64,000 nt of DNA from Haloarcula sp. CBA1129. GTDB taxonomy: Archaea > Halobacteriota > Halobacteria > Halobacteriales > Haloarculaceae. Where the stretch lies: the NCBI RefSeq assembly GCF_008729015.1, contig NZ_RKSM01000001.1, forward strand, positions 1,736,001 through 1,800,000. The letters are read 5' to 3'. Each line of letters opens with the position of its first letter. Position 1 is the first letter of the stretch. The position numbers and the translations under genes are program-made. Shown here one piece after another: positions 1-64,000 of this stretch. The notes under the pieces were generated by a model that searched no databases, was not told where the DNA came from, and worked only from the letters and a program-made list of their open reading frames with translations.

Positions 1-59
1 AGAGGGGCGCAGGACGCGAGACGATGCAGTCGCACGTCGACGAGGATTCCTGAAGTGAG

Positions 60-1229
60 GTGACTGAGATGAAAGATCCAGAGTCCAGAACCATCTTCGC
101 TGGCGTCGATGGACGTACCGACACCGAACTACCCGAGTGGTATCGAGAGCGCCATGGTGATGCAGACCCCGTGACTTTCGCCGAGGCGGTTCGTGATCTT
201 CCGCAGGCCGTCGAGACGACCGTGGCGTACCAGAATCCCTACACCGACGAGTGGGTCGAGACAGAGCGGTTCAACGCGCTCGTCGAGCCGAGTCGGGCTC
301 GAGAGCAGGCCCGAGATGAGGACACGGAGACGGATCCGTTGTTCCACGTGCCCACCGACTCGTACGCGATCATCAACCCGGTCGACGTCTACGGGCCGCT
401 GGAGGAGGTCCTCCGCGAGGAGACGATCGACGGGACCCCGCTGGGCGAGGTGATGTTCGGCGAGATTCGGCGCTACCGGGGCGGCGGCGAAGTCCATATG
501 GACATCATGTTCGACGGCCTCGAGGTGCGCCTTCCCGGTCGGTCGGACTCGATTACGATGGGCGTCACGTCGGGCTACGACTTCTTCGGCGAGCACGCCG
601 TCTACGTTGAGGGGTTCGCTCAGGATGGCTACTGCTCGAACACGATGCGCTCGCTCACCGACAAGGAGGTCATCAAACACGTCGGCGACGTCCGGAACTT
701 CCGGACCTGGTGGGAGGAACTCCTCGCACAGGTCGAACTCGTCGCCGACGATCTCTTCGAGTTCATCCGGGACGCTCAGGACATCGACCTCGACTTCTCG
801 GAGCTCCCGTTCACCGTCACGGAGTTCTACACCCTGCTGGGCTTCCCGGACTACCTGGCCGAGCGCGCCGCCGACGATGCAGAAGCCAATGCGGCGTCCC
901 CCTTCGAGATCGATATGTGGACGCTACATTCCGGTGCGACGTACGCACTCACCCACTTCTTCCAGGGGAAAGAAGGGGCATCTCTCGATCAGTACGTCCG
1001 CATCGCCAACGACATCCTGTTCAATCCGGAAGGCACGATCGAGCGCGTCGAGCAGGCGTACGAGCAGCAGTTAGAGGCGGACGGCGACGACGGGTCACAG
1101 GCGTCGCTGGCCGGCGAACGAGCGCTGGCCAGCATCGAGCGCGTCAGCGACGACCTGCAGGAGAAAGTCGAGCAGTTCGAAGATCGAGAGGACGCGCTGC
1201 GTGAGCGGTTCCAAGAGGCGATGGCCTGA
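60..1229 (+). CDS. DUF932-like plasmid protein
   Basis: This 389-residue acidic protein has no function I can assign. A stretch around residues 165-215 (GVTSGYDFFGEHAVYVEGF, then CSNTMRSL and KHVG) and a late segment (MWTLHSGATYALTHFF) resemble the layout of DUF932 phage/plasmid-like proteins, with a Cys-x-Asn-Thr motif followed by His. The last 60 residues are predicted coiled coil rich in Glu. The reading frame opens at GTG 60; an in-frame ATG at 69 is an equally good start. It is the first of four genes in the same direction separated by similar T-tract/hairpin leaders; the 3' part of such a leader is visible at the window edge (bases 1-20). The family assignment is by motif memory only. 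Confidence 0.6.
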   Translation: MTEMKDPESRTIFAGVDGRTDTELPEWYRERHGDADPVTFAEAVRDLPQAVETTVAYQNPYTDEWVETERFNALVEPSRAREQARDEDTETDPLFHVPTDSYAIINPVDVYGPLEEVLREETIDGTPLGEVMFGEIRRYRGGGEVHMDIMFDGLEVRLPGRSDSITMGVTSGYDFFGEHAVYVEGFAQDGYCSNTMRSLTDKEVIKHVGDVRNFRTWWEELLAQVELVADDLFEFIRDAQDIDLDFSELPFTVTEFYTLLGFPDYLAERAADDAEANAASPFEIDMWTLHSGATYALTHFFQGKEGASLDQYVRIANDILFNPEGTIERVEQAYEQQLEADGDDGSQASLAGERALASIERVSDDLQEKVEQFEDREDALRERFQEAMA

Positions 1230-1259
1230 CGCCGCGTCGGTGATGTAGTCGTCTGTTCT

Positions 1260-1287
1260 GTTTTTCTCGCCCTGGATGGGTGAGGGC
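1260..1287 (+). repeat. Leader hairpin element copy 1
   Basis: A T5 tract followed by C, then an interrupted GC hairpin (GCCCT, loop, GGGTGAGGGC) lies directly before the next start codon. It is one of five complete copies of the pattern T5-6, GCCCC, short loop, GGGG(T/C)G, GG(C/G)GC in the first 7.5 kb. Because it covers the GTG at 1280, it argues that the next gene starts at ATG 1295. Confidence 0.6.
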
Positions 1288-1294
1288 TACCGAG

Positions 1295-1516
1295 ATGGAA
1301 CAGTCCACGATTAGCGACGGGAGTGACGACGAATTCCCACCTGAGAAGCGTCTTGAAGCACCGAATTACCGATTGATTAAGGCCGGTATCACGACGATCC
1401 CGGATATGGAAACCCTCCAAGAGTGTGTTGCCTACGAGAACGCCCACCAGAATCGGACGCAGATCCTGCGCCGGCTCAAGTGGAAGGCTGAAGAGCTACG
1501 TGAGGACGAAGAGTAA
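1295..1516 (+). CDS. Small conserved haloarchaeal protein
   Basis: A 73-residue protein with a polar acidic N-terminus, a central YRLIKAGITTIPDMETLQECVAYENAHQNR segment and a charged helical tail. The middle looks like two short helices, but I do not recognise the family well enough to name it. ATG 1295 is preferred over GTG 1280 because the GTG lies inside the leader hairpin. It sits between two larger plasmid genes with about 65 bp upstream and 120 bp downstream. It could be a small DNA-associated or regulatory protein; that is inference from size and setting only. Confidence 0.6.
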   Translation: MEQSTISDGSDDEFPPEKRLEAPNYRLIKAGITTIPDMETLQECVAYENAHQNRTQILRRLKWKAEELREDEE

Positions 1517-1525
1517 GCTCTGTTC

Positions 1526-1566
1526 TTAACCAACACACTCCGCGTTATTTCCCTATTGTTGGTTAA
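1526..1566. repeat. Inverted repeat TTAACCAACA-N21-TGTTGGTTAA, copy 1
   Basis: Perfect 10-bp arms at 1526-1535 and 1557-1566 are separated by 21 bases. Copies with the same arms and spacing occur at 7382, 10112 and 16072, with a degenerate copy at 4079. The spacer sequences differ. This copy precedes the leader hairpin of the DUF6610-like gene by 15 bases. Operator or recombination site are both possible. Confidence 0.85.
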
Positions 1567-1580
1567 CAGGCTGTGCCTCG

Positions 1581-1610
1581 GTTTTTCGGGCCCCTGAAAG
1601 GGTGCGGGGC
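1581..1610 (+). repeat. Leader hairpin element copy 2
   Basis: G-T5-C, then GCCCC, TGAAA, GGGTGC, GGGGC, able to form a hairpin with two alternative stems. It follows inverted-repeat copy 1 and precedes the gene starting at 1639. Confidence 0.65.
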
Positions 1611-1638
1611 AGCCAGCAGCGGCCTCGCGAGCCTAATC

Positions 1639-2640
1639 ATGTCCCTCGAGCTGAGCTCCAGCGCCAGCACCGCCCGCGAAATCGCCGCCGCCAGACAGGC
1701 AGACTACGTGGCGTTTCTGCATCGAGCCCCGTTTGTCGTCGACGCTGTCGACTTCGGCTTCCTTCCCGGCTTTCGCGAGGACTGTGGGTACCAGGAGGCG
1801 CAGTATCAGAACCTCAGCCTCCCCGTCGGGATGCTCGACAACGATTTCCGGAATCCCGATCTGGAGCGGTTCGTCGACCGTTTCTTCGAGTACGAACCTC
1901 AGGTCGGGGTCATCGGGGATGTCGACGAAATCGACGACGTCGACGCCCACGTCGCTGCTGCTCGCGAGATCCAAGCGAGCTATCCCGAGGCCGAGCTCAT
2001 CGTCGTTCCGAAGTCCCAAGCAGTAATCGACGCGATACCCGAGAACCTCGTCCTCGGGTATTCACGGGGATACGCCGACCGCCTGGCCCACGAGTTCTCC
2101 GACCCAGCCGATTGGAGAGGCCAGCGCGTCCACATCCTCGGCGGGAGTCCGCCCAAGCAGCTCGACACCATTCGACAGTTGACCAGGCCGACACTCACGG
2201 ACGAGCCACCAGCCGACATCGTCGGCGTCGACTGGAACGGGCTACATCGCGGCGCGCAGTTCGGTGAGTTCTGGACGGCCGACGGCTGGGACGACAGCGG
2301 TCGCGACGCCGACCACGTCACCGTGCGAAAGACGGTGCGACACAGCCTCGCTCGCGTCCGTGAGTTTTGGAGGGTCCACGGAATCTGGCCCGAAACGACA
2401 CCGCAAGACGAGGGGCTCGAAGTCGAGTACGAGGGTCCGAGTCCTGCCGATCTCGAGGACGCCGCCTGTACCGAGTGCGGGACGAACGTCTGGCGAACTC
2501 GCCGCGGCCCGTACGTGGCCGAATACGATACCGGCGCTATCTGTGGATACTGCAGCTACGAGTGCTACTTCAGCCACCGTCATCGAAACAACCTGGAGGA
2601 GATCGCCGGCGAACAGAGCGTCTACCTCCCGCCGGCGTGA
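1639..2640 (+). CDS. DUF6610-like, tRNA-guanine transglycosylase-fold protein with C-terminal zinc cluster
   Basis: This 333-residue protein resembles the haloarchaeal DUF6610 family. It has features of a TGT-type TIM barrel: ELIVVPKSQAV and LVLGYSRGYADRL strands, then HILGGSP at about residues 165-171, which matches the HxLGxG phosphate site of queuosine/archaeosine transglycosylases. TGT relatives include enzymes that exchange guanine for 7-deazaguanine in tRNA or, in DpdA, in DNA. The C-terminus carries CxxC (277/280) and CxxCxxxC (302/305/309), a likely zinc site. The frame is open from GTG 1573, but the leader hairpin covers that region and ATG 1639 (MSLELSSSAS) is the natural start. The catalytic Asp was not identified with certainty, so activity is unproven. 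Confidence 0.65.
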   Translation: MSLELSSSASTAREIAAARQADYVAFLHRAPFVVDAVDFGFLPGFREDCGYQEAQYQNLSLPVGMLDNDFRNPDLERFVDRFFEYEPQVGVIGDVDEIDDVDAHVAAAREIQASYPEAELIVVPKSQAVIDAIPENLVLGYSRGYADRLAHEFSDPADWRGQRVHILGGSPPKQLDTIRQLTRPTLTDEPPADIVGVDWNGLHRGAQFGEFWTADGWDDSGRDADHVTVRKTVRHSLARVREFWRVHGIWPETTPQDEGLEVEYEGPSPADLEDAACTECGTNVWRTRRGPYVAEYDTGAICGYCSYECYFSHRHRNNLEEIAGEQSVYLPPA

Positions 2641-2650
2641 CTTCGCGACC

Positions 2651-2682
2651 TGTTTTTCGTGCCCCCAGAGAGGGCGAGGGCT
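2651..2682 (+). repeat. Leader hairpin element copy 3
   Basis: G-T5-C followed by GCCCCC, AGAGA, GGGCGAGGGC. The T-tract begins 12 bases after the stop of the preceding gene and the hairpin ends about 30 bases before the next start. Confidence 0.65.
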
Positions 2683-2711
2683 CCTTCGAAAGCTCTCAGA
2701 GGTGACTTCCA

Positions 2712-3059
2712 GTGAGTCAACAACAGAGTCCCGACAACGTCTCGATCGACGAGATCCCGGTCGATATCGACAACACGCAATCAGCGGAGATCGATCCCGC
2801 CGACGTCCCCGACGAAATCGAATCCATCACCCGTGGGCTCGCCGGTGAGCAGCCGCCGACGAATCCTATAGTGGTTCTCAAAGCGGCCCGGTGGTGGTAC
2901 ATTCACGGCAAGGGCGGCACGGATCCCGCCTTCCAGTGGGCCATCGAGTGGGCGCGTCACCTTGCGACCGACACGCCTAGCGACGTTGAGCGGTTCGACG
3001 AGTTCCTCGAGTACCTCGTTACGGTCGGCTTCGCTGACGAACGCCACGAACTCCGCTGA
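2712..3059 (+). CDS. Hypothetical small acidic protein
   Basis: A 115-residue protein starting at GTG (MSQQQSPDNVSIDEIPVDIDN); no ATG is available in frame near the start. The first 50 residues are acidic and low-complexity. Residues 55-110 look like a helical domain with aromatic residues (KAARWWYIHGKGG, FQWAIEWARHLATD). I do not recognise it. It lies between the DUF6610-like gene and the ArdC-like gene, with hairpin leaders on both sides, so it belongs to the same plasmid module. Confidence 0.6.
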   Translation: MSQQQSPDNVSIDEIPVDIDNTQSAEIDPADVPDEIESITRGLAGEQPPTNPIVVLKAARWWYIHGKGGTDPAFQWAIEWARHLATDTPSDVERFDEFLEYLVTVGFADERHELR

Positions 3060-3068
3060 CCGACAGAG

Positions 3069-3102
3069 CGGTTTTTTGAACGCCCCTGAGGGGTGCGGCG
3101 CG
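3069..3102 (+). repeat. Leader hairpin element copy 4
   Basis: G-T6-G followed by CGCCCC, TGA, GGGGTGCGGCGCG: the clearest member of the set, with a CCCC-TGA-GGGG core stem. It ends about 45 bases before the preferred start of the ArdC-like gene. Confidence 0.7.
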
Positions 3103-3146
3103 GTCTGAACAGACGCAGTCGCCGTGAACTCGATTCGGTGATCACG

Positions 3147-4082
3147 ATGTCTACGACCAGAGACTCGTCGGTCTCCTTCGACCAGACCGACACGCGATCA
3201 GACGAGATGAACAGTACCATCGAACAGTGGATCGACGACCTTGTCGCCGGCGTCGACGACGCGCAGGCCAGCGAAGAGTTCCATGAGTGGCTCGATGTCC
3301 AGAGTCGTTTCCACGACTACTCCTACCGGAACACGCTCCTCATCAAGCGGCAGTGTCCCGAGGCGAGCCGGGTGGCGGGCTACCGGACGTGGCAGGAGGA
3401 GTTCGACCGCCACGTCAAGGAGGGTGAGTCGGCCATCTGGATCTGGGCGCCGATCATCTCCAAGCAGTGCCCGGAGTGCGAGAATTCGCCGAGCTACCAC
3501 GAGGACAGTGACTGTGAGTACGACGAGACGCCGCCCGAGGAGTGGTCCGAGGGGCTCGTCGGGTTCAAGCCCGCGCCCGTCTTCGACGTCTCCCAGACCG
3601 AAGGCGAGTCACTTCCCGACCTGGACACGGAAGCGACCGGGGACGCCGGCGACCTCGTCGAACAGTTGACTGCCGCCGCTGACGACCTCGGCGTGACGGT
3701 GCGGATCGTTCCAACTGAGGAGTGGACCCACGGCGAGGCAAAGGGCATCTGCGAGCAACTGAGCCTCGTCGACGTTCAGCCGCTCGTCGAGGTGCGTGAT
3801 CGGGAGAACGAGGCCGACCTCGCGCGAACGCTGATTCACGAGTACGCACACGCGCTGCTCCACTTCGATGTCGACGACGATACGGAGCGGTCGAAACGTG
3901 AAGTCGAGGCCGAAGCCGTCGCGTACGTCGTCGGGCGGTACTGCGGGCTCGACACCAGTGGGTCAGCGTTCTACCTCGCTGCGTGGGAGTCGGACGATCC
4001 CGAGGTCGTTCGCGAGCGCCTTGGCCGGATTAGTCGAACGTCAGAAGAACTTATTGAAGTTCTGGAAGACATTAGGAGTTAA
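3147..4082 (+). CDS. ArdC-like ssDNA-binding protein with ImmA/IrrE-type zinc peptidase motif
   Basis: This 311-residue protein has an N-terminal region (SEEFHEWLDVQSRFHDYSYRNTLLIKRQCPEASRVAGYRTWQEEFDRHVKEGESAIWIWAP) typical of the ArdC N-terminal DNA-binding domain of plasmid antirestriction proteins. A CPECEN...C insertion follows. The C-terminal half has HEYAH at about residues 231-235 with a downstream E-AEAVAY helix, the zinc site of ImmA/IrrE-like metallopeptidases. ArdC proteins protect incoming plasmid DNA from host restriction; the role here is inferred from the family. ATG 3147 is preferred to GTG 3093, which overlaps the leader hairpin. It ends directly at a degenerate inverted repeat. 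Confidence 0.82.
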   Translation: MSTTRDSSVSFDQTDTRSDEMNSTIEQWIDDLVAGVDDAQASEEFHEWLDVQSRFHDYSYRNTLLIKRQCPEASRVAGYRTWQEEFDRHVKEGESAIWIWAPIISKQCPECENSPSYHEDSDCEYDETPPEEWSEGLVGFKPAPVFDVSQTEGESLPDLDTEATGDAGDLVEQLTAAADDLGVTVRIVPTEEWTHGEAKGICEQLSLVDVQPLVEVRDRENEADLARTLIHEYAHALLHFDVDDDTERSKREVEAEAVAYVVGRYCGLDTSGSAFYLAAWESDDPEVVRERLGRISRTSEELIEVLEDIRS

Positions 4083-4119
4083 TCAACACCAATCAGTTCT
4101 CGCCTCGTTTGTTGGTCGT
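4079..4119. repeat. Degenerate inverted repeat, copy 2 (left edge of inserted cassette)
   Basis: TTAATCAACA at 4079-4088 and TGTTGGTCGT at 4110-4119 are separated by exactly 21 bases, the geometry of the perfect copies. The spacer shares TCGCC(T/C)CG with copy 3 at 7382 and is also followed by a TTTTC tract. The left arm overlaps the stop region of the ArdC-like gene. Confidence 0.65.
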
Positions 4120-4129
4120 TTTCCCAATC

Positions 4130-5170
4130 TCATGTTCCGGTGAGGTGAATGGCTAGATCCTGAAGATCGGTACGGATGGTTGTGTCGAACCGATCGGGGA
4201 GATTCTGTTGGTGAGCGACACCAGCGAAAAACTTCTCGGTGACTACGAAATCGGAGTAGGGAATAGCGACTGCAAGGGCCATAACGTCGTTAAGGTCGTT
4301 TCCCTCGATGTCGCGGTGGCGGTGGAAATCGCGGCCGAGGATGAGATCGAGATGGGTGAAGTAGGTGGGAAACTGCATAAAAAAGTCCTCGAACCCTTTG
4401 ATGGCAGTGTCACGGGCGATAATAGAGAGTAAATCCACGTCGAGTGGAATCTGCTCAGCAGTATGGAGGAGACCAGGGAGTACATCATTTCGAAAACTTT
4501 CGATTATTAGCTGTTCACGGCGTTCCTCGTCGGTGTCGGCGATATCGTCGTACTCTTTCCGAATGGATTCCAGTGTCTCAACGTACTGGGCACGCTCCTC
4601 CTCGTCCCAGGGCTCTGGGACGTCGTCGAAGAAATCGTCAGACTTGATCATTTGCCGGGTTACCTGCTCCGATCGAAGGATTTTGTGGACCTTCCATTCG
4701 CTATCGATTGGGTTGCCGTCACTAGTGATTCGAGGGTGCCCGTGGGGTTCGACGAGGCCGCGGCTGAATATCTGGCCACTTGGGTCGATCTCGGGCAGCA
4801 GGTCGGCATGTCTAAAGATATACGCCGTGATTTCAGCACCGATGGCGTCGAAGTAGTTCCGCATACAGAAGTTATTGGAGAGGTCGATCATCAGCTCATA
4901 AAGCTCTCTCTTGAACGTATCGTCGTGGTGCGCATCAGTTTCAAGGAAACGGGCGATAGAGTAGGGGCAGATTGCATCGCCGCGTTTGACGGCTTCTCGG
5001 ACGGTTTCGTAGGCGTCGGTGTGCCTTGATTCGGAATCATGGCGGCCGGCGTGGAGCTGGCCCCAGATTTTCTGGTCGAAGTAGATGATCGTGATGTCGT
5101 CCCGGTCGAGCGTGGGTTCGGGTGCATCGAGTATCTCCTCAATCGTTTCCCTGTCCAAGTCCTCGAACAT
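4130..5170 (-). CDS. PIN-like nuclease domain protein
   Basis: A 346-residue protein of unknown function with PIN-domain features. An early Asp follows a hydrophobic strand (ITIIYFDQKIW, Asp about 32), then CPYSIARFLE. Near the C-terminus comes GNDLNDVMALAVAIPYSDFVVTEKFF (about 290-315), whose acidic and Ser-Asp positions fit the conserved PIN acidic residues and the terminal T/S-D strand. PIN proteins are metal-dependent RNases, many of them toxins. The large middle insertion is helical. It is divergent from the DUF4365-TPR gene (153-bp gap), and the two form a cassette between inverted repeats. The active-site mapping is by eye. Confidence 0.6.
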   Translation of the reverse strand: MFEDLDRETIEEILDAPEPTLDRDDITIIYFDQKIWGQLHAGRHDSESRHTDAYETVREAVKRGDAICPYSIARFLETDAHHDDTFKRELYELMIDLSNNFCMRNYFDAIGAEITAYIFRHADLLPEIDPSGQIFSRGLVEPHGHPRITSDGNPIDSEWKVHKILRSEQVTRQMIKSDDFFDDVPEPWDEEERAQYVETLESIRKEYDDIADTDEERREQLIIESFRNDVLPGLLHTAEQIPLDVDLLSIIARDTAIKGFEDFFMQFPTYFTHLDLILGRDFHRHRDIEGNDLNDVMALAVAIPYSDFVVTEKFFAGVAHQQNLPDRFDTTIRTDLQDLAIHLTGT

Positions 5171-5290
5171 GCAGACGAGGAATAGTTGGGCGCGGGTGAG
5201 TTTGAGTTATGGGGTTTCGACGGCTTGTACCCGAGTCAGTTGGCGGAATCCGGGGAGTACATTCGGTAATAGGATTCCAGGTGTACACAG

Positions 5291-5302
5291 GTTTTTAGAT
5301 AA
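5291..5302 (+). promoter_or_regulatory. Candidate TATA element of the DUF4365-TPR gene
   Basis: TTTTTAGATAAT lies about 25-30 bases before GTG 5324, the usual haloarchaeal spacing for a leaderless or near-leaderless transcript. This supports the GTG start. Confidence 0.45.
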
Positions 5303-5323
5303 TCGGCAAAAACTGTTCTAACA

Positions 5324-7177
5324 GTGGCGAAGAAGAGAAGCAGCAACCAGCAACTCGAACAAGCTTCTCGAGGAGAACTGATCTCCCGGTTAGATGAGTT
5401 TGTCGTCAATTCCTTGGATAACGACTTCGGGCTTGACTTTCAGGTTACGGTGACTGAGCAGGGGGAGGACGGCCATCAGGAAGTCCGGTCGATTAATTTC
5501 TACATTCAGTTGAAGGCATCCGAGGAGTTCGAGGGAGACCGGGCGACATTCGATCTTACGACCGACGATCTTGAACTGTATGTAGAAACATCACAGCCGG
5601 TTGTACTGGCGCTGTACGACGACGCAGCAGACCAGTTCTACTGGACGGTGACGCAGGACTACATCTGGGATACATTGAACAACGAGACACCCGGATGGCG
5701 GGAGCAGGATTATAACCGTATCCACGTCAACAAGCAGAACACGTTCGGGGATACGGACGCCCTGAAGGACGCTGTTGTTGCCAGCCAGAAGCGAATCATC
5801 CGACGTCAAAACATGGGGCTGGGACTGGGGGAGGGGGTCAACTTTTCGTCCGCGGATCTCGGTGAACTCGATCGGGAGATCAACAGCAGCCTGTTGAGCT
5901 TCAAAGGCCATTCCCTGATCAAGTCGCAGGAGCTCATGCAGCAGGGGAACATGGAAGAAGCGCGGGAAACGCTAATCGATGTCTACAACGCGCCGGAGAA
6001 GGACGAAGGCAAGCTGAAAGCCCTTGTCGGCCTCACCCACACATACAATTCACTGGAGCCAGAGGAGGCCGTGACCATCATTGAGCTCTCCGAGGAGGCC
6101 ATCGACCTCGCCCAGGATCTGGACATAGACGGTCTCGAATACTATACCAAGATTCACAAACACCAGTCAGAGCTGTTTATCCTCCTTGAGAAGACCGAAG
6201 AGATACTGGTGTCGTTGAAGTTCCAAGGAGAGGATACGGATGCGTTCTTCGCGTATTATTTCAATGAGACCCTGATCGAGTTGCTTGAAGAAAAAATCCG
6301 TATCTTCGGCGAGATCAACGATGCGCTGAACCAACTGGTTGACCGTGACCACCTCTACGAGTTCATCGTCAGTCTGCCTATCGTGCTTGACTATATCTCC
6401 AACCAGATCATGCGTCTCACGCAGCTACAGATCATGGACAAGGCTGCGCTGGGCGAAGAGAAGCACGATCATCCGCTCGTGAAGCAATGCGAGCAGATAT
6501 TGGATATCGTGGATGATCCGGAAATCCGGATGCTCCTCGGTAAGAGCCTCGGGCGGTACTACTATTTCACGCTAGAGCCGGAGAAGGCGATAACCTACTT
6601 CACCACCGGAATCTCGGGGGCGGAGGAACTCGGTGACGAGCACACTGTCGAGTTCCTAGAAGAGCTGCTGGACGATGTGGAGGACCGGCCGGATCCATAC
6701 GAACGAGAGGAGGTGAGCGAGGAAGAGGTGGAGGAGATGAGTCTGTCGGAGTATCAAGAGATGGCAACGGATATGCTGGAAATGCAGGGGATCGACCTTG
6801 ATGCGGATGATGAGGATCGCACGACGGAAGCGATTCGGATAGGAGTCAAGGATATTAACCAGACGGAATACTTTCGGCACTGCGAACACCTGCGAATCCG
6901 CCAGCTGTCGACGAGCCCGCTCGGCCAGTGGCTCAGCCTCTACACGCTCGGTACGAAGATGGTGTGGTGTAAACACGGGGGAGCAATGGAGAGTGTAAAT
7001 CTGGAGCTGGCATTTAACGGGTTTAAAGATCGATATTGCGAAGGCTGTGAGCACCACTGTCCACGGCCAGACGATTGGGAGCCCAATCTGTCGTGGTGGG
7101 AGGAACAGGCACAAGATCCTGAGCTCGAGGAGTTCCTCGAGAAACGCGAGGACCCGTGGTCACAGGACTCTGGATAG
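5324..7177 (+). CDS. DUF4365 nuclease-like domain fused to TPR-like repeats
   Basis: A 617-residue protein. The first 165 residues match the DUF4365 layout: LDNDFGLDFQVTV, then INFYIQLKAS (acidic residue followed by QxK, as in PD-(D/E)xK-type folds), PVVLALYDDAADQFYWTVTQDYIWD. Residues about 195-470 are helical and TPR-like. The C-terminus has a cysteine/histidine cluster (WCKHGG, then CEGCEHHC) that may bind zinc. DUF4365 proteins are often found in phage-defence settings; the effector role here is inference. It starts at GTG (MAKKRSS) and is divergent from the PIN-like gene. No homologous neighbour suggests a metabolic role. Confidence 0.7.
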   Translation: MAKKRSSNQQLEQASRGELISRLDEFVVNSLDNDFGLDFQVTVTEQGEDGHQEVRSINFYIQLKASEEFEGDRATFDLTTDDLELYVETSQPVVLALYDDAADQFYWTVTQDYIWDTLNNETPGWREQDYNRIHVNKQNTFGDTDALKDAVVASQKRIIRRQNMGLGLGEGVNFSSADLGELDREINSSLLSFKGHSLIKSQELMQQGNMEEARETLIDVYNAPEKDEGKLKALVGLTHTYNSLEPEEAVTIIELSEEAIDLAQDLDIDGLEYYTKIHKHQSELFILLEKTEEILVSLKFQGEDTDAFFAYYFNETLIELLEEKIRIFGEINDALNQLVDRDHLYEFIVSLPIVLDYISNQIMRLTQLQIMDKAALGEEKHDHPLVKQCEQILDIVDDPEIRMLLGKSLGRYYYFTLEPEKAITYFTTGISGAEELGDEHTVEFLEELLDDVEDRPDPYEREEVSEEEVEEMSLSEYQEMATDMLEMQGIDLDADDEDRTTEAIRIGVKDINQTEYFRHCEHLRIRQLSTSPLGQWLSLYTLGTKMVWCKHGGAMESVNLELAFNGFKDRYCEGCEHHCPRPDDWEPNLSWWEEQAQDPELEEFLEKREDPWSQDSG

Positions 7178-7381
7178 ACGATGTTGCCTACAGATTCCTG
7201 ATTCGGAGAACGCCGGTCGTTGTCTTCGGTTTCAACCCATACTGCAGATCGTAACAGGTCTCGCCGTCTACTTCTTTTACCAGTATTCACAGAAGGTAGT
7301 TCTAGAGTGTCTCAGCCGAATCAATCGGACAGCAAAGGATCTTATCGACATACTCGAAGACTGACGCGCTCTCCAATTCTG

Positions 7382-7422
7382 TTAACCAACAAGTGGGTTG
7401 GTCGCCCCGATATGTTGGTTAA
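7382..7422. repeat. Inverted repeat TTAACCAACA-N21-TGTTGGTTAA, copy 3
   Basis: Perfect 10-bp arms at 7382-7391 and 7413-7422 with a 21-base spacer. It lies at the right edge of the PIN/DUF4365 cassette and runs straight into leader hairpin copy 5. Confidence 0.85.
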
Positions 7423-7460
7423 GTTTTTCACCGCCCGCGGAGGGGCGGAGGCGCGTTCTG
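7422..7460 (+). repeat. Leader hairpin element copy 5
   Basis: A-G-T5-C-ACCGCCC, GCGGA, GGGGCGGAGGCGCG. It is about 12 bases upstream of the SWIM-protein start, and continues the leader series interrupted by the inserted cassette. Confidence 0.65.
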
Positions 7461-7471
7461 ACCTCCGTCGA

Positions 7472-8290
7472 ATGATGACTGAATCCTATCTCACAACGGT
7501 CCTCGAGGAAGCCGAATACGTTGTCGAGCAGCACGATCAGGTCGCCCGAACGACAGACAACCAAGCCCACGAGTACCTCCGATACGCCGTTCTTCGGGTG
7601 CTTGAAGGCGAGGCGGACCACCTCCCACCAGACTGGACGCCGATAAACGGCGTGACCGTCGGCTACGGGAGCGACGAGGCGATGTACGACAGCTGGAGCT
7701 CCAGCGAAGACTGGTGGGAGACCGTCCCGCCGCAGGAGGCGTGTACCCGCTTCCGGGTGTTCTTCCCGGACGACCACCAGACAGTTCCCCGTGACATCGT
7801 CGACGTGATGGCTGCGCTGGGTGCCTGGCGCGTCTGGACTGGGTGCGCAGCCGCGTGCGGCTCCTACGACCATCGCGAGCGCCGCGAGGTCCACTACCTG
7901 TGGCCGGAAGGCCATCCGGTGGAGGAAGTGCTCCACGAGCGGCTCAGGGGGCCTGCGGAAGCCGTCGCTCCCGACGGTGGCCGAACGGGCGACGTTCGCG
8001 ACCGACTGGTCGTCGACGAGAACGCACAGTCGGAGGACGATCTTGAGCCCCGCACGAAGCGTGCCGTCGCCGAAGCGATGGACGTCTCACTCCTCTCGAA
8101 GGGTGGCCGCTACGAGGTACAGTCTGCGTCCGGGAACCGGTACGAAGTCGACGTCATCGACGAATCGTGTACCTGTCCCGACTGGCAGCAACGTTCACCC
8201 GAAGGCGGCTGCAAGCACCTGCGCCGCGTCGATCACGAGATCAAACGGGGCCGCGTTCCCCGACCAGACGGCCGCCTTCCCTCCCCGTAG
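7472..8290 (+). CDS. SWIM zinc-finger plasmid protein
   Basis: A 272-residue protein ending in a SWIM zinc finger: CxC (about 233/235), 11 residues, CxH (247/249), in the segment SCTCPDWQQRSPEGGCKHLRRVDHEI. The N-terminal 150 residues (EEAEYVVEQHDQVARTTDNQAHEYLRYAVLRV, later FRVFFPDDHQTVPRDIVDVMAALGAWRVWTGC) form a domain I do not recognise. SWIM domains bind DNA or protein and occur in recombination and transposition proteins. The frame is open upstream from 7220, but ATG 7472/7475 directly follows the leader hairpin and is the likely start. It is convergent with the nucleotidyltransferase gene 11 bp away. Confidence 0.7.
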   Translation: MMTESYLTTVLEEAEYVVEQHDQVARTTDNQAHEYLRYAVLRVLEGEADHLPPDWTPINGVTVGYGSDEAMYDSWSSSEDWWETVPPQEACTRFRVFFPDDHQTVPRDIVDVMAALGAWRVWTGCAAACGSYDHRERREVHYLWPEGHPVEEVLHERLRGPAEAVAPDGGRTGDVRDRLVVDENAQSEDDLEPRTKRAVAEAMDVSLLSKGGRYEVQSASGNRYEVDVIDESCTCPDWQQRSPEGGCKHLRRVDHEIKRGRVPRPDGRLPSP

Positions 8291-8301
8291 TCGTGGCCAG
8301 A

Positions 8302-9105
8302 CTACTCCACGGGACGGACTGTGTCGCCATCCCGACGGACCCGGTCGAACGTTGAGAGATACGCGATCCGGTCGTGAACCTTGTCAGTATCCAGCTCCAG
8401 TTCGGCGGCCAGTTCGTCGACGGTCATCGGTTCATCGAGTGCTTGGAGGACTTCGAGCCCCCGGTAGTATCTATTCGTGAGCTCTTGGACGCGGCCCTCG
8501 ATCGGCGTGGTCACCCCGTATCGGTCCTCGAGTTCGACCAGGGCCTCGTTCGCGAACGTGGCAAACTGATCGTCCCCCAGGCGTTCGATCTGGGCTTCGA
8601 GTTCATCCCGCACGACGTCGTAATCGAGGCCGGCCTGCACGAGCATATTCATATCCTCGATGTCGTCGTCGCGGCCTGCGATCGCCTTGAACAGGAAGAT
8701 ATCCTCGTTGCTGACCAGCCGAACCGTCAGTCGATCCAGATTGAGGAACGGCTTGCTGCGCTCTTGCATCCCGTTGGTGAGCACGAGCTTGTTCGCGACC
8801 TGCTGGTTGAAGATATCGAGGCGACACCCGTCGTCGTTCTCGACGCAGCTCGTCGCGCCAAGCGCCCGGTAATCTGGATCCAGCGACTGGACCTCCCCAT
8901 ACCCGAGGTCCATCAGGACCGCCCACAGCTGGCCGTACGCGTCGCCATCTGGGACGACCAGGTCGATATCTTTCGTCGCCCCCTTGAGGTCACGCAGCGA
9001 CATCGCGCCACCACCGATCAGGTAGACCGTGAGCGGTTCAGATAGCTCGTCCCCGATTCGCTGGAATTCGTTCTCGATGTACTCGCGTCCGAATGTTGGT
9101 CTCAT
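8302..9105 (-). CDS. Nucleotidyltransferase (AbiEii/MenT-like) with C-terminal helix-turn-helix, probable toxin
   Basis: A 267-residue protein with the minimal nucleotidyltransferase signature: GGGAMSLR at 31-38 and KDIDLVV with the DxD pair at 46/48, as in DUF6036/AbiEii/MenT proteins. The last 70 residues look like a small winged helix (MTVDELAAELELDTDKVHDRIAYL). Such enzymes can act as toxins by adding nucleotides to tRNA or other targets, with an antitoxin encoded next to them. The start overlaps the stop of the wHTH gene by 4 bases (ATGA), so the two are co-translated or tightly coupled. The toxin role is inferred from family and arrangement. Confidence 0.78.
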   Translation of the reverse strand: MRPTFGREYIENEFQRIGDELSEPLTVYLIGGGAMSLRDLKGATKDIDLVVPDGDAYGQLWAVLMDLGYGEVQSLDPDYRALGATSCVENDDGCRLDIFNQQVANKLVLTNGMQERSKPFLNLDRLTVRLVSNEDIFLFKAIAGRDDDIEDMNMLVQAGLDYDVVRDELEAQIERLGDDQFATFANEALVELEDRYGVTTPIEGRVQELTNRYYRGLEVLQALDEPMTVDELAAELELDTDKVHDRIAYLSTFDRVRRDGDTVRPVE

Positions 9106-10028
9106 TGTGGTAGTGGCACCTCGTAGTCAGCCGCCAGCTCCTGGAACTCGTCCCACTCCGGGAGCCGGTCGTCGTCGACCTCGCCGTGCGTCTCGAGGTA
9201 GCGGAGCAAGGCGTCGATTTCGTCTTCGAGGCCATACTTCGCCGCCTGCTCTCGGAGGTCCGCCTCGTCGACGTCGACGTGGCTGAGCAGGAGGAGACAG
9301 TACGAGCGGTGGCGGCTGCCGTCGTCGATCAGCAGCGTGTGACAGCAGAGCTCCGCCGGCGAGACTGCGTCGAGGTCTTCGGAGTAGACGTAGTAGCGGT
9401 GGCCGGTGAGCAGGAACTGGAGGTCGAAGGCCGCGAATCGAGCGAGGCCGGTTTCGTGGAACGCCTCCGCATCGATCTCCATCTCAGCCTGGGCGAGGAA
9501 TTCGTCGTAGTCCTCCCAGAGAATCGTGCCCTTCGGGGCGACGGATTCGAGGCGTTGACGATGTAGATGGTGTGCGAGTTCACGGGCGAACTCGTGGAGG
9601 CGGTCGAAGTCGGCGTTGAACTCATAGTGGCCGTCGACGGTCCCGACGAGCCCACGGTCGCGAAACCGCTTGAGGACGCGATTGACCGTGTTGCGGTAGT
9701 TGTCGCTCCGGTCGGCGATCTCGGAGACTGTTCGCGGCTGGTCGAGGTAGTACAGCACCTCAAGTGCCTTGCCGGTCAGCAGCTCGGGGAACTCGATGTG
9801 GGAGTGCTGGCGGACGAGGTCCTGATAGAGCTCGACGGCGCGAGCATCCGACGGGACGACGCGTTTTCGACGGCCGTCGCGTTCCGTGTAGACGAGCCCC
9901 TTCTCGACGAGGTCGGCGACGGCACGAGAGAGGTAGCTCTCGCTGTGGTCGAGCTTCGTCGCGAGTTCGGAGATCGTGTCGCCGCGGTCGACCGTGGCGA
10001 GGACCTCGAGTTCGATGCGCCGGAGCAC
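9102..10028 (-). CDS. Winged-helix regulator, probable antitoxin of the nucleotidyltransferase
   Basis: A 308-residue protein with two N-terminal winged-helix units: residues 1-60 (IELEVLATVDRGDTISELATKLDHSESYLSRAVADLVEKGLVYTERDGRRKRVVP) and about 85-145 (LEVLYYLDQPRTVSEIADRSDNYRNTVNRVLKRFRDRGLVGTVDGHYEFN). The C-terminal half is unassigned. Paired with the downstream nucleotidyltransferase it resembles AbiEi/AbiEii-type modules. The start is GTG 10028, about 20 bases after a TATA box (10051-10060 on the minus strand) enclosed in a 50-bp palindrome, which fits autoregulation and a leaderless transcript. No in-frame ATG is available. Confidence 0.75.
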   Translation of the reverse strand: MLRRIELEVLATVDRGDTISELATKLDHSESYLSRAVADLVEKGLVYTERDGRRKRVVPSDARAVELYQDLVRQHSHIEFPELLTGKALEVLYYLDQPRTVSEIADRSDNYRNTVNRVLKRFRDRGLVGTVDGHYEFNADFDRLHEFARELAHHLHRQRLESVAPKGTILWEDYDEFLAQAEMEIDAEAFHETGLARFAAFDLQFLLTGHRYYVYSEDLDAVSPAELCCHTLLIDDGSRHRSYCLLLLSHVDVDEADLREQAAKYGLEDEIDALLRYLETHGEVDDDRLPEWDEFQELAADYEVPLPQ

Positions 10029-10030
10029 GG

Positions 10031-10080
10031 TGTAACATAGTACGAAACTTGTATATAAAGAAGTTTCGAGTAGTGTTACA
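10031..10080 (-). promoter_or_regulatory. 50-bp palindromic operator around the TATA box of the wHTH/nucleotidyltransferase operon
   Basis: Nested inverted repeats TGTAACA (10031-10037)/TGTTACA (10074-10080) and CGAAACTT (10043-10050)/AAGTTTCG (10061-10068) are centred on GTATATAAAG (10051-10060). The 20-base half-sites agree at 15 positions. The position over the core promoter suggests repression by the encoded winged-helix protein. Confidence 0.75.
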
Positions 10081-10111
10081 GTCAGCAGGCACGAGAGCCG
10101 TCTCTATCGTC

Positions 10112-10152
10112 TTAACCAACAAAACTATGGATTCGCGGGTCGTGTTGGTTAA
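10112..10152. repeat. Inverted repeat TTAACCAACA-N21-TGTTGGTTAA, copy 4
   Basis: Perfect arms at 10112-10121 and 10143-10152, spacer 21 bases. It ends 14 bases before the start of the small gene at 10167 and is distinct from the palindrome at 10031-10080. Confidence 0.85.
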
Positions 10153-10166
10153 CACGAGAGTAGCCG

Positions 10167-10490
10167 ATGTCCTACGAACCCCCGACCCCACCGGCGAACC
10201 TCCCGACGGAGATCGTCAACACGCTCAACGAGTCGGACCCGGAGCAGCTCCGAGACGTTGCGACGTACGCTGAAGCGCTCGCCGAGCACAAGGAACGAGA
10301 GGCCCGTCTCGAGGAGTCGGCAGATCAAGAAGAGGTCGAAGAGCGACCGGACGATCTCCCGGACGACGTCCCTGCAAAAGCGACGATCACGATCAAGGAA
10401 ATCAACGACAATCGCTACTACTACTGGCAGTGGCGGGAGGGAGAGAAGATTCGTTCTCAGTACAAGGGTCCGGTCAACCCGGACGAGTAA
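10167..10490 (+). CDS. Small conserved protein with DUF6788-like C-terminus
   Basis: A 107-residue protein. Residues 1-70 are acidic and helical (NTLNESDPEQLRDVATYAEALAEHKEREARLEE). The tail ATITIKEINDNRYYYWQWREGEKIRSQYKGPVNP has the Y-Y-W/K-Y-K-GP pattern of DUF6788-like archaeal proteins thought to be nucleic-acid associated. The gene begins only 14 bases after inverted-repeat copy 4 and ends next to the leftmost origin boxes. The function is unknown; the proximity to the origin suggests a plasmid maintenance role, which is inference. Confidence 0.65.
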   Translation: MSYEPPTPPANLPTEIVNTLNESDPEQLRDVATYAEALAEHKEREARLEESADQEEVEERPDDLPDDVPAKATITIKEINDNRYYYWQWREGEKIRSQYKGPVNPDE

Positions 10491-10511
10491 AACTCGATGA
10501 TGGAGGACACC

Positions 10512-10596
10512 CACCCCACGTTTCCGTCGTAACTGGATGTTGGTGGAGGGGGTGACGCTGATTTCGAAGGGACCACACCCCCCGCGTTTCCGTCGT
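10512..10596 (-). other. Origin recognition boxes, left pair
   Basis: Two minus-strand copies of the box ACGACGGAAACGNGGGGTG lie at 10512-10530 and 10576-10596. They point away from the AT-richer stretch at 10620-10890 and mirror the plus-strand boxes on its other side, the usual arrangement around an archaeal duplex-unwinding element. Confidence 0.8.
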
Positions 10597-10619
10597 TTCT
10601 CCACGACGGCGTAGGGGGA

Positions 10620-10890
10620 GACTACGATAGTGCTATGCAGCCACTAATTCTGTTGACCTAGAACCTATCTAGAGATGAACTAACTTCTGCAACACATAGA
10701 TTAAAGTAGTATAGCTGAGAAACGCTCATTAAGTGTACTTCAACCAAGGAGGGGCGAAGTACTTCGCCCCCTCAGATGAAACGATCCTTTCCAGCTGCGT
10801 CTGTAGGCGGCCAGTATTGGACGGCTAGGCCGCTCCCGTCTTTGGTATCTCGTCGTGGACGTCTTCTTCGAGCCCCCTCCCCACCTGTTC
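10620..10890. other. Candidate duplex-unwinding region of the origin with 20-bp palindrome
   Basis: This gene-free stretch contains an AT-rich section (10640-10740) and a perfect 20-base palindrome, GGGGCGAAGTACTTCGCCCC, at 10751-10770. Inverted origin boxes flank it, and the orc gene follows at 11120. I infer that this is the replication origin core. Confidence 0.65.
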
Positions 10891-10897
10891 GGTGATT

Positions 10898-11069
10898 ACG
10901 ACGGAAACGTGGGGTGTGTGGGTTCGGGATTCGACATCGAGGCGACGCTTCCGTCTACGGGTTTCCTCCCTCACGTCGGAAACGCGGCTATATTGTCAGC
11001 AATCCAATTCCACCGAATTACGGCATTTTCCCGCTGATATCGTACAAGTAACGTCGGAAACGCGGGGTG
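10898..11069 (+). other. Origin recognition boxes, right set
   Basis: Plus-strand boxes at 10898-10916 (ACGACGGAAACGTGGGGTG), 10973-10989 (degenerate, lacks the full G-run) and 11051-11069 (ACGTCGGAAACGCGGGGTG) lie between the AT-rich core and the orc gene. Confidence 0.8.
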
Positions 11070-11083
11070 GCGTTCTCCACTAG

Positions 11084-11090
11084 ATTTATA
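11084..11090 (+). promoter_or_regulatory. TATA box of the orc/cdc6 gene
   Basis: TTTATA lies about 30 bases before ATG 11120 and directly after the third right-hand origin box, so initiator binding could affect its own transcription. The transcript would be leaderless or nearly so. Confidence 0.55.
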
Positions 11091-11119
11091 CTCCCCCCGC
11101 TCACACCGTGTGATATTCA

Positions 11120-12352
11120 ATGACGCCCGACTCTTCACCCAGTTCTGTCGACGATCCACTCTTTGAATCCGGGCATCGCATCTTCGCGAACAAGGATCTC
11201 CTGAAAATCGGCCACGTGCCGGAGGCTGACCGGATCGTCGGTCGCGACGAGGAAATCTCGAAGCTCGCGAAACGTCTCAACGGTGCTGTCCACGGGTACT
11301 CCCCGGAAAACGTGATGATCTACGGGAAAACTGGGACCGGTAAATCTCTCGTTTCAAAACACGTCTGTCAACGCGCTCAAAACGCCGCCCAGGATGACGT
11401 CGAGATTGGAACAGCGTATATTGACTGTGCTGAAGACAACACGGAGACTCAGGCGATCTCCTCACTTGCCGCGAAGCTGAACGATGAACCTTCGACTGGC
11501 ATCACCGTTCCCCATACTGGCCTCAGTACGTCGAAATACTACAAACTCCTCTGGAAGACGCTTGACGCTCAATTCGATTCTGTAATCATCATCCTCGACG
11601 AGATTGATCTGATGAACGACGACAGCGTGCTGATGAAGCTCTCGCGCGCTGAGGAGGCGGGGAAAATCGACTGTAGCGTCGGCGTCATCGCGATCAGCAA
11701 CAAGATCCAGTACGTCGACAACGTGAACGAGCGCGTGAAAAGCAGCTTCCAGCACAAGGAGCTGTTCTTCAAGCCATACGACGCCAACCAGCTCCGGGAG
11801 ATTATGTTCAACCGTGAGGACGCCTTCCAGGACGGCGTCCTTTCCGAGGACGTGATTCCGCTTTCGGCGGCCTTCGCCGCGCAGGAACACGGCGATGCTC
11901 GGAAGGCGATCGACATTCTTCGCCACGCCGGGGAGGTCGCCTACGAGGCCGGGGCAGAGCAAGTGACGGAGGAACACGTCCGCCAGGCACAGCAGCACGC
12001 CGAAAAGGACCGGTTCAGAGAACTCGTGAACGGCGCACCCACGCAGGCGAAGGCGGCGTTGCTGGCGCTCACGGAACTGAGTGTCAACAGCAACGACGAT
12101 GCGTTCCTCACGAGCCGAGTGTACGACCAGTACGAACGCATCTGCAACCATCTCGATATGGATATCCTCTCCGTTCGTCGGTTCCGCGACATCCTGAAAG
12201 AGCAAGCCTTCCTCGGGGTTGTCGAAATCGAGAAGATCAACAAGGGGAGTGCGGGCGGCATCCATCTCCAGAACCGACTCATCGAAGATCCCCAAGTCGT
12301 CCGCGAAACGATCCTCGAGGACAGCCGGATGCAGGACTGGACTCGCGAGTAG
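11120..12352 (+). CDS. orc: Orc1/Cdc6 replication initiator
   Basis: A 410-residue AAA+ initiator with Walker A GKTGTGKS at 69-76 and Walker B VIIILDEID (Asp160, Glu161). A sensor-1 region (GVIAISNK) follows, with a C-terminal winged helix (about 310-400; ALLALTELSVNSNDDAFLTSRVYDQYERIC). Length and domain order are normal for haloarchaeal Orc1/Cdc6. It binds origin boxes and loads the MCM helicase. The gene is flanked on both sides by ACG(A/T)CGGAAACG-type boxes (five before, four after), which marks this as the cognate initiator of the replicon. ATG 11120 is supported by a TATA box at 11084. It is convergent with the polB operon. Confidence 0.95.
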   Translation: MTPDSSPSSVDDPLFESGHRIFANKDLLKIGHVPEADRIVGRDEEISKLAKRLNGAVHGYSPENVMIYGKTGTGKSLVSKHVCQRAQNAAQDDVEIGTAYIDCAEDNTETQAISSLAAKLNDEPSTGITVPHTGLSTSKYYKLLWKTLDAQFDSVIIILDEIDLMNDDSVLMKLSRAEEAGKIDCSVGVIAISNKIQYVDNVNERVKSSFQHKELFFKPYDANQLREIMFNREDAFQDGVLSEDVIPLSAAFAAQEHGDARKAIDILRHAGEVAYEAGAEQVTEEHVRQAQQHAEKDRFRELVNGAPTQAKAALLALTELSVNSNDDAFLTSRVYDQYERICNHLDMDILSVRRFRDILKEQAFLGVVEIEKINKGSAGGIHLQNRLIEDPQVVRETILEDSRMQDWTRE

Positions 12353-12379
12353 CGACCCCCTACTACTGAATGGGTGTGG

Positions 12380-12484
12380 ACGACGGAAATCCGGGGTGGG
12401 GCGTGAGGAAACGACGGAAACGAGGGGGGTCGAAAATTACGTCGGAAACGTGGGGTTGGTTCGAAACGACGGAAACCAGGGGTG
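12380..12484 (+). other. Origin recognition boxes downstream of orc
   Basis: Four plus-strand boxes at 12380-12398, 12411-12429, 12439-12457 and 12466-12484 share ACG(A/T)CGGAAA followed by a G-run. They lie in the 139-bp gap between orc and polB, so the initiator gene is bracketed by boxes. Confidence 0.8.
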
Positions 12485-12491
12485 GGGTCCA

Positions 12492-14660
12492 CTACGACAG
12501 TTCGTTGGTGGCTCCGAACAAGCTCAAAACGGCGTCCCTCTCACCGGAGAGCTCTCGACGAATGTCGGAGCGGTCCCACCCGAGCGGTGAAAGGACGCTC
12601 TCGACCGCTCTGACCAGCTGCGTCTCGTAGTACGAGGCGTCGTAGGTCTCGATCTTCTCGTGGGCGAGGGCGACCCGGTCTCGCGAGGATTTCTCGTCGT
12701 CGACGACCACGTACTCGATATCCTGGCCCGGATGGACTGCCAGGTCCTGCTCGCGGGCTCGCTTCAAGGCCGCCACGTTCTGGGTATTCTGTGAGTAGCC
12801 TTCCAGCGGCTTGGAGACACGATTCCGCTCGATGAGCCGCTCCACTGCTACGTTGCCCGCCTGCAGTTCATCGATTGCTCGTTCGAGACGCCCGAGCACC
12901 GCATCCGGTGACCGCGTGGTATCGAGCCGGTCGAGACAGTCCCGCTGGACGTCCTCGATGAACGGCGGGGTCGAGCGCTGCCGGGCTTCGATGCCTCTGA
13001 TCTTGAAGTCGTCGTCGCCGGCGACCTTCCCGAAGTACTTCGTTAGCGCGCCGGCGTCGCTCTCGCGCTGCGGTACGAACGCGACCCAGTCGTACTGAGC
13101 TTCGTGTTCGAGCCGAATCTCGACGCGTTCCGTAATTTCCGTCGCGAGCGTCTCGAGGTCCTCGCGGTCCTCGTCGTCGACGTCAGGGTCCGGCGTCACC
13201 CAGATCGAGTCGACGATACCGTGGACGACGCGCCAGCCGCCGGCTTCCAGTCGTTGTTTCGCCGTCAGGAGAATCTCGCGAGCGAACGCGTTGATTGCCT
13301 CGTGGCACTCGATGCGACCGAACTTCGCGTTGCTGAACCCTTGATAGCCGAAGCAGGCGACGAGGATCCACTTCAGCGCTCCCGACCGTCCCTCGAGTTC
13401 CGCCAGCCGGTCCTCGTCGGGGTCGTCCCGTTCCTTCTCGCGACGGATGGCCGCCTTGATCTCGTCGCGCGCGTCGATGATCGGCTGTAGCACGTCGACG
13501 AGGTAGCCCCGGTCGTCGCAGATCGAGTATCCGAGGCCGGGGACGTCGTCGCGGTCGCTGTGGCAGTCACACTGGATGACGTCCGGCGAGACGTTCCGGG
13601 TACAGATGATGTTCGGATACAACGAGGAGAAGTCGAGTTCGTGGACGTTCTCGTGGAGGCCGACCTCGGGTGCGAAGATGAAGCCGCCACGGTCGGCGTC
13701 ATGGAGCGTCCCCATCGGCTTGTAGAACTCGTGGCGCCAGGAGTTCCATGGCACGAGGACGCCACGGTCGTGGGCCTCGCAAATCTGGATCGCCGTCAGC
13801 ACGTTCCCGATTGACGCCCACGCAAGTTCCTGGACGGGCTTCTTTGAGCGCGACACGAGGTCGAGGACGCCGTCGAGGTTCGTCTCTCCGTAGAAGAACG
13901 TGTTCGACTCGTCGATAATCGCCCGGCCGGGAACGTTGTACCGCGCCGGCGAGTGGCCGACGCGGCCGTAGCTCGAGTACGTCGACCGGCTTGCGAGCTG
14001 CTGGTAGTCCACATTTGGCCACCGACTCAGCGAGAAGTCGTCGACGCCGGCGTCCGTCGCCATCTCGTACAGGGTCGGGACGATCTCGCTCGTCGAGCAG
14101 ACCAGGACGTCCGGATCGTGTGCGTCGAGCGCCTCTTGGACGGCGGTCAGGATATCCGTCGGCGAGCCGGTGACGGTGTCGCCGGCGACGGACAGCTTCC
14201 CATAGACGTCGTTGCTCGTTTCGGTCACCGGGACGCTGAGCCGGAGCGTCGACAGCTCGCTCGCCGGCGTCGGATCGGCGCCGGTCTCCAGACAGTACCG
14301 GAACTCTCGCGAGAAGTCCACGTTGAAACAGGCGAGATCCCCGACTGGATAGGCCGACAGCTGGCGCGCTTGCCGGGCGAGTGGAGTGACGCGGTCGATG
14401 TGGGCGACGTCGACGGCGAGGACTGGTTCCTCGTCTCGTCGAAAGCCCGGCCGTCGCGCAACCATTTCGGTCGTGACGACGTCCGGGTGCTGATCGTACA
14501 CCGACTGGAGTGTCGTGAGGTCGAGGTCGGCATCAGGGTCGCGAGCGGCAACGTAGAAGCGTGGGGTGAAATCATCGCGCTCGGTCGCGACGGCGCCGTC
14601 GGCGGTTGCCTCCCACTCCAGGACGCGGCCGTCGTCCAGGAAGTCGATGCTGAACGGCAT
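12492..14660 (-). CDS. polB: Family B DNA polymerase with degenerate exonuclease and motif C
   Basis: A 722-residue protein with family B polymerase motifs: motif A ELDFSSLYPNII (about 340-350), motif B GALKWILVACFGYQGFSNAKFG (about 420-440) and motif C HGIVDSIWV (about 481-489). Motif C is normally YxDTDS; here the first Asp is replaced by Ile while the second is kept. The exonuclease motifs are hard to find: the ExoI position reads FNVDFSREF instead of DxE, and the ExoII position reads CSTSEIVPTL without the usual Asn/Asp. It is also shorter than replicative archaeal PolB1. It is probably proofreading-deficient, possibly a translesion or accessory enzyme. ATG 14660 is chosen over GTG 14666. 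The start is just after the stop of the small coiled-coil gene, in one operon with it and the RecA-like gene. Confidence 0.88.
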   Translation of the reverse strand: MPFSIDFLDDGRVLEWEATADGAVATERDDFTPRFYVAARDPDADLDLTTLQSVYDQHPDVVTTEMVARRPGFRRDEEPVLAVDVAHIDRVTPLARQARQLSAYPVGDLACFNVDFSREFRYCLETGADPTPASELSTLRLSVPVTETSNDVYGKLSVAGDTVTGSPTDILTAVQEALDAHDPDVLVCSTSEIVPTLYEMATDAGVDDFSLSRWPNVDYQQLASRSTYSSYGRVGHSPARYNVPGRAIIDESNTFFYGETNLDGVLDLVSRSKKPVQELAWASIGNVLTAIQICEAHDRGVLVPWNSWRHEFYKPMGTLHDADRGGFIFAPEVGLHENVHELDFSSLYPNIICTRNVSPDVIQCDCHSDRDDVPGLGYSICDDRGYLVDVLQPIIDARDEIKAAIRREKERDDPDEDRLAELEGRSGALKWILVACFGYQGFSNAKFGRIECHEAINAFAREILLTAKQRLEAGGWRVVHGIVDSIWVTPDPDVDDEDREDLETLATEITERVEIRLEHEAQYDWVAFVPQRESDAGALTKYFGKVAGDDDFKIRGIEARQRSTPPFIEDVQRDCLDRLDTTRSPDAVLGRLERAIDELQAGNVAVERLIERNRVSKPLEGYSQNTQNVAALKRAREQDLAVHPGQDIEYVVVDDEKSSRDRVALAHEKIETYDASYYETQLVRAVESVLSPLGWDRSDIRRELSGERDAVLSLFGATNELS

Positions 14661-14662
14661 CG

Positions 14663-14968
14663 TCACGGGTCCGAGTCTGATGGAGCGGCCTCCTGGTCAT
14701 CGCTCGTTGCGACCGCGGCTTCGAGCTCCTCGAGGCGTTCCTCGTGGTCGTCGAGGCGGGCCTCCTGTTCGAGATCGATGCTGAGCAGCGCCGGCAGCAG
14801 CGGATTTTGGTGGTTCAACAGCCCGCTCGCGTCGGCGTGGTCGCGGGCGTACTCGAACAGCTGGTCAAATCGTGGCTGGTCGCGACGCCGCAGTGCCCGC
14901 CGGAACTCCGCCCATCGCTCTTCGATGGCTCGCAACGCATCTCGGTAGGTTGGATTCGTCCGCCCCAT
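14663..14968 (-). CDS. Small helical protein in the polB operon
   Basis: A 101-residue protein beginning MGRTNPTYRDALRAIEERWAEFRRALRRRDQPRFDQLFEYARDHADASG, helical with a Glu-rich coiled-coil tail (EQEARLDDHEERLEELEAAV). ATG 14968 follows the stop of the RecA-like gene at once, and the stop at 14663 nearly touches the polB start, so the three genes are translationally packed. The conserved N-terminus and tight packing suggest a subunit or adaptor for the polymerase or RecA-like protein. The function is unknown to me. Confidence 0.7.
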   Translation of the reverse strand: MGRTNPTYRDALRAIEERWAEFRRALRRRDQPRFDQLFEYARDHADASGLLNHQNPLLPALLSIDLEQEARLDDHEERLEELEAAVATSDDQEAAPSDSDP

Positions 14969-14970
14969 CG

Positions 14971-15915
14971 CTATCGGCCTCCTGTACCGGTCGCCGTCCA
15001 CGCATCGAGCAAGGGGTCCGCGGTGGCCGCCACCGTCTCACCGTCAGCGGTGACGCCCGTTCCGACACCCTCCGGGGTCGGCGTCGACGGCGCCGGCGTC
15101 GTCGGTTCCACGCCGACCTGCGTGGCGCGTGCCGCGAGCAGCTGCCGCCAGTACGCGAACGTCGTCTGGTAGTACGCGCCGTCGTCGACGGGATAGACGA
15201 GCGTCTCGAAGTCTTTGCCGACGACCCGTGGCCCCATCCGAGTCTGCTCGCACTCCAGGTGGTGGTCGGCGACCGTCGCGACTGACTCGGTGAATTCGTT
15301 TCGTTCGTTTCGCGTAACGAGCACCGGGATGTCGTACCCCTCGGCGTAGGTCGCCAACCGAGCGAGAGTTCGAGCCTGAAGGGTTCCCGCGTGGGTTTCG
15401 CCGAGGGTATCGTCGGCGCGGTACTGGGCGTCGACGGCCGGCGCGACGATGAGGGCGGGCGTGTGGGGCGACGTGTCCTCGTCGCGACCTGGCGCCCCTC
15501 GACCGGCTGCCCGGGCGTTGGCGGTGGACGTCTGGATTACTTTGTTCACCGCTGACGGGAGATCACAGACGGCGCCGTAGTGCTGGTAGGCGGTGAATCC
15601 GCGGGCGACGTGAATTCGGTTGAGTAGCCGTTGACTGGGCGCGATCTGGGCGAGTGTCGTCGTCGTCGCGTGACCATTTGCGTCGACCCAGAAGGCGGGC
15701 CCGTCGTGCAGGAGGAGATGGTCGAGTACGAGCGACTGCAGGATCGGGACGCCGCGGCCTCCCTCGACGTCGAGTAGCGTGATGCCGTCGCCGAGTGACG
15801 GCAACAACATCTCGTCCGTAGTCGGATCGGCCTGGTCAGCAAGGGACCGATTGCGGTCAGCGCCCCGTGTCGGCTGGTCCACCGCCAATCGGTTCGACGT
15901 TGAGTGTTCTCCCAT
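14971..15915 (-). CDS. RecA/RadA-like fold protein lacking a clear P-loop
   Basis: A 314-residue protein whose central part follows a RecA-family pattern: ITLLDVEGGRGVPILQSLVLDHLLLHDGPAFWVDANGHATTTTLAQIAPSQRLLNRIHVARGFTAYQHYGAV resembles the strand after Walker A and the R-x-L-x-R-I-x-V-x-R-x-F-T-x-x-Q segment of RadA/RadB. LARLATYAEGYDIPVLVTRNERN resembles the later strand. The place where Walker A should be reads GGRGVPIL and is not a P-loop, so it is probably not an active ATPase. It is the first gene of a RecA-like, small protein, PolB operon, which recalls bacterial ImuA-ImuB-DnaE2 mutasomes in composition only. Confidence 0.6.
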   Translation of the reverse strand: MGEHSTSNRLAVDQPTRGADRNRSLADQADPTTDEMLLPSLGDGITLLDVEGGRGVPILQSLVLDHLLLHDGPAFWVDANGHATTTTLAQIAPSQRLLNRIHVARGFTAYQHYGAVCDLPSAVNKVIQTSTANARAAGRGAPGRDEDTSPHTPALIVAPAVDAQYRADDTLGETHAGTLQARTLARLATYAEGYDIPVLVTRNERNEFTESVATVADHHLECEQTRMGPRVVGKDFETLVYPVDDGAYYQTTFAYWRQLLAARATQVGVEPTTPAPSTPTPEGVGTGVTADGETVAATADPLLDAWTATGTGGR

Positions 15916-16071
15916 ACTCGATTAGTTGTCTACGTTCCCGATAAGCCGCGGCGTGTCGCTTCCGCGTTTCAGGAAACTGGATGTGATCCCCTCCAATCCC
16001 GGTACAGTCCCGAGTAGTCTCCGTTTGGATCCTGTTTCCGAGAATAGTTCCTGAATCGATCGTACTTCGTG

Positions 16072-16113
16072 TTAACCAACACCCGGCCGTATTGACGGCG
16101 GTGTGTTGGTTAA
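16072..16113. repeat. Inverted repeat TTAACCAACA-N22-TGTTGGTTAA, copy 5
   Basis: Perfect arms at 16072-16081 and 16104-16113 with a spacer of 22 bases, one more than in the other copies. The arms can be extended to 11 bp (final C paired with G). It lies between the divergent RecA-like gene and the gene at 16188. Confidence 0.85.
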
Positions 16114-16187
16114 ACCTACCCAGCTGCAGTCTCGAGCCTGACTGCTCGGAATGTTAATGCTCAACGCCACGTTGGAAGAGGTGCTCT

Positions 16188-16778
16188 ATGAGCCATCCAC
16201 GAACCCACGTCGACCACCGAAACCCCGACCACCACGAGTCAATGCACCCAACTCGAAATATCGTGAACGCCCACGTTGTTGCCGGGGAATTCCTCACTTC
16301 GCGGTACCACGAGGCGCTTCAAACTGTTCTCCATCCCCTCGGCGAGTCTTTGGACACCAAAGACCAACATGCGCTCAACGACCTTGGCATCGTCCATGCT
16401 ACTGGTTCCTTGAACGAGCTATCCCCGATCGTTCGCACATACGTCAAACTCGATGAGTATTGGACACGCACCCATCGTACTGCGCTCAACGAACTATTCG
16501 CTGATCGACGTGCTCACGTCCTGAGTTGCTGTACGCGGTTCCTTTCTGAGTTCCCTCGACACACTCTTGAAGCCGAATCCGGCCGTTCCGGAACTGCGCT
16601 GGATACTACCCTTGCTCCGCTTCTTGAGTGCGGATTTCTCTCACACACTGATGATGAGAAAACCCCATACTCTGTTGATGAACACCACGCGCTATATCGA
16701 CCGACTGAACGGCTCTTCGACGCACTTCTTGAACAAGCAGCTGTTCTCTGTGAGCTTCTGCCGCCGACCGAGCTCTAA
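16188..16778 (+). CDS. Hypothetical haloarchaeal protein
   Basis: A 196-residue protein with a His-rich start (MSHPRTHVDHRNPDHHESMHP) and a helical body. I recognise no motif. The base composition is slightly lower in GC than its neighbours. It starts 74 bases after inverted-repeat copy 5 and is followed 65 bp later by the SRAP gene in the same direction. The reading frame is unbroken, and the alternative ORFs over it lack coding character. The start could be ATG 16242 (MHPTRNIV) instead. Confidence 0.6.
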   Translation: MSHPRTHVDHRNPDHHESMHPTRNIVNAHVVAGEFLTSRYHEALQTVLHPLGESLDTKDQHALNDLGIVHATGSLNELSPIVRTYVKLDEYWTRTHRTALNELFADRRAHVLSCCTRFLSEFPRHTLEAESGRSGTALDTTLAPLLECGFLSHTDDEKTPYSVDEHHALYRPTERLFDALLEQAAVLCELLPPTEL

Positions 16779-16843
16779 TCGACGATTCAGAGCCGTTCAC
16801 ATTTCCAGATACGTTGAAGACTCTCCCGGCCGGACCCGGATGT

Positions 16844-17530
16844 ATGTGTGGCCGGAACTCGCTCTTCATCGACCAACCAGACCTCGAGGCCCGCTTCGAA
16901 GCCGAGGTCGTCGCGGACGGCGGGTACACCCCCCGATACAATATCGCACCTGGCGACGACCTCCACATCATCACGAACGAGGCTTCCGACGAGATCGACG
17001 CCTACCACTGGGGGCTGATTCCGTTCTGGGCGGACGAACCCGAGGAGGGCATCATCAACGCTCGCTCCGAGACAGCCGACGAGAAACGCGTCTTCGAGCG
17101 GGCGTGGGAATCACGTCCCTGCCTCGTCCCCTCGTCAGGGTTCTACGAGTGGAAATCGCCGAACGGCGGGTCGAAACAGCCCTATCGGATTTACCGGGAG
17201 GACGACCCCGCATTCGCGATGGCCGGGCTCTGGGACGTCTGGGAGGGCGACGACGAGACGATCTCGTGCGTCACGATTCTCACGACAGAGCCGAACGACC
17301 TGATGAACTCAATCCACGACCGGATGCCGGTCGTCCTCCCGAAGGACGCTGAGTCCGACTGGCTCGCCGCAGACCCGGACACCCGCAAGGAACTGTGCCA
17401 GCCGTACCCGAAGGACGATCTGGACGCCTACGAGATTTCGACGCGGGTCAACAACCCCGGCAACGACGATCCCCAGGTCATCGAGCCACTGGACCACGAG
17501 CAATCGGGCCTCGGCGAGTTCAGTTCCTGA
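16844..17530 (+). CDS. SRAP family protein (HMCES/YedK-like abasic-site sensor)
   Basis: A 228-residue protein that begins MCGRNSLF after start correction. Cys2 is the catalytic residue that forms a thiazolidine cross-link with abasic sites in single-stranded DNA. Other family marks are PRYNIAPG, WGLIPFWA, INARSETADEK, RPCLVPSSGFYEWK with the catalytic Glu, and a late NSIHDRMPVVL with the His of the active site. The frame extends upstream to 16814, but Cys2 must be exposed after Met removal, so ATG 16844 is right. It protects abasic sites at stalled forks and fits with the nearby polymerase and initiator genes. Downstream it is convergent with the second orc gene. Confidence 0.92.
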   Translation: MCGRNSLFIDQPDLEARFEAEVVADGGYTPRYNIAPGDDLHIITNEASDEIDAYHWGLIPFWADEPEEGIINARSETADEKRVFERAWESRPCLVPSSGFYEWKSPNGGSKQPYRIYREDDPAFAMAGLWDVWEGDDETISCVTILTTEPNDLMNSIHDRMPVVLPKDAESDWLAADPDTRKELCQPYPKDDLDAYEISTRVNNPGNDDPQVIEPLDHEQSGLGEFSS

Positions 17531-17548
17531 AAGCTGACGGGGTCACCG

Positions 17549-18577
17549 TTACTGCATCGGTGACGCCGCCGCTGAATCAACGAGCGAGTACTCTCGGTCC
17601 CGACTCGTCCCTTCCGCCTCGAGGAGGTTGTACTGCTCCATTTTCGAGAGGTACGTGCGGATAGTCCGTTTCGTCCGTGGGTCATCGACGTCCTCGGAAT
17701 AGCGCTCGTGGATTTCGCTCGGCCCGACCGGACCGTGCTCGCGAACGATGTCGTAGACGACGCGCTGGTGCGGCGTGAGCGAGTCGAGGCTCTTCTGCTT
17801 GATCTGAGCCCGAGCATCCTCGGCGGCGTCCAGGAGAATGTCGTCGGTGATGCGCTCGTGGTTCTCGCGATCGGCCTTGCCGGCGGCCGTACGAAGGATG
17901 CCGATTGCGAGGCGGGCGTCGCCGGCGGCCGCGTCGGCGATTCGATAGAGTTGGTCGTCGGTGATGACGTCCTCGTCGAGCCCCCACTTTGCCCGCGCAC
18001 TCAGAATGTCGTACAGCTGCTCGTCGTGGTACTTGTCCATCCGGACGTGTTCGCTGGAGCGCAGCCGGCTCACGAGCCGGTCGTCGACGCGGCTGAACAG
18101 CTCCTCTTCCTTGTTCGCGATGCAGATAATCGCGAACTGCGGGAGGCTGTGGAGGTCGTAAATGACGCTGGGATCTTCGAGCTGGTCGACCTCGTCGAGG
18201 ATGATGACCGTTCGCGGGCCGTCGTGCTGCTGGAGCCGGTCGACGAGTTCGTCGTGAGGCGTCGACTGCCGGTGGATGTCGATGGTCGCGCCGAGGTCGT
18301 CGAGGATCTGGTAGAGCGTCCGAAATCGGGTGTAGTTACGCCAGCAGTTGACGTAGGTCGTTTCGACGTCGAGCACCTCTTCTCGGAGTCGTTCGGTGAC
18401 GAATTGTGAGACGCAGGTTTTACCGGCACCGCTGGGCCCGGTGACGATGGCCGTGTCGGCGGGTTCACCGTTCGTAATTGGTTCGAGAACGCTGGAGAGG
18501 TGATTGACTTCGGCGTCGCGATGCTCAACTTCCCGAGGAACGAACCCGGCGCGGAGAACGCGAGCATCGCGGATCAT
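17549..18577 (-). CDS. orc: Orc1/Cdc6-like initiator, second copy
   Basis: A 342-residue AAA+ protein with Walker A GPSGAGKT at 47-54, Walker B VIILDEVD (Asp128, Glu129) and a C-terminal winged helix (SLDSLTPHQRVVYDIVREHGPVGPSEIHERYSEDVDDPRTKRTIRTYLSKMEQYNLLEAEG). It starts MIRDARVLRAGFVPREVEHRDAEVNHL, typical of short haloarchaeal Orc paralogs. It may serve a second origin or act as a regulator. The upstream gap holds a 13-bp direct repeat, GTTTCCGGAATCA (18629 and 18722), different from the G-rich boxes around the first orc gene. Confidence 0.9.
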   Translation of the reverse strand: MIRDARVLRAGFVPREVEHRDAEVNHLSSVLEPITNGEPADTAIVTGPSGAGKTCVSQFVTERLREEVLDVETTYVNCWRNYTRFRTLYQILDDLGATIDIHRQSTPHDELVDRLQQHDGPRTVIILDEVDQLEDPSVIYDLHSLPQFAIICIANKEEELFSRVDDRLVSRLRSSEHVRMDKYHDEQLYDILSARAKWGLDEDVITDDQLYRIADAAAGDARLAIGILRTAAGKADRENHERITDDILLDAAEDARAQIKQKSLDSLTPHQRVVYDIVREHGPVGPSEIHERYSEDVDDPRTKRTIRTYLSKMEQYNLLEAEGTSRDREYSLVDSAAASPMQ

Positions 18578-18628
18578 CTATATCTGGTAGACTGGTTTTC
18601 AGGCTAGTAGTAAAAACGTGACCGGGTT

Positions 18629-18734
18629 GTTTCCGGAATCATTCCCTATCGCCCTAAGCTGATCCTGTAAAACCCTTGCAGTAGCGTGATTCTGGTTTGT
18701 GGAAAGCAGGCATTTCCGAGAGTTTCCGGAATCA
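18629..18734 (+). repeat. 13-bp direct repeat GTTTCCGGAATCA upstream of the second orc gene
   Basis: Exact copies lie at 18629-18641 and 18722-18734, each with an internal TTCCGGAA palindrome. A third partial TTCCG (18714) and ACCGGAACCCCCC (18758) lie nearby. Possible initiator boxes for the second Orc or promoter operators. The rest of the 402-bp gap 18578-18979 holds only the mcrB promoter region. Confidence 0.5.
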
Positions 18735-18952
18735 ACTGCTGGCCGAGAATTCATTATACCGGAACCCCCCAATTCGTCACCACCGATCCCGGTTGGTCTT
18801 TTGCTCCCAAAGCGGCTCACAGCACGCATATGGCTTGAACCTGGGATTGGGTCCTCTTTGGGCTAGATTCGGATTTCTGCTTTCTAGACGATGTTCCGAA
18901 CATACCGACCGTGGAACCGTCCGCGGGGATTTAGGTGACTGGTTTTATTTAG

Positions 18953-18971
18953 CCAATAGGCCATCTATTGG
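18953..18971. promoter_or_regulatory. Inverted repeat in the mcrB promoter region
   Basis: CCAATAG and CTATTGG arms (18953-18959, 18965-18971) surround GCCAT, 8 bases before ATG 18980 and just after a TTTTATTTAG TATA-like stretch. A repressor site that blocks transcription of the restriction genes is a reasonable guess. Confidence 0.4.
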
Positions 18972-18979
18972 TATCATCG

Positions 18980-21900
18980 ATGACTGATGCCTATTTCGTT
19001 CATACTAATCGGCAACATCACAATCCAATCGATTTTGAACGACTATTCGAGGACGTCAGCGTAGCCGCGACGTTTGCCGACAAGTCGGAGTACGGAGAAC
19101 AGCTTCAACCCCTAAATGAGGGCGACAGGGTGCTGATGTATGATCAACCCTCTGGCACCTATGTTGGAGTTGGCACTGTGTCGGAGCCGTGGAGTGGTGA
19201 AGGTGTTACCGACCCTGAAAAGAAGGTGGCCCCGGACGATGATGTCGAAGAGTTTCACGTCGGTATTGATTGGGAACACTGGCGCCACCCGACGAATGGC
19301 TACAATCGGGCGAAGGTCAACCGAATTTTGGGATATGACGAGGCCTATGCTCCCCCACAGTCGGTTATGCCGATCAAAAACCCCGATGAACAGGCTATCG
19401 AGCGAGTATACGGCATAATTAGCGATGGTGGCGAGATGCCTACAGTGTTGACTTCCGACCAGCGGGAGGTACTCGAAGAGTGGCGAGAAGTCGCGGAAAA
19501 CCACACCGCTGGCGAGGAGTTTGATTTCGAAAAACACGACAGGACGAAAGATATCCGAGAGCGAGCGGATGCGTTTATCGACGATCCCACCTCGGAACGG
19601 TTCAAGTCGATGTGGGACCGGATGCATGCTGCTATCCAACGTGGTAATGCCGAGAACATACTGTCTAAGTGGGACAATTCGATTGACGAACTTGCGGATC
19701 TTATAAAAGAAATTCGTGATGCCGATCAATACGACGACCAGTGGGAATTTGAACTAGGTGGTAAAACGACGGTCCGGGAACTCTTTGGTAACCTCCATAT
19801 TGAGGAGTATCCGATCATCAACGCCGCTACCGAGAGCGGTCTGGCCTTCTTCGACTACGATCAACCAGACTCCTACGCAGATGGCGTCGAGGAGTTCGAA
19901 GATTTCCTCGAAACATATGAGCAAGTTGTTGGCCACGCGACAGCGGAAGCTGATCACGGACTCGAGGTACCGATTCGGCTTGAGGTGGATCAGCTATTCA
20001 ACGTGATCGACAAGGTCGACGAGTCGAGTATCGAGAACGAATCTTCTGACGCGGCAATCCGACTCTATCGGACGGTGCTCGACGCTAAGACTGACTCTGG
20101 TACTGAGGGCGGCGACGGATCGACGACAACAATTCAGGACCTCGCAGGGACGGACGCCAATCCGTTCTGGGTCAATCAAGGTAATCAAGCTGAAATCCGA
20201 GACGAATATCTGAGAGCTAAAGTAGATAATGAGTGGCACCACGGCCTTGAACGGGTAGCGGAAGGCGATGTAATCTTCCATAATTTCGACGACGAGCTCA
20301 TTGGCTACTCAATTGCCACGGGTCACCACGAAACATACTCCTTCCGCGACCAGAAGTACCAGCGAATCGCTGTCGACTTTCACTGGTTCAACGAACCACT
20401 CCCTGTCGATAGCGAGCTTAAGGAAATTCTCGGTCAAGACAAGTACCGAACAGAGAAATACTACCCAATAAACTCAAACGATCACCTCCAAGAAGCATAT
20501 CTCGCGGATCTCTCGGACGCAGCTGCAAACTTTCTCCTCAGCCAAGTTGATATCGACGTCGAGCAGGCGACCTCAACCGACGCCACTGAACTCCCGTCAA
20601 AACCGAACAGTGCTGAAGAAATCGAACGCCAGCTCGTCCAGAACAAGCAGGTTATCTTGTATGGTCCTCCTGGAACGGGGAAAACCTTCGACGCGAAGCG
20701 TTTTGCGAGACGATGGATCCACGAGAAAACCGAGAGGGAGCCCACAGGGAAACAGATTCGCTCGGTGACGTTCCATCCCTCGTTTTCTTACGAGGATTTC
20801 ATCGAGGGGCTGACTGCCGACGCAACAGAGTCTGGAAGTGTTACCTACGATGTCGAGGACGGGGTGCTGAAACACGTTGCTGAGGACGCGAACGACGCGC
20901 TGGAGGCAACGCCGGCGGGTGAGCGGGCACCGCCGTTTGTCCTGATCATCGACGAGATCAACCGCGGAAATCTCGCTCAGATCTTCGGCGAAGTCATCAC
21001 CCTCCTGGAGGCAGACAAACGAGGCAGCTTCGAGGTCGAACTCGCACACTCCGGCGATTCGTTCACGCTACCCCCGAATCTCTACATCATCGGGACGATG
21101 AACACTGCCGACCAGTCGATATCGCTGGTCGATACGGCACTCCGTCGACGGTTCCGATTTATCGATTTCCCACCAAACCTCGATGTCGTCTCCGAGCAGT
21201 ACGACACCATCGACGCCGGGATGGAACCCGAAGAATTGCTCACAGCACCTACTGGAGTCGTCTCAGACAGGGACCGGCTCTTAGCAGCGAGTATCCTCGC
21301 TATTGATGAACTCAACGAGCGTATTTTGGACGCGGCACAGCTTGGGAAAGGTAAACAGCTCGGCCACACGTACCTCCTTGAACACGATTCGAAGGCAGCA
21401 GTCGTCGACGCGTGGCGCTTTGACATATTGCCTCAGCTGGAAGAATACTACTTTGGGCAGCTCGACCGGCTTCGAGAAGATCTTCTCGATGGGACTGGCG
21501 AGACACTATTTGACTGGAATACTGAGCGTATTCAGTCATTCAATGCCAACGACCTCTATACGACGCTCTGTACGCTCGGCGGAATCGAGAATCCAGTCGG
21601 TCTGTCCGGCCAAGAACCTGAATCATCAGTAGAATCAGATTCTGACTCCGCTGACGACACATGGGGGGAGGGAGAACGAACAACTGATGCGTTCCGTGAC
21701 CGGATTTCGTCAACGCTTGATCCGGCGAACGCCGAAAAAATATCCCAGCTAATTGATGATGCCGACGATATCGCCAATCTTGATCCTGGAGACGGCGACT
21801 ATGCGAGTTTGATGGTGAAAGCAGATTCGGTCAACCCATCTGTCGGAATCATTCAGATCGAGGAAGATGGAACGATTGGGTTCCGGTGGAACTGGGTAGT

Positions 21901-22117
21901 CTCGAACGACAATAGTGAGGTTTCACCGGCGTTCATCGACGATGCCGCCACGGTCTTCGAATCGGTTACGGGTTATCAACACGAGTGGGACCCGGAAGAC
22001 GGGGAGAACGGGGATTTCGAGAGCCCTGAGATCAACGTACAAGATCTCGCACACTCAGATATCGACGATCTCATCGAAAGCCTTCGAGAGTTCGTCAATC
22101 GGGCGAACGAACAATAG
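18980..22117 (+). CDS. mcrB: McrB-like modified-DNA restriction GTPase with EVE-type reader regions
   Basis: A 1045-residue protein. The C-terminal half is the McrB AAA+ motor: Walker A GPPGTGKT at about 562-569, IDEINRGNLAQIFGEVITLLE, and the diagnostic IGTMNTADQSISLVDTALRRRFRF near residue 705. The N-terminus (MTDAYFVHTNRQHHNPIDFERLFEDVSVAATF, GDRVLMYDQPSGTYVGVGTV) looks like an EVE/PUA-type base-recognition fold. A second similar unit lies at about 395-480 (ANPFWVNQGNQAEIRDEYLRA, GDVIFHNFDDELIGYSIATG). McrBC systems cut DNA with modified bases. ATG 18980 is chosen over TTG 18968, which lies in the promoter palindrome. mcrC follows after one base, in one operon. Confidence 0.92.
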   Translation: MTDAYFVHTNRQHHNPIDFERLFEDVSVAATFADKSEYGEQLQPLNEGDRVLMYDQPSGTYVGVGTVSEPWSGEGVTDPEKKVAPDDDVEEFHVGIDWEHWRHPTNGYNRAKVNRILGYDEAYAPPQSVMPIKNPDEQAIERVYGIISDGGEMPTVLTSDQREVLEEWREVAENHTAGEEFDFEKHDRTKDIRERADAFIDDPTSERFKSMWDRMHAAIQRGNAENILSKWDNSIDELADLIKEIRDADQYDDQWEFELGGKTTVRELFGNLHIEEYPIINAATESGLAFFDYDQPDSYADGVEEFEDFLETYEQVVGHATAEADHGLEVPIRLEVDQLFNVIDKVDESSIENESSDAAIRLYRTVLDAKTDSGTEGGDGSTTTIQDLAGTDANPFWVNQGNQAEIRDEYLRAKVDNEWHHGLERVAEGDVIFHNFDDELIGYSIATGHHETYSFRDQKYQRIAVDFHWFNEPLPVDSELKEILGQDKYRTEKYYPINSNDHLQEAYLADLSDAAANFLLSQVDIDVEQATSTDATELPSKPNSAEEIERQLVQNKQVILYGPPGTGKTFDAKRFARRWIHEKTEREPTGKQIRSVTFHPSFSYEDFIEGLTADATESGSVTYDVEDGVLKHVAEDANDALEATPAGERAPPFVLIIDEINRGNLAQIFGEVITLLEADKRGSFEVELAHSGDSFTLPPNLYIIGTMNTADQSISLVDTALRRRFRFIDFPPNLDVVSEQYDTIDAGMEPEELLTAPTGVVSDRDRLLAASILAIDELNERILDAAQLGKGKQLGHTYLLEHDSKAAVVDAWRFDILPQLEEYYFGQLDRLREDLLDGTGETLFDWNTERIQSFNANDLYTTLCTLGGIENPVGLSGQEPESSVESDSDSADDTWGEGERTTDAFRDRISSTLDPANAEKISQLIDDADDIANLDPGDGDYASLMVKADSVNPSVGIIQIEEDGTIGFRWNWVVSNDNSEVSPAFIDDAATVFESVTGYQHEWDPEDGENGDFESPEINVQDLAHSDIDDLIESLREFVNRANEQ

Positions 22118-22118
22118 C

Positions 22119-23432
22119 ATGACTGAGTTTCTCCCGATTGGCGGGCTCGGTCCACAGATCGACGAAACTGGCGGCACCGAAACCGAGCCCCCGTCGGAGC
22201 CGATCTCTCTCGGGGAACATGAGGAGACGGACCCTTTCCCCGTTTCGCAATCGGATGCCGAGTTTTTAGAGGGTATGGAGGAGCGTTTTGGGACTGCACC
22301 ACTCGATGTTTCCTTCGGGAGCGACGGGAAGGTAACTCTCTCTAGTGGATCGTACGTAGGCGTACTTACGCTGCCCAGCGGTGTTCGTGTCGAGGTCACC
22401 CCCAAACGGACCGTGACCCGGCTACTGTGGGCGCTTCGGTACGCGTTCGACACGCCGGTCGACACTCTTGATTTGGAGACGGACTTCACAAGTGCCTCGT
22501 CATTTTTTGATGCGATTGGAATCCTGTTTCGGGCTGAACTCCACTCGGTGCTCTCACAAGGTCTTCATCGGGATTACGTCTCCACGAGTAGCATCGAAAA
22601 GCGTGTCAAAGGCCGAATCGACGTACAACGACAGCTTCAGCGCCCCTCTCCTGTCACGACCGACTTCGCCGTCGACTACGAGGAGTTCACCACGGACAAT
22701 ACACTGAATCAGGCGGTATTGGCGTCAATTCGGGTACTCATCACTCTCGTAAGTGATGACGACCTCAGGAGTCAGCTCAGAGTACAGGAGCGACAGCTCA
22801 GGGAGTTCGTTAGCGTGGAACCGGTACAGCCAGCAACCGTTCGACGTATCGAACTCTCTCGACTGAATGACCACTATACGACATTACTTGAACTGGCGAC
22901 GCTGGTGTTAGAGCGAGAATTTTTCGAGGATATCCGTGCCGGGACCCAGCGCTCGCTGGCGTTATTCGTGAATATGAATACCGTCTTCGAGCGGATCGTC
23001 GAACGGGGGTTTCGTGCTGTCGCACAAGAACAAGAGGGTCTTCGCGTTGATGGTCAGGCCTCGATCCCGAACCTCGTCGACGGTCCCCACTCGGTTTCAA
23101 TGCGGCCGGACGTCCTCGTCCGGACAGCCGGTGGGGAACCGATACTCGTTGCCGACGCGAAGTGGAAAACCAACCACGAATCGCCGTCTTCTAGCGACGT
23201 GTATCAGCTAACCTCTTACATCCTCTCGCTCGAAGTTCCAGGCGTTCTAGTCTATCCCGGTGGAAGTGTGAAGATGGCTCCCTCAACAGTCGAGGGATAC
23301 TCGTTACACTCCTTCGCAGTGTCGACTGACGCCGACACTGGTTCCTACGATGAATACGTTCAGAGTCTTGAAGCAAGCGTGGAGAGCTTATTCGATCAGG
23401 TCGTTACCGAGGCCTCCGAACCCTATCGCTGA
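22119..23432 (+). CDS. mcrC: McrC-like endonuclease subunit
   Basis: A 437-residue protein with the McrC order: an N-terminal domain, then FATFVRVTPKR-like GVRVEVTPKRTVTRLLWALRYAF, the SFFDAIGILFRAELHSVLSQGLHRDYV helix, KGRIDVQRQL, and the nuclease site SMRPDVLVRTAGGEPILVADAKWK (PD, then DxK) near residue 330-348. It supplies the DNA cleavage of the McrBC complex. ATG 22119 is two bases after the mcrB stop codon, so the two genes are translationally coupled. An upstream extension of the frame lies inside mcrB and is not used. The gene is complete with no broken motif. Confidence 0.93.
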   Translation: MTEFLPIGGLGPQIDETGGTETEPPSEPISLGEHEETDPFPVSQSDAEFLEGMEERFGTAPLDVSFGSDGKVTLSSGSYVGVLTLPSGVRVEVTPKRTVTRLLWALRYAFDTPVDTLDLETDFTSASSFFDAIGILFRAELHSVLSQGLHRDYVSTSSIEKRVKGRIDVQRQLQRPSPVTTDFAVDYEEFTTDNTLNQAVLASIRVLITLVSDDDLRSQLRVQERQLREFVSVEPVQPATVRRIELSRLNDHYTTLLELATLVLEREFFEDIRAGTQRSLALFVNMNTVFERIVERGFRAVAQEQEGLRVDGQASIPNLVDGPHSVSMRPDVLVRTAGGEPILVADAKWKTNHESPSSSDVYQLTSYILSLEVPGVLVYPGGSVKMAPSTVEGYSLHSFAVSTDADTGSYDEYVQSLEASVESLFDQVVTEASEPYR

Positions 23433-23459
23433 TTACTCGGTTAGGTGGTTCGAAGTCAG

Positions 23460-23690
23460 TTACTGAATCGGAGGACGGATATCTCGCCATCGAACATCAG
23501 TCGTTTCTCCCGTTTCGAGCTGGATTCGATAGAGTCGTGAGTCCCGTTCATCTCCCGTTTCTTCACCTGCGTCGTCTTCTAGGATTGCAGTGATCTCGCC
23601 CTGACAGCCGTGGAGCCGGTCGTGGTCTGGATCCGTCTCATCAGGGATGTCGATCCGGACACGATCACCGACAGTGAACCGACTTTCCAT
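23460..23690 (-). CDS. Small SH3/KOW-like protein
   Basis: A 76-residue acidic protein: MESRFTVGDRVRIDIPDETDPDHDRLHGCQGEITAILEDDAGEETGDERDSRLYRIQLETGETTDVRWRDIRPP. The GDRVRIDIP, HGCQGEITAI, YRIQLETGE pattern is that of a small SH3-like beta barrel as in KOW-type proteins, which bind nucleic acid or protein. It is convergent with mcrC, 27 bp apart, and its promoter would lie in the 23691-23800 gap. Its function is unknown; a link to the restriction genes is only positional. Confidence 0.65.
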   Translation of the reverse strand: MESRFTVGDRVRIDIPDETDPDHDRLHGCQGEITAILEDDAGEETGDERDSRLYRIQLETGETTDVRWRDIRPPIQ

Positions 23691-23810
23691 CGTACCCTCT
23701 CTTTCTCAATCGTACCTTCCTCACCCTACGCCTTTTCGTTTTCACGGGACGCAGCGAATTACAGAAACAGACTGCTATCTACCCCTTCGAAGAGCCAATT
23801 GGTCATGTTT

Positions 23811-23856
23811 TCTTACCAAATATGGAGGTCAGCTGCGCCCATTTTGTTAGGTAAGA
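23811..23856. repeat. Second-type inverted repeat TCTTACCNAANA-N22-TNTTNGGTAAGA before the hsd operon
   Basis: TCTTACCAAATA (23811-23822) and TGTTAGGTAAGA (23845-23856) match at 10 of 12 positions with a 22-base spacer. A near-identical element with a 23-base spacer lies at 33290-33336 before a TBP gene. The arms resemble the TTAACCAACA arms of the first type. Confidence 0.7.
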
Positions 23857-23860
23857 TGGT

Positions 23861-23870
23861 CCTATATAAA
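23861..23870 (+). promoter_or_regulatory. Candidate TATA box for the hsd operon regulator
   Basis: CCTATATAAA lies five bases after the inverted repeat. It is 51 bases before GTG 23922 and 96 before ATG 23967, so a short leader is expected. Its closeness to the repeat suggests that a bound factor would affect transcription. Confidence 0.5.
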
Positions 23871-23966
23871 TCTAATTTCGCCGATCAGACTCTGAAACTC
23901 TTGTATAGTGAGAAGTTATAGGTGCTAAACTTGAACTCGGAACGCCTTTTCACAACCCAAACTACT

Positions 23967-24644
23967 ATGTGGTCACAGTGTGCCAAACAAATTATGCGCC
24001 TCACGGAGGCCCGTGAAGGGAAAACCAGAACCCAGGTCCTTGCGGCCGTCGCAGACTTACAGCGGAGCGATGGCCCGCCGATCCAGAAGGACCTCGTTGA
24101 GAAGCTCCCGATGACGAAGGGTGCCGTCTCACAGAACTGCAGTAGACTCGTCGAGGAGTCACTACTGCAAGAACACGATGGCCGATATCGCGTCGATACA
24201 GGCCGTCTCCTCGATGATTATCGAGAGCACTTCGAGGAATACCTGCGGCGCGCACCACAGAGTGAGCTCTACGAGCAGGAGGTGGCAGACACCAACGAAA
24301 CCCGCACGCGGACCAAGCGCTCGGCGACCGAGTACTTCGAAGCCGACCTCCTCGAAGACATCCTCCTCACGTCGCTCGTGAGCTCGCTCGGAAAGAACAA
24401 TATCCAGACCCTCCGGGAGGTGTTCCTGTACACGGACGATGTGCTCTACCACGTCGCCTACCGTGCTGTGAGCGCGGAGACCGACGTGCCAGCAGAACTG
24501 AAACCGATCCTCAGGCTGGCGGCGTGTCTGGACGCCACTCCTGACCTGGTAGAAGAACTCGCGAACAGACACGGTCTCCACGCCGAACTCGCTGGCCAGT
24601 CGCCGGCGACCGAGATCGCCAAACACGCCTACGGAGGAGCCTAA
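23967..24644 (+). CDS. Winged-helix regulator at the head of the type I restriction operon
   Basis: A 225-residue protein with an N-terminal winged helix: MRLTEAREGKTRTQVLAAVADLQRSDGPPIQKDLVEKLPMTKGAVSQNCSRLVEESLLQEHDGRYRVDTGR, a MarR-like layout. The rest is helical (EADLLEDILLTSLVSSLGKNNIQTLREVFLYTDDVLYHVAYRAV) and unassigned. The gene lies two bases before hsdM1, so it is co-transcribed, and it is the likely controller of the restriction operon. ATG 23967 (MWSQCAKQI) is preferred over GTG 23922. An inverted repeat and a TATA box lie upstream. DNA binding at that repeat is not shown. Confidence 0.72.
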   Translation: MWSQCAKQIMRLTEAREGKTRTQVLAAVADLQRSDGPPIQKDLVEKLPMTKGAVSQNCSRLVEESLLQEHDGRYRVDTGRLLDDYREHFEEYLRRAPQSELYEQEVADTNETRTRTKRSATEYFEADLLEDILLTSLVSSLGKNNIQTLREVFLYTDDVLYHVAYRAVSAETDVPAELKPILRLAACLDATPDLVEELANRHGLHAELAGQSPATEIAKHAYGGA

Positions 24645-24646
24645 CT

Positions 24647-26152
24647 ATGTCAAAGATCACCTCGTATACTGACTCGATCACGCTGGAAGAGCTCGAAAAC
24701 CACCTGTTCGAGTGTGCGGACATCATCCGTAACACCGTCGACAAGACCGACTACAAGGACTACATTCTCCCGATGGTCTTCTACAAGACGCTCAGCGACA
24801 CGTACGAAGACCAGCGGGAGGACGTCCTCGAAGAATTCGGCGACGAGGAAATCGCCGACGACCCGAGTTTCTACGACTTCCCGATCCCCGAGGGCTACCG
24901 GTGGGCCGAACTCCTCGATACGAACAAGAACATCGACGAGTTCCTGAACGAGGCGTTCGAGGCAATTGAACGGGAGAACCCTGAGCTCCAAGACGCGTTC
25001 CGGGCCGACTATGTGAACGCCGACGCACTGGACGACGACCGCCTCAAGGATCTCGCCCACCATCTCGACACGTACAATCTGAGCGCCGAACGCGTCCCGC
25101 CGGACATGCTCGGCGAGGCGTACATGGACCTCGTGAAGCACTTCGCCAGCGAGGAGGGGAAGGAGGGCGGCGAGTTCTTCACCCCGCCGAATATCGTGAA
25201 CATGATGGTCCGGCTTCTCGCGCCCTTCGAACCGGGCGATTCGTTCCACGACCCGACCAGTGGCTCCGCCGGGATGCTCGTCGAGGCGGCCCGACACTTC
25301 CGGGAGGAGCAAGACGGCGACCCTACGAAGCTCCGGCTCACGGGCCAGGAGATGAACCCCGACGTCGCCGCTATCGCGAAGATGAACCTGTTCATCCACC
25401 GGTACGAGGGCGAGGTCGCCCGGGAGGACTCGCTTCGCAATCCGCAGTTCACGACCGGCGACGCCGACCTCGAGACGTTCGATTACGTCCTCGCCAATTT
25501 CCCGTTCTCGGCGGACTGGGCAAAAGACCAACTGCAGGAAGACAAATTTGGCCGCTTCGACTGGGCCGATAAGCTACCCCGGGCGGATCGAGGCGACTAC
25601 GCCTTCATTATGCACATGGAGGAACAGCTCAACGAAACGGGGCAGGCGGCGATCGTTGTCCCGCACGGCGTGCTGTTCCGAAAGCACGAGCAGCGGTATC
25701 GGGAGCCGATGATCGATCGCGATATCGTTGAGTCGGTGATCGGCTTACCCGAGAACCTGTTCCAAAACAACTCGATTCCGTCGGCGATTCTAGTGCTCAA
25801 TGAGAACAAGCCCGAAGAGCGAGAGGACGAAGTGCTCTTCGTTCACGCTGCGGACGAAGCCTTCTATCGGGAGCTCTCTAATCAAAACGAGCTCACGGAT
25901 GAAGGCCTTGATCACGTTGTCGAGAATTTCAACGAATGGAAAACTGAAGAGAGGGTGAGTCGTCCAGTTCCACATGAGGAAATCCGTGAGAACGACTATA
26001 ATCTCAACATCGCGTTGTATGTCGACACAACGGAACCAGAAGAGGACATCAATGTGAGTGAAGAAGTCAAACAACTCCGCGAATTGCGATCAGAGCGGAA
26101 CCGGATAGAGAGTCGTATGGATGAACATGTGGAGGTGTTGGGCTATGAGTGA
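24647..26152 (+). CDS. hsdM: Type I restriction-modification methyltransferase subunit HsdM, copy 1
   Basis: A 501-residue N6-adenine methyltransferase. The N-terminal helical domain (LEELENHLFECADIIRNTVDKTDYKDYILPMVFYKTLSDTY) is typical of HsdM. Motif I is DPTSGSAGML at about 202-211 (SAM binding) and motif IV is NFPFS at about 283, where the usual second Pro is Phe. It methylates one strand of the target with HsdS and HsdR as partners. The downstream hsdS start overlaps its stop by 8 bases. Codon use and GC are high until about 25700 and then drop, which suggests a recombination point near the 3' end. A second, different HsdM is encoded after hsdS. Confidence 0.94.
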   Translation: MSKITSYTDSITLEELENHLFECADIIRNTVDKTDYKDYILPMVFYKTLSDTYEDQREDVLEEFGDEEIADDPSFYDFPIPEGYRWAELLDTNKNIDEFLNEAFEAIERENPELQDAFRADYVNADALDDDRLKDLAHHLDTYNLSAERVPPDMLGEAYMDLVKHFASEEGKEGGEFFTPPNIVNMMVRLLAPFEPGDSFHDPTSGSAGMLVEAARHFREEQDGDPTKLRLTGQEMNPDVAAIAKMNLFIHRYEGEVAREDSLRNPQFTTGDADLETFDYVLANFPFSADWAKDQLQEDKFGRFDWADKLPRADRGDYAFIMHMEEQLNETGQAAIVVPHGVLFRKHEQRYREPMIDRDIVESVIGLPENLFQNNSIPSAILVLNENKPEEREDEVLFVHAADEAFYRELSNQNELTDEGLDHVVENFNEWKTEERVSRPVPHEEIRENDYNLNIALYVDTTEPEEDINVSEEVKQLRELRSERNRIESRMDEHVEVLGYE

Positions 26153-27422
26153 CGACGCAAGCCAGCAGGCAAGTCTCGATGAGATCGTGGATGAACACTC
26201 TGGAGAGTCAAGCGAAACAGTAGATGCCGGTAAAATCCAAGAAATAGACGATTCACCTGTTGAGGGTTGGGATCTACGCCGGCTGGGGGAGATAATATCA
26301 CTAGAGTACGGCGAGAACCTTACAGAAGACGAGCGGGATGGGGGAAAATATCCGGTATACGGCTCTAATGGGCAGGTCGGTAGTCATTCAGAAGCGTACG
26401 TTGATCGTCCTGGAATAATAGTCGGCCGGAAGGGATCAATTGGTGAATTGAAATTTTCTGAGAAACCCTTCTATCCGATCGATACGACTTATTACATTAG
26501 CCAGGAAGAGACAGACGAAAATCTTCGGTTCGTATATTATCTCCTTGAAAACGTACAATTGAGTAGACTAAACGCGGCCTCAGCAGTCCCTGGGCTAAAC
26601 AGAAATGACGCATACAGTCTAAAAGGACTGATTCCACCACTGGAGGAGCAGCGTAAGATAGCAAGTATCCTCTATAACGTCGAGCAAGCGATACAGAAGA
26701 CGGATGAAATAGCCTCTCAGACTAAACGAGTGAAAAAAGGAGCTATGCAAGACTTATTCACAGAAGGATACTATGACCACGATGAATTTGTAGATACCAG
26801 AGCCGGAAAGATACCTGCATCGTGGGATGTGGATAAAATAAAGAATCGTACAGAACTCATCTCTGGAGCTCACGTTAAGTCTGATTTAGTTTATGAGGAT
26901 GATTCCCTCACTCCCTATCTCACAGGACCTGATGATTTTGATGAATTTGGCTTTACTGTAACAAAATACACGAACGAGCCGACCAAATTCTGCGAACCAG
27001 ACGATACATTAGTGACTGTGAAAGGTTCTGGATGTGGTAAATCCACATTTGCAAACCAACGTGCTTGTATTAGCCGACAGCTGAAGGCCCTTCGCCCCAA
27101 GAGCGGATTGGATCCTCTATATCTGTTCTACTTCATGAAAACGAAGCAGAATTATCTTGAAACTCTCGCTGAAGGCTCAGCTATACCGGGTTTATCTAAT
27201 TCCCATTTGGTAGCCTTGGATATACCTATTCCGAGCACAGAAGAACAGCAGAAAATAGCGGAAACTCTTCGAGAATTCGATCATCAAGTTGAAGCTAATA
27301 ACAGATACAAATCGCAGCTTAAACGCCTTAAGCGCGGTCTGATGCGAGAGCTTCTCACCGGTGAAGTACGTACTAATAACCGCGATATTAACGTGCTTCC
27401 AGAGGTAGAAACCCATGGATAG
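26145..27422 (+). CDS. hsdS: Type I specificity subunit HsdS
   Basis: A 425-residue protein with two target-recognition domains separated by conserved helices: GWDLRRLGEIISLEYGENL then IPPLEEQRKIASILYNVEQAIQKT, and IPASWDVDKIKNRTELISGAHVKSDL then IPSTEEQQKIAETLREFDHQVEANNRYKSQLKRLKRGLMRELLTGEV. Each TRD reads one half of a bipartite target. The protein determines DNA sequence specificity. ATG 26145 overlaps the hsdM1 stop; the next hsdM2 start overlaps the hsdS stop by 8 bases. GC is much lower than in hsdM1 and hsdR, which is common for exchanged specificity genes. Confidence 0.94.
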   Translation: MSDDASQQASLDEIVDEHSGESSETVDAGKIQEIDDSPVEGWDLRRLGEIISLEYGENLTEDERDGGKYPVYGSNGQVGSHSEAYVDRPGIIVGRKGSIGELKFSEKPFYPIDTTYYISQEETDENLRFVYYLLENVQLSRLNAASAVPGLNRNDAYSLKGLIPPLEEQRKIASILYNVEQAIQKTDEIASQTKRVKKGAMQDLFTEGYYDHDEFVDTRAGKIPASWDVDKIKNRTELISGAHVKSDLVYEDDSLTPYLTGPDDFDEFGFTVTKYTNEPTKFCEPDDTLVTVKGSGCGKSTFANQRACISRQLKALRPKSGLDPLYLFYFMKTKQNYLETLAEGSAIPGLSNSHLVALDIPIPSTEEQQKIAETLREFDHQVEANNRYKSQLKRLKRGLMRELLTGEVRTNNRDINVLPEVETHG

Positions 27423-28932
27423 TACACACCGTGCGCTTTCTGATGGTGGATCCAACGCTTTAGTCGATGTTTTCGAAGACTGCATCGACGAGATGAAAGA
27501 TGACGACGGGATAGACAAGACTGAATATAGAGAGTTTCTACTCCCACTCATCTTTTATAAAGCAGCTAATGATACCTATCGGGACGAGTATGAGGATGCT
27601 GTCACAGACTTTGGCGAAGAGATAGCAAATGAGGATCCTGCCTTCTATCGGCTTCAAATCCCCGACGGCTATCTCTGGGAAGATCTACTGGCTACAAATA
27701 AGCGAGTTGATGAGACTCTTAATCAAGCACTTGAGGAGTTCGAAGAACTGAATCAGGACCTTGGGCTATCTTTTGAAGTCGACTATCTATCATTTGAAAC
27801 CGATGAGTCAACGTTAAAAACGCTGTTACAAGAATTAGACGCGGTTAATATCAGTGTCGAGAATGTTGATTATAACGCTGTCTCAGACGCGTATATGGCG
27901 CTAATTCGGAGATTTGCAAAGGAAGAAGATCGAGATGCCGGCGAGTTCTATCAACCTGAAGAAGTAATTGAGATGGTCGTCCGGATGTTGTCCCCGTTCG
28001 AAAATGGCGACTCGTTCTACGACCCGACTACAGGCTCTGGAGATATGCTTGTCGGTGTGGCAAGCCACTATCGAGACGAAGGTAAAGAACCTAATAAACT
28101 GACTTTTGTCGGCCAAGAGTCAATAAAAGGGATGACTGAGGCTGCGAATCTCAACTTCTTTTTGAACGATATTGAAGCAGAGATTGAAGCAGCAGATCCG
28201 CTGGATGATCCGATGCGAACAAGCGGCGGATCGCTGCGCGAGTTTGATTATGTCCTTACCAACTTTCCCTACTCCGAGGATTGGAATAAGTCCGCACTGA
28301 AGGATGACACTAGATTCGGTTATGTCGACAAAGACCCACGCAAGAACCGCGCGGATTACGCTTACATCTTGCATATGTTCAGTAGTCTGAACGAGACGGG
28401 ACAGCTAGCTACGCTAGCACCGCAGGGTGTCCTCTTCAGAGATGGCGAGTCCCCATTCCGAGAGTTTCTGATCAACGAGGACCTCGTCGAAGCAGTGATC
28501 AATCTACCGAAAAAATTATTTGGCGAAGATACGGGCATCGCTCCGACCATTCTTTTCCTGAATAAAGACAAACCCGAAAAGCGTGATAAGGAAGTACTGT
28601 TCCTCAATACCGCACACGAGGATTTCTACCGAGAACTCGATAACGAAAATCAGCTAACTCCAGAAGGTGTCGATAGAGCAGTTGAGATATTCAACGAGTG
28701 GGAGTCAGAAGAACGCAAATCGAGGGTAGTCGATGTCGAGGAAATAGAAGAAACGGACTATAATCTCAATCTTGCTCTCTACGTAGATACCACAGAACCA
28801 GAGGAGGACCTCGATACAGTAGCCGAGGCACAACAGTTAGCCAAACTCGAAACCGAACTCTCGGAGATACGCGACCGGATGAAGCACGATCTCCGGGAGC
28901 TGTATGGCGAGGGAGTAAACCAGTATGAGTGA
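27415..28932 (+). CDS. hsdM: Type I methyltransferase subunit HsdM, second and divergent copy
   Basis: A 505-residue protein homologous to the first HsdM over its whole length, with the same motif positions: DPTTGSGDML at about 203-212 and NFPYS at about 283. The N-terminal KTEYREFLLPLIFYKAANDTYRDEYEDAV and the C-terminal DYNLNLALYVDTTEPEED are shared with copy 1 (DYNLNIALYVDTTEPEED). Both copies look intact, so the enzyme could contain an HsdM heterodimer instead of the usual homodimer, or the two could be alternatives. The GC is low, like hsdS, and unlike hsdM1 and hsdR. The hsdR start overlaps its stop by 8 bases. Confidence 0.93.
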   Translation: MDSTHRALSDGGSNALVDVFEDCIDEMKDDDGIDKTEYREFLLPLIFYKAANDTYRDEYEDAVTDFGEEIANEDPAFYRLQIPDGYLWEDLLATNKRVDETLNQALEEFEELNQDLGLSFEVDYLSFETDESTLKTLLQELDAVNISVENVDYNAVSDAYMALIRRFAKEEDRDAGEFYQPEEVIEMVVRMLSPFENGDSFYDPTTGSGDMLVGVASHYRDEGKEPNKLTFVGQESIKGMTEAANLNFFLNDIEAEIEAADPLDDPMRTSGGSLREFDYVLTNFPYSEDWNKSALKDDTRFGYVDKDPRKNRADYAYILHMFSSLNETGQLATLAPQGVLFRDGESPFREFLINEDLVEAVINLPKKLFGEDTGIAPTILFLNKDKPEKRDKEVLFLNTAHEDFYRELDNENQLTPEGVDRAVEIFNEWESEERKSRVVDVEEIEETDYNLNLALYVDTTEPEEDLDTVAEAQQLAKLETELSEIRDRMKHDLRELYGEGVNQYE

Positions 28933-31894
28933 CACCAGTCCCGAACCCGTCGAAACGCCCAGCGAAACCGGCGTCGAGATCGATGTCCTCCAGTGGCTCG
29001 ACGAGATGGGCTGGGAGACGTACGGGAAAGACGGCGGCTACGGCGCAACCGTCTTAGACCAGCAGTACGACCGCGATCTGTCCGAGGTCGTCTACTGGGA
29101 CATCCTCAAAGAGCAGCTCATCGCGCTGAACGAGAAGATGGATGAGAGGGAGGCCGACCGCTTTCTCAACTCGTTGCAGCGGGAACTTCGGACCGAGAAC
29201 CTCGTCGCGGCCAACGAGAAATTCACCCAGCTCCTCAGAAACGGGAAGAAGCACACCTACGACGACGGGGAGACCGAATACATCACTCTCGTCGATTTCC
29301 AGGATCTCGACACAAATCGGTGGACCGCGGCCAACCAGTTCCGCGTCCACCGGGAGAAGGCGATCCGTCCCGACGTCGTCTGTTTCGTCAACGGCATCCC
29401 GCTCGTCGTCTGGGAACTCAAGTCGGCTACCCAGGGGAACACCTACCAAGACGCGATCACGGACCTCGTTTCGTATCAGGACGATGTGCCCCGGCTCTTC
29501 GTCCCGGTGCTGTTCAACGTCGCTGCCGACGACCTCGAGTTCAGGTATGGCTCCGTGAACGCGCCGGCGGAGCACTACTACCCCTGGCGCGATGACGACA
29601 CGGACCTCGGCAACGACCTCAAAGAGGCGGTCTTCGCGCTCTTCCAGAAGCAGGTGCTGGCGGATCTCCTCGACAGGTACGTATTCTACGAGGAGGCGGC
29701 CGGCGGCGATCTCAAGATCGTGCCGCGATACATGCAGTACTACGCGACCGAGGCGATCCTCGACCGCGTCGAGGATCCGGACAATAATAGCGGGCTCGTC
29801 TGGCACACTCAAGGGAGCGGAAAGTCGTATACGATGGTCTTCGCGGCCTGGAACCTGCTGGAGCGGAGCTTCCTCGACAATCCGCAGGTCCTTCTCGTCG
29901 TAGACACCGACAAGCTCAGGACCCAAATGGAGAACACTCTCTCTAACATCGAGTTCCCGCGGTTCGAGGTCGCGGAGAGTATGGATCACCTGCAGGAGCT
30001 GCTCGAAGAGGGCAGCAGCAAGCTCGTGCTCACCACGATCCAGATGTTTGAGGACGTCGACGCCGAGGTCCAGACGAACGATGAAACCGTCGTGTTCGTC
30101 GACGAGGCCCACCGGTATATGGAGAAAGACCTCGGGATAAGCCTCCAGGCGGCCATCCCCGACGCCCAGCACTTCGGCTTCACTGGTACGCCCGTCCGAG
30201 AAGAGGAGCGAGACACCTTCGACAACTATTCGCCAGAAGGAGAGGAGACGCTTCACCAGTATTCGATCAAGGACGGGATCGACGACGGCGTCGTTCTCCC
30301 GGTGCATTTCGACGTGCGACAGCAGGAGTGGGAGATCGACGAATCCGCGCTCGACGAAGAGTTCGAACGCTCCTTCGCTGATCTCGACGTCGAGGAGAAA
30401 AGCGAGATCATCCGCAAGCACGTCACGCGCTCCGAACTCGCAGAGCTACGGCCGCGCGTCGAGAACGTCGTACTCGATATCGTTGACCACTACGAGGAGA
30501 AGGTCGAGCCCAACGGCTGGAAATCGATGGTCGTCACACCAACCCGTCGCGCGGCGGCGCTGTACGGCGAGGAACTCCAGAAGCTCCGCGACCCCGAGGA
30601 TATCGAGGTCCTCGTGACCTCGCAGGGTGACGACGAGAAGCTCATTCAGAAGTTCCACACGACGAAAGAACAGCGGGAGTCGATCGTCCAGCGGTTCAAG
30701 AACCCGGACGAATACGAGGACGACCCGAAGATCCTCGTCGTCTGTGATATGCTCCTCACGGGCTTCGACGCCCCGCTCCTGAAGACGATGTATCTCGACC
30801 GGAATCTCAAGAATCACAATCTCCTCCAAGCGATCGCCCGCACCAATCGGCCCGCCGACGGCAAGGTGAACGGCGAGATCGTCGATTACGCGGGAGTCTT
30901 TGCGAGCGGCAACATCGAAGACGCACTCGAGTACGACGCCGAAACGCGCAACCACGCAGCGAAGGACGTCGACGAACTCCTCGACGACTTCGAGGACCTC
31001 CTCGCAGAGACGATGAATATCTTCGAGGACGTCGAGAAGGTCGACAGCCAGGAGGCAGTGAACAACGCCGTTGCGCTCGCGAACGAACACAGGGCGGAAT
31101 TCGAAGACAACTACGCCCGATTGCAGGACATGTACGAGTCGATCGCCCCCGACAAACGGCTGGAGACACGGGGACTGCGGGACCCGTATCAGTGGCTCAA
31201 CCGGATCCACCTTGCCTACAGGCGGAGTCAGCGCGACCCGGACCCCGAAGAGGACGTGCGGGAGAAGACGCTGGAGATCATCGAAGAGAACGTCGACGTC
31301 GGCGAAATCAAGAACAATACGCCGATCTACAAGATCAGCGAAGAGCACCTCGAGAAGGTCCAGGACCTGGAGCCGAAGGCGAAGGCCACCGAGATCGCCC
31401 ATGCCACGCAGGACCACCTGCAGGGCCGCCGAACCACGAATCCCCGGTACCAGCGCATTAGTCAGCGCGTCGAGCAGCTGGTGAACGATTGGCGGTCGGG
31501 TGAACTGGAGGCACCGGAAGTCGCAGAAGAACTCGAAGAGGCCGAGAAAGAGGCTCTCGCTGTTGGTGAGCAACGGGACAAACTCGATATGTCCGAGACG
31601 GAGTTTGCAGTCTACTCCGCTCTCACGGACAGCTACGATGTTGCGGATGATGAAGCCGCTACGATTGCTGCGAACATCCTCGACGGCTTCGAGGAGATCG
31701 ATACCGGCTTCGACGGCTGGCATATGAGTGACCGTGTTCGGAAGGAGATCCGCCAGACGGTGATTCGCACACTGGTGGGCGAGCACGACCGGAAGGACCT
31801 CTACGACAAAGAAGGGCTAGTCAGAGAGATTGTCGAGTACCTGATCCGCAACGAACAGGCCGAGCCCGACGAGTCTGCACCAACGGGAGGGTAA
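28925..31894 (+). CDS. hsdR: Type I restriction endonuclease/translocase HsdR
   Basis: A 989-residue protein with an N-terminal nuclease domain (RPDVVCFVNGIPLVVWELKSATQ near residues 147-170: PD, then E-x-K), Walker A HTQGSGKS near 293-300, DEAH-type motor motif VVFVDEAHRY near 389, a motif III-like FGFTGTP and a C-terminal helical region for binding the HsdM/HsdS core. It translocates DNA and cuts at a distance from the target. High GC contrasts with hsdS-hsdM2. A YgjP-type metallopeptidase gene starts two bases after its stop codon, so it is likely co-expressed. Confidence 0.95.
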   Translation: MSDTSPEPVETPSETGVEIDVLQWLDEMGWETYGKDGGYGATVLDQQYDRDLSEVVYWDILKEQLIALNEKMDEREADRFLNSLQRELRTENLVAANEKFTQLLRNGKKHTYDDGETEYITLVDFQDLDTNRWTAANQFRVHREKAIRPDVVCFVNGIPLVVWELKSATQGNTYQDAITDLVSYQDDVPRLFVPVLFNVAADDLEFRYGSVNAPAEHYYPWRDDDTDLGNDLKEAVFALFQKQVLADLLDRYVFYEEAAGGDLKIVPRYMQYYATEAILDRVEDPDNNSGLVWHTQGSGKSYTMVFAAWNLLERSFLDNPQVLLVVDTDKLRTQMENTLSNIEFPRFEVAESMDHLQELLEEGSSKLVLTTIQMFEDVDAEVQTNDETVVFVDEAHRYMEKDLGISLQAAIPDAQHFGFTGTPVREEERDTFDNYSPEGEETLHQYSIKDGIDDGVVLPVHFDVRQQEWEIDESALDEEFERSFADLDVEEKSEIIRKHVTRSELAELRPRVENVVLDIVDHYEEKVEPNGWKSMVVTPTRRAAALYGEELQKLRDPEDIEVLVTSQGDDEKLIQKFHTTKEQRESIVQRFKNPDEYEDDPKILVVCDMLLTGFDAPLLKTMYLDRNLKNHNLLQAIARTNRPADGKVNGEIVDYAGVFASGNIEDALEYDAETRNHAAKDVDELLDDFEDLLAETMNIFEDVEKVDSQEAVNNAVALANEHRAEFEDNYARLQDMYESIAPDKRLETRGLRDPYQWLNRIHLAYRRSQRDPDPEEDVREKTLEIIEENVDVGEIKNNTPIYKISEEHLEKVQDLEPKAKATEIAHATQDHLQGRRTTNPRYQRISQRVEQLVNDWRSGELEAPEVAEELEEAEKEALAVGEQRDKLDMSETEFAVYSALTDSYDVADDEAATIAANILDGFEEIDTGFDGWHMSDRVRKEIRQTVIRTLVGEHDRKDLYDKEGLVREIVEYLIRNEQAEPDESAPTGG

Positions 31895-31895
31895 C

Positions 31896-32627
31896 ATGGG
31901 TGTGGGCAATACGAGGGCCACAGCTAAAATCGAGATCGCCGGCGAACAGATCGAGTATCGGGTGGTCGAGAGCGCTGACGCGACCCAACCCCGGATCGAC
32001 GTCGACATTCACGAGGTCAAAGTGGTCATCCCGGAGGATGGCGCCGTCGACCCGCACGAATTCGTTCGCGAGAACACCGACTGGCTCGCTCGGAAATGGC
32101 GCAAGTACGACGAGTACCGTGACCGTGCCCCGGACAGGACGTTTGAACCCGGCGAGACGTTCCCGTACCAAGGTGACGACCACACTCTTCGCGTCCGGGA
32201 CGTGGATGAACACGAAATCACCGACGAGGAGATCGTTCTGGCCAAATATGCCGTCCAGGAGTCATCCATCCAAGACGAGTTAGAGGCGCTCTTTCGAGAG
32301 CAGGCCCGGACACTCTTCGAGGAAGTAGCAGCGGAGCACGCCGACGAAATGGGTGTTGAGTACGAGGGGCTGGCCGTACGGAACCAGCGAACGCGATGGG
32401 GAAGCTGCTCCCCAAAACAGAACCTGAGCTTCAACTGGCGACTCATTATGGCGCCGCCAGAGATCGCAGAGTACGTCGTCGTACACGAACTCGTCCACCT
32501 ACGGGAGCAGAATCACACCAACCGCTTCTGGCGTATCGTCCGCGAGCAGCTCCCGGATTACCGCGAACGGGCCAACTGGTTAGAAGAGCACAGTGTAGAC
32601 CTCATCTTTACCGAGGCCGATCTGTAG
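31896..32627 (+). CDS. YgjP/SprT-like zinc metallopeptidase
   Basis: A 243-residue protein of the DUF45/YgjP type: AVRNQRTRWGSCSPKQNLSFNWRLIMAPPEIAEYVVVHELVHLREQNHTNRFWRIV. The HELVH motif (about 196-200) with a third His in HTNRFW is a zinc metallopeptidase site. Such a gene often follows hsdR in type I operons. Possible roles are control of the restriction subunit by proteolysis or processing of DNA-protein complexes; both are inference. ATG 31896 lies two bases after the hsdR stop. Confidence 0.9.
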   Translation: MGVGNTRATAKIEIAGEQIEYRVVESADATQPRIDVDIHEVKVVIPEDGAVDPHEFVRENTDWLARKWRKYDEYRDRAPDRTFEPGETFPYQGDDHTLRVRDVDEHEITDEEIVLAKYAVQESSIQDELEALFREQARTLFEEVAAEHADEMGVEYEGLAVRNQRTRWGSCSPKQNLSFNWRLIMAPPEIAEYVVVHELVHLREQNHTNRFWRIVREQLPDYRERANWLEEHSVDLIFTEADL

Positions 32628-32659
32628 GTAGAGCCGCGGTTCAGCGTCCGCCCCAGCAA

Positions 32660-33193
32660 TTAGTCAAGATGGGAGGCCAGACGCTCGACCGCCTCTCGCG
32701 CTGTCGCTTCAGACATCGTCCCGCCGATGATGATCTTTCCGCTGGAGAATACGAGGAGCGTGACGTCAAGTTCTGGCGGTCGGTAAATCAGGGCAGGGAA
32801 CTGTTCCGGTTCGTATTCAGTTTGCTCGAGGCCGAGCTTGAGTACTAGCCGTTCTAAGTCGATACTCCGATCAAATGTCTCCATAAAGACGGCCGTTCGT
32901 TGCTCAAAGGAGTAATCAGGAACCTCGAGCCCAATCTCATCCAGCAGGTCAAGTAACCGACTCTGTGCTGCCCCAAGATCCGCTTCGGTCTTTGCCCCTC
33001 TAATTTGGATAGTGCCGGTCCGATAGAATTGATACGCAGCGCCATCCGGATCAAGCCGGACAGTAACCATTCCAGACCCGCTGAAATTCGCTGCGACGTC
33101 GTGGTCTACAGCCTCCTGTAGAGCGTCGACAAAGACATCGAGATCAAGCTCACGACCGAGCGAGCCTGAGCCCATCGTACTAACAATCTCCAT
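32660..33193 (-). CDS. tbp: Divergent TATA-box-binding protein, copy A
   Basis: A 177-residue protein with the TBP two-repeat fold. Repeat 2 is intact: EYEPEQFPALIYRPPELDVTLLVFSSGKIIIGGTMSEATAREAVERL, with the QFPxLIY and FSSGK Phe residues that kink DNA. Repeat 1 keeps ELDLDVFVDALQEAV and FYRTGTIQIRGAKTEADL but lacks the QFPGL segment (MVTVRLDPDGA instead), so the saddle is asymmetric. It is about the normal TBP length. TBP recruits TFB and RNA polymerase to TATA boxes. The gene lies downstream of the restriction operon on the opposite strand, and an inverted repeat at 33290 lies upstream of it. It may direct a distinct set of promoters. Confidence 0.88.
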   Translation of the reverse strand: MEIVSTMGSGSLGRELDLDVFVDALQEAVDHDVAANFSGSGMVTVRLDPDGAAYQFYRTGTIQIRGAKTEADLGAAQSRLLDLLDEIGLEVPDYSFEQRTAVFMETFDRSIDLERLVLKLGLEQTEYEPEQFPALIYRPPELDVTLLVFSSGKIIIGGTMSEATAREAVERLASHLD

Positions 33194-33289
33194 CAGTCAA
33201 GTTGTCACCTACTACCCCCACCGTCTGCTTATGTATTGTTGAATCGCAAAGTGGTATCTGAGGAAAGGAACGGTATAGCAATGGTCGTG

Positions 33290-33336
33290 TCTTACCTAAC
33301 AATAGTCGCTACTTCGTATACACTTGTTTGGTAAGA
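33290..33336. repeat. Second-type inverted repeat before the TBP copy A gene
   Basis: TCTTACCTAACA (33290-33301) and TGTTTGGTAAGA (33325-33336) match at 11 of 12 positions, and at 12 of 13 with the flanking G/C. The spacer is 23 bases. It matches the element before the hsd operon at 23811. Confidence 0.75.
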
Positions 33337-33381
33337 CAGTCAGCGAAGCGCCGATCCACATCGCATTTCGAGAGGAACCAT

Positions 33382-33930
33382 TCAGACGACGGCTTGAATT
33401 CGTCTTCCGAGATTGTCGACCGCTTCGGAGACAGCCTCAAGATCGGTGAGTCCGGTACACAGGAGCTTCCCGCTCGCGAAGACGAGGATCACGTAGTCCG
33501 CCCCACGATACATCAGTCCTGGGAACTGCTCCGGCTCGTATTCGACGGCGTCCATCCCCAGCTCAATAGTGAGCAGTTCCAGCGGAATCGGCGAGCCGAG
33601 GTCGCTCGTCGCCACGATATTACTGATTTCAGCCGCCGGCTCGTACTCGAATTCCAACAGCTCACGCATGACCGCATTTACACGGTCGACCATCGTTTCG
33701 AAGTGATCGATGGACCGACAGCCAGCGATCGAACAGCGCCCGGTCCGATAAAAGGCGACGTATGTGTCGTCGGGGGCAAAGCGCGTCTGTAACCAGTGGT
33801 TGTCGGCCGGTTCGTAGGTGACATCCGTGATTTCGTCCCGCTCGTCGAACGTCTCAGCAAGCGCCGCGAGGTCGAGTTCCTGCTGATAGGTGATCATCCC
33901 GACGACATTGGCGACCTCGAGCTCCGTCAC
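33382..33930 (-). CDS. tbp: Divergent TATA-box-binding protein, copy B
   Basis: A 182-residue TBP-like protein. Repeat 2 is well kept: ISNIVATSDLGSPIPLELLTIELGMDAVEYEPEQFPGLMYRGADYVILVFASGKLLCTGLTDLEAVSEAVDNL. Repeat 1 (ANVVGMITYQQELDLAALAETF, TDVTYEPADNHWLQTRFAPDDTYVAFYRTGRCSIAGCRSIDHFE) is degraded at the QFPGL position. The two TBPs are paralogs arranged in tandem on the minus strand but differ greatly in repeat 1. The start is GTG 33930; no ATG is available in frame. Their location inside a defence island is unusual for a general transcription factor. Confidence 0.85.
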   Translation of the reverse strand: MTELEVANVVGMITYQQELDLAALAETFDERDEITDVTYEPADNHWLQTRFAPDDTYVAFYRTGRCSIAGCRSIDHFETMVDRVNAVMRELLEFEYEPAAEISNIVATSDLGSPIPLELLTIELGMDAVEYEPEQFPGLMYRGADYVILVFASGKLLCTGLTDLEAVSEAVDNLGRRIQAVV

Positions 33931-34003
33931 TACCTCGTCGTAGACAGTGCCAAGGGAAAAGTCCGATTGATGCCGTCAGTAGGAATCGCTTCAGGCTCAG
34001 GCG

Positions 34004-34669
34004 TCATTCTCGGCAATCGGGTGTGAGAATATCGGGCATTTCCTCAGGGTCATACATTCCGCCGAGGTCGTATCCTGTCTCGAGATCGATTCGGTCATCG
34101 CTCACATCAACCTCTTTCGCGATGTCACCTGGATTTCGAGCTGGCCAAAAGAGCGGTTTCATTTGACATCCCCCGAGTTGATCGTCGACGACAACATAGA
34201 TCTGAAACCAGACAGAGTCGATATCAGCCTTATTGAGATGTCTGAAACCGGTTGAGAAGTCCGCAAAGCGGTGGGTTTCATCTTCCAGCTGATAGCCCAG
34301 ATTGGGAGTTCCACGGAATGTGACCTGCGCTTCTTGCGGTCGAACCGACTGTTCGAGTGTTGTATCGGAATTCTCGGTCACCCGGCGAGCTCTCGTATTG
34401 ACCAAAATCGGCTCGAACTTCTCTGCGTTTGGCGCGTGAACAACGGTGTGAAAAGAGACATTCTTGGCTAAGCCGTGTCCGTAATTCGAGAGCACTACTT
34501 CCAGGTCATCCCCATTGAGCGAACGCGATGAAATCTCAATTTCAGGGAGTTTCTCGACGCGTAGGATCTCTTTCTGTTGATAATACAGTACCACGAGGGT
34601 CGCCGTCAACCAAAGGGATGCCAGTGCTGCTGCGTTATTCAGAAGCCAGGCGACAGCTGTATCGATCAT
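34004..34669 (-). CDS. Hypothetical protein with N-terminal membrane anchor
   Basis: A 221-residue protein whose first 28 residues form one membrane segment (MIDTAVAWLLNNAAALASLWLTATLVVLYY), followed by QQKEILRVEKLPEIEISSRSLNGDDLEVVLSNYGHGLAKNVSFHTVVHAP. The soluble part looks like a beta-rich domain (SNYGxGxAKNVxF is seen in several membrane-anchored haloarchaeal proteins). The function is unknown. It is the last gene on the minus strand before the AddB-like gene. The gap 34670-34888 has no gene. Confidence 0.65.
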   Translation of the reverse strand: MIDTAVAWLLNNAAALASLWLTATLVVLYYQQKEILRVEKLPEIEISSRSLNGDDLEVVLSNYGHGLAKNVSFHTVVHAPNAEKFEPILVNTRARRVTENSDTTLEQSVRPQEAQVTFRGTPNLGYQLEDETHRFADFSTGFRHLNKADIDSVWFQIYVVVDDQLGGCQMKPLFWPARNPGDIAKEVDVSDDRIDLETGYDLGGMYDPEEMPDILTPDCRE

Positions 34670-34888
34670 AACACAAAATTGCAGAGCCGATGTTTCAATC
34701 GGTCGGCAATCGCCGTATTTGAAACCAGACCAGCCGACCTGAGATCCGCCGCTATACTGGTGTTTAGGGACGACCTTCCAAAGGCGAGTAGAGCGATGTC
34801 GCTCAAAAAATTTGGTGTTGCTGAACTAGCTAATGGGATTGTCCCGCTAAAAGTGAAGTGAGGCGGACCTCTTGTTGGGTAGTATTCG

Positions 34889-37800
34889 ATGAATAATACG
34901 CTTCTAACTGGTCCCCAGCATTCACGTTTGGAACAAGCTGCTTTTGAACGAGCGGACCAGATGGCTGATGACCTTCCTGGCTCTGTTCTCTACATAACGC
35001 GGAACGACGCTCGCCGGAGTATGGTTGAGGACCGCTGGGTCGCTTCGCACGAACCTCTCCGTCTTCGTGCCGAGACGCTCGACGCGGTCGTTCGTGACTG
35101 GTACGAGGACCTCCAGGGCCCGGTTCAACCCCTCCCCGGGCAGTTGAACCGCCGGTTGGCGGAGTACGCGCTTGACAGAACGACAGCCGAAACAGATGGC
35201 GCACTCGCCGGCGAACCCGCTTCGGCCGCTCTCGCAGATTCGTTCAGTAGCCGTTTCTCACTCTTCGATGACGCCGGCGTCGGGACTGCTGACGCGCTCG
35301 TAGCGGAGTTCGAGGGCTCAGAACTTGATGGCCGTATCGCGAAAGCCACTGTCGACGCGTACCGACACTACCGGGATCTCCACGGCGACTATGTCGACGA
35401 GTGGGTCTGTACCCGGGGAGAAATGTTCGACGCCGTCGAGACGGCGGAGCAGTCACTATCGGCGTTCTCGCCGGAACTGGATGTCGTCATCCTTTCCGGA
35501 TATCACGAGTTCCGTCCTGTCGAACGCCGCCTCATCGAACGCCTCGTCGACGAACTTCCGATGATCGCACTTCTGCCACTCCACCAGGATGGCCGGAGCG
35601 GAGTCGACGCCGTTGCGGAGGACGCCTTGGAGGTCTACGACGCACTTGACTTTGAGACAGTAGAACTCGAGCCCGTCGACGAGTCAGGGCGGGCCTTTGG
35701 AACGATCACCGAGTCGCTCTACCGCCCGGACCCGGACACTGTCCCTGCTCCAGACACTCTGCGATGGCGTGAACTCCCGACGCCCGAGCGCGAGATTCGC
35801 TTCGTCGCTCGCGAGCTCCGGACTGAGTTGGCCAATGGTCGCGATCCCGACGACCTGGCTGTCGTCGTCCCGGGGACCGAGGCCTATTCGGGGTACGTCG
35901 AGGACACGTTCGATACGTTCGACATCCCGCACGTCACGACCGCCGCCTCACAGCTGAACCGGACGTTCACCGGGAGCGTTGTACACGACCTCCTGAACCT
36001 CGCCGAACCCGACCCCCGTGCTGAGGACCTCACGTCCCTGTTAGCAAATCCATTGGTCGACGTCGTCGACACCGACCAAGCCAACGCCGTCACGGCAGCT
36101 GCTCGCCGGCGTGATACTGTTTCTGTGTCACCCCTGCTCGAGGACGTCGACGACGAAGCGGCGGCGCTGATCGAGGAGTTGCTGGCCACCTTGGAGCCGC
36201 TCCGAACGGAGGACATCGAGGGCGCAACCGAGACGCTCCGACGACTGTTGGACGACCGGTTCGACCTGGAGGGGGCGACGGAGGACTACGCCAGCGGCAC
36301 CGAGCAAGCCGTCGAACAGCGAGCCTACGACCTCGTGGACGAGGTCCTCTCCTCGTTCGAGTCGCTGGCGGCAGTCAATAGCGACCTCTCTCCGTTGGCA
36401 CTGTTCACCCGTGCGTTCGATGGCGTGCCGATTCGGGTTCCACAGCGCGCTGCTGGCGGCCACGTTGAGGTGATGGGGCTGCTCGACGCCCGGATGCGCT
36501 CGTTCGAGAAGGTGTTCCTCGTGGGCCTGACGAGCGAGCACTTCCCGGTAACGCCGGAACGCCCGGCCTTCTTCGAGGAGATGACCGACGCCCATCCGCG
36601 GTTCGACACTGGCGACGAGCGCCTCCGGGGGCGCTATCTCTTCGCGACGCTACTCGCGAACGTTGACGAACTCACGATCACCACACCAGAGACGGGCGAT
36701 GACGAATCCGCTGTCGTCCGGTCGCCGGTCCTCGACGAACTCCAGCGCGTAACAGGCATCGAACCCGAAGACGGCGTCGATGACCGCGTGGGCTCCCGCG
36801 AAGACCTTCAGCGGCACGTCGCCGCAACAACGAACCGGCGTGCGGCAGTCAGCCGCGCCGGCGACCGAGGTGACCTCTCCCCCGAGCAGACCAAGCGCAC
36901 GGATCGGGGACTCCACTGTGCGGACAACAGGGGAACGGCTGGCCTCTCCGAACACGACGGCGTGTTAGAACCCGAGACCGTCGCTGAGGTCTATCCTCCG
37001 TCGGAACGAGAACCCTACAGCGCGAGTCGGATCGAGCGATACGTCGAGTGTGGGTTCAAGTTCTACGCCGACGAAGTGCTCGGAATCGAGGATCCCGACG
37101 ACGTCGAGGTCGTCCCTACGCCCCTCGAAACCGGATCGTACGTCCACGACGTCTTCGAACGGTTTTTCGCGGATCTACAGGACGAAACCGAAGATGGTGT
37201 CGACCTCACCGAGTTCGACCGGAACGACCTGGCGATACACCTTCGCGAGATTGCCGTCGAAGAACTCCGGGATGCTGACTTCGAGTACGAAGGCCTGTTC
37301 TACGAACGGTGGAAGGCGGAGCTGTTCGCTGGCCTGAGTGACGGCGAGAGTGCTCCGTACCAGGCCGGGAGCAAACCTCACGACGCACCGGAACAGGGAT
37401 TGTTCGCTACCTTCCTCGACAACGAACTCTCGCGGGACGGCGCTGACCGCCCACACTTGTTCGAGGCCCCGTTCGGCGAGGGACTTCCCGACTCGGATGC
37501 TGGGCCGTTCACAGTTGAGCGTCCGGACGGCTCGACTGTCTCGATTCGGGGATACATCGACCGCGTCGACGTAAGCCGGGATGGCGAACAACCGACGCTC
37601 ACGCTCTACGACTACAAGACTGGTCGAGCACCGTATATGACGAAGACGACCGGCGGCACGAAGTTCCAGCTCCCTATCTATCTGCTTGCTGCGGCCAACG
37701 TCGTCGACGGTGATCTATTCGAGCAGGGATCGCTTTCAGCGACGTACTATCAGGTTCGACCGCCCAACGACATCAAGGTTCCACGCGGTGTCGAGTCGAA

Positions 37801-38077
37801 GTTCGATTCCGAGGTCGAACTCCGTCGCTTCCTGAACGATGTCGTCCCGGAGTGGCTAGGCCAGATCGACGAGGCGATCGGCAACGGACGGTTCCACACG
37901 ACGCTTCTGTCGGCCAGCGGAGCGAACTGCCGATACTGTGACTACCGTCGGGCCTGCGATGTCCGCCATCACCGCAAGCGGGAGTTCGTCGACGAGGTTC
38001 ACGAGGACGACGCTGCGTACGTTCCGCTGCGTGTTCGCGACGACGAGGACATCGAGGCGGTGATGAGCGATGACTGA
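34889..38077 (+). CDS. AddB-like nuclease subunit with Fe-S cluster cysteines
   Basis: A 1062-residue protein of the AddB/PD-(D/E)xK family. It has no Walker A at its N-terminus (TGPQHSRLEQAAFERADQMADDLPGSVLYITRNDARRSM). The C-terminal nuclease has DRVDV...LTLYDYKTGRAPY (D, then DxK) near residue 905. It also has four cysteines of a 4Fe-4S cluster: one in RYVECGFKFY (about 720) and three in NCRYCDYRRACDVRH (about 1013-1022). Between these lie inactive helicase-like regions. It works with the AddA-like helicase encoded 8 bases overlapping downstream. The pair would resect DNA double-strand breaks or degrade foreign DNA. Archaeal AddAB function is inferred from bacteria. Confidence 0.88.
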   Translation: MNNTLLTGPQHSRLEQAAFERADQMADDLPGSVLYITRNDARRSMVEDRWVASHEPLRLRAETLDAVVRDWYEDLQGPVQPLPGQLNRRLAEYALDRTTAETDGALAGEPASAALADSFSSRFSLFDDAGVGTADALVAEFEGSELDGRIAKATVDAYRHYRDLHGDYVDEWVCTRGEMFDAVETAEQSLSAFSPELDVVILSGYHEFRPVERRLIERLVDELPMIALLPLHQDGRSGVDAVAEDALEVYDALDFETVELEPVDESGRAFGTITESLYRPDPDTVPAPDTLRWRELPTPEREIRFVARELRTELANGRDPDDLAVVVPGTEAYSGYVEDTFDTFDIPHVTTAASQLNRTFTGSVVHDLLNLAEPDPRAEDLTSLLANPLVDVVDTDQANAVTAAARRRDTVSVSPLLEDVDDEAAALIEELLATLEPLRTEDIEGATETLRRLLDDRFDLEGATEDYASGTEQAVEQRAYDLVDEVLSSFESLAAVNSDLSPLALFTRAFDGVPIRVPQRAAGGHVEVMGLLDARMRSFEKVFLVGLTSEHFPVTPERPAFFEEMTDAHPRFDTGDERLRGRYLFATLLANVDELTITTPETGDDESAVVRSPVLDELQRVTGIEPEDGVDDRVGSREDLQRHVAATTNRRAAVSRAGDRGDLSPEQTKRTDRGLHCADNRGTAGLSEHDGVLEPETVAEVYPPSEREPYSASRIERYVECGFKFYADEVLGIEDPDDVEVVPTPLETGSYVHDVFERFFADLQDETEDGVDLTEFDRNDLAIHLREIAVEELRDADFEYEGLFYERWKAELFAGLSDGESAPYQAGSKPHDAPEQGLFATFLDNELSRDGADRPHLFEAPFGEGLPDSDAGPFTVERPDGSTVSIRGYIDRVDVSRDGEQPTLTLYDYKTGRAPYMTKTTGGTKFQLPIYLLAAANVVDGDLFEQGSLSATYYQVRPPNDIKVPRGVESKFDSEVELRRFLNDVVPEWLGQIDEAIGNGRFHTTLLSASGANCRYCDYRRACDVRHHRKREFVDEVHEDDAAYVPLRVRDDEDIEAVMSDD

Positions 38078-41000
38078 GGACCCCGAGGAGATTCAGCTCA
38101 CAGAGGAACAGGAGGACGCGCTCGTCCAGGGCCGGAACGTCGCGATCACTGCCGGCGCCGGGACAGGGAAGACGACAACGCTCACCGAGCGGTACGTGAC
38201 GATACTGGCCGAGAACCCGTCGCTCACGCCGGAGAACATCGTCACGATTACTTTCACGCGAAAGGCTGCTGCCGAACTGACCGAGCGCGTTCGGGAGGAG
38301 GTGTACGACCGGCTCGAGGCTGTCGACTCACCAGAGGCCTACCACCGCTGGCGAAACGTCCTCGACGACCTGGAGGATGGCTACGTCCACACCATTCACG
38401 CGTTCTGTACGCGGCTTTTGCGAGAACGGGCCGTCGAGGCTCCGGTCCCGCTCGGCTTCGACGTGCTCGACGAAGACGGCGCCGCGACACTCCAACGCGA
38501 AGTCGTGACGGAGTTCCTCGAACGCAACCAGGACGATGACGACGTCGCGCTCCTCGCTCAGCTTTGGGGTCGTGACCAGCTGGTCGATGTACTCGCTGGA
38601 TTACTCGATGAGCGCCCACAGAGCGAGGCGGTCCTCGAGGAGTGGCGTGATGCGGAGGTCGACGACTACATCGATATCTGCTGGGAGGTCGTTTGTGATC
38701 TCGACGTCGCCGACGCCCGACAGACGCTGTATGCGGACGGACTCCTTGAGCAGCTACGCCCGGTTGCGGGCCGTGTCGACCGCGAGGGTGCGATCGCCGA
38801 CGAGGACGGCCTTCGAGCCTACCAGACCTTCACCGAGGTCGCGACGACACTCTCGGACGACCCGGAGGAAAGCGATCCTCGCGACTGTCAGCGGGCAATC
38901 CTCGAGCTCTACGAGGCCTGTGAGAAGAAGAACGGCGGCCTCTACAGCAGTTCGGGGTACGTCGTCGGTGACCGGGACGATTGGGGTGAGTACGGTGACG
39001 TCTATGACGACCTGAAAGACACCATCGACACGGTCATCGATGCCGTCGAACCGCACGCGGATGCGGTCGAGACGACGCCAGGGGAACTGGAAGCGAATAG
39101 CGCTCACTACGCACTGGCTCTGATGCGGGTCTTCGACGACGTCCTCGCAACCTACACCGACGAGAAGGAGCGCCACGATACGCTCGACTTTCCCGACGTG
39201 ATCGAGACAACCCTCGAGTTCTTGCGAGCGAACGATGCCGTCACGGAGCGGCTCCGAGAGCAGTTTGCGGCCGTGATGGTCGACGAGTTTCAGGACACGG
39301 ACCCGCGTCAGTGGGAGTTGGTCAAGCTCCTCACGGGCGTTGACGAGCAGGCGGCGTCGAACGTCTTCCTGGTCGGCGACGAGAAACAGAGCATCTACGG
39401 ATTCCGTGGGGCCGACGTGACGACGTTCGGGGATGCGCGCAGAGAACTCCAGACCGTCAACGAGGCTCGTGGAGTTGACGACGTTCCCGACAGCGATGCC
39501 GAGAGTCCGACCGCCCTCGAACTCTCCGGGAATTTCCGGACGCTGGACGAGCCGTTGTCGTTCCTGAACGAGCTCTTCGAGTACCTGTTCCAACCAGAAG
39601 GTGATACCCACGAACCCTACGAAGCGCCACCTCAGGGACTGAGTACGCAGCGCGACCGTGTCGAGGACATCGAGGGTCTGACCGGGAGCGTTGAGTATCT
39701 CGCTGTGCCCGACGACGCCGATACGGCAGCGGAGCTCTTCGGCGACGACCATCCGGTCGCCGAAGGCGCGCTGGACCACACTATCGAGGCCGAGGCGCAA
39801 GCGCTCGCTGCTCGACTGACCCACCTGTTCGACGATCCGCCGACAGTCCAAGACCCCGATACAGGTGCCCATCGTGACGCTACTCCCGACGACACGGCTA
39901 TCCTCCTGCGCCGGCGAACTCATCTGGATCGGTATCAGCGGGCCCTCGAGGAGTACAACATTCCCTATACTGTCGTCGGTGGCGTGGGGTTCTACGATAC
40001 GCCTGAGGTCCAGGCGCTCACGAACCTGCTTCGAGTACTCGGTGATCCACAGGACGATGTCTCCCTCTACGGGGTGCTTCGGTCGCCGCTGTTCGGATTC
40101 GCGGATGATCGCCTCGCACCGGCTGTCGCAGAAGCTGATTCAGTATGGGATGCGCTCGCCGAGGCGGACGATCCACAACTTGCGGACGCGTTCGATCTCC
40201 TTACGACGTGGCGGACCCTCAGCGGCTGTGCGACGCCGTCCGAAGATGGCGTCCTCCCGTGGAACCGCCTGCTGTCCCGAGTGATCGACGACACGGGGTA
40301 TCTGGCGAGTGTGAGTGCTGACGAACGCGGTCGACAGGCCGTCGCGAACGTCGAGAAGTTCCGCGACCAGGTCCGTACTTGGAGCGAGAACGGTGTTCAC
40401 ACAGCTGCCGGGTTGCTCCACCGGATCGACCGCCAAGCCGAGATCGACCCTCGTGAGGGGGAGGCAGATATTCCCGGTGACGCCGAGGGCGTCCGGATTA
40501 TGACGATCCATTCAGCGAAGGGACTCGAGTTCCCGATCGTCACCGTCCCTGATCTCGGGAGTGACCTCAACTTCGGTCGCTCCGTCGACGACCATGGCTA
40601 CGTTCGACTCGTGGACGGAACTGATGACGCGCCGCCGGTGCCGGCGGTCGGCGGGCCGAATCCGGGCGATGCGTTTTCCATCGAGAAGACGGCCGTCCAC
40701 GAGTACGCTGACCGACGGTCGCGTCCACAGGAGCGGGCGGAGTCGAAACGCCTCCTCTACGTAGCGTGTACACGAACGCGGGATCACCTCCTTCTCTGTG
40801 GCACGCACGACATCATCATCGACGAGTCTGGTACAATCGAACTCCCCGAGCCTGCAGCCTTCGACGACGCAGACCGGTGGCGCGACTGGTTACAGCCAGC
40901 CCTCCTCGACGGAACACTCGTCGCTGAGGCGGTTCGTGACGGACAGGCCCGTGGTGAGATAGATGGAGCCAGCTATACTGTTCGCAGGCCGCCGCGCCCA

Positions 41001-41705
41001 GTAGACTGGTACACCGACGACGAAGCTGTTGTTTCAGCGCCGGAGATCTCGATTCCTTCACCGCCGTCGTTAGCGCCGGCGAAACGGATCGCGGCTACGA
41101 CCCTCGTGAATGCGGTGGCGGATGCGTCTCCAGACGGTCACAGTTACTCTCAGCGTGAGGAATCGGCCGGCCTGAGTCCAACGACGTTTGGGACGGTCGT
41201 CCACCGGATCAACGAACTTCGTCCACCGAGAGACGAGTGGACCACCCTGATCCGTCGTTTGAGTCAGATGGCTGGTGAGGAGCCATCAGAATCGGACCTC
41301 CGTGATGCTGTCAACCACGCTGCTGATGCAGTCGGATTTGTTGAACGCATCGAGTCCGATACCGAGCTTCAGGAGGTTTACAACGAGTACTCTGTTGTCG
41401 CTCGAATCGATGAGTCGCGGATTGTCGGTGATATCGACCGGCTCCTCGTCACGCCGGACGCATTCCACATTATCGACTACAAGACCAACGACCTCTCAGC
41501 TACGACATCGGATGAACTCGCGGAGCACTATCGACCGCAGATGCTCGCGTACGCTCTCGCCCTCTTCCAACATGACCGGAACCGTGACGTACGAGCTTCA
41601 CTCCGGTTTACTGACGAGGGGATAGAGGAGCGGTTCCATTGGGTGTCGGATCAGATGACGGAGATGGAATCTAAACTACGCTCAATGGTGGATTTGGTGG
41701 ATTAA
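38070..41705 (+). CDS. AddA-like UvrD-type helicase-nuclease
   Basis: A 1211-residue superfamily 1 helicase: Q-motif and Walker A AGAGTGKT at 28-35, motif Ia FTRKAAAELTERVR, motif II VDEFQDTDPRQWEL near residue 403, and motif III VGDEKQSIYGFRGAD. Later motifs are MTIHSAKGLEFPIV and LLYVACTRTRDHLLL. A C-terminal PD-(D/E)xK nuclease has DRLLVTPDAFHIIDYKTND near residue 1130. The order matches AddA. ATG 38070 overlaps the AddB-like stop by 8 bases, so the two are co-translated. The complex would unwind and degrade DNA ends in repair or defence. It is followed by the partition locus. Confidence 0.92.
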   Translation: MTEDPEEIQLTEEQEDALVQGRNVAITAGAGTGKTTTLTERYVTILAENPSLTPENIVTITFTRKAAAELTERVREEVYDRLEAVDSPEAYHRWRNVLDDLEDGYVHTIHAFCTRLLRERAVEAPVPLGFDVLDEDGAATLQREVVTEFLERNQDDDDVALLAQLWGRDQLVDVLAGLLDERPQSEAVLEEWRDAEVDDYIDICWEVVCDLDVADARQTLYADGLLEQLRPVAGRVDREGAIADEDGLRAYQTFTEVATTLSDDPEESDPRDCQRAILELYEACEKKNGGLYSSSGYVVGDRDDWGEYGDVYDDLKDTIDTVIDAVEPHADAVETTPGELEANSAHYALALMRVFDDVLATYTDEKERHDTLDFPDVIETTLEFLRANDAVTERLREQFAAVMVDEFQDTDPRQWELVKLLTGVDEQAASNVFLVGDEKQSIYGFRGADVTTFGDARRELQTVNEARGVDDVPDSDAESPTALELSGNFRTLDEPLSFLNELFEYLFQPEGDTHEPYEAPPQGLSTQRDRVEDIEGLTGSVEYLAVPDDADTAAELFGDDHPVAEGALDHTIEAEAQALAARLTHLFDDPPTVQDPDTGAHRDATPDDTAILLRRRTHLDRYQRALEEYNIPYTVVGGVGFYDTPEVQALTNLLRVLGDPQDDVSLYGVLRSPLFGFADDRLAPAVAEADSVWDALAEADDPQLADAFDLLTTWRTLSGCATPSEDGVLPWNRLLSRVIDDTGYLASVSADERGRQAVANVEKFRDQVRTWSENGVHTAAGLLHRIDRQAEIDPREGEADIPGDAEGVRIMTIHSAKGLEFPIVTVPDLGSDLNFGRSVDDHGYVRLVDGTDDAPPVPAVGGPNPGDAFSIEKTAVHEYADRRSRPQERAESKRLLYVACTRTRDHLLLCGTHDIIIDESGTIELPEPAAFDDADRWRDWLQPALLDGTLVAEAVRDGQARGEIDGASYTVRRPPRPVDWYTDDEAVVSAPEISIPSPPSLAPAKRIAATTLVNAVADASPDGHSYSQREESAGLSPTTFGTVVHRINELRPPRDEWTTLIRRLSQMAGEEPSESDLRDAVNHAADAVGFVERIESDTELQEVYNEYSVVARIDESRIVGDIDRLLVTPDAFHIIDYKTNDLSATTSDELAEHYRPQMLAYALALFQHDRNRDVRASLRFTDEGIEERFHWVSDQMTEMESKLRSMVDLVD

Positions 41706-41770
41706 GCCTCTGTTTTCGTCAATTCACCCACCTTGCGATAGGTCAGGACAAGCTCTTGGTGGCACCCTTC

Positions 41771-42059
41771 GAGAAACGAATGGAACGAACGAAACGAACG
41801 CAACGAGAGTATTTCGAGTAATGAATGAATTTACTGGAACGAGCCGAACCGACGCTGGAATACAGAGTGCTCGGTGAACGAAACGAGGGAAACGAGAGAA
41901 ACGAACAATATGATGAAAATGAACGAAACTCCTTCAACGAGTGGAACGAACAGTTGGTTTTAACATCGTAGTAATCCTCCCACCGAGTGAAACACCCTCA
42001 CCGAACGCACCGAACTAAACGACCAAAACGAACGAAACGAACATAACGAGAAAAACGAA
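41771..42059 (+). repeat. GAACGAA-type iterons upstream of parA (candidate centromere)
   Basis: This 290-bp gap is filled by many same-orientation copies of GAAACGAA, GGAACGAA and close variants. Examples are 41771-41805, 41878-41907, 41921-41950 and 42024-42058. Such iterated sites beside a parA gene are typical of plasmid centromeres. No gene lies in 41706-42063. Confidence 0.75.
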
Positions 42060-42063
42060 GCTA

Positions 42064-42882
42064 ATGACCGACACCAATACCGCACGAATCACGGTAGCGA
42101 ACCAGAAGGGAGGCGCGGGGAAGACAACCGACGTCATTCATACTGGTGGCGCACTCTCTGCGCGAGGCCACGACGTCCTCCTGGTCGATATCGACTACCA
42201 CGGAGGGCTCACCTGCTCGCTTGGCTACAACGATCTGTACTACGATACCGACCGCACAACGCTGTTCGACGTTCTCGACTTCGATCAGATGGAGTCGGTG
42301 AACGACATCATCGTCGAGCACGAGGAATTCGACATCCTTCCCGCCAGCGAAAAGCTCGCGAACAACAAGAACATCCAGACGCTGCTTGAGGCGCCGAAGA
42401 GTCGCGAGCGGCTGGAGATGACTCTGGACGAGCTCGACAAGGACTACGACTACATCATCGTCGACACGCCGCCATCTCTGAACGTCCTCACCGACAACGC
42501 CCTCGTCGCGACCGGCAACGTCGTGATCCCCGTTATTCCCGAGAAGCTCAACGCCAACAGCCTCCAGATTTTCGCAAAGCAGCTGAGTTCGCTCGAACAG
42601 GCGTACGGAGACATCAATCGGCTCGCGATTGTCTGTAACCGTGTCGAGCAGAACGCCGAACATCGCGACACCATCGAGGAGATCAAGTCGGCGTACTCCC
42701 TCCCGGTGTTCGAGATCCCGAAGCGGACCGACCTCTCTCAGTCGATTGGCGAGGGTGTGTCCGTCTTCGGCTTCGGCAAGGAGAACCAGCGCGTCGAGGA
42801 TGCACGCGACTTGTTCAACGAGATCGCCGACCTGTTCGACGAGACGTTTGAGAAGACCGCACCTGAGGAGGTGGAAGCATGA
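42064..42882 (+). CDS. parA: ParA-type partition ATPase
   Basis: A 272-residue ATPase with the deviant Walker A KGGAGKTT at 15-22 (ITVANQKGGAGKTTDVIHTGGALSARGHDVLLVDIDYHGGLTCSLGY) and a DYDYIIVDTPPSLNVLTDNAL switch region. The DxD-P-Q signature is here DIDYHGG. It moves plasmid copies to daughter cells with a centromere-binding partner. The downstream partner gene overlaps its stop by 4 bases, and the iteron region lies directly upstream. It supports the view that the segment is or was a low-copy replicon. Confidence 0.93.
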   Translation: MTDTNTARITVANQKGGAGKTTDVIHTGGALSARGHDVLLVDIDYHGGLTCSLGYNDLYYDTDRTTLFDVLDFDQMESVNDIIVEHEEFDILPASEKLANNKNIQTLLEAPKSRERLEMTLDELDKDYDYIIVDTPPSLNVLTDNALVATGNVVIPVIPEKLNANSLQIFAKQLSSLEQAYGDINRLAIVCNRVEQNAEHRDTIEEIKSAYSLPVFEIPKRTDLSQSIGEGVSVFGFGKENQRVEDARDLFNEIADLFDETFEKTAPEEVEA

Positions 42883-43283
42883 CCGACGGCTGGGGCGATG
42901 CTTCCGGCATCGAGGGCAACTACGAAGAGGAGGACGATGAGGTCGAATCCAGCGAAACGAGTGAGGTGAGTGAAACGGTGGAAACCAGTTCATCGACCGA
43001 AACGACCGAATCGACTTCAACGAGTGAAACGAACGAAACGAGCAAAACGAAGACGAACATCAAGGACGAGTGGAACGGGCGGACGATCTACATTCCCGAC
43101 GATGTCCTCGACGAGATGGAGGACACCTACCTCGAGTCCCAGCTGAAGCTCCGCAAGGCGGGTCAGGACGAGTTTAAGAAGAACCGCCACTTCTACCCGC
43201 TACTCGTTCAGTTCGGTGTTGAGGCGCTCTCTGAGGCAGATGCCGAGGAAATCCAGACTCGGCTCTCGGAACTCGGCGACTAA
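42879..43283 (+). CDS. Small partition-partner protein with Ser/Thr/Glu repeat linker
   Basis: A 134-residue protein. Residues about 22-60 are a low-complexity linker (ETSEVSETVETSSSTETTESTSTSETNETSKTKTN) encoded by DNA that carries the same GAAACGA repeats as the iteron region upstream of parA. The C-terminal part (WNGRTIYIPDDVLDEMEDTYLESQLKLRKAGQDEFKKNRHFYPLLVQFGVEALSEAD) is a probable DNA-binding or dimerisation domain. Overlap with parA (ATGA) and size fit a ParB-like or ribbon-helix-helix centromere-binding partner. The family itself is not recognised by me. Confidence 0.7.
   Translation: MTDGWGDASGIEGNYEEEDDEVESSETSEVSETVETSSSTETTESTSTSETNETSKTKTNIKDEWNGRTIYIPDDVLDEMEDTYLESQLKLRKAGQDEFKKNRHFYPLLVQFGVEALSEADAEEIQTRLSELGD
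42953..43060 (+). repeat. GAAACGA repeats inside the partition-partner gene
   Basis: About 100 bases of coding DNA contain repeated GAAACGA, GAAACG and CAACGAG units matching the intergenic iterons. They encode the ET/ST-rich linker of the gene at 42879, so they could be part of the centromere. Confidence 0.6.
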
Positions 43284-43559
43284 TGACCTCGCGCAGAGCG
43301 AGGCCCGAGATTTTGTATAGCGATATACGATATACAATATCCTGTAGTGCGGAATTCCGACGGTAAGAGACTCTAGACTCCCGAATTCTCCCGAAGGTTC
43401 GAAAACAGAAAGTGGTCCTGATTATGCTCGTAATCACGACCACTTTGAAGTACCCCGCCGCCGTCGGTGAAGCACGAATGCTCAAACCGACTCACGACGG
43501 CGCTTCCCCCAGGGTAGAGGTACCGAGACCGCGCTCGCAGGACGGTGGAGGGCAGGTGA

Positions 43560-44786
43560 ATGCCTGACCGAGCGCTTTCGACGCCGCTCGACGACAGCTT
43601 CGATCGCTACCTCCAGGACAAGGGAAAAGGCCGCGGTGGCGACGGCGGAAACTATCGACGCAACGCTGCACGCGAACTCGAGCGGTTCGCCAGGTGGGCC
43701 GCTGGCGACCGCGGCGACGACGACTGGACTGGGATTGTCCCCGACCACCTTGACCGCGAGCCGACCTTCGACGATCTCGACGAACGCGTCTTCCGGGAGT
43801 ACGCCCGGCATCTCGGTGGAGATCGGGGACTCAAGCAGAACACGGTACAAACCTATTACCGCTATATCTCTGCGTGGTGTGGCTGGTGTGTCAACGAGGG
43901 GTATCTCGAAGCGCATTACGCCCAGCGGGCGAGTGCGATGGCGCCGCTACCGGAGGACGACGGCCGCAAGCCCGGTGACCAGCAGGCCTGGACGTCCGAA
44001 CAGCGCCACGCCCTCACCCGCCACGTCGACGAACAGGCTTGCGAGGCCATCGAGGCGTACACGACACTCTCGGAGGATACTGCCTCTTTCGACAAGGAGC
44101 GAGCACGCTACGCCGCATTAAAGTCGGCTCGTGACCGGGCTCTGGTGTTCGTCCTTGCGTACACAGCTGTCCGCGTTGGGGAACTACTTCAGGATCCGAA
44201 CGACCCGCGACGGCGTGGCGTCCGCTGGGAGGATCTCTCCCTTGACGACGGGAGTATGGACGTCTACCGGAAGAAACAGCAATGGGACGCTGCGAGTCTC
44301 CCCGACCCGGTGATTTCTCCGCTGCGAAGCTATCGCCAGCTGATGGACCCACCGACGGAGCGCTGGCCCGTGTTTTCGACGTTCGACCAACGGACGCTCG
44401 CAGGGCTCGTTCAGGAAGAGTTCGCCGACCAAGGGAAATGCCCAGAAGCAATTACTGAACGTCGTGAAGGATACGCTCGCGACCTACTGCTGGCGCTCGA
44501 TAAGGACATTCGGCCGCCGTCGATCACGACAGACGGCGCACGGTCGATTCTCCAACGGCTCTCGGAGGCCGCAGAGATCGACATCGACCATCCGAAACAC
44601 GACTATCTGGCGCCCCACGGCGGCCGGCGTGGGATGGGTGAAGTTCTCGTTCGGGCATTCGGATATACCGTCGCCGCCCGGTATCTGGACAATTCGGAGG
44701 AGATGGTTCGTGAACGATATTCGCATATCGAGGCCGGCGAACTTGGAGATGTGGCAACAGAAGCACTCAACGAAATTGATCGATGA
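43560..44786 (+). CDS. Tyrosine recombinase/integrase
   Basis: A 408-residue integrase. The N-terminal SAM-like DNA-binding domain (AARELERFARWAAGDRGDDDW, later EYARHLGGDRGLKQNTVQTYYRYISAWCGWCVNEGYLE) precedes the catalytic domain. The catalytic Arg lies in YTAVRVGELLQ (about 205), the Lys in VYRKKQQWD, the HxxR equivalent in APHGGRRGMGEVL (about 351-356) and the Tyr in RERYSHIEAGE (about 386). It performs site-specific integration or resolution of plasmid dimers. ATG 43560 directly follows a 276-bp gap with no gene. A tRNA 3'-end-like segment lies about 30 bases downstream. Confidence 0.92.
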   Translation: MPDRALSTPLDDSFDRYLQDKGKGRGGDGGNYRRNAARELERFARWAAGDRGDDDWTGIVPDHLDREPTFDDLDERVFREYARHLGGDRGLKQNTVQTYYRYISAWCGWCVNEGYLEAHYAQRASAMAPLPEDDGRKPGDQQAWTSEQRHALTRHVDEQACEAIEAYTTLSEDTASFDKERARYAALKSARDRALVFVLAYTAVRVGELLQDPNDPRRRGVRWEDLSLDDGSMDVYRKKQQWDAASLPDPVISPLRSYRQLMDPPTERWPVFSTFDQRTLAGLVQEEFADQGKCPEAITERREGYARDLLLALDKDIRPPSITTDGARSILQRLSEAAEIDIDHPKHDYLAPHGGRRGMGEVLVRAFGYTVAARYLDNSEEMVRERYSHIEAGELGDVATEALNEIDR

Positions 44787-45336
44787 GGGACTAGGTTAAT
44801 CTGATTCTAGGATATCGGGCCACCGGATTTGAATGGCTAGATGGGTCCACCACTAATTCAAACGCCGAGTTCTCGAGGAATCTCAGGTCTAAGCCGATAT
44901 ACTCGGTACCATCGAGTCCAAAAGAAAGTTAGTAATCATCCGTCTCTTGGATCTTAGCTTGGTCACCGCGTTCTAACCAATGAATCTCGGCTTCTAACTC
45001 GACAGTGCCAATAGTACGTCCACTAAATATCGGTAGTTCCTATCCCTGATTGCTGACTCTATTTCTTGCAGCATGTCATAGAATGTATCTCATACCCTCT
45101 ACACCGTGATTCTGACGAGCCCATCTAACGTGTGATACAGAGGGACACTAGATTTTAGCTTCTTTCTAGGTGGGAATACACGAAATATTCCGGGTGAGAA
45201 CTATTGTACGACACGCTCTTTCTGGAGTGAAAAGAATGAGAGCAGATCAACCGATTCAGTGAGTCGAATAAAGACGGCGGTCTCAAGCCAGTGAGAGTTC
45301 CGTCATGAGATAAGATCCAGAGCCATATCTGATAAC
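44787..45336. other. Gap without a convincing gene; possible att-like segment
   Basis: No supported gene lies here. At about 44811-44833 the minus strand reads TTCAAATCCGGTGGCCCGA, which looks like the T-arm and acceptor end of a tRNA. Only the 3' part is present and the T-stem does not pair, so it is at most a remnant or attachment site next to the integrase. The rest shows no pattern. Confidence 0.35.
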
Positions 45337-46179
45337 TTATTTCGGAATCCCATACGTATCTCTCGTCCAATCCCGGTCAACAGAATCGTAAGCAGGATCA
45401 GACACCTCGATTCCGTCAATCTTCTCATGGTCTGTTGTGTCGAGTTCCCAATCGAACAGGTTGAAATTCGACCGGATGTGATCCGGCGACCTGGATTTCG
45501 GGAGAACGACGATATCATTTTCTATTGCCCACCGGAGTGCGACCTGTGCGGGAGACCTATTGTGTTTCTCAGCGATTTCTCGAACGGTTTGATGATCGAA
45601 AACTTTCCCCCTGCCGAACGGGGCAGCGGCCTCAACGACGACATCCGTAGTGTGACAGTACTCGAGTAGTTCGGATCGGGCGTAGAGGGGATTATATTCG
45701 ATCTGGTTTACCGCGACAGGGATGTCAGCAATATGTTGTAATGCTGATAGTTGATACCCTGAGAAATTAGACACACCGATATTTTTCACGTATCCTTGTT
45801 CGACGAGTTGTTCCAATGCGCTCCAAGTCTCCCGAATTGAGATAGTTGGGTTTGGCCAGTGGATGAGGTAGAGATCGAGGTACTCAACGTCGAGTTTTCG
45901 AATAGAGTCTCGACACGCCTCAAAGACTGACCCGTAATTGAGGTGTTTCGGGAGGACCTTTGATGTGATAAATATTTCATCACGGTCGTACTCTGCGAGT
46001 ATCTCACCAATTTCGGCTTCGTTCTTGTACCCTTCAGCTGTGTCTACGTGGGTATATCCAGTCTCCAGAGCACAGCGGACTGACTGCTTTACTGTTTCGC
46101 CGGATAGATCCCACGTGCCAGCGCCAATTACCGGAATCTGATCGCCATTTGTCAGCGTTCTCGTTGGGATAGCAGACAT
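45337..46179 (-). CDS. Aldo/keto reductase
   Basis: A 280-residue NAD(P)H-dependent reductase with the AKR tetrad: Asp and Tyr in HVDTAEGYKNEAEIGE, Lys in IFITSKVLPK and His in LYLIHWPNPT. The C-terminal VLPKSRSPDHIRSNFNLFDWEL is the NADP(H)-binding signature. It reduces aldehydes or ketones, including sugars. It may serve the nearby sugar-acid cluster, but the intervening 1.3 kb and different orientation leave this open. A TTTAAATAA TATA box lies about 25-30 bases upstream (about 46203 on the minus strand), so the transcript is near-leaderless. Confidence 0.9.
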   Translation of the reverse strand: MSAIPTRTLTNGDQIPVIGAGTWDLSGETVKQSVRCALETGYTHVDTAEGYKNEAEIGEILAEYDRDEIFITSKVLPKHLNYGSVFEACRDSIRKLDVEYLDLYLIHWPNPTISIRETWSALEQLVEQGYVKNIGVSNFSGYQLSALQHIADIPVAVNQIEYNPLYARSELLEYCHTTDVVVEAAAPFGRGKVFDHQTVREIAEKHNRSPAQVALRWAIENDIVVLPKSRSPDHIRSNFNLFDWELDTTDHEKIDGIEVSDPAYDSVDRDWTRDTYGIPK

Positions 46180-47470
46180 ACATTAAGCTCATGTTACAGT
46201 TATTTAAATCTTAGTAACTCGACAAGATCGCCATCTGACTGGCCACAGATCACAGATTCCGGTGAGTTGACTCGTGGTAGCTGGTGAGCAACACTGATCG
46301 CTCGGACCTGCTGGGATAGTCATCTCCGCGAATAACGAAGTCTGCGGATTCCGGTTCATTCGGTGCAACTGTTGTCTTGAGTGATGCGTCTCTGCGAAAA
46401 CGACTTGAGAAGCACGTTAGTCATGATCAGGGTGTTCGCTGTCATCATGTCATGGCTTCAGCTGCACTGCAACGATATATGACTGTATCAGGCTTCAGAC
46501 AAGAGACGATCAGAGTATCAACTACTGACATTAAGAGAGAAACAATGCCAAACTAGCTATATTTCAAACTGTCTAGATGAATGGCTCTACCCCCTATATT
46601 AGTAAAAAAGAACCCATAATAGATGGAGAGAACTAGTTTTGGTTCTTGGCTGATACTGGCGGGATGAGAATGCCAAAAAGGCAGTGCTGGGACGGTACAT
46701 TGGCTCATCGAAGGCTAACAGAAACGAATGTACTCATTTCAATGAGTATCGACCGCCCGCTTTAGCGTATCGCTAGTCTTCATAAATAACATGCGTACTG
46801 TTGTTATAGTTGTGACTATAGAGACGCAACTCGTAATGACTGTTGTGCGGAGTTAGAACAGGTGTCGCTCCAGGTTATATCATTGTTACCAATCCACATT
46901 GTATAACGGCCGTACGATTATTATTCACAGGAGGACCAGAATTCGAAATGGTCGAAAACGAGCGGTCTCCGTCCTCTTCGATAGGTCATCAGCGAAGTTA
47001 GTTCAGCCCGCTGTGAGTGTAGATGATCTAGCGAGACGTGAAAGAGGGGCGAATCAGCTACATATTTTATCATGGATATTCTCTCTCCTGAAAGTCGACG
47101 TTCGTATAATGACGTATGGACATTATTTCCGAAACACCGGTCAGACGATAAGAATATGGATAGGGAATATTCACGATACGCGAAACGGCTTCTGGCGATT
47201 GTTCGCCGGACAAGGTAGCTATTACCCGTTGGAATGAGCGCGTGTCTCGCAGTACTTCGTTGAGGAAGGCGCTGCAAACGCTATCTCATTTATCATTGAG
47301 AACTCTCGCTCGATTGTGCAGTCTCTGCGATACAGTGATTCAAACATTCGAGAGTGGGACGAAGAGTTCCTACCGATTAACTGAGTGGTGGTTTCCACCG
47401 CTGTATGATACTGTTTGGTTCTTGGAAACGGCGTTATTTCAATCCAATCAAACGATACTCGTTGTGTGGC
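46180..47470. other. 1.3-kb AT-richer gap with possible decayed coding sequence
   Basis: No intact gene is supported. GC is lower than in the flanks. Coding-like but start-less fragments occur on the plus strand at about 47070-47220 (IMDILSPESRRSYNDVW, ending in a stop) and 47229-47384 (SQYFVEEGAANAISFIIENSR, ending in a stop), in different frames. They may be remains of one frameshifted gene. I do not recognise the family. Confidence 0.35.
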
Positions 47471-47911
47471 CTACCGACTCGATTCGTCGGTCACGGACAC
47501 GACTGGGCAGGTCGCATCAAGAAGGATCGACTGTGCGACGCTCCCGAAGATGATTTTCCCAGTCTGGGACCGTCGGCGCGGACTGACAACGATGTATTGG
47601 GTGTCGTGTTCATTTGCGTACTCCACGATTTCAGTGGCCGGATCACCGATACGGCCGACAGCTTCGGTTTCGACGTCATCTGGTTGGTCTTCGAGGGCAT
47701 CCGATGCGACTTGCGCGGCTGTCGCACGTAATTCCTCGATTTCGATAGCGTCGTCTGAGGTGATACTCGATGTCTCTGCATTGATTGCCTCCGAACGCGT
47801 CATGACATGGATCGCGTGAACGGGTTCGTCGAAGCGCTTCGCCAGGGTCGCTGCTTGATCCAGTACGTAGGACGAACGCTCTGAGCTATCGACTGCTGCT
47901 ACGATAACCAT
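47471..47911 (-). CDS. Universal stress protein UspA family
   Basis: A 146-residue single UspA domain: MVIVAAVDSSERSSYVLDQAATLAKRFDEPVHAIHVM at the start and YIVVSPRRRSQTGKIIFGSVAQSILLDATCPVVSVTD at the end. The C-terminal ATP-binding motif G-x2-G-x9-G-S/T is changed: SPRRRSQTGKIIFGSV keeps the last GS but not the first glycines. It is a stress-associated nucleotide-binding protein. UspA genes often lie next to TRAP transporter genes, and this one is divergent from dctP (about 106 bp). Confidence 0.88.
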   Translation of the reverse strand: MVIVAAVDSSERSSYVLDQAATLAKRFDEPVHAIHVMTRSEAINAETSSITSDDAIEIEELRATAAQVASDALEDQPDDVETEAVGRIGDPATEIVEYANEHDTQYIVVSPRRRSQTGKIIFGSVAQSILLDATCPVVSVTDESSR

Positions 47912-48017
47912 ACTCTCACTTGAGGGTCCACTGTAATATCATTTGTCCCTCGACCGGTTGAGACTGCCTTGCCACCAAAGGTATAAATACAATGAACGTA
48001 ACGGTCTATATTGCAGA

Positions 48018-49088
48018 ATGTCTCACAGCAATCGGCGGTCAGTCCTGAAGGCAGTTGGAGGTATAGCAACCATCGGAGTTGGCTCCCTTGCGGGCTGTAG
48101 CGGCTCATCTGATGGCGGTGCAGCTACTGATGGCCAGAACGATACGAATGGTCAATCGGGCGGTGACTCCGCAGCGGAGACACTCGATATCGCTGCGACG
48201 TTCGGTCAGGAGCACCCACAGGTGCAGTTGCTCAATCGGTGGAGCGACAATCTGAAGGAGCAAACGGACGGCAGCCTGGCACTCAATTACGTGAGTATCG
48301 GTGGCGAAGAAGACCATATGAGTGCCACCTCCTCTGGGAGTATCGCCGGGCATGGCGTGGCGATGACCGCACTCACGTCGTCGTACGGCCGCGAATACGG
48401 GTTCCTGGAAGCTCCGTTCGTGGCGGAGGGATGGGAGCACTTCCAAGCGCTCATGGACGAATACGTCTACGGCGAAGATGGGTTCAACAGCCAACTGATA
48501 GAGCAGGCTAACCAGCGAATCCTCGGGGCGGCGTTCCGCGGGCTCCGTGGGACGACTGCGAACAAGGCGGTGGCTGCTCCCGCAGATATCGAAGGCGTCA
48601 AGATGCGGCTTCCGGAGTTCGAAACGTGGGTCCAGAGCTGGGAAGAAATCGGTGCGCAAGCGACCCCAGTGCCGTACGACGAACTGTACCAGGCTCTCCA
48701 GACCGGCGTCGTGGACGCGTCGGAAGGGCCGATAGCGCAATTCGTCGATTCGAGTCTCTTTGAGGTCCAATCGCACTTCTCGCAGACAGACCACCTCCTC
48801 CAGACCCAGAACTGGGTGCTCAATGAGGATACGTGGCAGGGTCTCGACGAGTCGGAACAGCAGGCGATGCAGGAGTCCCTCGACGAGGCAATCCAGTGGG
48901 CGAACGAGGAGACCCGAAGCGCCGCGGAGGAACTGCTTACCATGGTTCAGGAAGAACACGACGTTACCGTCGTCTCCAGCGAAGACGTGGATCAGGATGC
49001 GTTCCGAAGCGCCGCACAACCGCAGTTGGAGGAGTTCTTCGCTAATCGGTGGAAGCCGAGCCTCGAGGATGTCCAATCGTTAGCCTGA
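48018..49088 (+). CDS. dctP: TRAP transporter substrate-binding lipoprotein DctP
   Basis: A 356-residue extracytoplasmic binding protein. The N-terminus has a Tat signal (SNRRSVLKAVGGIATIGVGS) and a lipobox (SLAGCSG), so the protein is exported folded and lipid-anchored outside the membrane. The mature part follows DctP: ETLDIAATFGQEHPQVQLLNRWSDNLKEQTDGSLALNYVSIG, and EGVKMRLPEFETWVQSWEEIGAQATPVPYDELYQALQTGVVDASEGP. The family binds organic or sugar acids. ATG 48018 gives the Tat signal at residue 5; the longer frame from 47943 is not used. The dctQ gene follows 25 bp later. Confidence 0.93.
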   Translation: MSHSNRRSVLKAVGGIATIGVGSLAGCSGSSDGGAATDGQNDTNGQSGGDSAAETLDIAATFGQEHPQVQLLNRWSDNLKEQTDGSLALNYVSIGGEEDHMSATSSGSIAGHGVAMTALTSSYGREYGFLEAPFVAEGWEHFQALMDEYVYGEDGFNSQLIEQANQRILGAAFRGLRGTTANKAVAAPADIEGVKMRLPEFETWVQSWEEIGAQATPVPYDELYQALQTGVVDASEGPIAQFVDSSLFEVQSHFSQTDHLLQTQNWVLNEDTWQGLDESEQQAMQESLDEAIQWANEETRSAAEELLTMVQEEHDVTVVSSEDVDQDAFRSAAQPQLEEFFANRWKPSLEDVQSLA

Positions 49089-49113
49089 CAATGGTCGTAA
49101 CAATACTACGGGT

Positions 49114-49689
49114 ATGACCGAACAAACCCCCGATTCGGCAATCAGAACGCTCATGCAGCGGCTGGAGAATGCCCTGGGAAGCCTGGGGCAACTCGTCCTC
49201 GGTGCGATGGGCGTCGTCGTCGCTTTCCAGATCATCATGCGCGTTCTCCCGACCGACTACGGGGCCGTCTGGACGACTGAAATCGCTCGGTACCTACTAG
49301 TGATAATGACTCTGACCGGTATCCCCTACGCGATGCGCCGCGGCAGCCATATCTCGATTCGGCCGCTACTGCGGATGCTGACAGACTCGCTCCAGAAGTA
49401 CCTCACAACGTTCTCTAATCTCCTAGTCATCGCGATGTGTGGCATCGGTATCTGGTCCGCCGTGAGCGTCATTGAGCAGACGCTCGTTCAGTCGCTTCCC
49501 ACGGTCGGCTGGCTGCGGGTCGGGTACCTGATGATCTACCTGGCAATCGCGTTCGCGCTCTGTATCGTGTTCATCGTCGAAAAGATGGTGACAATGTGGG
49601 TTCCTGGCCTCTCGGAACCCGGCGCCAAAGACCATCCCGTGGGAGATGTCGAGGAGACCACAGAAGAACATGACCGGGAGGAACGATGA
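49114..49689 (+). CDS. dctQ: TRAP transporter small permease DctQ
   Basis: A 191-residue protein with four membrane segments: LVLGAMGVVVAFQIIMRVL, EIARYLLVIMTLTGIPYAM with the family RGSHISIRPLL segment, TFSNLLVIAMCGIGIWSAVSV and WLRVGYLMIYLAIAFALCIVFIV. It is the small subunit of the TRAP transporter and stabilises the large permease DctM. The C-terminus is polar and acidic. It overlaps dctM by 4 bases (ATGA) and follows dctP, so the three genes form one operon. Confidence 0.93.
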   Translation: MTEQTPDSAIRTLMQRLENALGSLGQLVLGAMGVVVAFQIIMRVLPTDYGAVWTTEIARYLLVIMTLTGIPYAMRRGSHISIRPLLRMLTDSLQKYLTTFSNLLVIAMCGIGIWSAVSVIEQTLVQSLPTVGWLRVGYLMIYLAIAFALCIVFIVEKMVTMWVPGLSEPGAKDHPVGDVEETTEEHDREER

Positions 49690-50993
49690 TTCCCGAACCG
49701 GTCCTGTTGATACTACTGTTCGTGATACCGCTGCTGGTCTTCTATCTGATCGGCGTCCACGTGGCGTTCGCGCTGGGACTCGTGTCGGTGTTGGTGATGC
49801 TGTCGGGCCTCGGTCCATCCTGGACTGTCGAGACGTTCGCCAACCGAATGTTCGGCTCGCTGAACAGCTTCACGCTGCTTGCGATTCCGTTTTTCCTCTT
49901 TGCGGGACGGATGATGAACAACATCGGGCTGACCGACGACATCTTCGATTTCGCCGAGGCGCTCGTGCGGCCGTTGCCAGGCGGTCTCGGACACGTGAAC
50001 GTCGTGGTCAGTATCATCTTCTCAGGGATGAGTGGCGCGGCGGTGGCCGACGCCGCCGGCCTGGGCTCCATCGAGTACGAGGCGATGACGAGTCGCGGGT
50101 ACGACGGTCCGACTGCGGCGGGGATCACTGGTGCGTCCTCGACTATCGGTCCGATCATCCCACCGAGCATTCCCATAATCGTCTACGGCGTGACAGCGCA
50201 GGTGTCGATCGGAGCCCTCTTCCTGGGCGGAATTCTCCCCGGGTTACTGATGGGACTTGGCCTGATGGTGTTCATCACTGTCGGGGCGCTCAGGAGCGGC
50301 AGGGCGGACATGAGCCCCTTCAACCTCCGCAAGCTTGCTGAATCTAGCGTCAGAGCAATCCCCGGTCTGGTTGCGCCAGCGATTATTATCGGCGGTATCG
50401 CTCTGGGCATATTCACCCCAACCGAAGCGGCCGCCGTCGCTGGGATCTACGCAATACTCCTCGGTGTCTTGTTCTATCGGAACCTTGATTGGGGCACGTT
50501 CCGGTCGATCCTTGGAGATACGTTCGAGGACACTGCAGTACTGACGCTCATCATTGCCTTCGCGAACGTCTATGGCTTTGTGCTCACCATCTCGGGGCTG
50601 CCGTCAATTCTCACCGAGGGCCTGCTAACCCTGTCGACCGACCCAACATTCATCCTACTCTTGTTCTCCCTCTTCTTCCTCATCCTCGGCACCTTCATGG
50701 AGACGATCGCTATCATCCTGATCGTCGTGCCGATTGTCGCGCCGGTGCTGCCCCAGATCGGCATCGATCCGATTCACTTCGGCATCGTGATGATGGTCGC
50801 ACTGATGATCGGATTGATCTCGCCGCCCTTCGGTGTCGTCTTGTTTGCGCTCGAACGGGTGACCGATCTGGAAATCGAGGAGATCATCCAGGGAATCATT
50901 CCCTATTACATTCCCTTGTTAGTTGCACTGGTACTCCTCGTCGTCTTCCCCTCGATAGTCCTCTCTGTCCCCCGATACTTCGGGCTCGCGTAG
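49686..50993 (+). CDS. dctM: TRAP transporter large permease DctM
   Basis: A 435-residue membrane protein with about twelve segments. Family features are AIPFFLFAGRMMNNIG, SGMSGAAVADAAGLGSIEYEAM, GITGASSTIGPIIPPSIPIIVYG, IFTPTEAAAVAGIYAILLG and MIGLISPPFGVVLFAL. It drives Na+ or H+-coupled import of the substrate delivered by DctP. The nearby sugar-acid catabolic genes make a sugar-acid substrate likely, which is inference. Complete and without odd features. Confidence 0.95.
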   Translation: MIPEPVLLILLFVIPLLVFYLIGVHVAFALGLVSVLVMLSGLGPSWTVETFANRMFGSLNSFTLLAIPFFLFAGRMMNNIGLTDDIFDFAEALVRPLPGGLGHVNVVVSIIFSGMSGAAVADAAGLGSIEYEAMTSRGYDGPTAAGITGASSTIGPIIPPSIPIIVYGVTAQVSIGALFLGGILPGLLMGLGLMVFITVGALRSGRADMSPFNLRKLAESSVRAIPGLVAPAIIIGGIALGIFTPTEAAAVAGIYAILLGVLFYRNLDWGTFRSILGDTFEDTAVLTLIIAFANVYGFVLTISGLPSILTEGLLTLSTDPTFILLLFSLFFLILGTFMETIAIILIVVPIVAPVLPQIGIDPIHFGIVMMVALMIGLISPPFGVVLFALERVTDLEIEEIIQGIIPYYIPLLVALVLLVVFPSIVLSVPRYFGLA

Positions 50994-51075
50994 CCCGATT
51001 TTCTCCAGCCTACGTCGTATAATTAGTGTTCGATGGTCCGTCGCGGCGTCAAAAACAGTCCAGTTGTCCGATGTG

Positions 51076-51837
51076 CTACTCTTCGGTGAGTGTCTCGTGT
51101 TTCTCGCGTGCCAAATCGCTCCCCTCCGCGAGATAGGCGATGTCTGCCCCCGCGATCAGGAAGTCGATACCAGCGCCGGTCCACCGCTCGATGCTCTCCT
51201 CATCTGTGGCCAACATGCCGACCTGCTTTCCAGCGTCATGCACTGTCGTCACGATCGAATTTAGGGTGGATTCGAACGTCTCGCTTTCCCACTGGCCGAA
51301 CACGTCGAGCGACGCAGACAGATCTCCGTGTCCCACGATCACCGCGTCAACACCGTCGACGGAGACGATTTCGGCGGCGTTCGACGCACCGAGTTCGGTC
51401 TCGATTTGCAGGATCGTCGTGAGCTCGTCATCGGCGTGTTTGTAATACTCGCCGAACGTCCGGCCGTAGTCGGAGGCCCGTGCGGGCGCTACACCCCGAT
51501 CACCGTTTGGCGGGTACTGCATCGCCTCGACAGCCTGTTCTGCCTGTTCACGGGTTTCGACTCTCGGAATCATGAGGCCGGCGACGCCCAGATCGAGGAC
51601 GCGCTTGATCCAGACTGGATCGTTGGTCGGGACCCGCACGATGGGCGCCACATCTCTGTCAACCGCCCGGAGCATGTTTTCGAGCGTTTCGAGACTCATC
51701 GCCGTGTGCTCCAAGTCGATGACGACGAAGTCATACCCTTGCGAACAGATCTCGGCGACCGCCGGATGACCGATCGAGATCCACGTACCCGTTGATGATT
51801 CGTCTTGGTCGAGGAACCGCTGCTGGCTGTCTGCCAT
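51076..51837 (-). CDS. HpcH/HpaI family aldolase
   Basis: A 253-residue class II aldolase with YDFVVIDLEHTAMSLETLENML, PIVRVPTNDPVWIKRVLDLGVAGLMIPRVETREQAEQAVEAMQYPPNGDRGVAPARASDYG, TTILQIETELGASNAAEI and VIVGHGDLSASLDVFG. The family cleaves 2-keto-3-deoxy acids to pyruvate (or similar) and an aldehyde using a divalent metal. It is a plausible step in the acid-sugar cluster. ATG 51837 (MADSQQRF) is chosen because the longer frame to 51939 lies in the promoter region. It is divergent from the SDR gene. Confidence 0.92.
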   Translation of the reverse strand: MADSQQRFLDQDESSTGTWISIGHPAVAEICSQGYDFVVIDLEHTAMSLETLENMLRAVDRDVAPIVRVPTNDPVWIKRVLDLGVAGLMIPRVETREQAEQAVEAMQYPPNGDRGVAPARASDYGRTFGEYYKHADDELTTILQIETELGASNAAEIVSVDGVDAVIVGHGDLSASLDVFGQWESETFESTLNSIVTTVHDAGKQVGMLATDEESIERWTGAGIDFLIAGADIAYLAEGSDLAREKHETLTEE

Positions 51838-51956
51838 GCTCGGAAGTAGCGTTACCAGCGATAAAACGTTTCTCACTGGTGAGCTCCGTTGTCTTCGAGA
51901 CCGTGCCCGGAGTTGCGTCGTTCGACAATCATGTATCACGCCGGACGCTTCGCCGG

Positions 51957-51970
51957 TACTATTATATAGG
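51957..51970 (+). promoter_or_regulatory. TATA box of the SDR gene
   Basis: TACTATTATATAGG lies about 30 bases before ATG 51997, indicating a leaderless transcript. The sequence is very similar to the TATA element before the duplicated-protein gene (GTATTATATAATAGG at 53461). Confidence 0.6.
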
Positions 51971-51996
51971 TGGCTCAGAAATTTCTGGGTGTAAGT

Positions 51997-52785
51997 ATGA
52001 CCGATTGGTTAGCGGATGACGTAGCGATAGTAACGGGTGGCGCCAGCGGTAACGGGCGCGCAATCAGTCTCACACTCGCCGAATACGGTGCGAACGTCGT
52101 TGTTGCTGATCTGCAGCCCGACCCTCGTGAGGGAGGGACTCCAACGCACGAGAAAATCAGGGACGAGTACCATCAGGAGGCCGAATACGTCGAATGCAAC
52201 GTTGCAAGTATCGAAGACCTCCAGAAGGCAGTCTCAACGGCCGATGACCTGGGCGGCGTCTCCATCATGGTCAATAATGCCGGCATCACCCAGAGCGACG
52301 ACTTCCTAGAGACGACGGAGGAAGAGTTCGACCGGATTATGGACATCAACGTGAAGGGTGTCTTCTTTGGATCCCAGGAAGCTGCGAAAAGTATGATCGA
52401 TGCGGACCGGAACGGGACGATCGTCAACATGTCCAGCGTCACCTCCTTCATCGGTCGTGGGGACGGGGTGCGATACACGACATCCAAGGGTGCTGTTGAG
52501 TCAATGACTCGGGCTCTTGCGGATCGACTCGGCGGATCAGACATTCGTGTGAACTCTGTCCACCCGAGCATGATCAAGACGAGCATGACTGACGAAGACC
52601 TTGACCTGATCGACAACGAGTCCGAGGAGGAGCACAGACAGAAGACACCCCTCGGACGGATCGGGCAGCCCCAAGACGTGGCCAATACCGTCCTGTACCT
52701 CGTCAGTCCGCTTGCTAGCTTCATCAGTGGCGAGGCACTGACTGTCGACGGCGGCGTCACGACGACGCTGGGCGGTGGCTACTGA
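51997..52785 (+). CDS. Short-chain dehydrogenase/reductase
   Basis: A 262-residue SDR with TGxxxGxG (VTGGASGNGRAI), NNAG (VNNAGITQSDD), the catalytic Ser (NMSSVTSF), YxxxK (YTTSKGA) and the DGG end (LTVDGGVTT). It is an NAD(P)-dependent oxidoreductase of sugar or hydroxy-acid type. Start ATG 51997 (MTDWLADDVAIVTGG) is fixed by the TATA box about 30 bases upstream. The TATA element resembles that of the 53496 gene, suggesting common control with the sugar-acid cluster. Confidence 0.93.
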   Translation: MTDWLADDVAIVTGGASGNGRAISLTLAEYGANVVVADLQPDPREGGTPTHEKIRDEYHQEAEYVECNVASIEDLQKAVSTADDLGGVSIMVNNAGITQSDDFLETTEEEFDRIMDINVKGVFFGSQEAAKSMIDADRNGTIVNMSSVTSFIGRGDGVRYTTSKGAVESMTRALADRLGGSDIRVNSVHPSMIKTSMTDEDLDLIDNESEEEHRQKTPLGRIGQPQDVANTVLYLVSPLASFISGEALTVDGGVTTTLGGGY

Positions 52786-52984
52786 CAACACAGAGGTGAG
52801 TAGAGGACAGATAGCGTGGACAACTGCCGTAACTGTGTCGACGTGCTCAGTCGTAATTTGATATCCAGAGCGGAGTCGAAGACGGAATACGGGATGTCGG
52901 AAAACAGGAGGTTAGGACACGGTAGTCCAGTTGCAGTCGTGGGAATCGGAAACCCGTTCGCCTAGAGAAAGCGCCCGATCACAG

Positions 52985-53410
52985 CTACTGTCGATCTTCG
53001 ATCCGGCGAGAGTCTTCGACGATCTGCATCGGCAGCGGCGTGTCGTGATAATCGAGTGTCGTGATTTTCCAGTCGATTCCGTCTCTGATTTCGTCGAGGA
53101 AATTGTACCCAAGCTCCTCGAGTTGTTGCCGACGGCGCTCGATGTCGTCTACTTCGAAGGCGATGTGGAAGAACCCCGGACCGTGTTCCTGGAGGTGCTC
53201 GTAGTGCCAGCCACTCGGACCAGTCGGTGAGGTAAACTCGATGATCGTCCCACCGACGGAGTAGAGCGCTACCTCGCAGTTGTCCTCTTCGAAATAGACC
53301 ATTTCGGACCGTTCCATCTCGAAGTGCTCTTCGTAGACGGCAGTATACTCGTCAAGATCGGCGTCAATACCACCTGCAAGTATCGCTATGTGATGTATTC
53401 GCTCGAACAC
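52985..53410 (-). CDS. VOC family protein (glyoxalase/epimerase-like)
   Basis: A 141-residue protein resembling methylmalonyl-CoA epimerase: IHHIAILAGG (metal His), VALYSVGGTIIEFTSPTG (metal Glu), YEHLQEHGPGFFHIAFEVDDIERRRQQLEELGY (metal His) and an MQIVEDS end. VOC proteins use a divalent metal for isomerisation, epimerisation or dioxygenation. A role in a sugar- or keto-acid pathway is possible. The start is GTG 53410, with a TATTTA box about 30 bases upstream on the minus strand. It is divergent from the duplicated-protein gene. Confidence 0.85.
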   Translation of the reverse strand: MFERIHHIAILAGGIDADLDEYTAVYEEHFEMERSEMVYFEEDNCEVALYSVGGTIIEFTSPTGPSGWHYEHLQEHGPGFFHIAFEVDDIERRRQQLEELGYNFLDEIRDGIDWKITTLDYHDTPLPMQIVEDSRRIEDRQ

Positions 53411-53460
53411 ACTGATACTCTCTCACGACGGTGGTAAATAGGTTTTGCCGGGAAACAAAA

Positions 53461-53475
53461 GTATTATATAATAGG
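53461..53475 (+). promoter_or_regulatory. Palindromic TATA element of the duplicated-protein gene
   Basis: GTATTATATAATAGG contains a 12-bp palindrome (TATTATATAATA) and lies about 22-33 bases before ATG 53496. It fits a leaderless start and is similar to the SDR promoter at 51957. Confidence 0.55.
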
Positions 53476-53495
53476 TAGTCGAGGTAATCACTGTC

Positions 53496-54296
53496 ATGCC
53501 CAGAGATATTAGAGTAGTCGATAGTATCACACAACCCGATGATTCCGAGGGTGCAGTTGTCGTCGCTGGCAGTCACGGCGGTATCTCGTCTGGACGATAC
53601 GCCGCGCAATTAGGACTGCGGGGAATCATATTCAACGACGCGGGCGTCGGTAAAAACGAGGCCGGGATCCAGTCACTGCCATACTTGGACGATCTGGGAC
53701 TCCCGACAGCGACGGTCAACAATGAGAGCGCCCGTATCGGCGACGGCCTGAGTATGGTCGAAGGCGGTGTGGTGAGTCACGTTAACGACGCAGCGGCGGA
53801 CTGTGGCTGCGAGGTCGGTCAGTCCGCTGTTGAGTGCGCAGCGGCTATGTCCGACGCGGAACGCGATCCAGTTCGGGAGGACGTTGGGAACGAGATGACC
53901 CAAAAAAAGGTTCGAGACGGCGACACGCCCGTCTGGACACTCGACTCTATCGGCCTGATCAACGACGAGCACGAGGGGGCGATCACTGTCACGGGCAGCC
54001 ACGGCGAGCGCCTGGCCGGCGAGATCGACTCCTACATTCAGGCCGACGTTGCGGGAATTACTCTCTTCGATGCGGGCGTCGGGAAAGACGATGCTGGCAT
54101 CGGTCGGATCGAAACGATGAACGAGCGCGGGATCCCTGCGGCCACGGTCGACGTCGAGTCAGCACAGATCGGCGACTCCACGTCAGCGCTGGAAGACGGT
54201 ATTCTCAGCCATGTCAACGATATCGCTGCAGACCTCGGGATCTCGCCCGGAGACAGTTGTTCAGACTTCGTCGATCGGGTTCGTGGGAAGAAGTGA
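53496..54296 (+). CDS. Internally duplicated protein of unknown function in the sugar-acid cluster
   Basis: A 266-residue protein made of two copies of one unit, about 143-144 residues apart: GSHG at 25-28 and 168-171, DAGVGK at 48-53 and 192-197, ATV at 72-74 and 216-218, IGD at 81-83 and 225-227, SHVND at 94-98 and 238-242. The Gly/Asp/Ser-rich conserved loops look like nucleotide- or phosphate-binding loops or an enzyme active site, but I do not know the family. The N-terminal MPRDIRVVDSIT is short and the middle linker acidic. It is followed 31-73 bp later by the RuBisCO-like gene, so it probably acts in the same pathway. It has its own TATA box and a leaderless start. Confidence 0.75.
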   Translation: MPRDIRVVDSITQPDDSEGAVVVAGSHGGISSGRYAAQLGLRGIIFNDAGVGKNEAGIQSLPYLDDLGLPTATVNNESARIGDGLSMVEGGVVSHVNDAAADCGCEVGQSAVECAAAMSDAERDPVREDVGNEMTQKKVRDGDTPVWTLDSIGLINDEHEGAITVTGSHGERLAGEIDSYIQADVAGITLFDAGVGKDDAGIGRIETMNERGIPAATVDVESAQIGDSTSALEDGILSHVNDIAADLGISPGDSCSDFVDRVRGKK

Positions 54297-54369
54297 CACG
54301 GATGACCGTAGCCTCGACGGACACTAAATGCAGCCCACAATGGAGCCGGACAAGCGGATTAACATACCA

Positions 54370-55629
54370 ATGCCACGGATACAAGCGACGTACCTGATCG
54401 AGACGCCACACGCTCCCAGCGACGCGGCTGAAGCGATTGCCAACGAGCAGTCGTCTGGGACCTTCGTCGATGTCTCCACCGAGACGGACGACCTCACCGA
54501 GCGCCATGGCGCCAGAGTCGAAGACGTGACAGTGCGGGCGACGGTCGATGAGCCCAGCCTCCCTGGGGCCGAAACTCCAGACAACTCCAGCGACGCTGGT
54601 TCGTACACCCGAGCAACGGCTCAGTTGTCCTACCCAATGGAGAACATCGGCACATCACTCCCGAACCTCATGACGATGGTCGCGGGGAACCTGTTCGTCC
54701 TGAAGGAGCTTTCGGGCGTTCGGCTGATCGACCTCTCGATTCCCGAGTCATTCGCTGCGGCACAGCCTGGCCCGCAGTTCGGCATCGAGGGCACACGGGA
54801 GGTCGTCGGCATCAAAGATAGGCCGATTATAGGAACGATCATCAAACCGAGTGTCGGGCTCTCGCCCGATGAGACGGCTAAAATAGTCGAGACCGTGGTC
54901 GACGCCGGTGTCGACTTCATCAAGGACGATGAGCTCATCGCCGGGCCGCCCTACTCTCCCGTCGAGGAACGCGTTGAAGCAGTGATGGACGTCATCAATC
55001 GCCACGAAGCGGAGACCGGCGAGACGGTGATGTATGCCTGTAACGTCACCGGCGATGTCGACGAAATGCTGCGTCGCCACGACGCGGTGAAAGACGCTGG
55101 CGGCAACTGTCTAATGGTCAGCCTCCAGAGCGTTGGACTGGCCGGGGTCAAGCGACTCCGCGAGGAGTCTGACCTGCCGATCCACGGACACCGGAACGGT
55201 TGGGGCGCGCTGTCCCGCTGTCCACTGCTCGGGTTCAGCTACGAGGCTTGGCAGAAGTTCTGGCGACTCGCCGGCGTTGACCACCTCCACGTGAGTGGAA
55301 TCCGGAGTAAGTTTTACGAGTCCGACGAGTCGGTAATCGCCTCTGCAACTGAGTGCCAGACACCAATCGCCAGCCAAAAGCCGGTGATGCCCGTCTTCTC
55401 TTCGGGCCAGTGGGCCGACCAGGTGCAAGACACGTACGAGGTCCTCGGGAACGCGGATCTCATGTACCTCGCCGGGGGCGGAATCCTCGGTCATCCCGAC
55501 GGACCGGGAGCCGGTGTCACACATCTCAAACAGGCCTGGGAGGCGGCGATGCAGGGAGTACCGCTTGAAGAATACGCAGAGACACACGAGGAGTTACGAA
55601 CAGCCATCGAACACTACGAAAACAAATGA
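54370..55629 (+). CDS. RuBisCO-like protein, probable sugar-acid-phosphate decarboxylase (OiaX-like)
   Basis: A 419-residue RuBisCO large-chain homolog. The RuBisCO catalytic Lys is in GTIIKPSVGLSP (K159), the carbamylated Lys with the metal ligands is in DFIKDDE (K185, D187, E188) and the HxHR is in PIHGHRNGWG (272-275). The loop-6 region (HVSGIRSKFYES) differs from true RuBisCO. RuBisCO-like proteins of the OiaX type decarboxylate 3-oxo-isoapionate-4-phosphate; OiaT is a related variant. The kinase that would make this substrate follows directly. ATG 54370 (MPRIQATYLIETP) fits the family better than ATG 54328, which would add 14 residues. It is upstream in one operon with the DUF1537 kinase. 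Confidence 0.88.
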   Translation: MPRIQATYLIETPHAPSDAAEAIANEQSSGTFVDVSTETDDLTERHGARVEDVTVRATVDEPSLPGAETPDNSSDAGSYTRATAQLSYPMENIGTSLPNLMTMVAGNLFVLKELSGVRLIDLSIPESFAAAQPGPQFGIEGTREVVGIKDRPIIGTIIKPSVGLSPDETAKIVETVVDAGVDFIKDDELIAGPPYSPVEERVEAVMDVINRHEAETGETVMYACNVTGDVDEMLRRHDAVKDAGGNCLMVSLQSVGLAGVKRLREESDLPIHGHRNGWGALSRCPLLGFSYEAWQKFWRLAGVDHLHVSGIRSKFYESDESVIASATECQTPIASQKPVMPVFSSGQWADQVQDTYEVLGNADLMYLAGGGILGHPDGPGAGVTHLKQAWEAAMQGVPLEEYAETHEELRTAIEHYENK

Positions 55630-55657
55630 TACTAACTATCAATCACCACCCGAACCC

Positions 55658-57064
55658 ATGACAGACACAGAGCTACTACTGGCGTTCTACGGAGACGACT
55701 TCACCGGATCAACTGATGCCCTCGAGGGCCTCGCGGACAACGGCGTCCGGGCGGTACTCTTCATGGAACCCCCGACCCCCGCCGAGTTAGAGCGGTTCGA
55801 CGATCTCGACGCCGTCGGCGTCGCTGGCGTAAGTCGATCGATGACTCCTGAGGAGATGACGGCCGAGCTTCCATCCATTTTCGAACGGTTCGCAGATCTG
55901 GACGCGCCGATCGTCCATTACAAGGTCTGCTCAACCTTCGACTCCTCACCTGAGGTCGGGAGTATCGGGACCGCGATCGACGTTGCACAGGAGGTCTTCG
56001 ATTCGCCGTTCGTCCCAGTTTCACAGGGAACTGAAGTCCCACACGGCCGCTTCGTCGCATTCTCTAACCTGTTTGCGGAACAAGGCGGAGAAATGTACCG
56101 TATCGACCGTCACCCGACAATGCGAGATCACCCGGTCACCCCGATGCGAGAGAGTGACCTCCGCCGGCATCTCGGGGAACAGACTGACCGCCCGATCGGG
56201 GGCGTTGACCGTCGGTTCCTTGAATCATACACCGACCTCGCGTCGGCGGTGGATGAGACCGCGGTAGACGACGAAATCGTCGTGCTCGATGCACTGGATA
56301 GCGACCATCTGGCCAGGATCGGGCATCTCCTGTGGGACCGGGCGACCGATGCACAGGGGCAACTGTTCGCTGTCGGCTCTTCGGGACTGGAGCACCACGC
56401 ACTCGTCAGTCACTGGGACGAGATCGGACTGATAGACCGGACGGAGTCGTTCTTCGACAAGCGAGACCCGGTAGATCGAATCGCCGTCATGTCTGGAAGC
56501 GCGTCCGCAGAGACGGCGTCGCAGATTGAGTGGGCGAGTGACCACGGCTTCCAGTTGGTCTCTATCGACACCGAGCGGCTTGTCGACCCCGACGAGGCAG
56601 CCGAAGCGCGCGACGAAGTGGTGGAGTCAGCTCTCGACGCGTTGGATGCCGGAGAAAGCGTTGTCCTCTACTCGGCACGAGGGCCAGACGACCCGGCGAT
56701 AGACGCGACGCGAGAGCGGTTCGAGGCGGTCGGGATCGATGAAGGCCTCGAATCGTATCTCGGGCGTGAGCAGGGCCGCATCTTCCGCGAGGTACTCCAA
56801 CGCGCGGATCTTGATCGAGCCTGTGTCGCTGGTGGCGACACCAGCAGTCACGTCGTCTCCCAGCTCAATCTTCAGGCTCTCGAGGCCGTCGCGCCGGTCG
56901 CTCCGGGAGGGCCGCTGTGTCGTGTGTACTCGGACGAGGAAGCCTTTGACGGCCTCGAGATCGCTCTCAAGGGTGGACAGGTCCACACGGAAAACGACGA
57001 GTTCGACTACTTTGGGGCCGTCGAACGCGGTGGTGTCGAGCGCGACCAGACCAAGCGAACATAA
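55658..57064 (+). CDS. DUF1537 four-carbon acid sugar kinase (OiaK/OtnK-like)
   Basis: A 468-residue kinase of the DUF1537 family. It starts MTDTELLLAFYGDDFTGSTDALE, the N-terminal family signature. It also has HYKVCSTFDSSPEVGSIGTAIDV, VMSGSASAETASQIEWASDHGFQLV, and a C-terminal nucleotide-binding part with AGGDTSSHVVSQLNL and PGGPLCRVYS. Known members phosphorylate tetronate, denpyronate or 3-oxo-isoapionate with ATP. ATG 55658 lies 28 bases after the RuBisCO-like stop; the longer frame from 55514 runs inside that gene and is not used. It is convergent with the IclR gene. Confidence 0.9.
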   Translation: MTDTELLLAFYGDDFTGSTDALEGLADNGVRAVLFMEPPTPAELERFDDLDAVGVAGVSRSMTPEEMTAELPSIFERFADLDAPIVHYKVCSTFDSSPEVGSIGTAIDVAQEVFDSPFVPVSQGTEVPHGRFVAFSNLFAEQGGEMYRIDRHPTMRDHPVTPMRESDLRRHLGEQTDRPIGGVDRRFLESYTDLASAVDETAVDDEIVVLDALDSDHLARIGHLLWDRATDAQGQLFAVGSSGLEHHALVSHWDEIGLIDRTESFFDKRDPVDRIAVMSGSASAETASQIEWASDHGFQLVSIDTERLVDPDEAAEARDEVVESALDALDAGESVVLYSARGPDDPAIDATRERFEAVGIDEGLESYLGREQGRIFREVLQRADLDRACVAGGDTSSHVVSQLNLQALEAVAPVAPGGPLCRVYSDEEAFDGLEIALKGGQVHTENDEFDYFGAVERGGVERDQTKRT

Positions 57065-57102
57065 CGTTTCTTCTCAGTAACCGATCAAACGTCGGCGGGC
57101 TG

Positions 57103-57876
57103 TCAGGGCGTGTCGAACTTCAGTTCCAGTTCCATTTCGTTGACCGTCTCGCGGACCCTCTGTGTCAACCGCTCTCTGGACTGCTCGTTGCGGACGCGCT
57201 CGACGGGGCCGCCCAATGCAAGTGCCCCCAAGACTTCTCTCTCCAACCGGACTGGCACTCCGACGCCACAGTAGCCCTCTACGTGTTCCTCCCAGTTATA
57301 CGCATAGCCCCGTTCGCGGACCGTTTCGAGTTCTTCGAACAGCTCCTCACGGTCTGTGATTGTGTGTTCGGTGAGTGCAGGAAGCCCCACCGAGTCGATG
57401 ATCTCCTCGACTCGTTCCCGCTCATAGAAAGCCATAATCGCCTTCCCAGTTGCGTTCGCGTGGAGGTAGATCCGCTTCCCGGGACGGGTATCGATTGACG
57501 TCGCGTGTTCGCCGGTTGTGGTGTAAACGTGGTATCCGTAGCCGTTCTCCTCGACGATGAACTGGACTTGTTCGCCTGTCTCCTCCGCGAGCGATTGGAC
57601 GAACGATTCTGACAAGCGGTACGCCCGCCGCCGCTCTCTGGCTCGTCCCCCAACTTGGAGGAACTCGAGTCCCGGGTAGTAGACATCACCCTCTCGGACG
57701 ACGTATCGCCGGCCGATGAGTGTATTCAGATGGTGATACACCGTGCTGTCCGCCAGGTCAAGTTCCGTAGCGATTTCGTGAAGCTTTGCTCCGTCTTGCT
57801 CTTGGAGCAACTCGACGATGTCGAAAGCCGTCTCGGTCGCTTGGACAGTTCGGTTCTCGCTAGAGCCAGTCGCCAT
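57103..57876 (-). CDS. IclR family regulator of the sugar-acid cluster
   Basis: A 257-residue IclR regulator. The N-terminal winged helix is TVQATETAFDIVELLQEQDGAKLHEIATELDLADSTVYHHLNTLIGRRYVVREGDVYYPGLEFLQVGGRARERR; the C-terminal effector domain (SLAEETGEQVQFIVEENGYGYHVYTTTGEHATSIDTRPGKRIYLHANATGKAIMAFYERERVEEII) ends in VERVRNEQSRERLTQRVRETVNEM. It senses a small acid ligand and controls the catabolic genes around it. ATG 57876 (MATGSSENRTVQ) is the family-like start; the longer frame to 58173 overlaps the promoter region of the ApnO-like gene. Confidence 0.92.
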   Translation of the reverse strand: MATGSSENRTVQATETAFDIVELLQEQDGAKLHEIATELDLADSTVYHHLNTLIGRRYVVREGDVYYPGLEFLQVGGRARERRRAYRLSESFVQSLAEETGEQVQFIVEENGYGYHVYTTTGEHATSIDTRPGKRIYLHANATGKAIMAFYERERVEEIIDSVGLPALTEHTITDREELFEELETVRERGYAYNWEEHVEGYCGVGVPVRLEREVLGALALGGPVERVRNEQSRERLTQRVRETVNEMELELKFDTP

Positions 57877-58117
57877 ATGTGGAATGCGATCCTCTATCAC
57901 AAAACGTTGTCGCCGGCTCGAATACGGATAGTACGTGCCACACACTACCCCAGGGACCTCGTGGTGGCCGGGGCTCATACAGTCGATGTACAGTAGAATA
58001 GTGTTGCTCCCACCGCCATCGCCTCTCGCGAAGAGAAGGGGGGTTTGAAACTTTGAGGGGCCGATTTTCCGGGGATTTATTGTGGTGTGTATCGTAAAGT
58101 CGACTAGTGCCTGAGTC

Positions 58118-58957
58118 ATGACTGTCAGCGTAGCACTCTTTGGAGCCGGCGGCAAAATGGGATGTCGGATCACTGACCAACTGAAAGACTACGATCGGTA
58201 CGACGTACGGTACGTGGAGCCAAGCGACAGCGGCCGCGAGCGCCTCGCCGAGCGCGGTCTTTCAGCAACTCCCGAAAACGAAGCCCTCGACGGAGCAGAT
58301 ATCGTCGTGTTGGCCGTACCCGACGACCTCATTGGAACCGTCTCGGAGGACGTGGTCCCACAGATGGACCGCGGGAGCATGGTCGTTTTGTTGGACCCGG
58401 CGGCGGCATACGCCGGGAAATTATACGAGCGAGCGGACATCTCATACTTCATCACACACCCAGCACACCCATCTATCGTAGATGCAAATTCGAGCCTGAG
58501 TGGCGACAACCCGGACTGGTTCGGAGGGCAAGGACGCGAGGAACAGGACATTGTCTGTGCCCTCCATCAGGGCCCCAATGAAGACTACGACCGTGGAGAG
58601 GCTTTCGCCCGGGACATCTATGCGCCGGTACGGCGGGCCCACGAACTCACCACGGAGCAGATGGTCGTCTTGGAGCCCGCACTCGTCGAAATGGTCCTTG
58701 GGTCCTGTCTGTACGCTATCCGTGAGGCCCACGAGCACGCGGTCGACATCGGCGTCCCCGAGCAGGCAGCGAAAGACTTCCTGTTTGGTCACTTCAGAGT
58801 CGAACTCGGGATCGTCTTCGGATTCACCGACTTTCCGTTTTCAGACGGGGCACAAGAAGCGATCGAGCAGACCAAGCAGGACATCTTCGTCTCAGACTGG
58901 AAGGAGACGGTCTTTTCAGAAGAACGACTGGACGAGGTAACATCGGAAATCGCCTAA
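58118..58957 (+). CDS. NAD-dependent oxidoreductase, ApnO-like (D-apionate oxidoisomerase family)
   Basis: A 279-residue protein with an N-terminal Rossmann fold (VSVALFGAGGKMGCRI), VRYVEPSDSGRERL, ADIVVLAVPDDLIG and a helical C-terminal domain of the PGDH_C type (TTEQMVVLEPALVEMVLGSCLYAIREAHEHAVDIGVPEQAAKDFLFGHFRVELGIVFG). HPAHPSIVDANSSLSGDNPDWFGGQGREEQDIVCALHQG is the middle. The family includes ApnO, which turns D-apionate into 3-oxo-isoapionate. Divergent from iclR and next to the OiaK/OiaX-like genes, it would provide the first step of that pathway. The exact substrate is inferred. Confidence 0.82.
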   Translation: MTVSVALFGAGGKMGCRITDQLKDYDRYDVRYVEPSDSGRERLAERGLSATPENEALDGADIVVLAVPDDLIGTVSEDVVPQMDRGSMVVLLDPAAAYAGKLYERADISYFITHPAHPSIVDANSSLSGDNPDWFGGQGREEQDIVCALHQGPNEDYDRGEAFARDIYAPVRRAHELTTEQMVVLEPALVEMVLGSCLYAIREAHEHAVDIGVPEQAAKDFLFGHFRVELGIVFGFTDFPFSDGAQEAIEQTKQDIFVSDWKETVFSEERLDEVTSEIA

Positions 58958-59048
58958 TGTAGATGCGTCTTGGACTAGCTAAGTAACCAGCAAAACGTCC
59001 CCAATACGGCGATTTAGATCCTGATTTACTCGTTATCTCGCTTCTACC

Positions 59049-59167
59049 GTGTTGAATAGCGGTGCTGGTCTATACACTCAAAATTTCAGTCGGCTCGTTA
59101 GAGGTTGATGCCGTTGGTTTCAAAATCGGTGTCGCTTCACCGTGGCTCAGGGGGTGCTATTCAACAC
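59049..59167. mobile_element. 119-bp MITE-like element with 12-bp terminal inverted repeats
   Basis: GTGTTGAATAGC at 59049-59060 and GCTATTCAACAC at 59156-59167 are exact inverted repeats enclosing a short non-coding core. Near-identical flanks (CTCGCTTCTACC left, CTCGCTTCAACT right) lie close to the ends, but the right one is offset by four bases. No transposase is nearby. The remaining gap 58958-59590 is AT-rich and shows no gene. Confidence 0.65.
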
Positions 59168-59590
59168 AGCACTCGCTTCAACTCTTTTAATTTCCATTGA
59201 GATATCTACAAACGGACGTTCACCCGCGCAATTAATTTGATCACCTTCGATGGGGCGGCTCCCTCTACGAGTCCGAAGGTGCGAAACTCTTCGTGTTCCT
59301 CCTCGAGGCAAACGAAGCGCATCAGTCTGTCGCTTGACGACCTACGCGAGAATATCATGCGACCTGTCGATATCGACTATATAAAAAATTCCCGTATCAG
59401 AAGAAAGAGAGAGTACTAATTACAAATCATCCGATATAGATGGTCACCACTCAGAAATAACTGAATTTGAACAATACAAACCACAGGTATAGAACCATAT
59501 AAAGGATTAAAAGACGAATTTGAGCAGAAAAAAGAAAAATAAAGATATAGGGCCGAAATATAGGGGATATAGAAGCAGAAACAGAGCTAG

Positions 59591-60238
59591 TTAGGGGCGA
59601 ATCTCGTTAAACTCTGTACAACGCGCTCAGAGATTGAATCGACGCGAAGCCAAGTTGAGACATAAACTCAGAGTATCACGTTACTCAAACAGGAGCGTAG
59701 TGATCTCGAAGCCGAACTGGCAGACCTGCCCGAGACGCCGATGGGTGATCACCAACACCTCGAAACCGAAACCGAACAGCTCCGAGAAACGCGTCAAACG
59801 CTGAACTCCCAGATATCGGATCTCCAGAGCCTAATCCAGTACAACGAAAAACGACTGGCAAAAGAAGACTATGGGGTCCTCGAGACGCTCGATGTGGCCG
59901 AGCAGTCTGAGTCGAGCGGCTCACCAACTGACGAACTGCTTGTTGACGGTGACGGCGAAGTCACGTTATGTACGTGTGGCTCGATGATCGAACGCGGCAA
60001 GATTGAGGATACTGTTGAACGTCTCCGAGAACGCCGGCAGGACTTGATGCAGGAACTTAACGAGGTCAAGTCCGACCTTGATGACCTGAAAGCTACTCAG
60101 CGCGGGGCTAAACAACACCAGAACCGGCGTGAGGAAATCGAGCGCAAACTCGCAGACATCGAAACTGAACTTGAGGACCGCGAAGATCAACTTGAATCGC
60201 TCAAATCCTTATTCAGTAAACGAGAGGGGCATGAGTAA
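59591..60238 (+). pseudogene. Interrupted coiled-coil protein with CxCG zinc-hook-like motif
   Basis: The plus-strand frame reads LGANLVKLCTTRSEIESTRSQVET, then a TAA at 59663-59665. It then continues in the same frame through TQSITLLKQERSDLEAELADLPETPMGDHQHLETETEQLRETRQTL to a stop at 60238. The predicted protein is almost all coiled coil with a central LCTCGSMIERG motif, like the zinc-hook regions of Rad50/SMC-related proteins. Translation could restart at ATG 59741 to give a 165-residue remnant. The missing ends and the in-frame stop suggest a decayed gene for an archaeal SMC-related protein; the family name is tentative. No upstream start is visible. Confidence 0.55.
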
Positions 60239-60318
60239 CACTTGCAAGGTGGTGTAATCACCCACCAGTCGGGTATAATATCCAGAGGTACTTGTACAAA
60301 CGTCTGGTAGTAGTTAGT

Positions 60319-60609
60319 ATGACAAGTGAGGACGAGCCGGTACAACGCTGTACGTTAGATGAACCGGCAGACCTCCGAGTTGCACTTGATGAAGCCGCAA
60401 TCGAATATCTCGATGTCGATGATGATAAGACGGTCGTGATCTATCGAAGCGCAGTTCTCATTGTTAGAGCTACTGAGGGACATGCCACAAACGCGACGGC
60501 GTTTACTGTCGAACTCTGGGAACCACCAGCGGATAATTTCGAATATGAGCCTGACGACCTTCTCACCACCTTCATCGACGAATTGATCCCACAAAAAAGA
60601 TCTCAATGA
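60319..60609 (+). CDS. Small hypothetical haloarchaeal protein
   Basis: A 96-residue acidic protein (MTSEDEPVQRCTLDEPADLRVALDEAAIEYLDVDDDKTVVIYRSAVLIVRATEGHATNATAFTVELWEPP). I do not recognise it. ATG 60319 is preferred over TTG 60292. Composition is unlike the GC-rich neighbours (moderate AT content). It lies between the decayed coiled-coil gene and a 512-bp gap. Confidence 0.55.
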   Translation: MTSEDEPVQRCTLDEPADLRVALDEAAIEYLDVDDDKTVVIYRSAVLIVRATEGHATNATAFTVELWEPPADNFEYEPDDLLTTFIDELIPQKRSQ

Positions 60610-61121
60610 TAGACCCGAACCTACCCACAGGATCAGGTCAATCGGGTTAGTTATTTTATATTGACCGAGGACAGTAGGCTGTCTCCGCGAGTATAGTTTT
60701 TAGGACCACGTTGACCAATTGGTAGAAGGCTGTTAATGGAATGCCTTCCACGAGGTGTCACCGTAGTTGGTGCGCCTGTACGGGCATACACCACGTCTCG
60801 ACGAGTACCAATAATCGCTCAATCAGAGAGTCATGGAACTATTCGAAGACGCCGCTGATGTGCGAAAGCCAGCGACATGAAGACGGTCCAGCTTCGTGGG
60901 GTGTAGGTTCTAATCTTATAGCGGGTCGTCACCCGAAGGTGCTTTTTTCGTAGTCTGTGGTGAATTTGGCCGTCGTCTGTGGAGCGCGCACCGGATATTG
61001 AATGGCTAATAGTTTGGGTTAGCTGTATCCTCAATTAGTTACCAGAAAATATTTATTAAGCATCAGGATATTAAGCAAACATGTACCGGCACTCAGCCGG
61101 TGCTTACCCATACCCGCATGT
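60610..61121. other. Gap without a supported gene; promoter of the exported-protein cluster
   Basis: No convincing gene. Near the right end a TATTTATTAAGC stretch (about 61050) and a stem ACCGGC-ACTCA-GCCGGT (61083-61099) precede ATG 61122 and could be the promoter and 5' leader of that gene. A small open frame at 60736-60858 has no recognisable content. Confidence 0.4.
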
Positions 61122-61400
61122 ATGATTACGAGGTCAGTCACCATCGAGGATATCGATGATCTGTACCTGATGTGGAACGGCCATATCAACGCCTCCGCCC
61201 TCTATCGCCGTGCCCTCCGTGAGGAGATGGACGTTCGTGGCGTCAACCCTGATGAACTCCGTGACCTCCTCGAACGGGCCCGCGAACAGGGCTACACACT
61301 CGAAGAAGTCGCTGAAAACACCAACCGCTTCGCTGATCTCCAGTCGCTTGTAGAAACCCAGCAAAGCCAGCAAACGGCTGGGGATGACGCAGATGATTAG
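61122..61400 (+). CDS. Small soluble protein of the exported-protein cluster
   Basis: A 92-residue charged protein (MITRSVTIEDIDDLYLMWNGHINASALYRRALREEMDVRGVNPDELRDLLERAREQGYTLEEVAENTNRFADLQSLVETQ), helical with acidic tail. I do not recognise the family. The next gene begins six bases after its stop, so the two are in one operon with the membrane proteins that follow. Such small genes accompany conjugation-like or pilus-like clusters on haloarchaeal plasmids, which is a contextual guess. Confidence 0.6.
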   Translation: MITRSVTIEDIDDLYLMWNGHINASALYRRALREEMDVRGVNPDELRDLLERAREQGYTLEEVAENTNRFADLQSLVETQQSQQTAGDDADD

Positions 61401-61406
61401 CTCGCT

Positions 61407-61826
61407 ATGTCACAGGACCAGACTCCCTCCGACCCTGAGTGTAGCACTGAAAACGAGTCACTGCTGACCGGGAAAATCCCTCGTCAGGCAGCGCTCACTG
61501 TCGTCCTCCTGAGCCTGTTCGCTGTCCAGCCGGCCGCCGCACAGAGTAACGCGGTCTGTAGCGCGGACAACCTCCCGAGTATGATTGAGGGGTTCTTCCA
61601 GCTGACCACCGCGCTGGGGATCGTCGGCCTCGCCATCGTCTGGCAAGCTGACTCCCTGATCGAGATGTTCACCCTGAATCCTGAGCAAAAGAAAGGGCTC
61701 AAGCGGCACAAGCGCTCTGCGATGAAGTCCGCGGTCGTCCTTGTCGTCCTCGGCCCGATGTACACTGTCGCTGGGTCGATGATGAGCCTCCCCCTGGCGC
61801 AATGCGTCGACCTCGTCCCCTGGTAA
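61407..61826 (+). CDS. Small membrane protein with signal-like segment
   Basis: A 139-residue protein. A hydrophobic segment (QAALTVVLLSLFAVQPAAAQ) looks like a signal peptide or first membrane helix. It is followed by SNAVCSADNLPSMIEGFFQLTTALGIVGLAIVWQAD and KSAVVLVVLGPMYTVAGSMMS segments with a KKGLKRHKR loop between. This layout of a cleaved N-terminus, two membrane helices and a positive loop recalls VirB2-like pilins of secretion systems, though the sequence is not diagnostic. It lies between the small soluble gene and the large exported protein in one operon. Confidence 0.6.
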   Translation: MSQDQTPSDPECSTENESLLTGKIPRQAALTVVLLSLFAVQPAAAQSNAVCSADNLPSMIEGFFQLTTALGIVGLAIVWQADSLIEMFTLNPEQKKGLKRHKRSAMKSAVVLVVLGPMYTVAGSMMSLPLAQCVDLVPW

Positions 61827-61853
61827 CCACCCCACAGTCCCCGTTGCAAGTCT

Positions 61854-63587
61854 ATGACCCATCGAGAACTCTCCGTACTCATGGCCGGCTTGCTCGCGAC
61901 GAGCATAGTTACGGGTATCGTCGCCGCTGACCCGCCGCGACCAGGCACGGAGGGAAACGGGCTCACCGAGAATGAGTCGGCAACGTTGTGGACACGTGAT
62001 GCGGACAACTACGTCACGCAAGAAGAGTACCGCCAGCAGTACGGTGAGAATCGCTCCGCTGTCCATCAGGTCGCCAACGGGACGGACGTTACGTTCAAAC
62101 GGCCGCCCGCGACCGCGGCGACGTGGACGCGGAACGACTTCGAGGACCTCGACGCCGGCGGCCCAGATACGTCCGTGCATCCGCCACACGCGGACCTCGA
62201 GGACGGCGTCTTCATCGAAGATGCTCACACAACGATCTTCGCGGTCCAGCCCTCTACTCGTGGACACCTCGAGTCCGGTGAAACCCCACTCTACATCGCG
62301 CCGAATGGGACGATGCGCGGGTTCGTCGATTACCGCGTTCGCGTACCCAAAGGGGACTCCTCCGGCAACACGACTATCTCGTGGTCGCTCACGGAACACG
62401 AGATCGAAGAAGTCCGGTTGAAGAAGAACGGTGAGACCATCGCCGAGCGTGACGGGACCCATACGCCTGCCCTCAACTACCAGATCGAGGACGACTGGAG
62501 TGCGAATCTCACACTGGAAGTGGAGATTAGCGTCAGGCTGAAGAAGACCGTCAGGACCGACCAGGGTAACCGGACGGACGTCGACGTCACCTACCGGACG
62601 GAAACACGGAACGTCTCCGATTCGATCGCCGTCGAGATCTACGACCTCTCGGCGTACCCCTACTACGCCGAGTATCCGAACGGCGACGCCGGCGTGGCCA
62701 TCTTCCAGTCGCGGCCGTGGCAGGGGTACACGCTCACGGAGGACGGTGAGGCACGGGTCCGTGGCATCTGGCGGTTCTACACCGCTCGGGACACCAGCTG
62801 GGACACGCTCGTTCGGTCGAATCGGACTGCTAGTGCGACCGTACAGTCGGATGCGATGCCGGTGTACGTCCATGCCTATCCCTCGCGGATCGGGCCGCGT
62901 GCCGAGCCGGTTCGAGACGGGCCGAAACTCATCGAGACTTGGGGGACTGACCGCCCGTCTCCGGTCGGCACCATCGGTGAGAACATCAATATCGACATCG
63001 TCAACCAGTCGTATACGACGACGTACGGCGTCGCTGTTCGAGCCGAGAACGTCGATCGAGAGGCGCTGCACGTTGCGGGAATCGTCCGGGGCGTGAATGC
63101 GTCAATCGTCGAGCCGGACGCCGGCTCCGAGCGACAGCTCCGCCGCAGCAATCTCACTGTTGAAGTCATCCAACAGAATCAGTCCCAAGCGACGCTCAGG
63201 GTCGAACTGCGGGACAATCAAACTGGTGTGCCGATCACGCTCGACGATAGCCGTCAATATCCAATCCGCGGCACTACCCGAAACGGGTACATCACGGTCG
63301 CGGATCAGAGCGTCGAGACCAACGCCTCAGGGGTGGCGATTGTAACCATCGACGAACCGGGCATCTACACGGTTCGGTACCACCCTGGCTCGTGGCTCGG
63401 TCACGATCCTGCGTACGTGAGCGATACCGCGACGGCCCGCTGGCACCCACTCGGGACGATTGACGGCTGGTTTACGCTGGTATTCGAGGTCGGCTGGCAG
63501 CTCCTGCCGTTCTTCGTGATGTTCTACGCTGGCAAGCGCCTCCTGCGGATGCTCGGCCCAGAAGACATCTTCGGACAGAAACCATGA
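61854..63587 (+). CDS. Large exported protein with C-terminal membrane anchor
   Basis: A 577-residue protein with an N-terminal signal (ELSVLMAGLLATSIVTGIVAADPP) and one C-terminal membrane segment (WFTLVFEVGWQLLPFFVMFYAGKRLL). Between these is a beta-rich extracellular region with repeated sheet-like parts, e.g. GFVDYRVRVPKGDSSGNTTISWSLTEHEIEEVRLKKNGETIA, VEISVRLKKTV and ATLRVELRDNQTGVPITLDDSRQYPIRGTTRNGYITVADQSVETNASGVAIVTIDEPGIYTVRYHPG, the last like an Ig-type domain. It is probably a surface protein of the same complex as the neighbours. The lipoprotein gene overlaps its stop by 4 bases. Confidence 0.7.
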   Translation: MTHRELSVLMAGLLATSIVTGIVAADPPRPGTEGNGLTENESATLWTRDADNYVTQEEYRQQYGENRSAVHQVANGTDVTFKRPPATAATWTRNDFEDLDAGGPDTSVHPPHADLEDGVFIEDAHTTIFAVQPSTRGHLESGETPLYIAPNGTMRGFVDYRVRVPKGDSSGNTTISWSLTEHEIEEVRLKKNGETIAERDGTHTPALNYQIEDDWSANLTLEVEISVRLKKTVRTDQGNRTDVDVTYRTETRNVSDSIAVEIYDLSAYPYYAEYPNGDAGVAIFQSRPWQGYTLTEDGEARVRGIWRFYTARDTSWDTLVRSNRTASATVQSDAMPVYVHAYPSRIGPRAEPVRDGPKLIETWGTDRPSPVGTIGENINIDIVNQSYTTTYGVAVRAENVDREALHVAGIVRGVNASIVEPDAGSERQLRRSNLTVEVIQQNQSQATLRVELRDNQTGVPITLDDSRQYPIRGTTRNGYITVADQSVETNASGVAIVTIDEPGIYTVRYHPGSWLGHDPAYVSDTATARWHPLGTIDGWFTLVFEVGWQLLPFFVMFYAGKRLLRMLGPEDIFGQKP

Positions 63588-64000
63588 CTCAGGACAATCC
63601 CCACCTCAGTAGACGGACCGCCCTCCGAACAGTTGCCGGCGCCGCTCTCGTGAGCGTGGCCGGATGCCTCAACAACGGCGATTCCCCAGGTGGCGGGAAC
63701 TCAACACCGTCTGATGAAGGAGGAGTCATCCAGCAAGTCACTGTAGAGGGGACAGAACTCGTCGTTGAATACTCCTCAGAGGAGGGAGTCGACCAGATCA
63801 ACCTCGTCCAGCCGAATGGGGAGCTGTTCGGTCAACGAGAAACCGCTGCTGGGTCACAACAGGTCTCTTTCGAGATCGGAACTTCCTATGAGCCTGGAGA
63901 GTATACTGTCGTGGCTCTCAGCGGTGAAGAAACGCTAGCTGAGAGTTCCTCACTGATTCAGCCGGAAATTGGAATTCAAGAGGTCGGTCTTTACCGGAAT
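63584..64000 (+). CDS. Tat lipoprotein, 3' end beyond window (partial)
   Basis: The frame is open to the window end (139 codons visible). It starts MTQDNPHLSRRTALRTVAGAALVSVAGCLNNG: a Tat motif SRRTALRTV with a lipobox AGC, so the mature protein is lipid-anchored outside the membrane. The mature part is Ser/Thr/Gly-rich at first and then beta-rich (VTVEGTELVVEYSSEEGVDQINLVQPNGELFGQRETA). The function is unknown. ATG 63584 overlaps the stop of the large exported protein gene by 4 bases. Confidence 0.8.
   Translation, partial: MTQDNPHLSRRTALRTVAGAALVSVAGCLNNGDSPGGGNSTPSDEGGVIQQVTVEGTELVVEYSSEEGVDQINLVQPNGELFGQRETAAGSQQVSFEIGTSYEPGEYTVVALSGEETLAESSSLIQPEIGIQEVGLYRN

Follow-up and report, generated by a model that had tools for sequence, protein, structure and literature searches.

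What is the role of an internally duplicated protein, belonging to no named family, that stands among genes for sugar-acid catabolism in a haloarchaeon? We analysed a stretch of 64,000 nucleotides of Haloarcula sp. CBA1129 (contig NZ_RKSM01000001.1, positions 1,736,001 to 1,800,000; hereafter the window) in which this protein, the target, is encoded. An earlier reading made from the sequence alone had placed the gene in a sugar-acid setting, directly before a RuBisCO-like gene, and had proposed that its product fills a missing isomerase step or serves as a binding subunit. The features concerned are, in window coordinates:

47943..50993, + strand, TRAP transporter DctP, DctQ and DctM (profile matches)
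51076..51939, - strand, HpcH/HpaI-family aldolase (profile matches)
51970..52785, + strand, SDR oxidoreductase (profile match); a homologous SDR adjoins the target in a second haloarchaeal clade
52985..53410, - strand, VOC-family protein (profile match), divergent from the target and also adjoining it in the second haloarchaeal clade
53464..53471, + strand, TATA-like box TTATATAA, 25 nt 5' of the target ATG (read from the sequence)
53496..54296, + strand, the target, an internally duplicated protein of 266 aa from an unnamed family (ORF translation, unit comparison)
53496..53864, + strand, target unit 1, residues 1-123, DUF1805-like alpha/beta domain with an N-terminal GSHGG strand (hhalign, AlphaFold2)
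53925..54293, + strand, target unit 2, residues 144-266, same fold as unit 1, retaining H169, D192, R204 and N241 (hhalign, conservation)
54328..55629, + strand, RuBisCO-like protein (RLP), nearest NCBIfam model OiaX (502.7 bits against a cut-off of 700)
55658..57064, + strand, DUF1537 (SBD_N/NBD_C) kinase, nearest NCBIfam model OiaK (454.9 bits against a cut-off of 700)
57103..57873, - strand, IclR-family regulator (profile match)
58118..58957, + strand, PGDH_C oxidoreductase, candidate apionate-oxidoisomerase-type enzyme (PF16896, 1.4e-43; PDB 5t57, E 1.5e-64)

The sugar-acid setting is borne out by the TRAP importer, the OiaX-like RLP, the OiaK-like kinase and the PGDH_C oxidoreductase, a putative ApnO-like enzyme, and the target does directly precede the RLP gene, which starts 31 nt downstream. 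OiaX and OiaK are the best NCBIfam models for the RLP and the kinase, and since both scores fall under the equivalog cut-off of 700 the exact substrate may differ. The cluster as a whole (47471-58957) looks horizontally acquired because none of the other genomes of the same genus in our sample matches the target, its closest relatives carry the cluster on plasmids, and a tyrosine-recombinase-like integrase gene, recognised by eye, lies upstream at 43560-44786.

The start of the target gene is supported by relatives that begin with MPRDIR and by the TATA-like box upstream, a stretch that also scores as a TATAAT-like site and makes a near-leaderless start likely. The protein is made of two units, as had been proposed. 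Units 1 and 2 share 47 of 98 aligned residues (48 %, E 9e-26, blastp), their local alignment scores 221 compared to 33 +/- 6 for shuffled sequences (maximum 58 in 2000, z ~32), and their profiles match over 119 columns with a probability of 100 (E 2.7e-44). The motifs start in units 1 and 2 at residues 25/167 (GSHG), 48/192 (DAGVGK), 72/216 (ATV), 81/225 (IGD) and 94/238 (SHVND). The previously suggested offset of 143-144 residues thus stands as 144 for the last four motifs and gives way to 142 for GSHG, owing to a two-residue insertion in unit 2. Intact family members all have two units (~260-290 aa), so the duplication, on the evidence of these sequences, is ancestral, old and family-wide rather than special to Haloarcula sp. 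CBA1129. We rejected the GVGK string as a Walker A loop, its lysine being conserved in just 52 % and 38 % of sequences in the two units.

How far does this family extend? The target has no NCBIfam match, and its only Pfam match is to DUF1805 (PF08827; 16.2 bits, E 0.013), under the gathering cut-off of 29.5 bits; the description of the protein as unknown holds in that no curated family is matched above its cut-off. Literature searches found no published description of the family. A scan of genome contigs with the target as single query found no relatives, and a profile-derived scan of GTDB contigs confirmed at least 230, of which 80 were kept. Relatives on plasmids, annotated "hypothetical protein", occur in haloarchaea, Rhizobium, Ponticoccus, Aminobacter, Methylovirgula and Rhodococcus, and we found no viral relatives. 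In an even sample of genomes, with the centre genomes included in the counts, the family is present in 10 of 292 haloarchaea (one by a weak, interrupted match), 24 of 240 genomes of the alphaproteobacterial class and 2 of 148 of the actinomycete class. It is also found in Betaproteobacteria, Poribacteria, Latescibacteria and Actinomycetota. The family has no named model, yet it is carried by about a tenth of the sampled alphaproteobacterial genomes as well as by haloarchaea. Halomarina sp. PSR21 holds a 100-aa remnant (L020, 8974-9273), probably of a copy that has decayed, in which the start of unit 1 runs directly into the end of unit 2.

AlphaFold2 predicts the whole target with a pLDDT of 94.2 and a pTM of 0.91 (95.1 pLDDT for unit 1 alone), each unit forming a small alpha/beta domain of five main strands. 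Against a DUF1805 profile built from 16 archaeal proteins, unit 1 matches with a probability of 94.3 (E 1e-7) and unit 2 with 92.9 (E 3.8e-7, hhalign), and the DUF1805 profile matches 9 of 12 target relatives (best 1.8e-7); by these profile comparisons each unit is distantly related to DUF1805. No PDB structure matches the model at E up to 0.001. In fold the full model comes closest to a DUF1805 protein, TA1206 (1qw2), with a probability of 0.97 over 58 columns and a target-normalised TM-score of 0.44. Unit 1 alone gave no better PDB match than the full model and a weaker one to 1qw2 (probability 0.33, 53 columns, rank 44). PDB sequence searches with the single protein or a profile returned only chance matches or a Y-family polymerase segment. 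The family segment G-x-ISHVN..A...G...G in the C-terminal part of unit 1 (53763-53855) resembles, by sequence (IMS, best 6.2e-8 in a relative) and by fold, part of the Y-family DNA polymerase palm, a likeness common to DUF1805. Beyond the remote match to DUF1805, the family has no solved relative.

Among 117 sequences, six polar positions are conserved in both units (unit 1/unit 2): S26/S168 (100/98 %), H27/H169 (87/99 %), D48/D192 (93/99 %), R80/R224 (85/78 %), D83/D227 (93/83 %) and N97/N241 (99/100 %). R204, found in unit 2 only, is 94 % conserved. DSSP of the AlphaFold2 model puts the conserved polar residues of both units on beta-strands or immediately behind them, a placement that suggests an enzyme active site or a ligand-binding cleft. 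We consider it probable that the target is an enzyme. One alternative is a protein without catalytic activity that binds small molecules or has an accessory role, such as a sensor, a metabolite carrier or a stabilising partner of ThDP or RLP enzymes. The partners of the family are diverse, DUF1805 is itself of unknown function, and the gene contexts would fit an accessory or binding role as well, so that a binding or regulatory role is possible. Nevertheless the target has no DNA-binding domain, no single enzyme is its obligate partner, and the Ser, His, Asp and Asn at the strand ends are strictly kept in both units; we regard the non-catalytic alternative as unlikely.

Which reaction could such an enzyme serve? 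The haloarchaeal relatives form a single clade in the tree (100/98) with two branches. In the first (100/100), the target precedes an RLP and a kinase in the window and in five further loci (L017, L018, L021, L108, L125), while in another member, L022, it adjoins peptide-ABC genes. In the second (98/90; L102-L106), it has no RLP alongside and stands among genes for a lipoyl E2 and for both E1 subunits, alpha and beta, with E3 near it in three loci. TRAP and VOC genes are near the target in nearly all loci of both branches (4/5 in the second), and in most so is an SDR, the window SDR being 47-50 % identical to those of the second branch in three loci. The partnership with RLP and DUF1537 has one origin and is confined to one haloarchaeal clade. 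The simplest reading is that the two branches share one common upstream core and have exchanged the module that cleaves the C-C bond. The RLP branch keeps the polar core but has S in place of Y31, next to the GSHGG motif, and mostly H in place of D159, a pattern that would fit unaltered chemistry on a different substrate. In genome G232 (L105, 9503-11167) the E2 acyltransferase encoded next to the target carries an OsmC-like domain fused to its C-terminus. A protein of the Asp/Glu/hydantoin-racemase family (PF01177) is encoded just upstream of the RLP in G026, a genome that does not have the target (L121, 8390-9049), and another, by annotation, near the target in Natronosalvus (L125, 6590-7252).

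The sequence-only reading had found no isomerase for the erythrulose phosphate product, which is correct for the EryI/RpiB type as PF02502 is absent from the whole Haloarcula sp. CBA1129 genome. It is conceivable that the target takes the place of EryI/LerI and isomerises the RLP-derived tetrulose phosphate to erythrose 4-phosphate. In plasmid relatives, and in those RLP-clade genomes that we examined, the target is directly 5' of the RLP and kinase genes, and it co-occurs with an OiaX-like RLP in haloarchaea (5 genomes with both, Fisher p ~4e-7). The wider distribution points the other way: three of the eight haloarchaea with an OiaX-like RLP (G026, G280, G263) have no target even by profile search, and in G232 the RLP and the target are 24 kb apart, with the target adjoining E1 genes. 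None of these eight haloarchaea has PF02502, each holding one ordinary TIM, and as three of them are without the target, it is not the general missing isomerase. Its core residues are also alike in RLP-linked and other members of the family. Co-occurrence with RLP or DUF1537 genes, the check that had been suggested, goes largely against the proposal: no OiaX-like RLP adjoins the target in half of its haloarchaeal owners or in the bacterial owners mapped, and bacterial relatives stand beside ThDP enzymes instead. The target itself has no Pfam match to PF02502 (RpiB/LacAB/EryI) at E up to 1 nor to PF00121 (TIM), and its AlphaFold2 secondary structure shows two small alpha/beta units and no TIM barrel. 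We judge the isomerase proposal improbable, while such a role may apply within the target's own clade. As the family is found mostly beside ThDP enzymes, and beside an RLP in one archaeal branch only, the target is probably a general catabolic enzyme.

The other proposal, that the target is the substrate-binding subunit of the TRAP transporter, draws on a two-lobed, internally duplicated architecture superficially like that of binding proteins, and we give it almost no chance. The target and most relatives seen have no signal peptide (the target N-terminus, MPRDIRVVDSITQ, is no signal sequence by eye), which argues against such a subunit; the profiles of DctP (PF03480), Bug and SBP do not match it, and the cluster encodes a separate DctP. 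A divergent homologue on an Aminobacter plasmid (L015, 8785-9738) does have a signal-peptide-like start (MNRRIFLGSSALLAVSLLTYKDKALAQ), a point in favour of the proposal, and accordingly one branch of the family may be exported.

We examined the gene contexts of bacterial relatives using a composition-aware gene caller that agrees closely with public annotation. Two kinds of neighbour occur most often, an acetolactate-synthase-like ThDP enzyme and an E1 alpha/beta pair of the pyruvate/acetoin-dehydrogenase type: one or the other is within 6 genes of the target in 38 of 65 de-duplicated bacterial loci, and both in 22. Because the loci of the 80 relatives had been picked by similarity, we repeated the partner count in 23 evenly drawn genomes (22 of the alphaproteobacterial and one of the actinomycete class, with ~4.8 E1_dh genes per genome). 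Of these genomes, 14 have an E1_dh gene no more than 7 kb from the target compared to ~0.4 expected (binomial p ~1.7e-19), and in 13 of those 14 it is within 1.2 kb. Against PF00676 most of the target-linked E1 copies reach 200-260 bits, and nearly all the same genomes also hold a separate copy above 330 bits, so the linked copy is not the housekeeping enzyme. No E2 or E3 was recognised beside the E1 pair in most bacterial target clusters. Acetolactate-synthase-like and divergent E1 alpha/beta genes accompany the target together in L024, L026-L028, L030, L031, L035, L039, L061, L193 and L198. Other recurrent contexts are DapA-target-LldD-GlcG with TRAP or TctA, AtuA/HMG-CoA lyase, SDR with CoA enzymes including CoA-ligase/SDR, and TauD/PhyH; carboxylate transporters (TRAP, Bug, TctA) recur near the family's genes.

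Taken together, these results lead us to a tentative explanation, in which the target is a cytosolic two-domain enzyme catalysing a non-redox step upstream of C-C cleavage. This enzyme would descend from a DUF1805-like domain that was duplicated in tandem long ago, and it would convert an imported hydroxy-oxo-carboxylate, most likely by isomerisation or tautomerisation and less likely by hydration or hydrolysis. It would act on the free acid with no nucleotide cofactor, and before the C-C bond is broken because it is found with each of the cleaving machines. In Haloarcula sp. CBA1129 the machine would be the OiaK/OiaX-like kinase and RLP. The sister haloarchaeal clade would use an E1/E2/E3 complex resembling acetoin or pyruvate dehydrogenase, and bacteria would use a divergent E1 alpha/beta of the ThDP kind, an acetolactate-synthase-like ThDP enzyme, or both. 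3-Oxo-isoapionate is the dihydroxylated analogue of acetolactate, as erythrulose is that of acetoin, and thus acetolactate-synthase-like, acetoin-dehydrogenase-like and OiaX-like enzymes could act on related alpha-ketols or alpha-hydroxy-beta-oxo acids. That the substrate of the target is such a compound is a possibility we hold with some reserve, and that the target isomerises it is, taken by itself, a doubtful suggestion. The diversity of contexts (DapA/LldD, AtuA/HMG-CoA lyase, CoA-ligase/SDR, PhyH) means that one common reaction is not required.

Alternatively the target may detoxify or repair reactive by-products, alpha-dicarbonyls or enediols, that arise in ketol-cleaving pathways, in the manner of VOC/RidA-type accessory proteins. 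VOC genes adjoin it in a few bacteria as well as in the two haloarchaeal clades, and its main partners all handle carbanion or enediol chemistry, which would favour such a role. A step within the pathway would account just as well for the constant link to importers and enzymes of catabolism, and we think detoxification or repair quite unlikely.

Extending the on-pathway explanation, we hypothesize, with considerable doubt, that the family is an unrecognised enzyme of a portable organic-acid module of importer, SDR and often VOC protein, whose cleavage part is exchangeable between ThDP E1 complex, acetolactate-synthase-like enzyme and, in one haloarchaeal branch, RLP with kinase. An RLP would then have taken the place of a ThDP enzyme after one common upstream step. 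If this exchange of partners is real, RuBisCO-like and thiamine chemistry could be compared, on related substrates, as they occur in nature. The family's constant partners offer a testable way towards a new enzyme activity, and perhaps also towards what orphan ThDP and RuBisCO-like clusters act on.

Of the known systems, DUF1805 (PF08827; Bacillus YunC, Thermoplasma TA1206, PDB 1qw2) is like the target in that each unit aligns with it over 65-74 columns; the target differs in being tandem and twice as long and in having an extra N-terminal strand with the GSHGG motif. In the D-apiose/D-apionate cluster of Carter et al. 2018, as cited in PMC6302742, RLPs decarboxylate or transcarboxylate/hydrolyse 3-oxo-isoapionate 4-phosphate. 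A bacterium growing on D-apiose has a cluster with apionate oxidoisomerase, 3-oxoisoapionate kinase and a 4-phosphate decarboxylase (PMC11747546). The target is not among the pathway enzymes named in PMC6302742 and PMC11747546, haloarchaeal RLP loci without the target exist, and the window RLP and kinase score below the equivalog cut-offs; the likeness to the cluster of Carter et al. lies in neighbours nearest OiaX and OiaK together with a TRAP importer and a PGDH_C oxidoreductase. Finally, while the window target has no acetoin/pyruvate dehydrogenase-type E1-E2-E3 complex beside it, its sister-clade homologues resemble such a cluster in lying among E1 alpha, E1 beta, an E2 with lipoyl, E3-binding and catalytic domains and, in some loci, E3.
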